NCBI GenBank assembly: GCA_016186175.1
Contig: JACPMB010000002.1
Location: forward strand, 1-40,700
DNA length: 40,700 nucleotides
Origin: Candidatus Peregrinibacteria bacterium
Lineage (GTDB): Bacteria; Patescibacteriota; Gracilibacteria; Peribacterales; Peribacteraceae
Direction: 5' to 3'
Of the stretch, positions 1-40,700 are shown piece after piece. Made by a program: the position numbers and the translations under genes. A model generated the notes under the pieces. The model saw nothing but the letters and a program-made list of their open reading frames with translations. It searched no databases and was not told the origin of the DNA. Each line of letters begins with the position of its first letter. Within the stretch, counting starts at the first letter, position 1.

Positions 1-162
1 GCCTCGGATGTAGTTGTCATGAGGCTCAGCGTACTTTTGCTGAACCTGTTGAATCCACGAATCCAGCGACCGATGAAGATGGTGGGCATGACTCTCAGAG
101 GGAAGCCCTCCGGGAGTCCAGGATGTATCTGAACCTATTCACGCGCTACAATACGCGCTCTC

Positions 163-738
163 ATGGATCAGCAACTCCCGGAGTCGGAACTCCAGCGGCT
201 CGTAATGCTCGCGCAGGACGGCGACGCCGATGCGTTCGAGAAGCTCTATCTGCAGTTCTTTCTGCCGATTTATCGTTATACCGCGTTCCGCATGGACGCC
301 TCCGCTGCGGAAGACATAGTGGCCGATGTATTCGTGAAAGCGTGGGAAAAGCTGCACAAGTACAAGCCGAAGAAAGGCATTCCGTTCGGCGCGTGGCTGT
401 TTCGAATCGCGCGCCACACCGTTATTGACGCGTACCGGCGAAATCGCGATTTTGACGAAGTGTCGGAGGAACTTGCGGACCCGGACGCGCTCAATCGCGC
501 CGACGCAGAAACGCGGAATGCCGATGTTCTGAGGGTCGTTCGCAATGCTCTGGATCAACTCCCTCGACGATACAAAGAAATTCTGATCCTGTCATATATA
601 GCCGAGCTTCCGCACCACGAAGTCGCCCGCGTTCTGCGAATGACGGAAGGAGGGGTGCGGATACTAAAATTCCGCGCTTTACGCAAGCTGGAATCGCTAT
701 TGCCGCCAGATATCGCCGATCGTTCGCATGAATCATAG
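163..738 (+). CDS. ECF-type RNA polymerase sigma factor
   Basis: A 191-residue sigma-70 family protein with only regions 2 and 4, the ECF layout. Region 2 spans about residues 23-92 (DAFEKLYLQFF at the start, AAEDIVADVFVKAW in the core-binding helix, GAWLFRIARHTVIDAYRR at the end). Region 4 spans about 125-180, with LPRRYKEILILSYI followed by a helix-turn-helix (HHEVARVLRMTEGGVRILKFRALRKL). Such factors direct RNA polymerase to a small regulon, usually under a membrane anti-sigma protein. The next gene encodes a membrane FecR-like protein, which fits that pairing. The ATG at 163 begins a conserved ECF N-terminus, and no clear Shine-Dalgarno motif precedes it. The family call is firm; the regulon is unknown. 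Confidence 0.92.
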   Translation: MDQQLPESELQRLVMLAQDGDADAFEKLYLQFFLPIYRYTAFRMDASAAEDIVADVFVKAWEKLHKYKPKKGIPFGAWLFRIARHTVIDAYRRNRDFDEVSEELADPDALNRADAETRNADVLRVVRNALDQLPRRYKEILILSYIAELPHHEVARVLRMTEGGVRILKFRALRKLESLLPPDIADRSHES

Positions 739-826
739 AATTATACGTAACAGAAGCCCGAACCCCGCGTTCTACCAGTGCAATCGCGATTCCACATTCC
801 GCGCATCGAAGCAAATCTGCAGCATA

Positions 827-2842
827 ATGCTTAACACTTTTCCACCGCCGCCGGCAGGAGACAGCGCCGAAAAAATACTTCGACTGGCCGGAAGAAAGTT
901 CGACCCCACTCCCGTGGCGGAAAGTGAGATACGTCTGCGCGTACGGCAGCGCATTCGCTGCCCGGAACTGTTAAAAGCGGCCCGTGATGCGCTGGCGCCG
1001 GACAGAACGATCTTGACCAGAATATTGTGCGCCGTGCGGCAATCCATAAATCCGATCAGTCTCTCTCTGTGGGAGCGTTTGCGGGGTGTTCTTATGCCGT
1101 CGCTGCGCGATCGCCAGATTGTGTGGAATCATCTTGCCGTTCGTCTAGAACCCTCTTTTGCGCGGGTGGTGGTCTCCAGGCCGGTCAAATGGGTCGCAGC
1201 ATTCGCATTGATTCTCTTCGTCGTCCGCGTCAGTCCGCTTTTGTTTCTCGCGCCGGCTTCGCTTGCCGAATCTCCGGTTCTCGTATTTGCCACGCGAGGC
1301 AACGCCGAAATATTGATGGGGCCTCTGTGGCAGCCGATACGCGGCGAACTGGATCTCCAAACGCAGGCGAAAATCCAAACGCAGGAAGGCGAGGCAACAA
1401 TCATTGATCATGATGACGCGGTTTTCCGCCTGGCCCCGAATACCCGCGTGTCATTTCTCGATCGTTCAGACCGTCCCGCGGTTTCTAAACAGGAAACCAC
1501 TCTGGTTCTGGAAGAGGGAACTCTATGGGTGCTTGGCCTGGTTCCAAAGCACATACGCGGCATAACGGTGGTGACGGCGCAGGGAAGAGTCGTTATTCAC
1601 GAAGGCAGCGTGTCCGTCTCGCAATCTGGCGGCGACTCCGATATACGCGTCTTTAACCGCAGCGCCGTGGTTTGGCGGCACGGCAGGCAAATGCCGATGG
1701 CCGCCGGAGAACAGATCATGCTGTCCGCCGGACGAAATTTAGGTGCAGGCAGCGCGCAAGACGGCGGGCTGGCTAAAACTGCGATGGATCACGAGCGGTT
1801 TCACGAGCCTTGGGTTGCAATGAATCTAAGCCGCGACGCCGTGCACCAGCGCGAGATCGCGCACCTGCAACAAGAGCGGCGCGCCGCAAGCGCAGGCATA
1901 TTGCCCGGAACTACGCTGTACGGGATCAAGCGTCTGGCTGAAAGGGTTGACGTGATGCTTTCATTCAGTTCGGATGAGCGCGCGCGCAAGCTGATCACGC
2001 AGGCGAACACGCGTCTTAACGAAGCGGCTGCGCTTTTGCAGGCGGGCGGCGCGTCGGAAGCCGAGAGCGCTCTGCGGGAATACAAGAATACTCTGCTCCA
2101 GGTTGCCAGCGGCTCCGGCGGCAGCCATGCCATCAGGTCGCTCATCCAGAAGGAAGTCGTGGATGGCGCTCCCGCCACGGTCGCAGCCGCTCTGCCCGGC
2201 GATGAGGCTTACGCGCTCAAACAGGCAGTGGATGCCGCGATTGCATCGCTGCCGGATGAGACGGTCGAGATCAGGCCAGATCTGGAGGGCGCGGCGCTCT
2301 TAGATCAGCTCGTGGTTGTAAAGCGCCAGGCCGAGCGGGGAGATACGTCGCTGGCAAGAGAAAGCCTCTCAGCCCTCGCAGATTCGCTCGCTTCGCTCGG
2401 CGACCCGGAATCGCCGGCGCCCGTGTCCTCCGATGTGCTGGACGAAGCGATGGCGATGGCGAACCATGTCACTGCGACAATCGAAGGGCCAGCACAAGGG
2501 ATAGGGCTCAGTCTCGGGGTTCCGGCAAAGCCTTTCATAGAGCCCAGGCATCCGGTCCGTTCCGTGGTAATCCGCCCGATTACTTCGGAGCAGGTGGTTG
2601 CCAAAGCCCAGGAGATACGCGGGCGCATTTTCGTCTTCGGAACTAAAAAAGCGCGATATGACGCGCTGGAAGATCAGCTAAGCCTTATAATCCGGCACCC
2701 CGACCGCGGGCGCATTCTAAGGGAACTTTCCAAAGTGCTGCCCAGGGACGGCCTTGCTCAGCGTGTGGTGCGCGAAATCAATTCGTTGAGTTTGCAGGTG
2801 AAGGAGGTGACGGCGTCAGGGGGTGTGGCGCAGCCGCAGTAA
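827..2842 (+). CDS. Membrane FecR/DUF5667 protein, probable anti-sigma partner
   Basis: About 671 residues from the ATG at 827. The frame is open from an ATG at 728 that overlaps the sigma gene, but those 33 extra residues look non-coding, so 827 is preferred. A cytoplasmic N-terminal part of about 120 residues precedes one membrane helix (WVAAFALILFVVRVSPLLF). A FecR-like domain follows at about 150-275, with GEATIIDHDDAVFRLAPNTRV, LVLEEGTLWV and GRVVIHEGSVSVS. After it comes a DUF5667-like helical segment at about 340-435 (LPGTTLYGIKRLAERVDVML) and a long helical tail. FecR proteins relay surface signals to ECF factors, and DUF5667 proteins are often encoded beside ECF sigma genes. The anti-sigma role is inferred from topology and position. 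Confidence 0.8.
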   Translation: MLNTFPPPPAGDSAEKILRLAGRKFDPTPVAESEIRLRVRQRIRCPELLKAARDALAPDRTILTRILCAVRQSINPISLSLWERLRGVLMPSLRDRQIVWNHLAVRLEPSFARVVVSRPVKWVAAFALILFVVRVSPLLFLAPASLAESPVLVFATRGNAEILMGPLWQPIRGELDLQTQAKIQTQEGEATIIDHDDAVFRLAPNTRVSFLDRSDRPAVSKQETTLVLEEGTLWVLGLVPKHIRGITVVTAQGRVVIHEGSVSVSQSGGDSDIRVFNRSAVVWRHGRQMPMAAGEQIMLSAGRNLGAGSAQDGGLAKTAMDHERFHEPWVAMNLSRDAVHQREIAHLQQERRAASAGILPGTTLYGIKRLAERVDVMLSFSSDERARKLITQANTRLNEAAALLQAGGASEAESALREYKNTLLQVASGSGGSHAIRSLIQKEVVDGAPATVAAALPGDEAYALKQAVDAAIASLPDETVEIRPDLEGAALLDQLVVVKRQAERGDTSLARESLSALADSLASLGDPESPAPVSSDVLDEAMAMANHVTATIEGPAQGIGLSLGVPAKPFIEPRHPVRSVVIRPITSEQVVAKAQEIRGRIFVFGTKKARYDALEDQLSLIIRHPDRGRILRELSKVLPRDGLAQRVVREINSLSLQVKEVTASGGVAQPQ

Positions 2843-2875
2843 AGACTTCTTTAACGCATTTAATCTCACGCGGCT

Positions 2876-3439
2876 ATGGCGATGTACACAATCACCGATC
2901 TCAAGCCGGGGCGCGCAATCACGATTGACGGCGAGCCGTTCCTGGTGGTCGCTTCGCAATTCGGGCGCAAAAGCCAAAGCAAGGCGAATATGCAATGCAA
3001 ACTCAAGAACCTCAAGACCGGACAAGTGATGTCGAAAAATTTTCAGGGAGCGGAGAAGATCGAGCCGGCGGACGTCGGCTTCCGTCATGTGCAGTATTTG
3101 TACAGCGACCAGACGTCATGCACGTTCATGGACCTTGAAACGTATGATCAATTCGCGCTGCAAAAGGACGATATCGGAGACGCGGCAGGATACCTGGTTG
3201 ACGGGCTCGAAGTGGACGCTCTCCTGTATGACGAAAAGCCGATCGGAATCAAACTTCCGCCCGCTGTCACTCTCGAAGTAAAAGAGACGATCCCCGGCGT
3301 AAAAGGCGACACGGCAACCGGAGGAGGCAAGCCGGCGAAGCTAGAAACCGGACTCACAGTGACCGTGCCGCTGTTCATCAACGAGGGCGACAAGATCATC
3401 GTCAATACGGAGACGGGGGAATACAAGGAGAGGGCGTGA
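2876..3439 (+). CDS. efp: Translation elongation factor P
   Basis: EF-P binds between the P and E sites and relieves ribosome stalling at polyproline runs. The 187-residue protein has all three beta-barrel domains: N-terminal KOW-like domain (MAMYTITDLKPGRAITIDGEPF), middle OB domain (SCTFMDLETYDQF) and C-terminal OB domain ending GDKIIVNTETGEYKERA. Ungapped alignment with E. coli EF-P puts Gln at position 34 (FGRKSQSKAN in place of FVKPGKGQAF), where the modified Lys or Arg normally sits, so the tip loop is atypical. The gene stands alone, 33 bases after the FecR-like gene. The start is the first ATG of an ATGGCGATG pair. No Shine-Dalgarno motif is visible. Confidence 0.95.
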   Translation: MAMYTITDLKPGRAITIDGEPFLVVASQFGRKSQSKANMQCKLKNLKTGQVMSKNFQGAEKIEPADVGFRHVQYLYSDQTSCTFMDLETYDQFALQKDDIGDAAGYLVDGLEVDALLYDEKPIGIKLPPAVTLEVKETIPGVKGDTATGGGKPAKLETGLTVTVPLFINEGDKIIVNTETGEYKERA

Positions 3440-3453
3440 TGAGGGTGTCACTT

Positions 3454-4044
3454 TCACAAAAGTTCCTCCCGGCACACTTTATCAATCAGTTCCATCAGGA
3501 GTTCGTCGGAAATATCTGCGCCCTTTGGAATACCTTTCATCACTCTCTTAAGTATTTTTTGTTTCACGATATCATTTGGCCAATCGAAGACTTTTGATTT
3601 CATCACTGTCCCACTAAGAAACCCTTTTGTCAGGCTCCAAATTCGTTCTCGCAAAGCGTTCTTTATATCTGCTTTTTCAGCAATTACGGGATTTTTATCT
3701 ATCATCCGGGCACCGACTAGGCATGCCAACTCTTTCTCAGACAGTTTCCTTCCCAATGTGTCATTGTGAAGTTGTAGACTGACCATCCAAGATCCTAACA
3801 CGAATTCCACATAATAATTGGTGACCGTCGCCTGCAGAGGACCGTCTTTGCCCTGTATATTTGGAAATTCCAATACTGTTCCTATCGGGTGAATCAACAT
3901 AAGCTCTCTGCATTTCTCTCCAATTTTTCCACAAGCTGTTATTCTTAATGTATCCGGGGGCAGGTCAAGCCCGAAGGCCTGAAGCAAGTTTTTTTGCTCA
4001 TCCGTTATCAATGTTTCTGATGGGTTAATAAATCTCTTCGTCAT
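3454..4044 (-). CDS. Hypothetical protein, AT-rich orphan
   Basis: A 196-residue soluble protein that I do not recognise. The frame opens at a TTG at 4062, but the ATG at 4044 (MTKRFINPSETLITDEQKNLL) is the better start. No signal peptide or membrane segment is seen. The sequence is mixed alpha/beta: a central beta-rich part (IGTVLEFPNIQGKDGPLQAT) and a charged helical C-terminus (KGADISDELLMELIDKVCREELL). Codon use is clearly more AT-rich than in the flanking efp and gatB genes, which suggests recent acquisition. It converges with efp, 14 bases away, and lies downstream of gatB on the same strand, separated by a long palindrome. Function unknown. Confidence 0.7.
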   Translation of the reverse strand: MTKRFINPSETLITDEQKNLLQAFGLDLPPDTLRITACGKIGEKCRELMLIHPIGTVLEFPNIQGKDGPLQATVTNYYVEFVLGSWMVSLQLHNDTLGRKLSEKELACLVGARMIDKNPVIAEKADIKNALRERIWSLTKGFLSGTVMKSKVFDWPNDIVKQKILKRVMKGIPKGADISDELLMELIDKVCREELL

Positions 4045-4102
4045 GCGGCCAGAATACCACAATTTATTTAAAAAGCAATAATTTTCTCGTGGTCACGGAT
4101 TT

Positions 4103-4136
4103 GCCTGGCACGGCAATCGCGATTGCCGTGCCAGGC
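4103..4136. repeat. Perfect 34-bp palindrome
   Basis: The sequence GCCTGGCACGGCAATCG is followed directly by its reverse complement, so all 17 base pairs match with no spacer. It lies 8 bases after the gatB stop and 58 bases before the start of the orphan gene. As RNA it could form a stem of about 15 pairs with a four-base loop. No U-tract follows on the minus strand, so it is not a standard intrinsic terminator; transcript-end protection or a mobile palindrome are alternatives. Confidence 0.85.
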
Positions 4137-4143
4137 CCCTCGC

Positions 4144-5574
4144 TTATTTCTTGAGCGCCTTTTGGAGTAACTTGTTCACTTTTCCCGGATTCGCCTGTCC
4201 ATTCGTCATCTTCATCACGTAGCCGACGATCGCTCCAAGGGCGGCCTGCTTCCCATTCTTGTAATCTTCTATCGCTTTCGGGTTCTTCGCGATCGCTTCC
4301 TTCACCAGCGCCTCGATCTTCGCGTCATCGGAAATCTGGCCCATTCCTTCGGCCGCGATGATGTCCTTGGGAGCTTTGCCAGTCGCCACCATCTTCTCGA
4401 GAACTGTCTTGCCTGAATTTCCCGAAATCGTGCCTGCATCAATTGCGTCCACAAGATCGAGCATATCGTTTACCGAAGGGACGTCCGACGGAGTTTTCCC
4501 TTCGGCGTTGAGGAAACCCATGAGCTGCGTCAGGATCATGCCAGACGCCCGTTTCGCGTCCCTCGTCTTCGTTTGGACGGCGTCGAAGAGCGCCCGGATC
4601 GCAGGCTGCTCCACAAGGATCGTCGCTTCCGCCGAGGCGAGCCCCATCTCGACGTACTCCTGCTTTTTCTCCCGCGGCGATGCTGGCAACTGCCTGCGAA
4701 TTTCCGCCACACGGTCCTCATCCATGACGAGCGGCGGGATATCCGGTTCCGGGAAGTACCTGTAATCGTCCGCGGTTTCCTTATCCCGCAACAGCCGCGT
4801 CTTCCCTTCATCATCCAGCCAGCCGACGGTGATGTCGCCCGGGAGCGGCCCGCCGGTTTCTTTCCACGACTTGCGCAGCCGCGCTTCTTCGTACCGGAGA
4901 GCTTTTTCGAGAGCCTTGAAAGAATTGAGATTCTTGATTTCGCTTCGCGGATTCAGTTTCTCCGTTCCTTTCTCTCGCAGAGAAACGGACGCGTCGAAGC
5001 GCATCATTCCTTTGAACATGTCTGCCTCGGAGGCGTTGACGGCGATAAGTGTGCGCCGCAGTTCCTCCGCGAACGCGACGGCTTCCTCCGCGCTGCGCAG
5101 ATCCGGCTCGGTGACGATCTCCATTAGCGGGGTTCCAGCGCGGTTGTAGTCGCAGAGAGTTACAGATCCGCGATGCGTAAGCTTGCCAGCGTCGTTTTCG
5201 ATGTGGAGCCTAGTGATTCCGCAGATCATCTCATTTCCGTTGAGGTCGTAGCGGACATTTCCCTTTGATGCCAATGGGAAATCATATTGAGAAATCTGAA
5301 ATCCGCTCGGCAGATCCGGATAGAAGTAATGTTTGCGGTCGAAGTGGCTTCGCCGGTTCACAGCGCAGTGAAGTGCGAGCGCGGCCTTCGCAGCCTTCAC
5401 AATCGCCTCCTTGTTCGGGACGGGGAGCGTTCCGGGGTGCCCCATGCAGATTTCGCAAACAGTCGTGTTGGGCTCCTTGCCGAAGGCATCGTTGTCACAC
5501 CCGCAGAACATCTTCGTCTTCGTGTTCATCTGCGCATGGACTTCTAGCCCTATGATCGCTTCCAGCTCAGGCAT
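4144..5574 (-). CDS. gatB: Asp/Glu-tRNA(Asn/Gln) amidotransferase subunit B
   Basis: GatB is the tRNA-binding and kinase subunit of GatCAB, which converts misacylated Glu-tRNA(Gln) or Asp-tRNA(Asn) to the amide form. The 476-residue protein starts in the usual way (MPELEAIIGLEVHAQM). The cradle domain has the zinc-binding pattern CGC followed by CEICMGHPG, the family motifs HYFYPDLPSGFQISQYD and DYNRAGTPLMEIVTEPD, and a C-terminal YqeY-like tRNA-binding tail. The open frame extends to 5610, but the ATG at 5574 matches family N-termini and gives an 8-base overlap with the deformylase gene, which suggests coupling. gatA and gatC are not in the window, so the subunits are split across the genome. 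Confidence 0.96.
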   Translation of the reverse strand: MPELEAIIGLEVHAQMNTKTKMFCGCDNDAFGKEPNTTVCEICMGHPGTLPVPNKEAIVKAAKAALALHCAVNRRSHFDRKHYFYPDLPSGFQISQYDFPLASKGNVRYDLNGNEMICGITRLHIENDAGKLTHRGSVTLCDYNRAGTPLMEIVTEPDLRSAEEAVAFAEELRRTLIAVNASEADMFKGMMRFDASVSLREKGTEKLNPRSEIKNLNSFKALEKALRYEEARLRKSWKETGGPLPGDITVGWLDDEGKTRLLRDKETADDYRYFPEPDIPPLVMDEDRVAEIRRQLPASPREKKQEYVEMGLASAEATILVEQPAIRALFDAVQTKTRDAKRASGMILTQLMGFLNAEGKTPSDVPSVNDMLDLVDAIDAGTISGNSGKTVLEKMVATGKAPKDIIAAEGMGQISDDAKIEALVKEAIAKNPKAIEDYKNGKQAALGAIVGYVMKMTNGQANPGKVNKLLQKALKK

Positions 5575-6022
5575 CTGTTCTTGCAGCATAATCCACGATA
5601 AGCACTCCATCCAGATGATCCACTTCGTGCTGCACTACGCGCGCGTCGAAGCGCGTGAGGCGGCGTTGCTGTTTTTTGCCCTTGATATCCGTATATTCCA
5701 GCGTGATCACGGTGTGCCGCGGTACTATTACCCATACGTTGGGTAGACTGAGACAGCCTTCCTGATCGGCGTCGGTTTCCATGCTGCGGTCGGTGATTGC
5801 CGGATTGATGATAGGGGTCGCCCTGCCGCCGATTACGGCTATGCAGACACGTTCAGTTCTGCCGACTTGCGAGGCAGCCAGCCCGACGCCGTCCGCCGCG
5901 TGCATCGTCTCGGTCATGTCTTTGATCATCTTGCGGAGTTCTTTGGTGACACAGCGGACACGCCTTGTTTTAGCACGCAGAATGGGGTTATCGGCGCCGA
6001 TGACGATAGGGAGAATGGCCAA
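5567..6022 (-). CDS. def: Peptide deformylase
   Basis: Removes the formyl group from the N-terminal methionine of new proteins. All three metal and active-site motifs of this 151-residue protein are intact: motif 1 GVGLAASQVG, motif 2 EGCLSLP (the Cys is a metal ligand) and motif 3 QHEVDHLDG (the HExxH site). The start is a TTG at 6022 giving MAILPIVIGADNPILR, which fits family N-termini; no in-frame ATG is better placed. Its 3' end overlaps the likely gatB start by 8 bases, so the two translation genes probably share a message. It is short for the family but complete. Confidence 0.95.
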   Translation of the reverse strand: MAILPIVIGADNPILRAKTRRVRCVTKELRKMIKDMTETMHAADGVGLAASQVGRTERVCIAVIGGRATPIINPAITDRSMETDADQEGCLSLPNVWVIVPRHTVITLEYTDIKGKKQQRRLTRFDARVVQHEVDHLDGVLIVDYAARTDA

Positions 6023-6109
6023 TGTGAAATTGAAAACGGAGAATTGAAAATACCACTGATTCCAGTATCCATTTTCTCTTCGTCATTCACAATTATTAAC
6101 TCGCAATTC

Positions 6110-6697
6110 TCACCTTGTCTGCGACAGGCTTTTCATGCCCGCCTGTCTCTTAAGTTCCTCCATTGATCTGATCTTGCCGTCTTTGAGCATCCTGAGCAGC
6201 GCCTGTGCCGTCAAAAGCGCGTCTGCCAGCGCCCTGTGGCGCATTACGGGCATTTCAAGATTGAATCTGCGGCACACGGCGTCCAATGAATGTCCGAAAG
6301 CCGTGGGGTACAGATTTCGACTGAGCGTAAGCGTGCAAAGGCAATCGGGGAGATCGGTGTAGCCCCAGCAGTACTGCTTTTCCGCCTCCAAAAATCCGTA
6401 ATCGAATTGCGCGTTGTGAGCGGCGAGCAGCGATCCTTTCGCGAATTCCAGGAATCGCGGCAGAACCAGATCAACAGTCGGAGCGCTCCTGACGTCTTCG
6501 TCGCTGATCTTGTTCACGCGGCGCGCGTCCCATGGAATATCGCGCTCCGGATTGACGAACGTGACGAAAGGATGTTCGTGCGATATATCGCCGTTTTCCA
6601 TGCGGACTCCGGCTATCTCGACTATTCTGTGCCCGTTGAGCGGATCCAGACCGGTTGTCTCAACGTCGAAGATGGTGAGTGGCGGCAGTTGAATCAT
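6110..6697 (-). CDS. DEDDh 3'-5' exonuclease (DnaQ/PolC epsilon-like)
   Basis: A 195-residue single-domain exonuclease with the three Exo motifs in order: DVETTG (Exo I), HNAQFDYGFL (Exo II) and HRALADA (Exo III, the DEDDh signature). The family includes the DNA polymerase III epsilon proofreading subunit, the PolC-type domain and stand-alone nucleases. No polymerase domain or GIY-YIG domain is attached, so it may be a free-standing epsilon-like enzyme. The frame extends upstream to 6754, but the ATG at 6697 (MIQLPPLTIFDVETTG) gives the usual spacing, and the longer form would run into the nested palindrome. About 87 bases of A/T-rich, partly repetitive sequence (GAATTGAAAA-like) separate it from the deformylase gene. 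Confidence 0.88.
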   Translation of the reverse strand: MIQLPPLTIFDVETTGLDPLNGHRIVEIAGVRMENGDISHEHPFVTFVNPERDIPWDARRVNKISDEDVRSAPTVDLVLPRFLEFAKGSLLAAHNAQFDYGFLEAEKQYCWGYTDLPDCLCTLTLSRNLYPTAFGHSLDAVCRRFNLEMPVMRHRALADALLTAQALLRMLKDGKIRSMEELKRQAGMKSLSQTR

Positions 6698-6727
6698 GCA
6701 GCTGGAGAGGACTATAGCGCACTCACT

Positions 6728-6867
6728 TATAACAATGGAACTCTGAAAAATCATACAAACATGCCATGCGGAATAAATTCCGCATTCATCGCAACCGTTA
6801 ACCGCCGATTTGGTTCGACGGAGCTCACCACAGGTAAATCGGCGGTTAACGTTGCTTCATTGTTATA
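6728..6867. repeat. Nested inverted-repeat element of 140 bp
   Basis: Three inverted repeats lie within one another or side by side. The ends are perfect 10-bp inverted repeats, TATAACAATG at 6728-6737 and CATTGTTATA at 6858-6867. Inside are a hairpin with 9-bp arms (ATGCGGAAT at 6766-6774, ATTCCGCAT at 6777-6785) and a stem with about 20-bp arms, one base bulged, at 6791-6811 and 6836-6855 (core GTTAACCGCCGATTT). It fills the space between the divergent exonuclease and nth genes. It could be a MITE-like insertion or a structured leader. Confidence 0.8.
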
Positions 6868-6888
6868 GGAAGCCCATGTTCTTTCAAA

Positions 6889-7593
6889 ATGAATGCGACG
6901 CCAGTGAAACAATGCAACAATGAATTCATGAAGCAAAACGAAAAGCTCACGGCTGTCGCGGTGTTTTGCGCACTGAAGAAGGCCTACCATCCGCCACGCA
7001 CTTTTCTGAGCTGGAAAACGCCTCTTGATCTGCTGGTTGCGACGATCCTCAGCGCCCAGTGCACAGACGCGCGAGTGAACATTGTCACGAAGACACTCTA
7101 CAAAAAGTATCGCAGCGCGGAAGATTACGTGAAAGTTTCACGTAAGATACTCGAACGCGACATTCATTCCTGCGGCACGTATCGCAACAAGGCGCGTTTT
7201 CTTCAGGAAATGTGCGCGCAGCTCATCGAGAAGCATCACGGTAAGGTTCCGCAGACGATGGAGGAACTTGTTCAGCTCCGCGGCGTCGGCCGGAAGACCG
7301 CGGCGATCATACTTTGGACGTGCTTCGGCAGGAACGAAGGCATTGCGGTGGATACGCATGTGATCCGCGTGGCTCAGCGGCTGGGGCTGAGCTGTCACAA
7401 GGATCCGAAGAAAATCGAACGCGATTTAATGGAATCACTGCCGCGGAAAAAATGGGGAGAATTCACGACTCTGGTGATCAGTCATGGTCGAGCCGTGTGC
7501 ACAGCACGCAACCGGCAATGCCAGAAATGCCAGTTCGGGCAAAGATGTCCGTCGTCATCGAAGCTCGGGAAGAACGATCTGGCTAAAGCGTGA
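6889..7593 (+). CDS. nth: Endonuclease III, Fe-S DNA glycosylase/AP lyase
   Basis: A base-excision repair enzyme that removes oxidised pyrimidines and nicks the abasic site. The 234-residue protein shows ILSAQCTDARVN, the helix-hairpin-helix LRGVGRKTAA with the catalytic Lys, and the catalytic Asp in VDTHVIRVAQRLG. The C-terminal iron-sulphur site is canonical, with Cys spaced as CX6CX2CX5C (C-TARNRQ-C-QK-C-QFGQR-C). The ATG at 6928 (residue 14) is an equally possible start, because homology begins soon after it. The gene sits alone on plus, just downstream of the nested palindrome, and converges with amt across about 49 bases. Confidence 0.95.
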   Translation: MNATPVKQCNNEFMKQNEKLTAVAVFCALKKAYHPPRTFLSWKTPLDLLVATILSAQCTDARVNIVTKTLYKKYRSAEDYVKVSRKILERDIHSCGTYRNKARFLQEMCAQLIEKHHGKVPQTMEELVQLRGVGRKTAAIILWTCFGRNEGIAVDTHVIRVAQRLGLSCHKDPKKIERDLMESLPRKKWGEFTTLVISHGRAVCTARNRQCQKCQFGQRCPSSSKLGKNDLAKA

Positions 7594-7642
7594 AAACCCC
7601 GCGCTATGCGCATAAGAAACATAAAAATCGCAATTGCCTGGT

Positions 7643-9022
7643 TCAGCGCTTCAGAGCCGCTGTATTCTCGGCAACTATCCGGCGAGTGCCTGGAATGTTC
7701 GTCATTGCGAATTCACCGGCTGCCATTGGCGCGAAATCGGAAACCTCGTCATTCATCACGTATGCCGGCATGCCGTGCTCGCCTTCATCCAGCCCTTCCG
7801 TTTCTTCCACCGCGCCGACGCGCAGGCCAATTGCGGCCTTGATCGCCAGCCATGCCGCGGAAGACGCGAATGCGACGAATGTTCCAACGACAGCAACGCC
7901 CATTGTCTGAGATTTGAGCATGGCCATGCCACCGCCGTAAAGGAGCCCGTTCGCGCCGGTGAAGATGGAGCCGTCAACAGTCGCGAAGATGCCGACGGCG
8001 AGCGTACCCCAGATTCCGTTGACCAGATGCACGGAAAGAGCGCCAACAGGGTCATCAATGCGCAGTTTCTCGAAACCGAATACAGCCAGGACAGCCAGGA
8101 CACCGGCAATTCCACCGATGGCGGCTGCTCCGGCCATGGAGACGGCGTCGCATCCCGCTGTGATCGCGACCAGTCCCGCGAGAGTGCCGTTTATTATCAT
8201 GCTGAGATCGGGCTTCTTCTGCATGTACCACGAAGCGAGAAGCGATGTCAGCGTTCCGGCAGCCGCGGCGATGTTGGTTGTAAGCGCGATATGCGCAATG
8301 GCGCGGCTGTCTGCTGCCATCGTACTGCCCGGGTTGAAGCCGAACCATCCCAGCCAAAGTATTAGACCTCCCAGCGTGACGCTCATCATGTTGTGACCGC
8401 GGATCGCATGCGGCTTTCCGTTCCTGTCAAAACGTCCGAGACGCGCGCCCAGAATTATTGCGCCAGTAAGAGCCGCCCATCCTCCGATGCTGTGAACCAC
8501 CGTCGAGCCGGCGAAGTCATGAACCGGCGTTGAAAGCGTCGAGAGAAATCCGCCGCCCCATATCCAGTGCCCGGCGACGGGGTAGAGGAACGCGGTCATG
8601 ACGGCGGAAAAAAGAATGAATGCGCCGAATTTGATGCGTTCGGCGACCGCTCCGGACACTATGGTCGCGGCGGTGCCTGCGAAGACGAGCTGAAAGAAGA
8701 ATTTTGCGGCCATCGGTACCGAGGTCCAGTCCAGCGCGGAAAACGACGACGATCCGTTTATCAGGGACGGAACAAATCCAGTGAGTCCGACGAGCGGATT
8801 GCCGTTTCCGAACATCAGCGCGAAGCCGACAAGCCAGAAAGCGAGAGTCGAAACCGCGAAAACGACGTAATTCTTGGCGAGAATGTTCACGCAGTTTTTT
8901 GCGCGGCACAAACCGGATTCCACCAGGGCGAAGCCGGCGTTCATGAAGAAGACCAGAAAGGCGGTAAAAAGCACCCATGCGGTATCGAGTGCGATCTTCA
9001 GGTCGGGGAGAGTGAGTTCCAT
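7643..9022 (-). CDS. amt: Ammonium transporter, Amt/MEP/Rh family
   Basis: An 11-helix inner-membrane channel for ammonium uptake. The 459-residue protein begins MELTLPDLKIALDTAW and keeps the family landmarks: FFMNAGFALVESGLCRAKN, the DFAGSTVVHSIGGWAAL loop and helix, GGLILWLGWFGFNPGS, and the late TM region DDPVGALSVHLVNGIWGTLAVG. The open frame continues upstream through the heptamer repeat to 9313, but those residues are translated repeat plus antisense of glnA and are not part of the gene. A hydrophilic tail (EETEGLDEGEHGMPAY) may contact a regulator; no glnB/glnK gene is in the window. It lies downstream of glnA on the same strand, so the two are probably co-transcribed. Confidence 0.95.
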   Translation of the reverse strand: MELTLPDLKIALDTAWVLFTAFLVFFMNAGFALVESGLCRAKNCVNILAKNYVVFAVSTLAFWLVGFALMFGNGNPLVGLTGFVPSLINGSSSFSALDWTSVPMAAKFFFQLVFAGTAATIVSGAVAERIKFGAFILFSAVMTAFLYPVAGHWIWGGGFLSTLSTPVHDFAGSTVVHSIGGWAALTGAIILGARLGRFDRNGKPHAIRGHNMMSVTLGGLILWLGWFGFNPGSTMAADSRAIAHIALTTNIAAAAGTLTSLLASWYMQKKPDLSMIINGTLAGLVAITAGCDAVSMAGAAAIGGIAGVLAVLAVFGFEKLRIDDPVGALSVHLVNGIWGTLAVGIFATVDGSIFTGANGLLYGGGMAMLKSQTMGVAVVGTFVAFASSAAWLAIKAAIGLRVGAVEETEGLDEGEHGMPAYVMNDEVSDFAPMAAGEFAMTNIPGTRRIVAENTAALKR

Positions 9023-9032
9023 ATAGGGAAAA

Positions 9033-9109
9033 GTGGAAAGTTGAAAGTGGAAAGTGGAAAGTGGAAAGTGGAAAGTGGAAAGTGGAAAGTGGAAAGTGGA
9101 AAGTGGAAA
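9033..9109. repeat. Heptamer tandem array, 11 x GTGGAAA
   Basis: Eleven contiguous 7-base units, ten GTGGAAA and one variant GTTGAAA (the second). The array fills nearly all of the space between the glnA stop (9117) and the amt start (9022). In the amt message it reads as repeated TTTCCAC, a pyrimidine-rich leader with no Shine-Dalgarno motif. Slippage would change the glnA-amt spacing by 7 bases per unit. Confidence 0.95.
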
Positions 9110-9116
9110 GGGAAGA

Positions 9117-10643
9117 TCAGACGTCGTAGTATCTGTAGAACTCGTTCGCAGTCGGCCTCTTGGCTTCGTCGGCGGCTTCGGCCCGCTTGCAGGCGATGAA
9201 GTTTTCCAGGAACGCTTTGCTGAAGACGCCGCCTTTAAGCAGGAAGTCATGATCCAACTCAAGCGCGTCCAGGGCCTCGTCCATGGATGCGGGAGCATGC
9301 TTGATCTTTGCAAGTTTTTCCGGAGCCATGTCGTACAGGTTTCCGTCGGTGTGTTCGCCGGGCATCAGCCCGTTTTCGACCCCGTCCATTCCCGCGAGGA
9401 GCAGTGCCGGGAACGCGAGATACGGATTGCATGCGGGATCGGGCATTCGGAATTCAACCCGCTTTGCCTTGGGATTGTTTGAATACATCGGGATGCGAAT
9501 AGCCGCTGACCTGTTGCGCGCCGAGTAGATCAGGTTTACGGGCGCTTCAAAGCCGGGCACCAGGCGTTTATAACTGTTCGTTGTCGGATTGCAAATGGCG
9601 CAAAGCGCTCCGGCGTGGCGCAGGAGTCCGGCTATGTAATTCAGCGCCATTTTGCTGAGTCCCGCGTATTCCTCTCCGGCGAAGAGCGGTTTTCCGCCTT
9701 TCCAAAGGCTCATGTGCACATGCATGCCAGACCCGTTGTCGCCGAACAGCGGCTTCGGCATAAAAGTGGCAGTCTTGCCGAAGCGGAATGCGACGTTGCG
9801 GACGATGTACTTGTATCGCATCAGCTTGTCCGCCATCGCAAGCAGCTCGTCGCGCTCCATGTCTATCTCGGCTTGGCCGGCGGTGGCGACTTCGTGATGG
9901 AATGTTTCTATCTTGATTCCCGCGCGCTCCATTTCCCGCACCATGGCCGATCGCAGATCCTGCTGCCGGTCCGTAGGCGACGCCGGAAAATACCCCTCTT
10001 TGTGCCGTATCTTGTAGCCCAGATTGCCGCCTGCAGCCGCGACAGTCGCTGTCGCCGGCGTCTCGTCGCGTCCGGCGTTCCAGATTCCCTCGTCGGAATC
10101 CAGCTCGTACATCGCGCGGTTCGGCCCCGAGGCGTACTTTACCGAGTCGAATATGAAAAACTCCGCTTCGGGACCGAAGCATCCCGTGTCGGCGACATTG
10201 CTGTTCCTGAGATACTCCATGGCCCGCATGGCAATCGTGCGAGGACTGCTGTCGTACCATTCGCCGGTGATAGGATCTTTTACGTTGCAAAGCACCGACA
10301 CCGTCTGTTCTGTTTTGAATGTGTCAAGAATGGTCGTGGAATGGTCCGGAACCAGAAGCATGTCGCTCTCCTGAATCTGCCGGAAGCCGCGGATGCTGCT
10401 TCCGTCGAAACCAGCCGAACTGTTCAAAACATCTTCCAATTCATGAATCGGCTTGCTCGTGTGCTGCAGCGTGCCGGGCACATCAACGAATGTCAGGTCC
10501 AGGACCGTGGCTTCATGCTTCTTTGCGAAGGCCAGCACGTCCTCAGCCGTCTTCATCTTCGGCGTGAACGACAGGTCGTCTCCCAAATGCGGGCGTGGCA
10601 TCCTGAGCAGTTCCTTTTCGAGCGTTCCGGCTGCCGGAGTCAT
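9117..10643 (-). CDS. glnA: Glutamine synthetase, type I
   Basis: Makes glutamine from glutamate, ammonia and ATP, in the cytoplasm as a dodecamer. The 508-residue frame has FDGSSIRGFRQIQESDM, the metal-binding GPEAEFFIFD, the ATP site FMPKPLFGDNGSGMHVHMSLW, the substrate motif NPTTNSYKRLVPGFEAP and RIPMYSNNPKAKRVEFRMPD. A Tyr in NLYDMAPEKL matches the adenylylation site of GSI-beta enzymes, but no adenylyltransferase gene is nearby. Possible starts are ATG at 10643, 10601 or 10556; the last (MKTAEDVLAFAKKHE) matches typical GlnA N-termini, while the upstream codons still look coding. It pairs with amt downstream and diverges from a TrmB-type regulator across a repeat-bearing gap. Confidence 0.96.
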   Translation of the reverse strand: MTPAAGTLEKELLRMPRPHLGDDLSFTPKMKTAEDVLAFAKKHEATVLDLTFVDVPGTLQHTSKPIHELEDVLNSSAGFDGSSIRGFRQIQESDMLLVPDHSTTILDTFKTEQTVSVLCNVKDPITGEWYDSSPRTIAMRAMEYLRNSNVADTGCFGPEAEFFIFDSVKYASGPNRAMYELDSDEGIWNAGRDETPATATVAAAGGNLGYKIRHKEGYFPASPTDRQQDLRSAMVREMERAGIKIETFHHEVATAGQAEIDMERDELLAMADKLMRYKYIVRNVAFRFGKTATFMPKPLFGDNGSGMHVHMSLWKGGKPLFAGEEYAGLSKMALNYIAGLLRHAGALCAICNPTTNSYKRLVPGFEAPVNLIYSARNRSAAIRIPMYSNNPKAKRVEFRMPDPACNPYLAFPALLLAGMDGVENGLMPGEHTDGNLYDMAPEKLAKIKHAPASMDEALDALELDHDFLLKGGVFSKAFLENFIACKRAEAADEAKRPTANEFYRYYDV

Positions 10644-10866
10644 ACGTGGGTTGGGGAAGGAATCCTGTATCTTCTACGCAGGTTGAGAGCGGATGCCAAC
10701 AGATTCGATGAATACAATGTTTTTTCTGTTATTATTTTGAACAACAGAACAGTTTCGTGTATTTTTGCGACAACGCCATTTCAACGCCGTCATAATGGCG
10801 TTTTATCCGGACATTCCGCTTGTTTGTTCACGGTGATTACACGTTGCAGAGTTTCCTTATCATAGT
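10644..10866. promoter_or_regulatory. Divergent glnA / TrmB-type regulator control region
   Basis: A 223-base AT-enriched gap between two divergent genes, so it must hold both promoters. Two inverted repeats stand out: TTCTGTT at 10724-10730 with AACAGAA at 10743-10749, and AACGCCATT at 10772-10780 with AATGGCGTT at 10794-10802. Both have the size and symmetry of operators for dimeric regulators. No -10/-35 pair is clear enough to call. Confidence 0.5.
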
Positions 10867-11514
10867 ATGGCTAAAGATCTGCTGAAAATTCTCGAGTCCG
10901 CCGGCTTCACTGGCGCCCAGGCGAAACTTTATTTCGCAGGATTGCAACTCGGCTCGGGGCCGGCCTCCGAATATGCCAGGCAGGCGGGACTGAACCGCAT
11001 TACGGCGTACAACATGCTCGAAGAGATGGCGCGCGGAGGACGTTTCACTCTTGTCAAAAAAACGCGCGGCAAATGGTATGCGCCGGTCGCTCCGGAATAT
11101 CTGGCTGTCGAAGTCCGCAAGAATGCGGATGCGCTCCATCGGTCGCTGCCTGAGCTTCGGTCAATGCAGGGGCCAAAAGAGCGGAAACCTCACGTGCGTT
11201 TTTTCGAAGGCTGGGAAGGCGTGCGGCACGTTTATGACGATACGCTCAGAGTGCATCTGCGTGGCATCGCTCCCGATGACGCCGCGGGAAGGCGGGTGCA
11301 CGGCGAAGACCGCAAAAAACTTCGCGAGATCAGGCTGGTTTCCGCCAGAGATTTCGATTTCACGAACGAGATCAACATCTACGATTCCAAAGTGGCGATC
11401 TGTTCTTTCGCGAGTTCCCCGCAGATGTTCGGGGTGATAATCGAGAGCAGGGAAGTGGCCGAAACGCAGAGGCAAATATTTGAAATGGCCTGGCGGTATG
11501 CAGGGAGAAAATAA
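10867..11514 (+). CDS. TrmB-family transcriptional regulator
   Basis: A 215-residue DNA-binding protein. The first 70 residues form a TrmB-type winged helix ([21 protein letters not shown], then [18 protein letters not shown]). The C-terminal part resembles the sensor region of TrmB-like proteins ([18 protein letters not shown]; later [15 protein letters not shown]). TrmB regulators are best known for sugar-responsive control in archaea; in CPR bacteria they occur with varied neighbours. Here the gene diverges from glnA, so it could control glnA-amt, itself, or both. It is followed after 19 bases by thyA, so it may head the thyA-folA message. The ligand is unknown. Confidence 0.82.
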
Positions 11515-11533
11515 CCGGCTATTCTGCCTGTGC

Positions 11534-12346
11534 ATGCGACAATACCTTGATATTCTGCGGAATGTTTTGGAGCACGGAGTCAAAAAGAAAGATCGGACCG
11601 GCGTCGGAACGCTGAGCGTTTTCGGCTGCCAGATGCGGTTCAATCTATCCGAAGGTTTTCCGCTGCTTACGACGAAAAAGCTTCATACTCGCGCTATTTT
11701 TCACGAACTGCTGTGGTTCCTGAAAGGCGACACGAACATCAAGTATTTGCACGATCATCAGGTGACGATATGGGATGAATGGGCGGATAAAAACGGAGAT
11801 CTCGGGCCGGTGTACGGCAGTCAGTGGAGGAAATGGCAGGGAGCGGACGGGCGCGTTCATGACCAGATTGCGTGGGTGATAAACGAGATCAAAAAGAATC
11901 CGGATTCGCGCCGCTTGATCGTAAATGCCTGGAACGTGGCGGACATCCCGAAAATGGCGCTGCCGCCCTGCCATCTGCTGTTCCAGTTTTACGTCGCGCC
12001 GGCAATGATCGGCCGGAAACCAGCGCTTAGCTGCCAGTTGTATCAGCGCAGCTGCGACATGTTTCTCGGAGTGCCGTTCAATATCGCATCATACGCGCTG
12101 CTAACTCACATGGTCGCGCAGGTTTGCGGTCTTGAGGCCGGCGATTTCGTCCATACGCTTGGAGACGCGCATTTGTATCTGAATCATCTGGACCAGGCGC
12201 GTGAACAGCTCAACAGGGAGCCGCGCAGAATTCCCCGGCTTAAGCTGAATCCGGCGGCAAGGAATATTGATGACTTCAAATACGAGGACATTGAGATCAT
12301 CGGATATGATCCTCACCCGGGCATAAAAGCGCCGATTGCGATTTAG
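11534..12346 (+). CDS. thyA: Thymidylate synthase
   Basis: Converts dUMP to dTMP using methylene-tetrahydrofolate, which becomes dihydrofolate. The protein matches E. coli ThyA almost end to end: [48 protein letters not shown], the catalytic Cys in [31 protein letters not shown], and the C-terminus [14 protein letters not shown] ending in TAG. The ATG at 11534 ([15 protein letters not shown]) aligns with the E. coli start; the frame is open further upstream into the regulator gene. A short insert ([10 protein letters not shown]) precedes the LSCQLYQRS block. folA follows on the same strand, so the enzyme that recycles its dihydrofolate product is co-encoded. Confidence 0.98.
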
Positions 12347-12348
12347 AC

Positions 12349-12428
12349 CGGCGCCGTTTCTTCGTGGACATCACTCCAAGAAATATGGCTGTGTAAAGCC
12401 AATGAATGTTTGACGAGAAACGGCGCCG
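12349..12428. repeat. Inverted repeat between thyA and folA
   Basis: Perfect 13-bp arms, CGGCGCCGTTTCT at 12349-12361 and AGAAACGGCGCCG at 12416-12428, enclose 54 bases. The loop contains a second small hairpin (TGGCT ... AGCCA). The structure occupies most of the thyA-folA spacer and ends 24 bases before the folA start. It could be a structured leader or attenuator, a processing site, or a small mobile palindrome. Confidence 0.75.
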
Positions 12429-12451
12429 TGTCTAGCATTACGCAACAGCAT

Positions 12452-12943
12452 ATGATCGTTTCGATCATCGCCGCAGTATCCGAGAACAACGTCATAGGCA
12501 GAAAGGGCAGGCTCCCATGGAGCCTTCCGGCCGACATGAAACGCATGAAGAATCTGACGATGGGGCATCCGCTGATAATGGGGCGCAAGACGCACGAGTC
12601 AATCGGGCGTGCTCTGCCAGGTCGGCGGAACATCGTCGTCACGCGCCGTAAGACGGCTTATCCTGGCTGCGAAGTGGCTGCATCCATTACTGAAGCCCTT
12701 GCTGCGGCGGAGAACGATCCTTCCGGCGAGGCGTTCGTGTTCGGCGGAGAGGAAATTTACCGCCAGGCAATCGGAGTCGCCGACCGAATCCACCTGACGC
12801 GCGTCCGTGCCGCCGTTGAAGGCGATGCGTACTTTCCTGTGATTGATGCGAATCAATGGAAGGAAATTTCGCGCGAAGATCATCCCGCCGACGCGGAGAA
12901 CGAATATCCGTTTTCGTTCATCACGTACGAGAGGAGGCGATAA
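12452..12943 (+). CDS. folA: Dihydrofolate reductase
   Basis: Reduces dihydrofolate to tetrahydrofolate with NADPH, closing the thymidylate cycle with ThyA. The protein of about 163 residues has the expected N-terminus (MIVSIIAAVSENNVIGRKGRLPW), the substrate-binding Asp in LPADMKRMK, the NADPH motif MGRKTHESIGRALPGRRNIVVTR, and FVFGGEEIYRQAI near the C-terminus. The ATG at 12452 is chosen; the frame opens earlier at a TTG at 12410 inside the inverted repeat. The 3' end overlaps an antisense hypothetical ORF by 64 bases. Confidence 0.97.
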   Translation: MIVSIIAAVSENNVIGRKGRLPWSLPADMKRMKNLTMGHPLIMGRKTHESIGRALPGRRNIVVTRRKTAYPGCEVAASITEALAAAENDPSGEAFVFGGEEIYRQAIGVADRIHLTRVRAAVEGDAYFPVIDANQWKEISREDHPADAENEYPFSFITYERRR

Positions 12944-13245
12944 ATGATACGCATCACCAAAATATCACGATGGGAACTCCGCCGACCGGCTGCCGTGTTC
13001 TTATTTCGGACAAAATCAGTCACGGCCGCCGCAAGATGCGCCAGACGCGCCGTGCGTAATTTTTCGGCGAGCGCGGCAATCATGTTGCACGAGCCCCGTT
13101 TCCAATATTCACGCACATACTGCAGCGTCAGCAACGCCTGACTGTCGGCCGGTTCGCGTTTGATGCGTGCGGCAGCGATGGCGACAACCAATTCCTGAGT
13201 TCGGCTGACCGTAGGAAGCCCCCTTTTGGATGCCAAATTCATCAT
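12880..13245 (-). CDS. Hypothetical helical protein
   Basis: A 121-residue frame, doubtful but with protein-like composition. The first 85 residues read as amphipathic helices (TQELVVAIAAARIKREPAD, ALLTLQYVREYWKRG, MIAALAEKLRTARLAHLAAAV). The last 25-30 residues overlap the folA 3' end antisense and look arbitrary, so the true gene may have been truncated here. No family is recognised. It could be the remnant of a longer gene. Without it, 12944-13378 would be a gap of about 435 bases with nothing else recognisable. Confidence 0.4.
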   Translation of the reverse strand: MMNLASKRGLPTVSRTQELVVAIAAARIKREPADSQALLTLQYVREYWKRGSCNMIAALAEKLRTARLAHLAAAVTDFVRNKNTAAGRRSSHRDILVMRIIYRLLSYVMNENGYSFSASAG

Positions 13246-13378
13246 AAAAAAGCGCCCTATTGTTGTCCCTATTGCCCGTAAGTCAATACATGCGGCTCGC
13301 GTTCATCGCCAATCTTCGGATTATGGCTGTACGAAGCGCAAAAACTGCGTGTGTGGATGAGCGATGAGGGCACGGTGA

Positions 13379-13921
13379 TCATCGTTTGATCAGCTCTATA
13401 AATTCCTCTCTTGTTTTCGCATTGTTCTTGAATAACCCTTTTACGCAGCTTGTCACAGCCGCGCTGTGCTGCTTTTGAACGCCTCGCATCATCATGCAAA
13501 GATGGTTGGCCTCGATCACGACGCCGATGCCCTTTGGCCTAATGATTCCGTCGAGCGCGTCGCAGATCTGCTGCCCCATCCGTTCCTGTACCTGAAGCCT
13601 GCGCGCGAACATGTCAACTATGCGTGGAATTTTGCTCAGACCGATCACGTGTTTTTTCGGAATATAGCCGACATGAACTTTGCCGAAAAATGGGAGAAGA
13701 TGATGCTCGCACAGCGAGTACATCTCGATGTCTTTTATAATCACCATGCCATCGGTGCCCGCCGGCGACAGCGCCCCGTTCACTATCCTGTCGGCGTCCT
13801 GTCCGTATCCCGAAGTCAGAAATTCGTACAATTCACCGACGCGACGCGGTGTTCCTTTAAGTCCGGCGCGCTGCGGGTCTTCGCCAAGTGATTTAATAAG
13901 TTTTCGGATCAGGTCTTCCAT
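13379..13921 (-). CDS. folE: GTP cyclohydrolase I
   Basis: First step of pterin and folate synthesis: GTP to dihydroneopterin triphosphate. The 180-residue length is usual for the bacterial enzyme without a long N-terminal extension. Seen are the zinc site Cys-His in [44 protein letters not shown], the second zinc Cys in [15 protein letters not shown], and the C-terminal [17 protein letters not shown]. The ATG at 13921 is the only good start. It is the last gene of a minus-strand run with folK and folB. Confidence 0.97.
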
Positions 13922-13941
13922 ACATGGAGAGTATCATCAAT

Positions 13942-14427
13942 TCATAATTGCATGCCTGTCTTTTGCGCGTATTGACCGGAAACGCCGACGAGCAATTCCT
14001 CCCACGTCTTTCCTGTTGCAGGATGTTTCGCCGCCGGGCTCAGCAGTTCCATTAAAGGCTCAAGGACGAACCGCCGCTCATGCATTCTGGGATGGGGTAC
14101 TTCCAGCCCCGCGACGCTTATTAGCTCGTCCCCGCGGAGCAGCAGATCCAGGTCAATCGTGCGCGGGCCTTTTGGAAACGGCGGATTTTTTTTGAGCGCG
14201 CGCTCGATCTCCATGAGCCCGTTGAGGATCGTTGCGGCGGATTCTGCGCTTTTGAATGCAGCGACTGCGTTGAGAAAATCAGGTTGATCTTCCGCGTCGA
14301 GCGCTTTGGTTTTGTAGACCGATGAAAAGCGGATATCCGGATACTTATTGCGCAGCATAATCGCGGCGGCTTGCATGCCGTCTTCCGGATTGATGTTGCT
14401 GCCGAGTGCGATGAAAATTGAAAACAC
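13942..14427 (-). CDS. folK: HPPK (hydroxymethyldihydropterin pyrophosphokinase)
   Basis: Transfers pyrophosphate from ATP to 6-hydroxymethyl-7,8-dihydropterin in folate synthesis. Family motifs are present: FIALGSNINPEDGM at the N-terminus, VYKTKALDAEDQPDFLNAV, the catalytic block GPRTIDLDLLL and VPHPRMHERRFVLEPL. The best start is a GTG at 14427 giving (M)FSIFIALGSN; the frame is open to a TTG at 14526 but those residues show no family match and cross into folB. It lies between folB and folE, about 67 bases after folB and 20 before folE. No dihydropteroate synthase (folP) is in the window. Confidence 0.93.
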   Translation of the reverse strand: MFSIFIALGSNINPEDGMQAAAIMLRNKYPDIRFSSVYKTKALDAEDQPDFLNAVAAFKSAESAATILNGLMEIERALKKNPPFPKGPRTIDLDLLLRGDELISVAGLEVPHPRMHERRFVLEPLMELLSPAAKHPATGKTWEELLVGVSGQYAQKTGMQL

Positions 14428-14494
14428 TGGGGGTATGCAGGGCACAGAGGTCGCAGAAGGAACAAATGGGGCAAATGGAACGACGATACATATT

Positions 14495-14848
14495 TCAGCG
14501 ATTTTCGCGATGCAACGTGACTGCAACGTGCGCGGACCCAGGAAGCGCGAATTTTTTCACAGCAACGGTCACTGCCGATGTCTTGTAGTTCTTAAGAATC
14601 GTTTGCGCGGCGTCTTCCGCAAAATACTCGATGGTTTTTCGTTCCTTCATCGCCAGCTCCCGCATGTCGTTCGCAACGTCAAAATAATTGATTGAGCGTT
14701 TCACGTCGTCCGATCTTGCCGCCGTTTCCGCATCAAAAGACATCTCAATCGTCACCAGGAGCCTCTGTTCGGTCGCGCGCTCTTCTTCGGATACCCCGAT
14801 GTGAGTCCAGAGTTCCAGATCGGCTATGGTGAGTGTGTCTACTGACAT
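14495..14848 (-). CDS. folB: Dihydroneopterin aldolase
   Basis: Cleaves dihydroneopterin to 6-hydroxymethyldihydropterin and glycolaldehyde, the step before FolK. The 117-residue protein is family length and begins MSVDTLTIADLELWTHIGVSEEER, with the usual active-site Glu region. Further on are NYFDVANDMRELA and YFAEDAAQTIL, and the catalytic Lys region VAVKKFALPGSAHVAVTL. The open frame runs upstream to 15061 only as a shadow of secD. The ATG at 14848 overlaps the secD stop by 10 bases, so translation is probably coupled to the secD message. This ties folate genes to a secretion gene, which looks like compact packing. Confidence 0.93.
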   Translation of the reverse strand: MSVDTLTIADLELWTHIGVSEEERATEQRLLVTIEMSFDAETAARSDDVKRSINYFDVANDMRELAMKERKTIEYFAEDAAQTILKNYKTSAVTVAVKKFALPGSAHVAVTLHRENR

Positions 14849-17310
14849 CGCTTCACGCCGAACAATTCTGGCCGTTCCGCCAAAGGAGTCTCGGCCAGTC
14901 TCCGCAAAAGCCATCGCGTCAAGGTCACTGCGGTGAACATCGAGAGCAGCGTCCCCATGCCGAGCGTGACCGAAAAGCCGCGCACTATTGATGTGCCTGC
15001 GCCAAAGAGAATGGCGCAGGTGATGAGCGTGGCGATGTTTCCGTCGCGGATGGCGGGCCATGCGTGCTTGAAACTGCTTTCGATGGCCGTCTTCACCATT
15101 TTCCCTTTTCGCAATTCCTCCTTTACCCGCTCGAACACCAGCACGTTGGCGTCAACCGCCATTCCGATCGAGAGAATTATGCCTGCCATGCCTGCGAGCG
15201 TGAGCACTATATAACTGCCGGAAAAAAACATCAGCGGGAGTTTAAGAATCGCGAACATCATGACGGCATAAAATACCAGAGCGATATCGGCCATTACGCC
15301 GAGCACACGATACATAACTATCATAAAGATCATGAGTATCGCCGTGCCGAGGAGAGCCGCGAACAACGACGTACGCAGCGCCGCTGAGCCAAGCGTCGCT
15401 TCCACGGTGTATTGTCCCACCAAATGAATGGGCGCCGGAATTGCGCCAGTGTTAAGGTCCTGCGCCAGGCGCCTGGCTTCGTCTATGTTGCTGCTGCCGG
15501 TAATGACGGCTATTCCGCCGGCTATTTCCTGCTGCACCCGCGGCTGCGATATCAACTTGCCTCCGACGAAAATCGCAAGCGGCTTGCCGACGTTCCGCTT
15601 GGTAAGTTCCTGGAACATAGTCGCTCCCTCTGCATCGAAGGCGATCTGCACCACGGGAATATTCGTGGAGCCATCGAGCGACACGACGGCAAAGCGGAAC
15701 CGTTTGCCGTCCAGCGGAGTGTCCTTCCATCCGGTCGGTTCAAGCGAAAAAAAGAGCAGTCGCACAGTGATTGCCTGTTCCACGCTCTGCACTTCCCCGC
15801 GCTGAAGCCTGCCAGCTATGGTTTCGGAATGCGACAGCGCGTCATCCCCCGTGATCAAAAGTTCGTCGTATGTCGCGAGATCGGGACTGAGCTCGGCCGT
15901 CCGATCAAGCCGGATTATGTGGTAACCGAACTGCGTCTCGACCGGGCCGGCCAAATCGCCTGGTTGCTTTAGCGAGAACGCCGATTCTTCAAAGGCCGGC
16001 GCCATCACGCCGCGGCCGAACTCCCCCAGACGTCCGCCGTCCTTGCGCGACTCTCCGTCGGACTGTCCTCTTGCGATCTGCTCGAAATCTGCTCCGTCAC
16101 GCAGCTCATTCATAATCCGCGTCGCCTTTTCCAGCGCCTCCTCTTTCGTGCGGATGATGTCGGCGCCGGCTCCGGACGCTCCGGAGTACGAAACAAGAAT
16201 ATGACTTGCCGCTATCTGCTCGCCCCCGCGCCGGAGTTTGCCGAGGAACAGGATTCGTCCCGTGTCGTCGGTCTGCAGGCTTTTGAGCGCTCCGGGAGTG
16301 AGGCTGCGCAGGGCGGCCGCCACGCGCGCGTCGCTTTTTTCGTCCAATTTTACGTCTTCGTGATGTGCGGCGCTCACACCGGGTTCTGTCCTTGCAAGAT
16401 GGGCAAAAGCCTGCGCAGCTTCGGTGATGACGCGCCCGGTGCCTGTCGGGCCACGGAGCACCTCGGCCAGAAAGACACCCGGGACATCCGCCTCAGTCGC
16501 AGTCCCGTCTGGTTGCTGCCTTGATTGCTGGACGGATCCTTCGAGCAGCGCGACCTTGCCAGGACCAGCAGTCCAGAGCGAATCAAGTCCTTTCGGCATC
16601 TGGTCGCGGAAAAGCATCTTGCTCGGCTGGTATGCCATGCCGAGCTGACTTTCCAGGTCCTGCCCCGCTTTCGTCAGGGACGATCCGCTATCTGCAATTC
16701 GTCGCATGGCGGCGGCGGCGCGCTCCCGCACTTGCAGTTTGTAGTCATCCGAGGCTTCCGTCATCTGTTCCTTGAATTCCAACTGGATAGTCTTACCCAC
16801 CACCTTGATGCACTCCTGCACGTCCACGACGCCGGGACATTCAACAAGCAGATGGCGCTCGTCGCCGACGTAAGAAGGCGTTATGGTCGCCTCGTTTACG
16901 CCGAGCGAGTTTATGCGACGCTCGAGCACGATGCGGATCGCTTCCACCAGACCGCTCTGCTGATCCCTGATGCTCTGCAGCTGCGCGAGAGCGATATCCA
17001 GTTTTTGTGCGGCGGCGCCATTCTTCTTAAGGCGATCAATCTCCGCGTTCACATCTTCCAGCTGCTTGCGTATTTCCTCTTCCGAAATGCGAAAATCCAG
17101 TTGCGTGCCGCCGGCAAGATCGAGCCCCAGATGCAGCCTGGATGTCCTAAGGAATTCGGGCGCCCAGTCTTTCCATTTCTGCGGAAGAGCCAGGAACAGC
17201 GCGATGGCGCCGATAGCAATCGTCACGGAGGGCCAGAAGAATGTGCGGCGGGAGAACACGAGTCCGGTGGAGGATAGCAGACGCGTGATGCACGGAAAGG
17301 GCGGGCGCAT
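14839..17310 (-). CDS. secD: SecD with an embedded parvulin-type PPIase domain
   Basis: SecD uses proton-motive force to help SecYEG complete protein export. This 823-residue protein has one N-terminal membrane helix (about 24-43), the first periplasmic block HLGLDLAGGTQLDF (60-73), RRINSLGVNEATI, the conserved IPVVQIAFDAEGATMFQELT / PLAIFVGGKLISQPRV region (551-592), and five C-terminal helices with GMAVDANVLVFERVKEEL. Inserted at about 366-470 is a parvulin (PpiC) domain: ASHILVSY, GGRLGEFGRGVMAPAFEESAF, GPVETQFGYHIIRLD. A fused peptidyl-prolyl isomerase on the outer face could help fold emerging proteins. Family SecD proteins without the insert are much shorter. No secF follows; folB overlaps the stop by 10 bases. 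Confidence 0.93.
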   Translation of the reverse strand: MRPPFPCITRLLSSTGLVFSRRTFFWPSVTIAIGAIALFLALPQKWKDWAPEFLRTSRLHLGLDLAGGTQLDFRISEEEIRKQLEDVNAEIDRLKKNGAAAQKLDIALAQLQSIRDQQSGLVEAIRIVLERRINSLGVNEATITPSYVGDERHLLVECPGVVDVQECIKVVGKTIQLEFKEQMTEASDDYKLQVRERAAAAMRRIADSGSSLTKAGQDLESQLGMAYQPSKMLFRDQMPKGLDSLWTAGPGKVALLEGSVQQSRQQPDGTATEADVPGVFLAEVLRGPTGTGRVITEAAQAFAHLARTEPGVSAAHHEDVKLDEKSDARVAAALRSLTPGALKSLQTDDTGRILFLGKLRRGGEQIAASHILVSYSGASGAGADIIRTKEEALEKATRIMNELRDGADFEQIARGQSDGESRKDGGRLGEFGRGVMAPAFEESAFSLKQPGDLAGPVETQFGYHIIRLDRTAELSPDLATYDELLITGDDALSHSETIAGRLQRGEVQSVEQAITVRLLFFSLEPTGWKDTPLDGKRFRFAVVSLDGSTNIPVVQIAFDAEGATMFQELTKRNVGKPLAIFVGGKLISQPRVQQEIAGGIAVITGSSNIDEARRLAQDLNTGAIPAPIHLVGQYTVEATLGSAALRTSLFAALLGTAILMIFMIVMYRVLGVMADIALVFYAVMMFAILKLPLMFFSGSYIVLTLAGMAGIILSIGMAVDANVLVFERVKEELRKGKMVKTAIESSFKHAWPAIRDGNIATLITCAILFGAGTSIVRGFSVTLGMGTLLSMFTAVTLTRWLLRRLAETPLAERPELFGVKRCQ

Positions 17311-17327
17311 GGATTCGAGATCGCTGT

Positions 17328-18131
17328 TCAGTCAGTGGCACGTCGCAAACTCGCGCGGAACCTCTGAAAAATGCCTCCTGCTTCGTCAGCTGCGCCAAAA
17401 TTTCGCTCAACGTATGCCGATACGCCTCGCGAAATTTTGGCTTGCTTCCTCGCATGAGGCGATTTTTGAGAGGTTCCTTCCCATCGTGATGTTTTGGCGA
17501 CGTTCGCGTCATCTGCGAACGCCTGTGCCAGTTCCGCGGACGGGATTCCGTCAATCTGAATCGCGTCCTGCTTGTCATTCGCATCCACCAGCTTCTTGCT
17601 CATCAATTGGCCGCGGACGAAAATTCCTATGACGCTTCCTTTGTTTTTTGAGAAAATCTTCTTAAGCAGTTCGCGGCCCTCGTTCGTAAGAGTGATTACC
17701 ACGGAACCGCGGCTAGCTCCGGCCTCGCCGATTGACAGGCCCATTGCCACCCAGTCGAAGTGTCCCGTGGAGATGCCGGTTTCTTTGAACTCGCCGAACT
17801 TCTCGCTGACGATGTCGCCCTGGCCCGCTGGCACCTGCTGCATGATCGTCATGGAAAAAGGCGTCGCCAGGCCGTCGGCGAGCAATTTTGCCGCTTCGGC
17901 GTCTGATACGCGGACAGTCAGCACCGAAACTCCGTCTTTCGTGTCAATTTTCCGCTCGACTATCTTCTTGCCGCTCGAAGTAACTCTTCCATCGGCTATG
18001 CGTATAATAGCCGCCTCGAGATCTGCCCTGCGCGAGGCGTCTTCCGTATCTAAGACTACCGCAAACTTGACGATTTTTGCGCAGCCGGCGAAAAGCAGAG
18101 CGCACGCCAAAAGAGGGAGCAGGCGTTTCAT
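17328..18131 (-). CDS. Lipoprotein with a SecD-like periplasmic domain
   Basis: A 267-residue predicted lipoprotein: the signal MKRLLPLLACALLFAGCAK has a clear lipobox Cys at 17. The middle resembles the second periplasmic part of SecD: SVVITLTNEGRELLKKIFSKN and IGIFVRGQLMSKKLVD parallel the SecD segments PVVQIAFDAEGATMFQELTK and LAIFVGGKLISQPRV, followed by SAELAQAFADDAN against DEARRLAQDLN. I infer a SecD-derived accessory protein. The last 49 residues come from a nested palindrome (17357-17477) and look like read-through rather than native sequence, so the original end was probably near residue 218. It overlaps the preceding small ORF by 4 bases (ATGA), and its stop is 17 bases before the secD start. 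Confidence 0.75.
   Translation of the reverse strand: MKRLLPLLACALLFAGCAKIVKFAVVLDTEDASRRADLEAAIIRIADGRVTSSGKKIVERKIDTKDGVSVLTVRVSDAEAAKLLADGLATPFSMTIMQQVPAGQGDIVSEKFGEFKETGISTGHFDWVAMGLSIGEAGASRGSVVITLTNEGRELLKKIFSKNKGSVIGIFVRGQLMSKKLVDANDKQDAIQIDGIPSAELAQAFADDANVAKTSRWEGTSQKSPHARKQAKISRGVSAYVERNFGAADEAGGIFQRFRASLRRATD
17357..17477. repeat. Triple-nested palindrome inside the lipoprotein 3' end
   Basis: Three stems are concentric. The outer arms are 17357-17377 and 17456-17477 (21-22 bp, one mismatch and one bulge; core GGAACCTCT). The middle arms are a perfect 13 bp, GCCAAAATTTCGC at 17394-17406 and its complement at 17429-17441. The tip stem is CGTAT/ATACG at 17411-17424 with loop GCCG. 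The 121-bp unit lies wholly within coding sequence and supplies much of the lipoprotein C-terminus. It is likely an inserted repeat element. Confidence 0.85.
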
Positions 18132-18331
18132 TCTGTTTTCCTGGGTAGCGACAAATCAGGCAAGTCCATACTGCCATCAAATGCTCTTCGCACTGACTCG
18201 GCGTCTTGCTGCATTAACCTTAATTTTTCGAGTACGTTATGTAATCCATCCGGATCACCAACGCCGGTTCGCTCATCATTTGCGACGGGAGAGAGTGCTT
18301 CCTTCATGCAGCCACACTTTACTGTTGGCAT
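18128..18331 (-). CDS. Small hypothetical protein, coupled to the lipoprotein gene
   Basis: A 67-residue frame between the nucleotidyltransferase and the lipoprotein genes. Its TGA overlaps the lipoprotein ATG by 4 bases, and it begins 19 bases after the nucleotidyltransferase stop, so it fits neatly into the run. The sequence is polar with one likely helix (GLHNVLEKLRLMQQDAESVRRAF) and no signal peptide or membrane segment. The ATG at 18307 (MKEALSPV) is an alternative start. No family is recognised; the spacing is the main support. Confidence 0.5.
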   Translation of the reverse strand: MPTVKCGCMKEALSPVANDERTGVGDPDGLHNVLEKLRLMQQDAESVRRAFDGSMDLPDLSLPRKTE

Positions 18332-18350
18332 GTCGGATGAGCAACCGAGT

Positions 18351-19310
18351 TTATCTGACTTTCAGACGCGTTCCCGCACGCAGCATCTGCTTCTGCAAAT
18401 CAATCCCTTCCAGCGCGCAGCCGTCGTCAATGACGCAATTGCGAAGCGAGCAATCCTTTATCGTCACGTTGTCGAACACCATGCAATCCGTCAGTTCACT
18501 CCCTTTTACAACGCAGTTCTCGCCGATTGTGACGCTGCCGCGCAGTTCTGTACTCTCCACTGTGGCGGACTGGGCGACCAGCGCGGATTCCCCGACTAGT
18601 GCCTTATGAGCGCCGAGATAAGAATGAAAAGAACCGATGTCCATCCATTGTTCGGAGAATGTAAAGCACTCGACCGGGATGTTCCGGCGAATGAGTTCCT
18701 CGAAAATCCCTCCCAAATTGTCCGGCTTTACGCCGGCGTAGTCCATCAGGACAGGGAGAGCGCCAGTCGGGAGAATCACGCAGCCGGCGCTCACGAAAGT
18801 GGATTGCGGATACGCCGGTTTTTCCTCAAAGGCGGCGACGCGCTTAAGTACCCCGGTTCCCTCCAAAACCACCGTCCCGAATGATTTTGCTTTCTGAAGA
18901 TTCCCGATGTCATGAGCCGCCAACATGGCATTCCCATGAAAGGCTTCCATGAATTTCTGGAGAGAGAATCCCAGGTAGTTGTCTCCTGTCAAAATCAGAA
19001 GATCATCGTCAATCTGTTCGGCACGAACCCATTCTGCAATTGATCCCAACGCGCCCAGTTTCTGATCGTCGCGCACAGTCCCCTCGACGACAAGTTCCAT
19101 TTCAGATCGTCCAAGATCGTCAATCCATTTCTTGAATCCGTCCGCGAACGCGGCGTTCGTGCTGACGGTCACAGGAATATGTGCGGGAATCTTTTCAATC
19201 AGATGCGTGATAATGGGCTTCCCCGCGAGCGGCAGGAGCGGCTTGGCGCGTTTTTCGGTGAGCGGCCACAGGCGCGTTGCGAAGCCGCCGGCTAAGATAA
19301 AAGCTCGCAT
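18351..19310 (-). CDS. Sugar-1-phosphate nucleotidyltransferase
   Basis: A 319-residue enzyme that should activate a sugar-1-phosphate with an NTP to make a nucleotide sugar. The N-terminus carries the signature FILAGGFATRLWPLTEKRAKPLLPLAGKP, and the core shows LILTGDNYLGFSL, FEEKPAYPQSTFVSAG and a later EQWMDIGSFHSYL. Residues from about 240 on show hexapeptide repeats (GESALVAQSATVESTELRG; IGENCVVKGSELTDC), a left-handed beta-helix tail seen in GlmU- and RmlA-like or GDP-mannose pyrophosphorylase-like enzymes. Substrate and nucleotide cannot be read from sequence alone. With the next gene upstream it suggests surface glycan synthesis. Confidence 0.9.
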   Translation of the reverse strand: MRAFILAGGFATRLWPLTEKRAKPLLPLAGKPIITHLIEKIPAHIPVTVSTNAAFADGFKKWIDDLGRSEMELVVEGTVRDDQKLGALGSIAEWVRAEQIDDDLLILTGDNYLGFSLQKFMEAFHGNAMLAAHDIGNLQKAKSFGTVVLEGTGVLKRVAAFEEKPAYPQSTFVSAGCVILPTGALPVLMDYAGVKPDNLGGIFEELIRRNIPVECFTFSEQWMDIGSFHSYLGAHKALVGESALVAQSATVESTELRGSVTIGENCVVKGSELTDCMVFDNVTIKDCSLRNCVIDDGCALEGIDLQKQMLRAGTRLKVR

Positions 19311-19356
19311 CGCCCACAGTGTACTGATTTTTGTATCTTGGTTGAATTTTGATCTG

Positions 19357-20160
19357 TCACCTGAATAACCGGTTCCACCAGCCGGATGCGGGCCCCACCA
19401 CCGTAACCGCCTTGCCTTCCAGCGATTCCACCCGCTCGTCGCGTTCCACTATCCCGAGCACGGAGGGAAGCAGCATGTAGGTGACGTCGCGCGAGCGGCA
19501 TGCGCTCAGCAGATTGATGGACTGCTCCAGGTCGCTGCATTGAAGCAGGTGGGTGATGCGGAACTCCCGCAAAACCCCTTCCAATTTATCCAGTTTGCCT
19601 TTCACAGGCACGCCTTCTATTTCCTTATCCTGCACCCCAGCCGCGTCCAGAATGGCGACCGGCACAAGGACGCTGCGGCGTTCGCGCAAGTGTTTGAGCA
19701 AAGATCGCGTTTCGCGGGTGACGCCGATAACAAGCGTCGGGAAGGCAGGCGGGGCGCGAGTCAGCGCCGACCGCATGACGAATCCCATGATCATGTGCCA
19801 TGCCCATGTCGCGGCGGCGCTCAGAGTCGCCGCTTCGATTATCAGCATCCTGCTGAAGACGCTCTGGAACAGGAAGAAGTACGCAAGCGCGACCATCGAG
19901 ACGCCGACGATTGACGCGTACGCGATGTACGCCGCGTTGCGCGCAGACCGCTGATTGCGCGTGAGTCCGAATGTGCGCGTCATGACCAGGGAAAGAATCC
20001 ACGGGCACCCGCTCAACGCGACCGCCGTCATGTAATTACGGAATGGAAGGTCGCTCGAAAAAATCCAGCCCACGCGCAGGAAGTACGCGAGGATGTAGGC
20101 GGCAAGAAAAAGCATATAGTCGGTTGCCAGCCAAATAAGCAAGATGAGCGGACGGCGCAT
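19357..20160 (-). CDS. Polyprenyl glycosylphosphotransferase-like protein without catalytic domain
   Basis: A 267-residue membrane protein with four helices (about 3-28, 43-65, 77-98 and 108-132) followed by a Rossmann-like CoA_binding_3 domain starting PTLVIGVTRETRSLLKHL and containing ITHLLQCSDLEQSINLLSAC. This is the N-terminal half of WbaP/WcaJ-type enzymes, which load a sugar phosphate onto undecaprenyl phosphate. The protein stops at GPASGWWNRLFR, the point where full-length relatives enter their catalytic helix and transferase domain; that domain is absent and no remnant was seen downstream. It may regulate, dock with a separate small transferase, or be a truncated relic. It lies 46 bases upstream of the nucleotidyltransferase on the same strand. 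Confidence 0.75.
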   Translation of the reverse strand: MRRPLILLIWLATDYMLFLAAYILAYFLRVGWIFSSDLPFRNYMTAVALSGCPWILSLVMTRTFGLTRNQRSARNAAYIAYASIVGVSMVALAYFFLFQSVFSRMLIIEAATLSAAATWAWHMIMGFVMRSALTRAPPAFPTLVIGVTRETRSLLKHLRERRSVLVPVAILDAAGVQDKEIEGVPVKGKLDKLEGVLREFRITHLLQCSDLEQSINLLSACRSRDVTYMLLPSVLGIVERDERVESLEGKAVTVVGPASGWWNRLFR

Positions 20161-20198
20161 AGATCAGGATCGGGCTCGGCGACAGGATACAGGAAATG

Positions 20199-20218
20199 CC
20201 GGCCGTGATCCGGGCCGG
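20199..20218 (-). terminator. GC-rich hairpin downstream of the HExxH gene
   Basis: CCGGCC at 20199-20204 pairs with GGCCGG at 20213-20218 around an 8-base loop, 22 bases after the stop of the secreted metallopeptidase-like gene. No U-tract follows on the minus strand, so termination function is uncertain. Confidence 0.25.
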
Positions 20219-20240
20219 TCGTCGCTCCGTTCATCGGCGG

Positions 20241-21089
20241 TCACTCGCGCGCCCATGTGAACCCCAGCTTGGTCGCGTCCCATGCTATGATTCCGTCCCA
20301 TGCCGGTCGGCTGCTTTCCGCGACATTACGCGTTTTTGGCATATGCGTTTCCAGCCATGCGAGCTTCCTGGCGAGAACTGCGTTGCTGGCCGCACGCAGG
20401 CGAAAATCTCCCTCGCGCGTCATGTAATACGTTACGCTTTCGGCGAGATCCTCGAAATTGTCGCCTTCATAAGCATATCCGGTCACGAAATCCTCGCGCT
20501 TCGCGCCGATTTTGCGCGTCTTTCCATCCGCCCATGAAATCCCATAAAAAGCGACGCTCGGATCGTCGTTGTATATCGCGTCGTCTCCGTCCCTGAATGC
20601 GCTGACGCCGCTTTCTCCCGTGCCGGTGATGCAGGTGATGTCGCGAAAATGCCCGAGTCCTTCGTGGATTAGCAATCCAGCAAGCTCTTTGTCCGGAACG
20701 TCACCTCGTATCAGGATCACGCCTTTGCCGGCAAGGCCGCGCCTCTTCCGGCTGTCGTACATAACCGCGAAGGTTTCGAGTTTTTCAAGGCACGCGTCGT
20801 CCAGCATCCCTATTATGTCGCCGACAAGCGCGCGCTGGCCGTTAATGACGCCGGATGTATCCAGTATTTTCTCTAAGATTGATTTTGGCTGCTCTACTTC
20901 CAGCACCACGGATTTTTTCGTGACACGGCGTATGTGCGGACCGGATATCTGCTTGGATTCCGCAGGCGCAAAAGCGCCTTGCGCCGGGGTTGCGGCGTGG
21001 CGAAACTCTGCTAGACTTGGAGACGGATACGCTGCAAGCGTGAAGATTGTGATAAGGATGCCCGACAGGAGGAGTAAGTGTTTCGGCAA
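20241..21089 (-). CDS. Secreted HExxH metallopeptidase-like protein
   Basis: A 282-residue exported protein. The N-terminus is a signal peptide (hydrophobic core LLLLSGILITIFTLAAY, likely cleavage after SLA at about 27). Residues 142-146 form HEGLGH, an HExxH zinc motif extended by a further His, and 212-218 read FEDLAES, where the downstream Glu could be the third ligand as in gluzincins. The region IRGDVPDKELAGLLIHEGLGHF places the motif on a helix. The start is a TTG at 21089; no in-frame ATG precedes the signal core. It diverges from the RNA methyltransferase gene. Family unrecognised, so the peptidase call rests on the motif pair. Confidence 0.65.
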   Translation of the reverse strand: MPKHLLLLSGILITIFTLAAYPSPSLAEFRHAATPAQGAFAPAESKQISGPHIRRVTKKSVVLEVEQPKSILEKILDTSGVINGQRALVGDIIGMLDDACLEKLETFAVMYDSRKRRGLAGKGVILIRGDVPDKELAGLLIHEGLGHFRDITCITGTGESGVSAFRDGDDAIYNDDPSVAFYGISWADGKTRKIGAKREDFVTGYAYEGDNFEDLAESVTYYMTREGDFRLRAASNAVLARKLAWLETHMPKTRNVAESSRPAWDGIIAWDATKLGFTWARE

Positions 21090-21131
21090 GGGGTTTCCGA
21101 AAGTATGACTTTATATCCTATTTATAGGTAG

Positions 21132-22583
21132 ATGTCAATATCAAGCGGGCCGCCTGCCGACGGGCAGCGGCATATCGTAACCATTGAAAAGCTCACTTTC
21201 GGCGGCGCCGGTCTAGCTCACTTGGACGGTCTTGCCGTATTTGTTCCAGATACCATCCCAGGACAGCGCGTGGAGATCGCGATTACGAAAAAAAAGGACA
21301 CGTTCGCGGAGGCTGTCGCGCTCAAAGTAGTAAGGCGCGCAAAAGACGAAATCCCAGCCCGCTGCCCGCACTTCCACGATTGCGGAGGATGCATCTGGCA
21401 GAATCTTCCGTATGACAAGCAAATCGCATACAAAGAGGATATAATCAGCGAGACTCTCGAACACCTGACGCCGGTGGACGAGGCGGCGCGTAAACAACTG
21501 CATGGGCGCGTTCTAAAGACCATCCCGAGCCCGCAGATTTTCCACTACCGGAACAAGCTCGAATTCAGCTTCGGATACCAGTCCATGCGGTCCGAAGAAC
21601 GCGCGGGAAAACGTGTGTATCTCGATGAAGGACCTTCCGTCGGATTTCACCAGCCCGGACAATGGGCGACGATTCTGCCGATCACGGAATGTCATTTGTA
21701 CGACGAACAAGTCGGCGTCCTGCTTGCCGACGTGCGCAGATTCATGGAACAGGCGCGCATGACGGTCTTCAATCCCAAAACACAGCGCGGCATGCTAAGG
21801 AATCTGCTATTGCGGCGCGGGATCAATACCGGCGAGCAAATGATCTGCTTTCTGCTCCACGCGCGCAAAAAAGAACTGGAGCCGCTGTTCCAGCAATTTC
21901 TGCGCACATTCGGCGGCCGTCCGCATCTCGCCTCGCTGCTCATAGTCGAGCATGTTGGAATCCACGAGAAGCCTGAATTTCCAAAAGTGCACTGCCTCCT
22001 CGGCAAGCCCACCGTCACGGAGCGCCTGTTCGATTTGAATTTTGAGATTTCCCCGTTCTCTTTTTTCCAAACCAATACCCTCGCGGCCGAAAAACTCTAC
22101 CATGCCGTCGCGCAGGCGGCGCAACTGACGCAGCGCGACACGGTTCTGGACGCGTACTGCGGAATGGGAACCATAGGCCAGTATCTGGCGCGATTCTGCC
22201 AGAAAGTCGTGGGGGTCGAGAGTCACCCGTCCGCAATCGAGGATGCCCTGAAAAGCGCGGGCCGCAATCGCATCGGCAACATCAGCTTTTATAAAGGCAG
22301 AATCGAGCAGGTGCTGCTGGATCAGATCAAGCCCGGCGGCAAATATAAATTTACAGCCATCGTGCTTGACCCGCCGCGCGCGGGACTCCATCCAAAGGCC
22401 CGGGACGCCGTGCTCGCGCACGCGCCAGAAAAAATAATATACGTTTCGTGCAATACGGCGACATTCGCGCGCGATCTCGGCGAATTCCTAAAAGGAGGCT
22501 ACGAACTTCGCACTGTCCAGCCTGTGGACCTCTTCCCGCATACGGCGCATATCGAAACAGTGGCGTTGTTGCAGAAGAAATAG
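21132..22583 (+). CDS. 23S rRNA uracil-5-methyltransferase, RlmD/RlmCD-like
   Basis: A 483-residue TrmA-superfamily enzyme that methylates C5 of uridine using SAM. An N-terminal TRAM domain (IVTIEKLTFGGAGLAHLDGLAVFV) is followed by an iron-sulphur site: Cys residues in CPHFHDCGGCIWQNL with the fourth in ITECHLY. The methyltransferase domain has VLDAYCGMGTIGQYLA (SAM motif I), LDPPRAGLHP and the nucleophile region YVSCNTATFARDL, ending in HTAHIETVALL. It could be RlmD, RlmC/D or a tRNA enzyme; the iron-sulphur site and TRAM domain favour rRNA. The ATG at 21132 has a weak upstream motif (ATAGGTAG). The gene ends in TAG. Confidence 0.9.
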   Translation: MSISSGPPADGQRHIVTIEKLTFGGAGLAHLDGLAVFVPDTIPGQRVEIAITKKKDTFAEAVALKVVRRAKDEIPARCPHFHDCGGCIWQNLPYDKQIAYKEDIISETLEHLTPVDEAARKQLHGRVLKTIPSPQIFHYRNKLEFSFGYQSMRSEERAGKRVYLDEGPSVGFHQPGQWATILPITECHLYDEQVGVLLADVRRFMEQARMTVFNPKTQRGMLRNLLLRRGINTGEQMICFLLHARKKELEPLFQQFLRTFGGRPHLASLLIVEHVGIHEKPEFPKVHCLLGKPTVTERLFDLNFEISPFSFFQTNTLAAEKLYHAVAQAAQLTQRDTVLDAYCGMGTIGQYLARFCQKVVGVESHPSAIEDALKSAGRNRIGNISFYKGRIEQVLLDQIKPGGKYKFTAIVLDPPRAGLHPKARDAVLAHAPEKIIYVSCNTATFARDLGEFLKGGYELRTVQPVDLFPHTAHIETVALLQKK

Positions 22584-22621
22584 CGATGCAGGTTCGTGCC
22601 TGTAACATATCATTGCCCCCA

Positions 22622-23374
22622 ATGACGTCAGTTGCGTTATATACCGTTGGCAGCGTCCTGCTCGTCAGCGCCGTATCGCTCGCCGGCATCGCGCTCATCG
22701 GCCTGAGCGACGACGCTTTTGCGAGGGCGCTTTCAATTTTGATCAGCTTCGCCGTCGGGGGACTTCTTGGCGACGTCTTCATTCACATTTTGCCGGAGAT
22801 CTCTTCGTACGGCCCGGAATTCTTCCAGTCCGCGTCGCTGATAATTCTCGGCGGCATACTGCTCTCGTTCCTGCTCGAAAAGATAATCCACTGGCGCCAC
22901 TGCCACTCGCCTGACTGCCCCGAGCATCCGCGCGCGCTCGGGCTCGTCAGCCTGTTCGGCGACGCAGTCCATAATTTCTCGGACGGGCTGCTGATAGCGG
23001 GCAGTTACCTTGTGAACGTTCCGACCGGGATCGCTACAACTCTCGCGGTCGTGCTGCACGAGATTCCGCAGGAGATCGGCGACTATGCGATTTTGCGGCA
23101 CAGCGGATACACGCGGAGCCGCGCCATCTTCCTAAATTTTCTCACTGCGCTCATGGCGGTTGCTGGGGCTACACTGGTTCTGCTGCTGCAAAAAACGCTT
23201 CCGAACATGGAGCGGTACCTGCTTCCGCTGGTCGCGGGCAACTTTCTATACATAGCCATCGCCGATTTGCTGCCCGAACTGCACAAGCAGACGCGCGCCA
23301 TCCGTTCGGCCATGCAATTGCTTGTGGCGCTCGCAGGCGTCGCCGTCATGTTCGCGTTTAGGGCAATGGAATGA
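22622..23374 (+). CDS. ZIP-family metal transporter
   Basis: A polytopic inner-membrane protein of about 250 residues that should import zinc or related divalent metals. Predicted helices start at YTVGSVLLVSAVSLAGIALI. The two metal-binding helices are present: HNFSDGLLIAGSYL (helix IV) and HEIPQEIGDYAIL (helix V). Between helices III and IV is a short variable loop with His and Cys (HWRHCHSPDCPEH) that may bind metal. The ATG at 22622 begins just before the first helix; an ATG at 22586, 2 bases after the RNA methyltransferase stop, is also possible. The short gap suggests co-transcription. Confidence 0.9.
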   Translation: MTSVALYTVGSVLLVSAVSLAGIALIGLSDDAFARALSILISFAVGGLLGDVFIHILPEISSYGPEFFQSASLIILGGILLSFLLEKIIHWRHCHSPDCPEHPRALGLVSLFGDAVHNFSDGLLIAGSYLVNVPTGIATTLAVVLHEIPQEIGDYAILRHSGYTRSRAIFLNFLTALMAVAGATLVLLLQKTLPNMERYLLPLVAGNFLYIAIADLLPELHKQTRAIRSAMQLLVALAGVAVMFAFRAME

Positions 23375-23401
23375 GTGCGGGTGGACGCGGTGTTGTGGAT
23401 C

Positions 23402-24904
23402 TCAAAAAAGTTGCTGGGGCGTTTTTGGCGGTAAGCGATATTGCTCAACTAATTTCTTTGAGATAGGCAGTTTTTCCAATCCTCTAGGTTCTACTTTTAT
23501 TGCTCCTGATCCGTACGATTTTCCCACGAGTTCCAAGTTAGAAACTGTATCTGGATGCTGCAAAATAGCCCATAGACCTTCAATAAAATTCTCATCATTT
23601 GATCTCGGATATACACAAAGGAAACCCGTCAACGGAATAACATCCGCCTCATTTTTTATGAACCGTGCATTTCGTCTTCCAAGATATGCAAATAAAAACT
23701 TTGGAGTTTTTCTCACCTCCATTTTATACCAAGGTTTCCTTGTAGAAATGAGAGCTCTCTTTGGAAGCCCCTCTTTTTCTCCTGCCAAAATATAATTTTT
23801 TACTGAACTTGGCATATTTTCCCATGTATGCCCATTCGGGAAAAATAGAAAGGTCGGACGTCCCTTTTTTTCCAGATGCGAAAGCGTGTCCTCTGTAAAA
23901 TGTGCTCTTTCTGCATCCCTTGTCCTCCCCACTGCTCGCAAGAGAAATGCGTCAGGAATGCCGATTTCTTTTGCTTTTTCTCGTGTAAGAAAGAAAAAAT
24001 CATTAGCTCCCGTAGCAACACCGCGCATTACTTTGGCAAAATCCACGAGAGTAAATTCACAATCATTTTCTATTCTCGGTGGCCTCGAAAGTCCGGTAGC
24101 AAGAGCCTCGTTTAAATCTCGCTGGTAAACAGCAAGATCGCCATAACCATCATTTACCAAATCATTTTTAGTAAATTCAAATAATTCCTCACTTTCAGAC
24201 ACCAAACATTTTACCCAGATAATTTTTTCTTTTGGCGTGTCGTTCTGGATCAGTAAAATGACTGCATTTGTATCTACTCCTGGAAAGGGAGTGGCTTTGT
24301 GATCAAATGTAATGACTCCATCAATACAAAACTTTTTTGAAATCCAGTTCCAAAGATCATTGGAAAACACACCTTCGCAAGTATCAGCTGGCATAATGAA
24401 GGCGAGCCGACCACCCCTATCAAGCAGATGAAGCGCTTGTATCAAAAAGTAGATATGCAGTCCTGCGCGCCCATCCAGCGTACCTCCAAGCGTACGGAGG
24501 CTGAGCATGTGAAAGCTGTTTTTGACTTTTGGCGCAAGACGATGATGGCGGATGTACGGTGGATTTGCGACAATGGCCTTAAATAGTTTCTTTGGTGGGT
24601 CTAGGATGAAATCCCGTACTTCTAAGTCAGCATCGTTATCGAAGATACCTTCTGCTCGTGCTTCATCAATAACTACCGGGTCAATGTCTATGCCATAAAA
24701 CCTTTTCTCTGGAGCAACATTCTTAAGAGCAGTATAAAATGCCCCCTTGCCGACTCCAGGATCGAAAACGCAGTCCGCTCCTTGTGCGACATAGGCAACC
24801 ATTGCCTCTGCAATCCAATTTGGAGTCCAAAACTGGCCCTTATCGCGAAGTCTTTCACGATCGATCCATTGAGTAGGCAGTTTTTGATGAATCACTGTCT
24901 GCAT
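23402..24904 (-). CDS. Gamma-class adenine-N6 DNA methyltransferase of an AccI-like R-M pair
   Basis: Protects host DNA by methylating adenine at the site cut by the adjacent endonuclease. The protein of about 500 residues has the SAM motif FDPGVGKGAFYTALKN, the acidic motif YGIDIDPVV and the catalytic NPPY in IVANPPYIRHHRL, with a C-terminal target-recognition region. Order of motifs (SAM site before NPPY) marks the gamma class, as in M.TaqI and Eco57I-type proteins. The ATG at 24904 (MQTVIHQKLPTQWI) gives a 13-base overlap with the end of the endonuclease gene. Codon use is more AT-rich than the housekeeping genes to the left, consistent with acquisition. Confidence 0.88.
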   Translation of the reverse strand: MQTVIHQKLPTQWIDRERLRDKGQFWTPNWIAEAMVAYVAQGADCVFDPGVGKGAFYTALKNVAPEKRFYGIDIDPVVIDEARAEGIFDNDADLEVRDFILDPPKKLFKAIVANPPYIRHHRLAPKVKNSFHMLSLRTLGGTLDGRAGLHIYFLIQALHLLDRGGRLAFIMPADTCEGVFSNDLWNWISKKFCIDGVITFDHKATPFPGVDTNAVILLIQNDTPKEKIIWVKCLVSESEELFEFTKNDLVNDGYGDLAVYQRDLNEALATGLSRPPRIENDCEFTLVDFAKVMRGVATGANDFFFLTREKAKEIGIPDAFLLRAVGRTRDAERAHFTEDTLSHLEKKGRPTFLFFPNGHTWENMPSSVKNYILAGEKEGLPKRALISTRKPWYKMEVRKTPKFLFAYLGRRNARFIKNEADVIPLTGFLCVYPRSNDENFIEGLWAILQHPDTVSNLELVGKSYGSGAIKVEPRGLEKLPISKKLVEQYRLPPKTPQQLF

Positions 24905-25836
24905 AAAGAATGTAAAATATCCAGTGCCTCTGGGCAAAGATCAAGTCGTCCCCCATCAAACTTCACATAAGGAAGAATGTGTCCGTTCTTGTCTTCAACA
25001 CAGGCAGATACAAGGGATGGCTCCTCAGTGGCGTTTCCAAGGCGATAACCATATCGATAATAAATTTTGTAGATCGATTTCTTAGTCGTAGCACCTCCGG
25101 GGGCCTGGAATGTTTGAATTGTTGGTTCTATAAACTCCTTTCTTATGAGTCGTTCCGCTTCGTTCAAAGAGATACCAAATGCCTGGTCGTAAAATACATG
25201 CCATATATGAATGGGAGCATGATTTTGCTTTTGCCATTTTTTTAGCGGCATTCTGTCTTCTTCCTTGATGATTATCGTTGGCAAAACAGCGGCTTTCTTC
25301 AAACCGAGTTTTCCTTCCAATCTTTTTTGAGGGGAAAACTCTGTGGTATAGTCAGGCATCTTTCTGGATTTCCACAAACTGGTCTCACACTCGATTGCAA
25401 CTATCGCTTTCTTGAGCAAAGGCTGCAGTTTATTCTCTGCAACAAAGGGCAGTTCCTGAACGCCGCCGATACTTGCTAGGAATCTTCTGATCTCGCTCTC
25501 ATCCGACTTCCTAAAAAGAAGCAAATCAGGCCGCTTGATTTTTCCCAGTCCGGCTTTCTCCAATCTTTCAAAGTAAAGTTCAAACGCGCGGACGTCATTA
25601 GCTGGAGCTGTACCGCTTGGGCCGTAAGGAATGGCAAAATATTCGTCACCTCGATTGACAGCCTCGATGAGGCGATTTTCGCTCCAGACTCCTTGCGACC
25701 AACGCATCAAAAAATCGCTTCCTCGTAGGCGTCTCGGATTCAAAAGAAATGATGACCATGGCACATCGCCGTAGCCTCTGAGCGTGAACTCAATTTCCTC
25801 AATATCAACGCTGATGGATGATTCGAACGGATGCAT
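24892..25836 (-). CDS. Type II restriction endonuclease, AccI-like
   Basis: A 314-residue protein upstream of, and overlapping, a DNA methyltransferase gene. Recognisable blocks are QGVWSENRLIEAVN, YFAIPYGPSGTAPANDVR, ELYFERLEKAGLGKIKRPD, AIVAIECETSLWKSRKMPDY and SPQKRLEGKLGLKKAAVLPT, which I match from memory to the AccI family (AccI itself cuts GT/MKAC). The Asp of RPDLLLF and the acidic ECETS are candidate PD-(D/E)XK-type residues, with Glu where Lys is commoner. No truncation is seen. The endonuclease precedes the methyltransferase in transcription. The recognition site of this copy cannot be predicted. Confidence 0.72.
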   Translation of the reverse strand: MHPFESSISVDIEEIEFTLRGYGDVPWSSFLLNPRRLRGSDFLMRWSQGVWSENRLIEAVNRGDEYFAIPYGPSGTAPANDVRAFELYFERLEKAGLGKIKRPDLLLFRKSDESEIRRFLASIGGVQELPFVAENKLQPLLKKAIVAIECETSLWKSRKMPDYTTEFSPQKRLEGKLGLKKAAVLPTIIIKEEDRMPLKKWQKQNHAPIHIWHVFYDQAFGISLNEAERLIRKEFIEPTIQTFQAPGGATTKKSIYKIYYRYGYRLGNATEEPSLVSACVEDKNGHILPYVKFDGGRLDLCPEALDILHSLCRQ

Positions 25837-25912
25837 ACATTTTCCAGTACGAAGGGCAGTAGCACGGTAAAACAGAGTTCCAAAATTTCATAATGCGTAA
25901 GCCGGCGCATTG

Positions 25913-26302
25913 TTATAGTGTACGTTTGTACACCAACACATTCTTAATCCAATTCCACGACAAAGGATATTCCAACATCAGAGCTATGGATGCCGCCAGC
26001 AGTCCGATATCCCGCGACGTGATCTCAGTGATGCCGACCGTGATGAGTACAACGATCCAGTGGAGAGAAGCGAGTAGTGCACCGAGCCATGTCCACATGC
26101 CGATAACGAGGAGTAGGCCGATGACTATATCCAATACGGCCGTCTGGAGCATTGCTGCACGCATGCTGCCGGGAATCAGATGAGCGGCCCATGGTTGAAT
26201 GAGGGCAGCCCAATCATCGGGAGCTCGGTAGATGAGAATGCCGATCCAGAGGAATGTGATGCCCACTCCGACCCGGAGGATAGTCGAAGAACTTGCCTTC
26301 AT
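25913..26302 (-). CDS. DoxX-like small membrane protein
   Basis: A 129-residue membrane protein with four predicted helices (ILRVGVGITFLWIGILIYR; LQTAVLDIVIGLLLVIGMW; TWLGALLASLHWIVVLITVGI; IGLLAASIALMLEY). The RVGVGITFLWIGILI start and overall size fit the DoxX/DoxD-like family, whose members act with thiol or quinone redox partners. The ATG at 26302 overlaps the stop of the VKOR gene by 4 bases (ATGA); the frame is open upstream only as a shadow of that gene. The tight overlap argues for a joint redox function. The exact role is not known. Confidence 0.75.
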   Translation of the reverse strand: MKASSSTILRVGVGITFLWIGILIYRAPDDWAALIQPWAAHLIPGSMRAAMLQTAVLDIVIGLLLVIGMWTWLGALLASLHWIVVLITVGITEITSRDIGLLAASIALMLEYPLSWNWIKNVLVYKRTL

Positions 26303-26838
26303 AAGAGGGAGGGGAAGAAGAGAGAATGAATGAGGAAGAGCAGGCTCATGAGCCAGATCGTCCCGGCGGAAATGAGGCACCACACGCACCATGCGCGGAT
26401 CACTCGCCATTGAAGATACGTGAGGAACAGCGACATGATGCTGCCACTGATTAACAGAAAGGCGATCATTGGAACCCACAGGGACAGCGGCCTCGTGCCG
26501 GAGACGCTGAGTCCCAATATCAGTGCTATGACAAGGTAATAGGCAAACCCCAAGACATCATTCTTCACCAAGAAGAGACGGCTGTATTTGCTACGCAGGA
26601 CAATCTGACAATTTTCTCCACCCAGACAGACGGGATTTTCATTGGCTCTTCGAATTCTCACGAGATAGGATGTTTCGCTGATGCCGATGGCAGCCAGCGT
26701 GAAGAGTAGTGCGAAGAGCGTCATTAATGACAAGATGCTACTCCTTTTTCCGGACTTTCTGAATGCATTGTATTGGCGGGAAACCTTGAGGTATCTCATC
26801 GCATCTCCCATGCCCATGAGTTTGGGAAATTCGTGCAT
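26299..26838 (-). CDS. Vitamin K epoxide reductase (VKOR) family protein
   Basis: VKOR homologues reoxidise DsbA-like proteins using quinone, driving disulphide formation in exported proteins. The 179-residue protein has four predicted helices and both Cys pairs: C71 and C77 in the loop (NPVCLGGENCQIVL) and the active-site pair C151/C154 (AWCVWCLISAGT) at the start of a late helix. A Ser-rich first helix region (ISETSYLV) matches the family. No thioredoxin-like partner is fused or adjacent; the DoxX-like protein overlapping its stop may serve instead. The ATG at 26838 is kept; 26799 is an alternative. Confidence 0.88.
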   Translation of the reverse strand: MHEFPKLMGMGDAMRYLKVSRQYNAFRKSGKRSSILSLMTLFALLFTLAAIGISETSYLVRIRRANENPVCLGGENCQIVLRSKYSRLFLVKNDVLGFAYYLVIALILGLSVSGTRPLSLWVPMIAFLLISGSIMSLFLTYLQWRVIRAWCVWCLISAGTIWLMSLLFLIHSLFFPSLL

Positions 26839-26858
26839 AACGTAACAGGCTTGACCTC

Positions 26859-27761
26859 TTACGCTATCGCCGACGTTGTTTTATAGCAGCTGCTATAAAG
26901 CAATATAGAATCACATGGAAAGGACGCCGGATAGGACTCCTCGCTCTCGATCACCCGTGAGTAGACGTTCTCGCAATTCGCGTCCTCGCCCGTTTGGGGT
27001 GGGCAAAAGACCATATGACTGTACACTTCTTTGGTTGTTGCTATGCCTATTCGCTTCTCCGCCATTTGGCAATAATCGGGAGATATATCTATTCCGATAA
27101 AGTGTCGGCCAAGTTCCTTGGCGGCCACGGCGGTTGTACCTGAGCCCATGAATGGATCAAGAATAATCCTCGCTGTGGCGGATGAGATAATCCGGTTAAT
27201 GAGAGCAGCGGGAAAAGCAGCCGGATGAGGATTATTCATCTCCTGAGTAAACTCCCAAACATCTCCGAATGCATTTGCCTTAGGGACAAGCCTGAATTTT
27301 GGTTTTGCAATGAGGTAGATAACCTCATACGTTGGCAGAAAGTACCCTGCATTGAAGTTGAAACCGCCTTTTCGTTTCCAGATAATGATCTGCCTCACAG
27401 GGAAGCCAGACACAATGTCTCGTCTGTCTTGCAGAAGCCCTGCCTGCACTCTCCATTTGTGATTATAGAAAATTGCACCGTCGTCTTTGGTGACTCTAAG
27501 CATTTCTGTCAGACACTCACGTTGCCATTTAGCATACTCGCCATGTGGCATCGCATCATGGTGATGGGAGTATCCGTTCATGAGTGCGGCTCCCGACCAT
27601 TTGCCTCCTCTCCCATCTTTCATGCCGTTTCCCGTTGAATTTTTTAAATTATAAGGAGGACTAGTCACGACAAGATCAATGCTTTTATCTGGCATTTTCT
27701 GCATCAATTCAATGCAGTCTCCACAAAGAATCCTATCAATAAAGTCATTTGGGAATTTCAT
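26859..27761 (-). CDS. Beta-class DNA methyltransferase, apparently orphan
   Basis: A 300-residue DNA methyltransferase with the catalytic motif TSPPYN (residues about 33-38) ahead of the SAM motif LDPFMGSGTTAVAAKELGR, which is the beta-class order typical of N4-cytosine and some N6-adenine enzymes. Other blocks are GDCIELMQKMPDKSIDLVV, IIIWKRKGGFNFNAGYFLPTYEV and DVWEFTQEM. The last 45 residues are unlike the family core and include a 20-bp palindrome in DNA, so the native end may have changed. No intact nuclease adjoins; the next frame upstream is a stump of a type IIG-like enzyme. It may be a solitary regulator or a relic. Confidence 0.88.
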   Translation of the reverse strand: MKFPNDFIDRILCGDCIELMQKMPDKSIDLVVTSPPYNLKNSTGNGMKDGRGGKWSGAALMNGYSHHHDAMPHGEYAKWQRECLTEMLRVTKDDGAIFYNHKWRVQAGLLQDRRDIVSGFPVRQIIIWKRKGGFNFNAGYFLPTYEVIYLIAKPKFRLVPKANAFGDVWEFTQEMNNPHPAAFPAALINRIISSATARIILDPFMGSGTTAVAAKELGRHFIGIDISPDYCQMAEKRIGIATTKEVYSHMVFCPPQTGEDANCENVYSRVIESEESYPASFPCDSILLYSSCYKTTSAIA

Positions 27762-27784
27762 CGTGGGGTACTATAGATTGATTT

Positions 27785-28093
27785 TTACAGAACTTGTAGT
27801 GCGTCGTTGCTGAAAATGTTTCGGTGTACGATTGTACACTCCCGCCTGCCACGTAAAAACGCTTCTTCTGGTGCTTTATGCATGCCTCCGATTCGAATAG
27901 CATCTTCATGGATCACATCATTATAAGTTTCGGCGTAGCCCTGCTCATTATCGATGTCCCATCCAAGAGCTTTGAATAGTAGATCGATAAATTCCCGCCG
28001 AACTTGTGTTTTATTGTACCGAGCGGCCTGATAGGCTTCTTTGTTGCGTTCAAAGCGTTCAACAAGATCGATAATTTTTTGCGGGGCTGGCAT
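27785..28093 (-). pseudogene. Stump of a type IIG / Eco57I-like restriction enzyme
   Basis: A 102-residue frame whose first 75 residues match the N-terminus of large type IIG and Eco57I-like enzymes (KIIDLVERFERNKEAYQAARYNKTQVR, then FIDLLFKALGWDIDNEQGYAETYNDV, HEDAIRIGGMHKAP). In intact proteins this point is followed by a nuclease core of the form YxFRIGGxRKFFVEAKKP; here the sequence turns into an unrelated tail. The remaining 800 or more residues are gone. It most likely records deletion of a full restriction-modification gene, leaving the downstream methyltransferase behind. Confidence 0.75.
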
Positions 28094-28164
28094 TTACGAC
28101 AGACTATAGCGTTTTCAGCGATGGCCTGGAACCTTCACTTTCGTTGGCTGATGCCCGCTCCTCG

Positions 28165-28554
28165 TCATCCCTCTTTTGCTTTGTCGATGATCGAGCGCAC
28201 GATGGCATCGACCTCCTGCGGCATATCGCCCAGATCGACGTGCGGGAAGAACTGCGGGAGGACGACGGGGCGCATGCCCGAGAGGAAGACTGTTCCCTCG
28301 TGAGCGTAGACGTTGATCTTACAGGGCATGCAGAGACCGATCTTGGGGTCGGCGCGGAGGAACTCGCTCGCGTACTTCGCGTTGCAGAACTCCACGATCC
28401 TGTACGGATCACGCTGGATGCCCTTCTCCGCGAGTGTCGCCTGTACGTCGTGAACGTGGAGTACGCGCATCCCCGCCTTCGTAATCTCCTCCTGCACGCT
28501 TGCAAACGCGGTATCGAAGTCTTTGCTCGTTGTGACAGTGTAATCAAAGTCCAT
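28165..28554 (-). CDS. DUF302 family protein
   Basis: A 129-residue cytoplasmic protein of the DUF302 family, a small alpha/beta fold often found near metal- or redox-related genes. Seen are FDYTVTTSKDFDTAFASVQEE at the N-terminus, GMRVLHVHDVQATLAEKG, a Cys in YRIVEFCNAKYASEFL and the paired Cys in IGLCMPCKINVYAHEG. The CMPC pair is typical of the family and could bind metal or cycle as a disulphide. It diverges from the Met-rich SHOCT gene with only 34 bases between starts, so they share a control region. The biochemical role is not established. Confidence 0.88.
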   Translation of the reverse strand: MDFDYTVTTSKDFDTAFASVQEEITKAGMRVLHVHDVQATLAEKGIQRDPYRIVEFCNAKYASEFLRADPKIGLCMPCKINVYAHEGTVFLSGMRPVVLPQFFPHVDLGDMPQEVDAIVRSIIDKAKEG

Positions 28555-28588
28555 GCGTGTATACTACGGGATACTTCACTCCCACGCC

Positions 28589-29278
28589 ATGCTGCACCGC
28601 TTCTCCGTCGCTCTCCTCACTGGCACGCTCCTCCTCTCGCCCATCGTCTACGCGCAAGAAACGGGCGGCATGCCTTCCGATGATCACACCGCACGCGAGG
28701 AAACGGAGGGGAAAGAAATCTGGCAGAAGATGGAACGGAAAGAAGCGAATTGCAAGGATCTCACAGACGAGCAATTCGCCGCCCTCGGCGAGTACTTCAT
28801 GGGGGAGATGACGGGCGATGCCCACGAGGCGATGAACGCGATGATGACACGGATGATGGGTGAGGAGGGCGAAGAACAGATGCACGCGGTCATGGGAAAG
28901 CGCATGAGCGGATGCGGAGGGGACGGGACGCTCCCCTTGGGTAACGCGGGAATGATGATGCCCATGATGGGTGGCGGCATGATGGGAGGAGGCTGGAACA
29001 ACGCATCTCCGATTATGGGAGGATGGTCAAACGGCGCTGCTCCCGATACGATGTCGTCCATGATGGGATTTGGATCGGGCTTCGCGCCTTTCGGCATGAT
29101 CTTCATGCTCCTCTGGTGGGTGCTCATCATCGCCGGGATCGTCGCATTGGTGAAATGGATCTCGCGCACCTCCGGTACGGCGGGAGGAAACTCCGCGCTC
29201 GACATCCTGAAAGAGCGCTACGCCAAAGGAGAAATCGACAAGAAGGAGTTCGATGAGCGCAAGAAGGATCTCTCCTGA
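28589..29278 (+). CDS. Exported Met-rich protein with a SHOCT tail
   Basis: About 229 residues. A signal peptide (MLHRFSVALLTGTLLLSPIVYAQE) is followed by an acidic region, then a Met- and Gly-rich stretch (GMMMPMMGGGMMGGGW), one membrane helix (FGMIFMLLWWVLIIAGIVALV) and a C-terminal SHOCT motif (ALDILKERYAKGEIDKKEFDE). The Met-rich segment would lie outside the membrane and resembles copper(I)-binding clusters, so a role in copper handling is inferred. The ATG at 28589 is preferred over 28553, which would put 12 polar residues before the signal. It diverges from a DUF302 gene. Confidence 0.8.
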   Translation: MLHRFSVALLTGTLLLSPIVYAQETGGMPSDDHTAREETEGKEIWQKMERKEANCKDLTDEQFAALGEYFMGEMTGDAHEAMNAMMTRMMGEEGEEQMHAVMGKRMSGCGGDGTLPLGNAGMMMPMMGGGMMGGGWNNASPIMGGWSNGAAPDTMSSMMGFGSGFAPFGMIFMLLWWVLIIAGIVALVKWISRTSGTAGGNSALDILKERYAKGEIDKKEFDERKKDLS

Positions 29279-29284
29279 CCGCAC

Positions 29285-29374
29285 ATGAAACTCGGCATCA
29301 TCCTGCAATCGAACGCGCCATAGCATGTGTGGAACGCCCTGCGGGATGGGAAGTGCCAAATAGCACAGAGCTGA
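29285..29374 (+). pseudogene. Decayed DsrE-like gene fragment
   Basis: Seven bases after the SHOCT gene, an ATG opens MKLGIILQSNAP, then TAG, then in the same frame HVWNALRDGK before another stop at 29372. DsrE-family proteins begin with a similar MKLGIIL..N(D/E)PE.VWN pattern, so this looks like their first 20-odd codons with a nonsense change and loss of the rest. The match is short and from memory. The 118-base gap between the SHOCT gene and the trehalose operon holds nothing else recognisable. Confidence 0.35.
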
Positions 29375-29396
29375 ATTTCTATTGCACAGAATTCGA

Positions 29397-31634
29397 CTAC
29401 TGCGAAATGGTTGTATCCCATCCTGTCGCAGCAACCCGCGAGAGGAACCTGCTTCTTTGTCGCATTCGCGCGGCATCCATGAGCATGCGCCCAGCCCATC
29501 GGTAAACGTTGAATTCATGCAATACGCCACGCAAGCTGCGCATGCGATCACGCTGTTCCTCGGGAGACATCGTTAAAGCAAGATGGAGAGCCTCCGCACA
29601 TTGATCCAGATGGTAGGGATTCACAATGAGCGCTTCCGGAAGCTCTCTCGATGAGCCGGTGAATTTGCTGAGCAGCAATACGCCCTGTTCGTCATCTCGT
29701 GACGCAACAAACTCCTTTGAGACGAGATTCATCCCGTCATGGAGGCTGTTCACGAAACAGAGTTCTGCGGCTCGGTAATGATCAAGGACGTCTTCGGCTT
29801 CACAGTGATGCGTACTGAGAATGACCGGCTTGTAGACACCTGAACCAAATCGCTGATTGATGCGATCTGCGGTACTGCGCACTTCCGCGCCCAACTCACG
29901 ATACCGCTCAATGCGCGAACGCGAGGGCGCTGCAACCTGCACGAACGTAAAGCGTCCAATCCATTCTGGATGCAGCTCCAGTAGTCGTTCGACTGAGAGG
30001 AATTTTTCCGCGATCCCCTTCGTGTAGTCGAGCCGATCCACTCCGACTCCCAGAAGACAATCTTTTGCAAGACCATAGCGTTTGCGAATAATGCTGCGGG
30101 CGTCCTGCACGGGTTTCGCCTGCCGGAGCAGACGACCGGGGAATTCAATGGAGATCGGATAGTGATTCACCGCACACAGTTCGCCTCCGTAGGAAATCGT
30201 CCAGGACGCGCGATCGACTCGGCATTCGAGGAAGCGTTCCGCGGTTCCGACGAAGTTCATGTCGTGCTGGCGGGTATGAAAGCCGATGATGCTGCTTCCA
30301 AGGAGGCCGTCGAGGATCTCCTCCGTCCACGGGCAAATGCCGAAAGCCTCGGGATTCGGCCAGGGAATATGCCAGAACGTGATGATCGTTGCATTGGGCA
30401 ACTTTTCGCGCAGCATCCGGGGCAGGAGTGCGAGCAGATAATCCTGCACGAGGATGACAGGATCATCAGTTTTCACTTCTTCCAGAATCGCTTTTGCGAA
30501 CTTCTCATTGACGCGCTTGTACTGCTCCCAGTCGCTTGTGCGAAACACGGGTCGAACATGAGCGATATGACAAAGCGGCCAGAGTCCTTCGTTGGAGAAG
30601 CCGTAGTAGTACCCACTTTCCTCTTGTTCAGTCAGCCATACACGACGGATGCGGTATGCGGGATGATCCGGCGGGACGGCAACACGATCGTGCGCATCAA
30701 CGAAGTCGCGATCCGCTGATCCGCTTCCGTGGGCTACCCATGTCCCCGAACAGGCACGCATGATCGGTTCCAACGCCGTTACGAGACCGCTCGCAGGAGT
30801 CTGCACTTCGATGTGATCGTCTCGCTTTACATGAATATAGGGTTCCCGATTCGAGACGACGATGACTTCATCACCCGAAAGTTCCTTATGCAGGAGCTCC
30901 TTGAGTGCTCGCGGCGTCCACGTCGTCTGGCTGTCGTCCCTGAGCCTCCTATCCGTTTCGAGATCCCGGATGAGCTCACGCAGATCCCGCACGATGGGCT
31001 GCAATTCGGGATGCGTACCGGGAGCGAGCGGATGGCGAAAACCATTGCTGCGAAAAAGCGCCCGCGCTCCGGATATCCATCCGCGCCACGTGAGCCATGC
31101 CATGAGCGTCGTCACGGCCGCTACGATGACGCTGACGGCGAGGAATACATACAGGATGTATTGCTTCGTCGCGGCACTGCGACGTTGAATGAAGCTCATA
31201 TCATGAACGAGCACAAGCTGGCCAAGCGTGCCGCCCGAGCCCTGTATGACATGGAACGCGACGTGCAGAGGACCGCTCGGTTCCTGTAGCACCTGACTCG
31301 CCAATTCCCCGCTCCCTGTTGCCGGACAGGTGACATCGGTCGGTAACTCTCCGCTCTTATAGGCGAGCAGCCCCTTCTTGTCGCAGAAACCGACCGCGTA
31401 CATGCGCTCGTCCTGCTTCACCCTGTCAAAAAAGGATTGTATCTTCGTTTTCGACCGCTCATCGAGCACATCAAACAGCGAATCATCAAGTGTGGAGGAG
31501 ATAAGCTTGCTGCGCAGATCAAGATCCCGCACAAACCATTGCGCCATGAGATTCTCCATGAGTGGCACGACAACATAGGCGATGATGCCAATTGCAATAA
31601 ACAGCGGGACGACGAACCGTAGAAAGAGTCGCAT
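29397..31634 (-). CDS. otsA: Membrane-anchored GT20 trehalose-6-phosphate synthase with sensor-like N-terminus
   Basis: GT20 enzymes join UDP-glucose and glucose-6-phosphate into trehalose-6-phosphate. Residues about 255-735 of this 745-residue protein are a full GT20 domain: VVSNREPY, WHIPWPNPEAF, VGVDRLDYTKGI (phosphate-binding Arg and Lys) and HDGMNLVSKEFVA. Ahead of it are a membrane helix (7-28), an outward-facing domain of about 130 residues, a second helix (158-182) and a helical linker, the layout of bacterial receptor proteins. Typical OtsA proteins are near 470 residues and soluble. A related GT20 such as glucosylglycerol-phosphate synthase is possible, but the adjacent OtsB favours trehalose. 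It is the last gene of an otsB-GH15-otsA run, 9 bases after GH15. Confidence 0.9.
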   Translation of the reverse strand: MRLFLRFVVPLFIAIGIIAYVVVPLMENLMAQWFVRDLDLRSKLISSTLDDSLFDVLDERSKTKIQSFFDRVKQDERMYAVGFCDKKGLLAYKSGELPTDVTCPATGSGELASQVLQEPSGPLHVAFHVIQGSGGTLGQLVLVHDMSFIQRRSAATKQYILYVFLAVSVIVAAVTTLMAWLTWRGWISGARALFRSNGFRHPLAPGTHPELQPIVRDLRELIRDLETDRRLRDDSQTTWTPRALKELLHKELSGDEVIVVSNREPYIHVKRDDHIEVQTPASGLVTALEPIMRACSGTWVAHGSGSADRDFVDAHDRVAVPPDHPAYRIRRVWLTEQEESGYYYGFSNEGLWPLCHIAHVRPVFRTSDWEQYKRVNEKFAKAILEEVKTDDPVILVQDYLLALLPRMLREKLPNATIITFWHIPWPNPEAFGICPWTEEILDGLLGSSIIGFHTRQHDMNFVGTAERFLECRVDRASWTISYGGELCAVNHYPISIEFPGRLLRQAKPVQDARSIIRKRYGLAKDCLLGVGVDRLDYTKGIAEKFLSVERLLELHPEWIGRFTFVQVAAPSRSRIERYRELGAEVRSTADRINQRFGSGVYKPVILSTHHCEAEDVLDHYRAAELCFVNSLHDGMNLVSKEFVASRDDEQGVLLLSKFTGSSRELPEALIVNPYHLDQCAEALHLALTMSPEEQRDRMRSLRGVLHEFNVYRWAGRMLMDAARMRQRSRFLSRVAATGWDTTISQ

Positions 31635-31643
31635 ATATCTCGA

Positions 31644-33491
31644 TCAGGATACACTATCCGGCAGGTTTTTCTCTCCAATAAGTGGCTGTTCAAGCGGCGG
31701 TGCACCGAGGAAGCGCGAAAGGTATATGGCGCTGTTGATGAGCCCGACGTGTGTGAATGCCTGCGGAAAATTCCCAAGAAACGCGCCCGTCGTGGCATCA
31801 ATCTCCTCGGCATACAGTCCGAGGTGGTTTCCCATTTGCAGGAGTTTCTCGAAGTGTGTGCGTGCCTCTCCGACGCGGCCGGCGAACGCGAGGGCATTCA
31901 CCAACCAGAAGCTGCAAAACCCGAAGGCACCTTCTTTTTGGTGATGCATGCTGCTGCGATAGACGAGTACCCCGTCGGCAAGTTCACGCTGGATTGTGTC
32001 TAGCGTATGGGAGGCATGGGGATGATCCGGTGACAGGAATTCAAGAATAGGGAAGAGCAACGCCGTTGCATCAAGCACATCCGAACCGTATGCCTGCACG
32101 AAGGACATTCGCTGCTCGCTGTAGCCCTGTTCCATCACTTGTTCGCGGATGGCGGCGCGTTCCCTCTGCCACCGCGCGGAATCCACGTTCCAGTGGTGTT
32201 CTTCGGCAAGTCGGATGCCACGATCGAGCGCCACCCAGCACATAACTTTTGAGTAGATGTAGTGCTGAGGTTCCGCGCGCAGCTCCCAAATCCCGTTATC
32301 GGGTTCTCGCCAAATCTCGCAGACATAATCGACGATGTCTCTGAGCACTCCCGAGAGTGCATGATCCATGCCGGGATGCAAATGTTCCGACCGGAATACC
32401 GCTTCGAGGATCTCTCCATAGATGTCGTGCTGACGCTGTTCCGATGCCCCGTTCCCGATGCGCACCGGGCGCGAATCGAGGTAGCCGCGAAGATGCGGCA
32501 ATTCCTCCTCGCCCCTGAGCACCGTGCCATGCAATGGATAGAGCACTTTGAGATCAGCGGGCCTGCGGCCGCTCGTCACGAGGATATCGGTGATCCAGTC
32601 GAGGAATTCACGCGCGTCGTTGAGGTGACCGAGCGTAGTGAGCGCCTGGATCGTGAACGACGTATCGCGCATCCAATTGAATCGGTAATCCCAGTTATCC
32701 TTTCCTCCGGGAATTTCCGGCAGTGAGGCCGTCGCGGCCGCAGCGATCCCTTTTCCGCCCGCGAGGATTTTCAGGACAAGAGCGGAACGCGTGACCTGCT
32801 CTTTCCAGAGCGGAAGAGACAAACAACTTTCCGCTTCACATTCCGAACTCCAACGGTTCCAAAATTGAATGGTCTTTTCAAGGCTGCGGTGCGGCGGGGG
32901 AATATCTTCTCTTTCCATATTGCCGTAGGTGCAAATAAAGGAGAGATCATCCCCCTCCTCCAATGTCACGACAGCTTCCGCGCCGTTTGTGCCGATAGTG
33001 AACGGACAATGGGCGTGTAGTCGCAGAACATCCTCGGTTCCCTCGACAAGCAGTCCTCCGTTCACCGCAGAAAGCGTCGTCACACCCCGGGCGTAGTCGA
33101 GACGCGGATCGAAGAGAATGCGGCAGCGCGCCTTGCCCGCAAGGCAACGGACGAGCCGGTAGAGGGCAGGCAGGCGATGCTGTTCCCGTTCCTCAAAGCT
33201 GAAGCTGCTCATGTGCATCCAGTCGGTCACCTCCAACGTGCCGCCGTCACATGAAAATTCGGTTCGCAGCACATTCGTATTCAGATGGTATTCCTGAACA
33301 GCGGTCTCGAATGGATCGGCCGGTGCGATGGAGAACGATCCACCTTTTTCGGGGTCGATGATGGCGGCAAAAATGCTCGGAGAATCGATTCTCGGCAGGC
33401 AACACCAGTCGATGGAACAATTCTTGCCGACAAGCGCGCACGATCCCAAATTGCCGATGAAACCATAGGAAGCGATAGGGTGGAAGGTCAT
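31644..33491 (-). CDS. GH15 glycoside hydrolase (glucoamylase or trehalase type)
   Basis: A 615-residue cytoplasmic protein of the GH15 family, which releases beta-glucose from alpha-glucans and, in mycobacterial-type members, from trehalose. The N-terminal beta-sandwich starts IASYGFIGNLGSCALVG; the (alpha/alpha)6 barrel holds WDYRFNWMRDTSFTIQAL, the general-acid Glu region EPDNGIWELR and the general-base region GLYAEEIDATTGAFLGNFPQ. No signal peptide is present. The ATG overlaps the otsB stop by 4 bases and the stop lies 9 bases before otsA, so all three are coupled. That context favours trehalose or an alpha-glucan feeding it as the substrate; sequence alone does not decide. Confidence 0.92.
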   Translation of the reverse strand: MTFHPIASYGFIGNLGSCALVGKNCSIDWCCLPRIDSPSIFAAIIDPEKGGSFSIAPADPFETAVQEYHLNTNVLRTEFSCDGGTLEVTDWMHMSSFSFEEREQHRLPALYRLVRCLAGKARCRILFDPRLDYARGVTTLSAVNGGLLVEGTEDVLRLHAHCPFTIGTNGAEAVVTLEEGDDLSFICTYGNMEREDIPPPHRSLEKTIQFWNRWSSECEAESCLSLPLWKEQVTRSALVLKILAGGKGIAAAATASLPEIPGGKDNWDYRFNWMRDTSFTIQALTTLGHLNDAREFLDWITDILVTSGRRPADLKVLYPLHGTVLRGEEELPHLRGYLDSRPVRIGNGASEQRQHDIYGEILEAVFRSEHLHPGMDHALSGVLRDIVDYVCEIWREPDNGIWELRAEPQHYIYSKVMCWVALDRGIRLAEEHHWNVDSARWQRERAAIREQVMEQGYSEQRMSFVQAYGSDVLDATALLFPILEFLSPDHPHASHTLDTIQRELADGVLVYRSSMHHQKEGAFGFCSFWLVNALAFAGRVGEARTHFEKLLQMGNHLGLYAEEIDATTGAFLGNFPQAFTHVGLINSAIYLSRFLGAPPLEQPLIGEKNLPDSVS

Positions 33492-34354
33492 GCGCCGGGG
33501 AAAGAACGGAGGAGCCTGTCAAGGAATACGGCTACCTCATCGGTGTTTTGAAGCACGTAGTGCGCAGCCGTTTTTGCCGCTGATGGATTGCCGACGCGGA
33601 TAGTGATGCCATAGTCCATCAATGCGCGAAATGCATCTTCGTCCGTTTCGTCATCTCCGAGATACACTGGCAGTGTTTGATTGTGCCAATCCGAACCGTG
33701 TCGCTTTTCCAGAAGAAACCTGACCGCTTTCCCTTTATCCCAGTCCACATTTGGTTGCACTTCCACCACGCTCTTTCCAGAACTCACGCGCAAGAGGTGA
33801 TCAGCATTCCGATCTGTGACAAGTGTTGAAAAATCTTTAAGAATCATAGGGATCTGCTCAGGCTCAGCCAAACGATAGTGCACGGCGACAACGAGTACTT
33901 TATCTTCGACGATCACGCCCGGATACGGTTGCATGGAACGCTGGAGCGTTCCGGCAAGAGTACGCATTGCATCGTACATGTGACTTGGAATTTGCTGGAC
34001 CTGCTGTATGCCTGGACCGTCGATTTCGAGTCCATGATTCCCTGCATACGTGATCCCCGGAACACCGATACGCATGCGAATTTCCGCAAGTGAACGTCCA
34101 CTCACAATGTTCAGGTGCAGTGAATCGCGATCAGAAAGCCGTCTGAGAAGATTCAGAGTCTTCTCGTCAAGACGGGCATCCTGCGGACGGGGTGCAATGG
34201 GAGCGAGAACACCGTCGTAATCGCAAAAAAGGTCTACATGCCCGATCGTGCGTACGGCTTCCTCGACATCACTCAATGCATGCTGCAAAGAGCTGGATAT
34301 CGATGGATCCGTGCTGTTTTTTGCGTCATCGGTCGTTTTTTGCGTAGGAGACAC
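33488..34354 (-). CDS. otsB: Trehalose-6-phosphate phosphatase
   Basis: Dephosphorylates trehalose-6-phosphate to trehalose. This 288-residue HAD-superfamily protein has motif I DYDGVLAPIAP (nucleophile Asp), motif II in LNIVSGRSL, the Lys of WDKGKAVRFLL and motif IV GDDETDEDAF, plus TYAGNHGLEIDGPG, which is typical of OtsB. The start is a GTG at 34354, followed by about 30 low-complexity Ser/Thr residues. It heads the otsB-GH15-otsA run. A TATACT hexamer at about 12 bases upstream could be a -10 box, which would give a very short leader; this is tentative. Confidence 0.94.
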   Translation of the reverse strand: MSPTQKTTDDAKNSTDPSISSSLQHALSDVEEAVRTIGHVDLFCDYDGVLAPIAPRPQDARLDEKTLNLLRRLSDRDSLHLNIVSGRSLAEIRMRIGVPGITYAGNHGLEIDGPGIQQVQQIPSHMYDAMRTLAGTLQRSMQPYPGVIVEDKVLVVAVHYRLAEPEQIPMILKDFSTLVTDRNADHLLRVSSGKSVVEVQPNVDWDKGKAVRFLLEKRHGSDWHNQTLPVYLGDDETDEDAFRALMDYGITIRVGNPSAAKTAAHYVLQNTDEVAVFLDRLLRSFPGA

Positions 34355-34405
34355 TCACGGAGTATACATCGCGACACGGCGAACGCCCCCGTAGGTAGCT
34401 TCGCC

Positions 34406-34969
34406 TCACCCCAGGGTTCTCGTTGCAAGGATGATGAGGAGTATTCCCATGGTATTGAGTCCGAAACACAGCAAGGCGACATGCCGCTCTTTCAGTTCCG
34501 TCACGCTGCCGAGCAGCATCATGCCGAACTCGTCCGGGAGCGGCGACCCGATGACAATCCCCGCGAATGCCCAGAGAATGTAGTTTCTCATGCGCTCGGA
34601 AACCCTTTCGTGATGGAGAAGCGAGTGGATCCAGAGAATCGGTCTCGAAAACTGAATCCGGTGGATTTCATCATGAAACGCCGAGTAGCGAACGATGCTG
34701 AAAATGAAGAGATCTGAGAGTAGTGCTCCAATCCCCGCAAGCGGCGCACCGATGAGCGGATGCACTTCGTGTCCCATCTCCACGAAGATCGCGATGCCGA
34801 AAGGCGCGGTGAATCCGTAGCTAAAAAGCATGCCCCCGAGAAACATCGACGCATATCCGTGTCCGTTCAATGCATGTCCGAACCAATCGAGCGCACCGAT
34901 ATGGTACAGCACATACGCGAGGATGAAGCTGCCGCACAGGAGACAGAGTTTTGGATATTGGCGCACCAT
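34406..34969 (-). CDS. Conserved multi-pass membrane protein, function unknown
   Basis: A 187-residue protein with about five predicted helices (LCLLCGSFILAYVLYHIGAL; YASMFLGGMLFSYGFTAPFGIA; LIGAPLAGIGALLSDLFIFSIV; YILWAFAGIVIGSPLPDEFGMM; VALLCFGLNTMGILLIILA). Charged residues cluster between helices three and four (RYSAFHDEIHRIQFS). The GALLSDLFIF and PLPDEF segments vaguely recall DedA/VTT proteins, but I would not assign it there. The ATG at 34969 (MVRQYPKLC) lies just before the first helix; the frame is open to 35197 only as antisense of the ROK upstream region. It lies 51 bases upstream of otsB on the same strand. Confidence 0.7.
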   Translation of the reverse strand: MVRQYPKLCLLCGSFILAYVLYHIGALDWFGHALNGHGYASMFLGGMLFSYGFTAPFGIAIFVEMGHEVHPLIGAPLAGIGALLSDLFIFSIVRYSAFHDEIHRIQFSRPILWIHSLLHHERVSERMRNYILWAFAGIVIGSPLPDEFGMMLLGSVTELKERHVALLCFGLNTMGILLIILATRTLG

Positions 34970-35076
34970 ATCATTATAGCAGAAATCGCTTGCACATGCG
35001 ACGGCCGGTTGCAAAGCAAGTACTGTCGAGGCCGTGTTATGCTGCGCTGAGCAGCACCACTTTTCCAAGTCGTATT

Positions 35077-35979
35077 TTGTCATCATCCTCTGCATCCATC
35101 CTCGGCATTGATCTAGGCGGCACGAAGACGGCGCTGACGCTCTTCGATGCGGCGACGATTGTTCCACGCACATCTCAGAGTTTTCCGACGGAAGCATCTG
35201 AAGGACTCGCTGCAGTCCAAGATCGTCTGCTGAAAGCAGTGAAGCTGATTTGCGCTCCCGATACCGTTGCCATCGGTCTCGGGGTGCCGGGGTTCATCAA
35301 TCCGAAGACAAAGCACGTTATTTCCATGCCGAACATTCCCGGTTCCGACAATGTGGATATTCGTCAGTGGCTTACCAGCGCCATCGGCCTGCCGGTGACA
35401 ATCGAGAATGATGCGCGTTGCTTCACCTATGCGGAAGCCCTGCTTGGCGCAGGCAAGGGACACCCCATCGTGCTGGGCGTGACTCTCGGCACGGGGGTGG
35501 GTGGAGGAATCGCCATCGACGGCACGCTGTTCCATGGAGGGCACGGCCACGCGGGTGAAGTGGGACATGCACTCCTCATGCCCGGTCAGCCTCCCTATCC
35601 GACGGAGGATCGACGTGGCGATGTCGAGCAATTCTTATCTGGCACGGCGATGGGCAAACGGTGTGAAGCAGCGCGGAGACCACAGGATTATCTGGAAGGG
35701 CACGTCTGCAGTTTCCTCCAACCGGAAGTGATCCGTGAAGTTGCGTGGTTCATAGTGAACGCCATGCACTTCATCGATCCATCCATTGTCGTATTTGGAG
35801 GCAGCACGGGAAGAGCTCTGAATACCCACTTGTCAACCATTGAGAAGGAGGTATCGGCATGGCTATTGCCTGGCGTGAAGCCGCCGGAACTTGCATGTGG
35901 CGTCCTTGTAGATGCGGCCGTCCGCGGTGCGGCGTTGCTCGCGGCTGCGGATACTGTCCCGCCAACGAAGTTTCCATAA
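35077..35979 (+). CDS. ROK-family sugar kinase, glucokinase-like
   Basis: ROK kinases phosphorylate glucose or related sugars with ATP or polyphosphate. The 300-residue protein has the ATP motif GIDLGGTKTALTLF, GLGVPGFINPKT, the catalytic Asp in ENDARCFTYAEAL, GVTLGTGVGGGIAIDG and GEVGHALL with the substrate-contacting Glu and His. The usual zinc loop (CXCGX2GCXE) is missing: GQPPYPTEDRRGDVEQF replaces it without any Cys. The start is taken as a TTG at 35077, just before the domain; an ATG at 34996 would add an odd 27-residue leader. It diverges from the membrane gene beside the trehalose operon, and glucokinase activity would supply glucose-6-phosphate to OtsA. Confidence 0.88.
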   Translation: MSSSSASILGIDLGGTKTALTLFDAATIVPRTSQSFPTEASEGLAAVQDRLLKAVKLICAPDTVAIGLGVPGFINPKTKHVISMPNIPGSDNVDIRQWLTSAIGLPVTIENDARCFTYAEALLGAGKGHPIVLGVTLGTGVGGGIAIDGTLFHGGHGHAGEVGHALLMPGQPPYPTEDRRGDVEQFLSGTAMGKRCEAARRPQDYLEGHVCSFLQPEVIREVAWFIVNAMHFIDPSIVVFGGSTGRALNTHLSTIEKEVSAWLLPGVKPPELACGVLVDAAVRGAALLAAADTVPPTKFP

Positions 35980-36063
35980 CAAGGAAATGTCGGACTGGCA
36001 GGAATGAGATGATTAGGAGGATGGACAAATTTTGTTTATGGCTTATAAAAAGCCAACAATCGA

Positions 36064-36468
36064 CTACTTGTTCAACCATGTGACACTGATCTGGAGCACT
36101 GTCGCAAACATCACCCAGAGGAGATAAGGAAGCTGAATGGATGCGACCCACCGCTTACGTCCCCAGACCATACGCATCATCCAAGGAATCGTGAAAAGAA
36201 CGATGAGAATATCCAGTAAGGCGAGAATGTTATTACGCAGGCCGAACTGAAGATGCGTGAAGAGCAGATTTGCAATCAGGTTGATGCCGAACGGTACAGC
36301 AACAATAACCGGCCATCGTCGTCGAATGACCTGCAGGAACACGTAACCGAATGAAGCAATAATGAGAAAATATAGTATGCCCCACACAGGACCGAAGACC
36401 CACGCAGGAGGAGCAAACCAAGGCTTCTGGAGCAATGCATACCACTCTTGAGTACCATCCGGAGTCAT
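36064..36468 (-). CDS. TspO/MBR family membrane protein
   Basis: A 134-residue protein with five predicted helices and the family's Trp-rich signature: EWYALLQKPWFAPPAWVFGPVWGILYFLI at the N-terminus, FGLRNNILALLDILIVLFTI in the middle, and QLPYLLWVMFATVLQISV at the end. TspO proteins bind porphyrins and cholesterol-like ligands and take part in stress or tetrapyrrole responses; the bacterial role varies. No tetrapyrrole gene is nearby. It is convergent with the ROK gene across about 84 bases, in which a small hairpin (GGCTT/AAGCC near 36040-36054) without a U-tract is seen. Confidence 0.9.
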   Translation of the reverse strand: MTPDGTQEWYALLQKPWFAPPAWVFGPVWGILYFLIIASFGYVFLQVIRRRWPVIVAVPFGINLIANLLFTHLQFGLRNNILALLDILIVLFTIPWMMRMVWGRKRWVASIQLPYLLWVMFATVLQISVTWLNK

Positions 36469-36634
36469 AGGAAGCGTGAAAAGAAATAGTTCCTACTTTC
36501 GAGGAACGACCAGTGTGTGATAGCCGTCATTGGATGAGACATCCCGTGTTTTTTTCTAAACCAGAACATTAAATGCATTGTATCTTACTTTCCCTATAGA
36601 ATCACTTCACATTCAACCCGAGTGCGTGCCATAG

Positions 36635-37144
36635 TCATTTCAGACGAAGAAAATCCCAGTTTTCTCGGTATTGTTCCATCCATCCTGGCCTCAACACCTT
36701 CATTTCCTTTGATGAAAGATTTTTTATCGTTACTGAATAGTCCGGAAGCAAACGACGTATAGGATTATCTTTGTGCTTTCGGTTTTTCCTTCCTCGTTTG
36801 CTCAACCAAATTTTGTGCGACAACCGAATTTTACTTGCAACAACTTTCGCGGGTATGACATAGGTCGTGGGTGAGTCGTCACCAAAATCAACGAAACAAT
36901 AGAAAAGAGCCTTTGATACTAATTTTTCATGCTTCGCCCTCATACACCAACCTTTGTCTCGACCCTTCCCACTTCGGGTCTTCACCTGAATTGCGCATTG
37001 GCGATTCGCCTTAATATCAGTAACGATAATATCCACATGAGGAACTCCTTCCGGCGCCAGTGCAGCAATCAAGCCATGACGCAGTAGCTGACAGAGAACA
37101 TAGTGTTGTCCTGCTGCGCCTGTGAGAGTGGAGTGGGAGGGCAT
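36635..37144 (-). CDS. PD-(D/E)XK-like protein, last gene of the defence operon
   Basis: A 169-residue basic protein. Residues 34-58 (VPHVDIIVTDIKANRQCAIQVKTRSG) fit a PD-(D/E)XK nuclease core: Asp at 38, then a strand with Gln53-Val-Lys55 in place of the more usual Glu-X-Lys. The preceding helix (GAAGQHYVLCQLLRHG) matches the nuclease fold's first helix. QVK variants occur in active members such as Vsr- or resolvase-like groups, but some are inactive. The C-terminus is strongly basic (KRGRKNRKHKD), suiting nucleic-acid binding. The ATG lies 1 base after the HEPN gene's TGA, so it belongs to the same message. About 165 bases upstream of tspO, at 36469-36634, hold nothing recognisable. Confidence 0.6.
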   Translation of the reverse strand: MPSHSTLTGAAGQHYVLCQLLRHGLIAALAPEGVPHVDIIVTDIKANRQCAIQVKTRSGKGRDKGWCMRAKHEKLVSKALFYCFVDFGDDSPTTYVIPAKVVASKIRLSHKIWLSKRGRKNRKHKDNPIRRLLPDYSVTIKNLSSKEMKVLRPGWMEQYRENWDFLRLK

Positions 37145-37145
37145 A

Positions 37146-38246
37146 TCAGTTTGTTGGAAGCAGGGAGAGTATCTCTTGAGATTTTTCCTGAATTTTCTTT
37201 CGCAATGTGCAATCTAAAATTGCGGCATCCAGAAGAGGAACAATTTCATCATTTTTTACGCCAATGTCTTGTCTTTGAACGTAGAGAAATGTGTAAGCAA
37301 TAAGCAGATATCGAACGTAGCTCGTAGCCTTTTCTAGGAAGTCAAAATCCTTACCTGTGGGTGAGCCGTCATCAAAGCCTTTCATTTTGCGGAATATCTC
37401 TCCATGTACATACTTGCAGCGCAGGTCATACAAATCATAGATCGTATTTGGTATTCCAGATCGAAAGCTGCCCACTAACACTGCCGTTCTCTGTTTAAGT
37501 TTGGAACCGATGCCCTGTCTTTTTCCGAATAAACAGTGCAATAATGCACGGAGCATGGGAGTTTCTTTTTCTGCCTTTTCATCAAAAAATAGAGCCTCAA
37601 GAATCACACAAAGATCAACACACTCTTTCAGGAAAGTCCCCTGTATCTTCGCGGTATTTTGATAACCTCGCAGATCGCCATAGAGCGTATGCATCCAGCA
37701 TAAGCGCCAGTCATTTGGCATCCATGTTTTCCCGAGATCGCGATTCCGGCCGAAGTAATCAAGAGAGCCAAAAGTTTTTTCGTAGTATTTTACGAAATTC
37801 TCTGTACGGAAATGTTTTGATACATCCGGCTGATCGCGCACAGTTTGACCATATTCTCTCGAGGTGTGGAGATGCGGAGTAGCCGAGCATCCGAGATCAT
37901 CAACATGGAAAATAGGGTAGAGGAAAGCGGGGGAAAATAGATTGAGCGCATGGAGTGCTGCATCGTGGTACCCGTAATTTCTATCGGTTGCTGGCGTAGG
38001 TAATAAAAGACCGAATGATGCTTCATTTTGATAGAGTTGCTTTACGTCACATTTCCAAGTGTCCTGTGCGTACCTGTCATCCGTAATGTTGTCATGCACA
38101 GGATGAATTGCCTTTTTCACAAGATCTACAAAGGTATCAAAGTCGATATTCTGAAGATTCCAGTATTCAATTGTGGGGCTGAGTCGAAGTGTTATCTCTG
38201 TCTCACTAGATTTCTTGCCAGCGAATGCAATGAAGATTTTTCCCAT
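37146..38246 (-). CDS. HEPN-domain protein, ApeA-like
   Basis: A protein of about 366 residues. Its C-terminal third is helical and has LRCKYVHGEI, giving the HEPN signature of Arg, four residues, then His (R276 and H281), as in RNase-active HEPN proteins and the ApeA-like group. The helix before it (VDLCVILEALFF) matches the first HEPN helix. The N-terminal 200 residues are unrecognised and carry many aromatic and His residues (HHxH-poor but rich in Trp/Tyr). The frame opens at a GTG at 38282 that overlaps the upstream ORF; the ATG at 38246 is preferred. It lies in a five-gene AT-rich run with a restriction-modification system. RNA cleavage is inferred from the motif. Confidence 0.6.
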   Translation of the reverse strand: MGKIFIAFAGKKSSETEITLRLSPTIEYWNLQNIDFDTFVDLVKKAIHPVHDNITDDRYAQDTWKCDVKQLYQNEASFGLLLPTPATDRNYGYHDAALHALNLFSPAFLYPIFHVDDLGCSATPHLHTSREYGQTVRDQPDVSKHFRTENFVKYYEKTFGSLDYFGRNRDLGKTWMPNDWRLCWMHTLYGDLRGYQNTAKIQGTFLKECVDLCVILEALFFDEKAEKETPMLRALLHCLFGKRQGIGSKLKQRTAVLVGSFRSGIPNTIYDLYDLRCKYVHGEIFRKMKGFDDGSPTGKDFDFLEKATSYVRYLLIAYTFLYVQRQDIGVKNDEIVPLLDAAILDCTLRKKIQEKSQEILSLLPTN

Positions 38247-38260
38247 AAAATTCAAATAGG

Positions 38261-38566
38261 TTAGTTCTTTTCGCTTCCCCACACCTCCACCAGCACCTCC
38301 TCAATCTCACTGTCTAAATAGATGATGATTCTGCAGCCAGCTAAGTCATCTATATCCTGCAATCTCTTAGCGCTATGACCATTTGCAAATTTCCTCTCTA
38401 ATGAAGCCACTTCCTTTGCTCTATTTGTTACCAATAGGTAATGGGTTCCATGATTCTTAAGAGTTATCTCCAACAACTCTTTTACCTTCTGAGAGAAGCG
38501 CACGTATTGCTCTCTTTTATTCCTGTAAGCAGCAAGTACTTGTTCAGTCTTCATATTCGTTTGCAT
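38261..38566 (-). CDS. RelA/SpoT-like nucleotidyltransferase N-terminal fragment
   Basis: A 101-residue frame resembling the first half of a RelA/SpoT synthetase domain: LLVTNRAKEVASLERKF holds the R-X-K and S-X3-K pattern, and LQDIDDLAGCRIIIYL matches the DIxDLxGxRI block (71-80). The second half of the domain, with the later catalytic and substrate motifs, is missing; the frame ends at VWGSEKN, and no continuation is seen in other frames. The ATG at 38566 overlaps by one base (TAATG) the stop that would end the full-length upstream restriction gene. It may be a truncated synthetase, a binding-only relic or an antitoxin-like part. Confidence 0.5.
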   Translation of the reverse strand: MQTNMKTEQVLAAYRNKREQYVRFSQKVKELLEITLKNHGTHYLLVTNRAKEVASLERKFANGHSAKRLQDIDDLAGCRIIIYLDSEIEEVLVEVWGSEKN

Positions 38567-38679
38567 TAGTAACCCATAGCAAGCTGATCGAGCATATCAG
38601 GCCCCTTTTCCTGTCCAACTTCCTGATATATCCCCAGCACCTCTTCATAAGTACCAGGCCCACCCACAAGATCCCAAAA
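38566..38679 (-). pseudogene. Separated C-terminal segment of the TdeIII-like endonuclease
   Basis: Immediately after the TAG at 38680-38682 the same frame continues for 37 codons, through FWDLVGGPGTYEEVLGIYQE and on to LAMGY, then TAA. TdeIII/MjaII-family endonucleases end with a very similar segment, roughly EFWDFLGGEGTYEELL, so this is the family C-terminus cut off by a nonsense codon. In relatives Glu stands at the TAG position, so GAG to TAG is the simplest change. The TAA overlaps the next ATG by one base, the junction expected if the gene once ended here. Confidence 0.75.
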
Positions 38680-39378
38680 CTATTTGCCGATCAAAACCTC
38701 ATTCTTTACATCCATGTAGTTCACAACGAAACTATGCTTGTACACTGATTTTTCGATCCCATAAGGGTTATATGCCATCGCATAGTATGCTTTCACGCGA
38801 GGATATTGTGCATGCCTTATTGCATGAATTTGCAGCAATCGTCCTGTTGCCTCCAGGCATTGTCCTTTGTTTGGTTTCGGGCTTTTTATTTCGAAGTACA
38901 ACTCTTCACCTTTCTTCGTCTCAATGTATAGATCAGCAATGCTTGTGCGCTCTGTCCCCCCTCCGGCTTTGCTGTACCTGACGGCTTCTTCAATATAGTC
39001 TGGAAAGCTCTCCTTCATCCCACCACTACCAACCTTGCTGACTATCTCTTCAATCCTCTTTATGGATTTTGCTGTCACAGTTCCCTTAACCCTGTATCCC
39101 CTGACTGCACTTTTGTGAAAACCATTGGCGATGAGTCTCGCACACTCCTCAAAAGTAGTGCCAAGTTTTGTTGAAAAAGATCTCTCAAATTCCGTGATTG
39201 TGAGTAGACCATCGGGTAGCAATGACTCATGAAAAGGTTTCAGGTCGCCCTTCGGTGAACTTTTTCTCAGGGGTCGTAATTTCTTGGGATCGAAATTGTT
39301 CTCCGTCTTCTTACTGATCATTCCTTGGATGAATCCTTCGAGAAAGCCCTTAATTTCACTGCGAATCTTTGCATTCAT
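38680..39378 (-). CDS. Type II restriction endonuclease, TdeIII-like, ended early by TAG
   Basis: TdeIII and MjaII cut GGNCC. This 232-residue frame has the family features LTITEFERSFSTKLGTTFEE, a DNA-binding-like middle (RGYRVKGTVTAKSIKRIEEIV) and the probable nuclease core SIADLYIETKKGEELYFEIKSPKPNKG, where Asp, then Glu-X-Lys fit PD-(D/E)XK. YNPYGIEKSVYK follows as in the family. Translation stops at IGK-TAG, but about 37 more family-like codons follow in frame, so the intact protein would have been about 270 residues. The ATG at 39378 overlaps the methyltransferase stop by 4 bases. The product may be inactive, active without its tail, or partly full length through read-through. Confidence 0.82.
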   Translation of the reverse strand: MNAKIRSEIKGFLEGFIQGMISKKTENNFDPKKLRPLRKSSPKGDLKPFHESLLPDGLLTITEFERSFSTKLGTTFEECARLIANGFHKSAVRGYRVKGTVTAKSIKRIEEIVSKVGSGGMKESFPDYIEEAVRYSKAGGGTERTSIADLYIETKKGEELYFEIKSPKPNKGQCLEATGRLLQIHAIRHAQYPRVKAYYAMAYNPYGIEKSVYKHSFVVNYMDVKNEVLIGK

Positions 39379-40631
39379 ACTTTTTGCCAAATAAGGATAC
39401 TCTCATAGAATGCTCCGCTTCTTCTGCCTGTTCGTCTGTTCACATGCCGCTCAACCCTGCCTACAGCTTTGAAGCCTACAATACTCGGATCATACAGATT
39501 GCATTTATCGTGCACAACAATCGCCATTACTCCCTTGGGTGCCATGTGATCCCTAGTGTGAAGCAGCACTTGATTAATGCCATCTATGTATTTTGCTCTG
39601 GCACTTTCTGATTGCCCATCTTTCGCTGCGCCGATCTCTCTTGTCTCATTGTTTTTCAAACCGAGTAATTCATACGCATACTTGTGCTGTTCATGGTAAT
39701 CGATCAATCCCACATATGGCGGTGAAGTAAACACCATATCAATCCCATTCGGTAGTAATACCTCCCTTGAATCACCATGAATGACCTTCACATCTGCATC
39801 GGTTCGCATTGCGGAAAATTCTTTCACACGCTGAAGTGTGTCAATCGTGTAGCGATGCAGAAATTTGTAGGCTTCTTGTATTGGTGAACAAGTACGTCCA
39901 TGTTTGTAGCAAAAATAAGATTCGCGCTGGGGTTTCTTAGGAAAATCCAAGTCAAAATGAGTTACTAACCTTGCTGATCTTGCAGATCGCGAAAGGATAA
40001 TTCTCATAAGATCTTGGTAGTTATAGTCCTTTATAAGTTTCAAATAACACAAAAGCTCTCTCCTTGTTTGATCTGCAAACCATTCATTCAAGTAGCTGTT
40101 ACTTGTAGACAGCATCTTACTCACTCTCGTATCATCCTCAAATTTCGTTTTGTAGGTCGATAATCTTCTCAAAATATCGTAAATGTCTTTTTCCAAAACA
40201 CTGATGTCATACTTATCTGTTTTGGCTTTGGAAAGCAGAATGTTAAATGCAGATATATCGGTTCCAATTGCATCAATACCTAGAGCATTTGCTTCAACGA
40301 GAGTAGTTCCCGAACCACAAAAGGGATCGTAAACCACTTCTGGTTTGAATTTCCGTAGAAAAATCTCAACAAGCTGCGGGATGAACTTCCCAAGATATGG
40401 GTGAAGTCTATGTACATGTTTCGTGCGAATGAACTCGGGCAAATCCCTCTCTCTCCAATTTAAGTTAAGTACATGTAAGTCAGTGCGGGAGTTGATACTC
40501 GCAAAATCCGTAAGAGGTTTTTGCTTATATTGTTGGGCGACCCTTTGTGCGACAGCGTTATGGAACCGATGAAAAACACCCCGTCTGATCGTCGGTAGGG
40601 CGGTTTTCAGCATGTTTACATGTTCGATCAT
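39375..40631 (-). CDS. DNA methyltransferase partner of the TdeIII-like endonuclease
   Basis: A 418-residue SAM-dependent DNA methyltransferase. The SAM motif YDPFCGSGTTLVEANALG lies at about 96-113 and the catalytic TSPPYVGLIDYHEQH at about 308-322, with GDSREVLLPNGIDMVF just before it. TSPPY enzymes usually methylate cytosine N4, sometimes adenine N6. With SAM motif before the catalytic motif, the order is as in alpha- or gamma-type enzymes. The N-terminal 90 residues include RTKHVHRLHPYLGKFIPQLVE, often seen in such enzymes. Its stop overlaps the endonuclease ATG (ATGA). It would protect the sites cut by that enzyme; site specificity is inferred only from the partner. Confidence 0.88.
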   Translation of the reverse strand: MIEHVNMLKTALPTIRRGVFHRFHNAVAQRVAQQYKQKPLTDFASINSRTDLHVLNLNWRERDLPEFIRTKHVHRLHPYLGKFIPQLVEIFLRKFKPEVVYDPFCGSGTTLVEANALGIDAIGTDISAFNILLSKAKTDKYDISVLEKDIYDILRRLSTYKTKFEDDTRVSKMLSTSNSYLNEWFADQTRRELLCYLKLIKDYNYQDLMRIILSRSARSARLVTHFDLDFPKKPQRESYFCYKHGRTCSPIQEAYKFLHRYTIDTLQRVKEFSAMRTDADVKVIHGDSREVLLPNGIDMVFTSPPYVGLIDYHEQHKYAYELLGLKNNETREIGAAKDGQSESARAKYIDGINQVLLHTRDHMAPKGVMAIVVHDKCNLYDPSIVGFKAVGRVERHVNRRTGRRSGAFYESILIWQKV

Positions 40632-40643
40632 TGCGGTTCTCTC

Positions 40644-40700
40644 TCATTCTGTGTCCTGAATATCTTCATTTTCATGTTCAGGCATGGCATCCCCTTGGCA
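40644..40700 (-). CDS. C-terminal end of an upstream gene at the window edge
   Basis: Eighteen codons read on minus from the edge end in TGA at 40644-40646, 12 bases before the methyltransferase start, with an acidic tail (MPEHENEDIQDTE). The composition and spacing suit the end of another gene in the same run. Too short to identify; a second frame is also open across this stretch. Confidence 0.3.
   Translation of the reverse strand, partial: CQGDAMPEHENEDIQDTE

Follow-up and report, generated by a model that had tools for sequence, protein, structure and literature searches.

A receptor-like trehalose-6-phosphate synthase with a predicted Cache-type outer domain in a small-genome bacterium and a wider GT20 clade

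Compatible-solute synthesis is generally described as being controlled by transcription or by the allosteric action of cytosolic metabolites. The known trehalose-6-phosphate synthases (TPS) of the OtsA type, among them Escherichia coli OtsA, the M. thermoresistibile enzyme (5jij), and fungal Tps1 (6jbi), are soluble GT20 proteins with no membrane module. A single chain that carries both an outer sensor and a cytoplasmic enzyme is familiar from receptor enzymes such as the membrane guanylate cyclases and the HAMP-GGDEF cyclases, and the Cache sensor histidine kinases WalK, CitA, CusS, and DctB are built in the order transmembrane (TM) helix, single-Cache/PDC outer domain, TM helix, and helical linker. 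A large survey of Cache domains reported them with known signal-transduction outputs (PMC4822843). Trehalose synthesis has been noted in “Candidatus Peribacter,” small-genome CPR bacteria with genomes of 1.25 Mb, in a passage that makes no mention of a receptor architecture (PMC4736985).

Here, we analyze a window of 40,700 nucleotides from a “Candidatus Peregrinibacteria” genome (contig JACPMB010000002.1, positions 1 to 40,700), in which a gene at 29397..31634 on the minus strand (tps) encodes a receptor-like TPS. This protein shares with OtsA-type TPS the GT20 fold, the mapped catalytic and glucose-6-phosphate (G6P)-binding residues, and the partner OtsB, but it carries the membrane module that those enzymes lack, and its clade branches apart from OtsA, below the cut-off of the OtsA equivalog model. 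With the Cache histidine kinases it shares the arrangement of helices, outer domain, and linker but not the kinase, its output being a metabolic glycosyltransferase. Its one-chain union of sensor and enzyme is like that of the cyclases, which yield a second messenger, whereas the receptor-like TPS would supply the compound from which a bulk protectant sugar is made. We found no characterized membrane or receptor TPS in the full-text literature searched, which leaves out most subscription papers, and annotated plasmid homologues are named simply trehalose-6-phosphate synthase. The Cache sensor and the GT20 enzyme are each known; in that literature, no description appears to exist of a large clade in which the two are routinely combined.

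Layout, enzyme, and operon

The tps open reading frame begins with ATG and encodes 745 amino acids, and its full-length relatives are 53 to 67% identical; the initial annotation had the coordinates right and left the strand unstated. Hydropathy identified exactly two strong N-terminal helices, with peaks at residues 7 to 25 (2.68) and 160 to 178 (2.53) spaced by about 130 residues. This confirms the earlier proposal of two membrane helices around an outer domain of that length and removes the possibility that the helices are absent. TM1 (residues 7 to 25; 31560..31616, like all parts of the gene on the minus strand) falls within a modeled helix of residues 2 to 58, and TM2 (residues 158 to 182; 31089..31163) falls within a modeled helix of residues 147 to 196. 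The intervening outer domain (residues 26 to 157; 31164..31559) would be placed outside the membrane by the TM hairpin together with the cytosolic substrates of GT20. A cytoplasmic helical linker (residues 183 to 255; 30870..31088) leads from TM2 to the GT20 catalytic domain (residues 256 to 722; 29469..30869).

GT20 is the sole Pfam domain found in the protein (PF00982; residues 256 to 721; 404 bits versus a cut-off of 32.5; E 9e-121; profile positions 2 to 471 of 473), and Pfam models detected no HisKA or HATPase_c domain. By alignment with E. coli OtsA from MG1655, we mapped residues that we take to be catalytic or in contact with substrate: OtsA R9, G22, Y76, W85, D130, and H154 correspond to R263, G283, Y343, W352, D398, and H422 here, and OtsA R262, K267, R300, D361-L365, and E369 correspond to R534, K539, R572, D633-L637, and E641. 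All are identical in 54 of 54 receptor-TPS members, in agreement with the original description of a complete GT20 enzyme that retains its UDP-glucose- and phosphate-binding residues.

Against the OtsA equivalog TIGR02400, the protein scores 405 bits, below the cut-off of 564.85, and it is therefore filed under GT20 and not as an OtsA equivalog. That shortfall, the long separate branch of the receptor clade, and two clade-marking departures (an invariant His632 for an OtsA Arg and His302 for an OtsA Trp) would fit a GT20 domain that makes a phospho-disaccharide other than trehalose-6-phosphate, in which case the receptor would control a different product. We consider this very unlikely, given that the mapped G6P- and UDP-glucose-contacting residues are all present, that a true OtsB adjoins tps and OtsB homologues lie beside most relatives, and that the glucosylglycerol-phosphate synthase model scores only 283 bits. 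The residues and the adjacent OtsB point instead to a product that is probably trehalose-6-phosphate, made from UDP-glucose and G6P.

The operon has the order otsB-GH15-tps. The trehalose-6-phosphate phosphatase gene otsB (33488..34354, minus strand; TIGR00685, 192 bits, above the cut-off of 68) overlaps the GH15 gene by 4 bases, and the GH15 gene (31644..33491, minus strand) lies 9 bases upstream of tps. The latter encodes a trehalase-like enzyme with GH15 (191 bits) and TREH_N (86 bits) Pfam matches, and its score against NCBIfam TreH1 is 363 bits, below the cut-off of 820. Beyond otsB lies a gene for a divergent ROK-family kinase (34951-35979), possibly a glucokinase. An RNA family scan of the whole window found no regulatory RNA element.

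Several other genes of the window are of interest in their own right. A SecD protein of 823 amino acids (14839-17310, minus strand) contains a PpiC/parvulin-type peptidyl-prolyl isomerase domain at residues 361 to 469, between SecD_1st and the P1 head, making it a translocase subunit with its own foldase. An AccI-like restriction endonuclease adjoins an Eco57I/N6-type DNA methylase at 23402-25836 (minus strand) and, with an additional N6/N4 DNA methylase at 26859-27761, makes up a restriction-modification island within this small genome. The region 25913-26838 (minus strand) encodes a VKOR-family protein and, overlapping it, a DoxX-like protein; as a pair, the two may form disulfides in the envelope. 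Convergent with tps is a gene for a Met- and Gly-rich membrane protein whose C terminus carries a SHOCT domain (28553-29278, plus strand).

Predicted folds of the outer domain and linker

An AlphaFold2 model of the tps product, built on a 52-row alignment, has a mean pLDDT of 82; within the outer domain, most of the chain reaches about 90. In this model, a long helix out of TM1 is followed by a second helix, five strands, and a helix into TM2. The top Foldseek matches of the outer domain are the sensor domains of WalK, DctB, and CitA (E 2e-7 to 1e-3; WalK 5is1, E 2e-4; CitA 1p0z, E 1e-3), and VIA aligned it with CitA 8biy (Z 11.7, 111 residues, 2.5 Å), WalK 4ywz (Z 11.2, 124 residues, 2.8 Å), and CusS 5ku5 (Z 9.6, 119 residues, 3.2 Å). 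The best structural match of the N terminus from TM1 through TM2 is WalK. At the level of sequence, the N terminus gave no useful match to solved structures; the CusS/CzcS heavy-metal sensor kinase model matches about half of the family's N termini (best E 4e-9) and, in the members checked, is colinear over approximately residues 1 to 185, covering TM1, the outer domain, and TM2. The fold matches, this colinearity, and the intact catalytic residues bear out the view that a sensor-kinase-like layout sits on a complete GT20 enzyme.

No curated Cache model scored above its cut-off in the member scores seen, and the window protein had no Cache match at all, so that Cache membership rests on the fold. 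CHASE4 gave weak matches in 6 of 54 members, and a divergent second form of the family (type B, below) gave weak matches to sCache_3_2 (22.8 bits versus a cut-off of 28.4), dCache, and Cache_WalK. The outer domain is thus predicted from the model to adopt a single-Cache/PDC sensor fold outside any Pfam Cache family. The initial annotation had raised a Cache- or PAS-type fold for this region and a HAMP domain for residues 183 to 250; the former agrees with the modeled structure, although Pfam Cache models stay below cut-off, and the latter is hinted at, short of proof. The model places helices around and after TM2 at residues 147 to 196, 212 to 234, and 241 to 252, with a low-confidence connector between the first two, but Pfam HAMP had no match in 54 members at E values up to 1. 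We compared the linker profile with one built from as many as 30 genuine Janthinobacterium HAMP segments: hhalign aligned the two in register with a probability of 36% when the TM helix was included and 6% when it was not, compared with at most 0.9% in ten column-shuffled controls. This weak profile match and the helix-connector-helix arrangement suggest that the linker resembles HAMP. Linker positions P213, W239, and L244 are invariant.

Distribution and phylogeny of the receptor layout

Scanning a single genome from each species yielded at least 583 confirmed relatives of the tps product. Among the best 80 of these, 76 align from residue 1 or 2 at 53 to 62% identity and the other four start within the same uninterrupted frame; the phyla represented are Nitrospirota, Pseudomonadota, Thermodesulfobacteriota, Bdellovibrionota, Myxococcota, Acidobacteriota, and Gemmatimonadota, and named isolates carrying the family include Janthinobacterium, Massilia, Noviherbaspirillum, and Sulfurisoma. 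OtsB adjoins most relatives and GH15 adjoins many. The same fusion occurs in a single-contig genome of the host's family (G030). Since it reads through in one frame in these 80 loci from many phyla and in the single-contig genome, we reject a gene-joining or assembly error, by which the N terminus would have been a separate gene.

We also surveyed 198 Nitrospirota genomes, 40 of which carry the receptor-TPS N terminus, nearly always on a GT20-sized open reading frame; the 31 strong matches are nearly all on frames of 745 to 838 amino acids. A promiscuous sensor module is rejected on this basis, as the N terminus occurs in these genomes almost only before GT20-sized frames. The possible exceptions are a weak match (7e-4) on an unclassified 851-amino-acid protein and a decayed frame of 207 amino acids. 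The latter (L173:1155-1775, genome G584) is a receptor-TPS copy whose match ends inside the outer domain, and it adjoins an integrase-like and a resolvase-like open reading frame.

The host phylum, in which families with genomes of about 1 Mb number well above 100, is consistent with the Candidate Phyla Radiation. Within the host phylum, the window's receptor form (type A) is rare, being present in 3 of 59 close relatives, including the window's own genome. Type B occurs in other families of the phylum (profile match E 1e-10 to 1e-15), and a type-B-like protein adjoining an OtsB-like open reading frame was also found in one Nitrospirota genome. The type B loci (L088-L093, L124, L126, L128-L132, and L174) keep the layout with two TM helices, but their Cache-like outer domain is divergent and has no Cys pair; type B probably senses something other than type A does. 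In a tree of 50 GT20 domains, types A and B form one clade (support 100/98). E. coli OtsA and the TPS/TPP fusions fall outside this clade, whose sister group consists of three soluble proteins from the host phylum. These soluble proteins (L133, L125, and L134) are about 500 amino acids long; one of them, L134, has no SNREPY motif and may differ in function. Inside type A, the window protein and those from two genomes of the host's family form a clade (100/100), and a contaminating contig is accordingly unlikely. Transfer into this small-genome lineage would be the simplest reading of a tree whose branch order around the window protein is weakly supported. The fusion flagged in the initial annotation therefore exists, but its description as possibly isolated was too narrow, as the receptor layout is the common build of the whole GT20 clade.

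Sensing, tethering, and the candidate signal

Conservation in the outer domain bears on whether it senses or merely anchors. In 90 type A sequences, W33, D37, R41, D75, E76, R77, C84, C103, D145, and R152 are invariant or nearly so, and type B also retains D37, R41, E76, and R77. Conservation of W33, D37, R41, E76, R77, C84, C103, D145, and R152 exceeds the needs of an anchor and so favors sensing. Nevertheless, of the folded parts of the protein, the outer domain is the least conserved, and its faster divergence relative to the enzyme is also compatible with relaxed constraint. A relative on Aminobacter aminovorans plasmid pAA02 (L171:3785-5602), 58% identical over residues 238 to 729, has a single N-terminal TM helix and a short linker but no Cache module or outer domain, indicating that, for members of this clade, anchoring at the membrane can be enough with no sensing. 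No gene annotated otsB adjoins it, and its neighbor is an amylo-alpha-1,6-glucosidase gene.

The main rival to sensing is accordingly a tether or scaffold, in which the N-terminal module would only dimerize the synthase and place it at the inner membrane, for example, beside a sugar uptake system or an envelope-stress site, and a kinase-derived Cache domain would no longer sense. The Aminobacter protein, the faster-varying outer domain, and the sub-cut-off Cache scores all speak for a tether, which we regard as a real though doubtful possibility: about 17 outer and juxtamembrane positions, including charged residues and the Cys pair, are more than 93% conserved in the 90 sequences, and the whole Cache-like domain has been retained in two divergent forms and many phyla.

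The best explanation, to which we give about an even chance, is a receptor enzyme in which an outside ligand or the state of the envelope gates the attached GT20 domain. The single-Cache domain outside the membrane would bind a small ligand or sense the envelope, TM2 and the HAMP-like helical linker would relay the change inward, and this would alter the activity or assembly of the GT20 domain, which would make trehalose-6-phosphate from UDP-glucose and G6P. OtsB of the same operon would convert the product to trehalose, and the GH15 enzyme may degrade it.

Osmolarity, offered in the initial annotation as an example of the signal, finds nothing specifically in its favor, and the two invariant outer cysteines allow for redox too. 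Cys84 (31383..31385) and Cys103 (31326..31328) are present in 90 of 90 type A sequences and absent from type B. This pair, together with the VKOR-family gene in the same window, whose product could in principle make disulfides, makes redox a live option, in which a reversible Cys84-Cys103 disulfide would set synthase activity according to the redox state of the envelope. We consider it unlikely, as type B lacks the pair and the invariant cysteines of type A may simply form a structural disulfide. Among the nearest structural relatives, the sensed signals are carboxylates, metals, or the state of the cell wall. The citrate-contact residues of CitA, judged by eye, are seemingly not conserved in the outer domain, and ligands change readily within the Cache/PDC fold.

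The window is part of contig 27 of a metagenome-assembled genome of 0.90 Mb that is 82% complete. No separate histidine kinase was found in this assembly, its sole HATPase_c match having a GyrB-like sequence; the evidence is weak because about 18% of the genome is absent from the assembly, but it is suggestive that a one-chain receptor enzyme would suit a cell with no detected histidine kinase. More broadly, we hold it somewhat short of an even chance that these proteins are widespread bacterial ligand-gated trehalose-6-phosphate synthases, in which an outside signal, through a Cache domain and a HAMP-like linker, directly sets the rate of a primary-metabolic glycosyltransferase with no kinase, second messenger, or transcription involved, including in very small genomes with no detected histidine kinase.

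A bulk biosynthetic glycosyltransferase as the output of a Cache domain would extend the list of reported outputs (PMC4822843). If the receptor reading is true, the transmembrane receptor fused to the pathway's first committed enzyme would switch protectant synthesis directly in response to stress, and an outside signal could turn trehalose production on or off in one step. The presence of the family in the named isolates makes this testable now.
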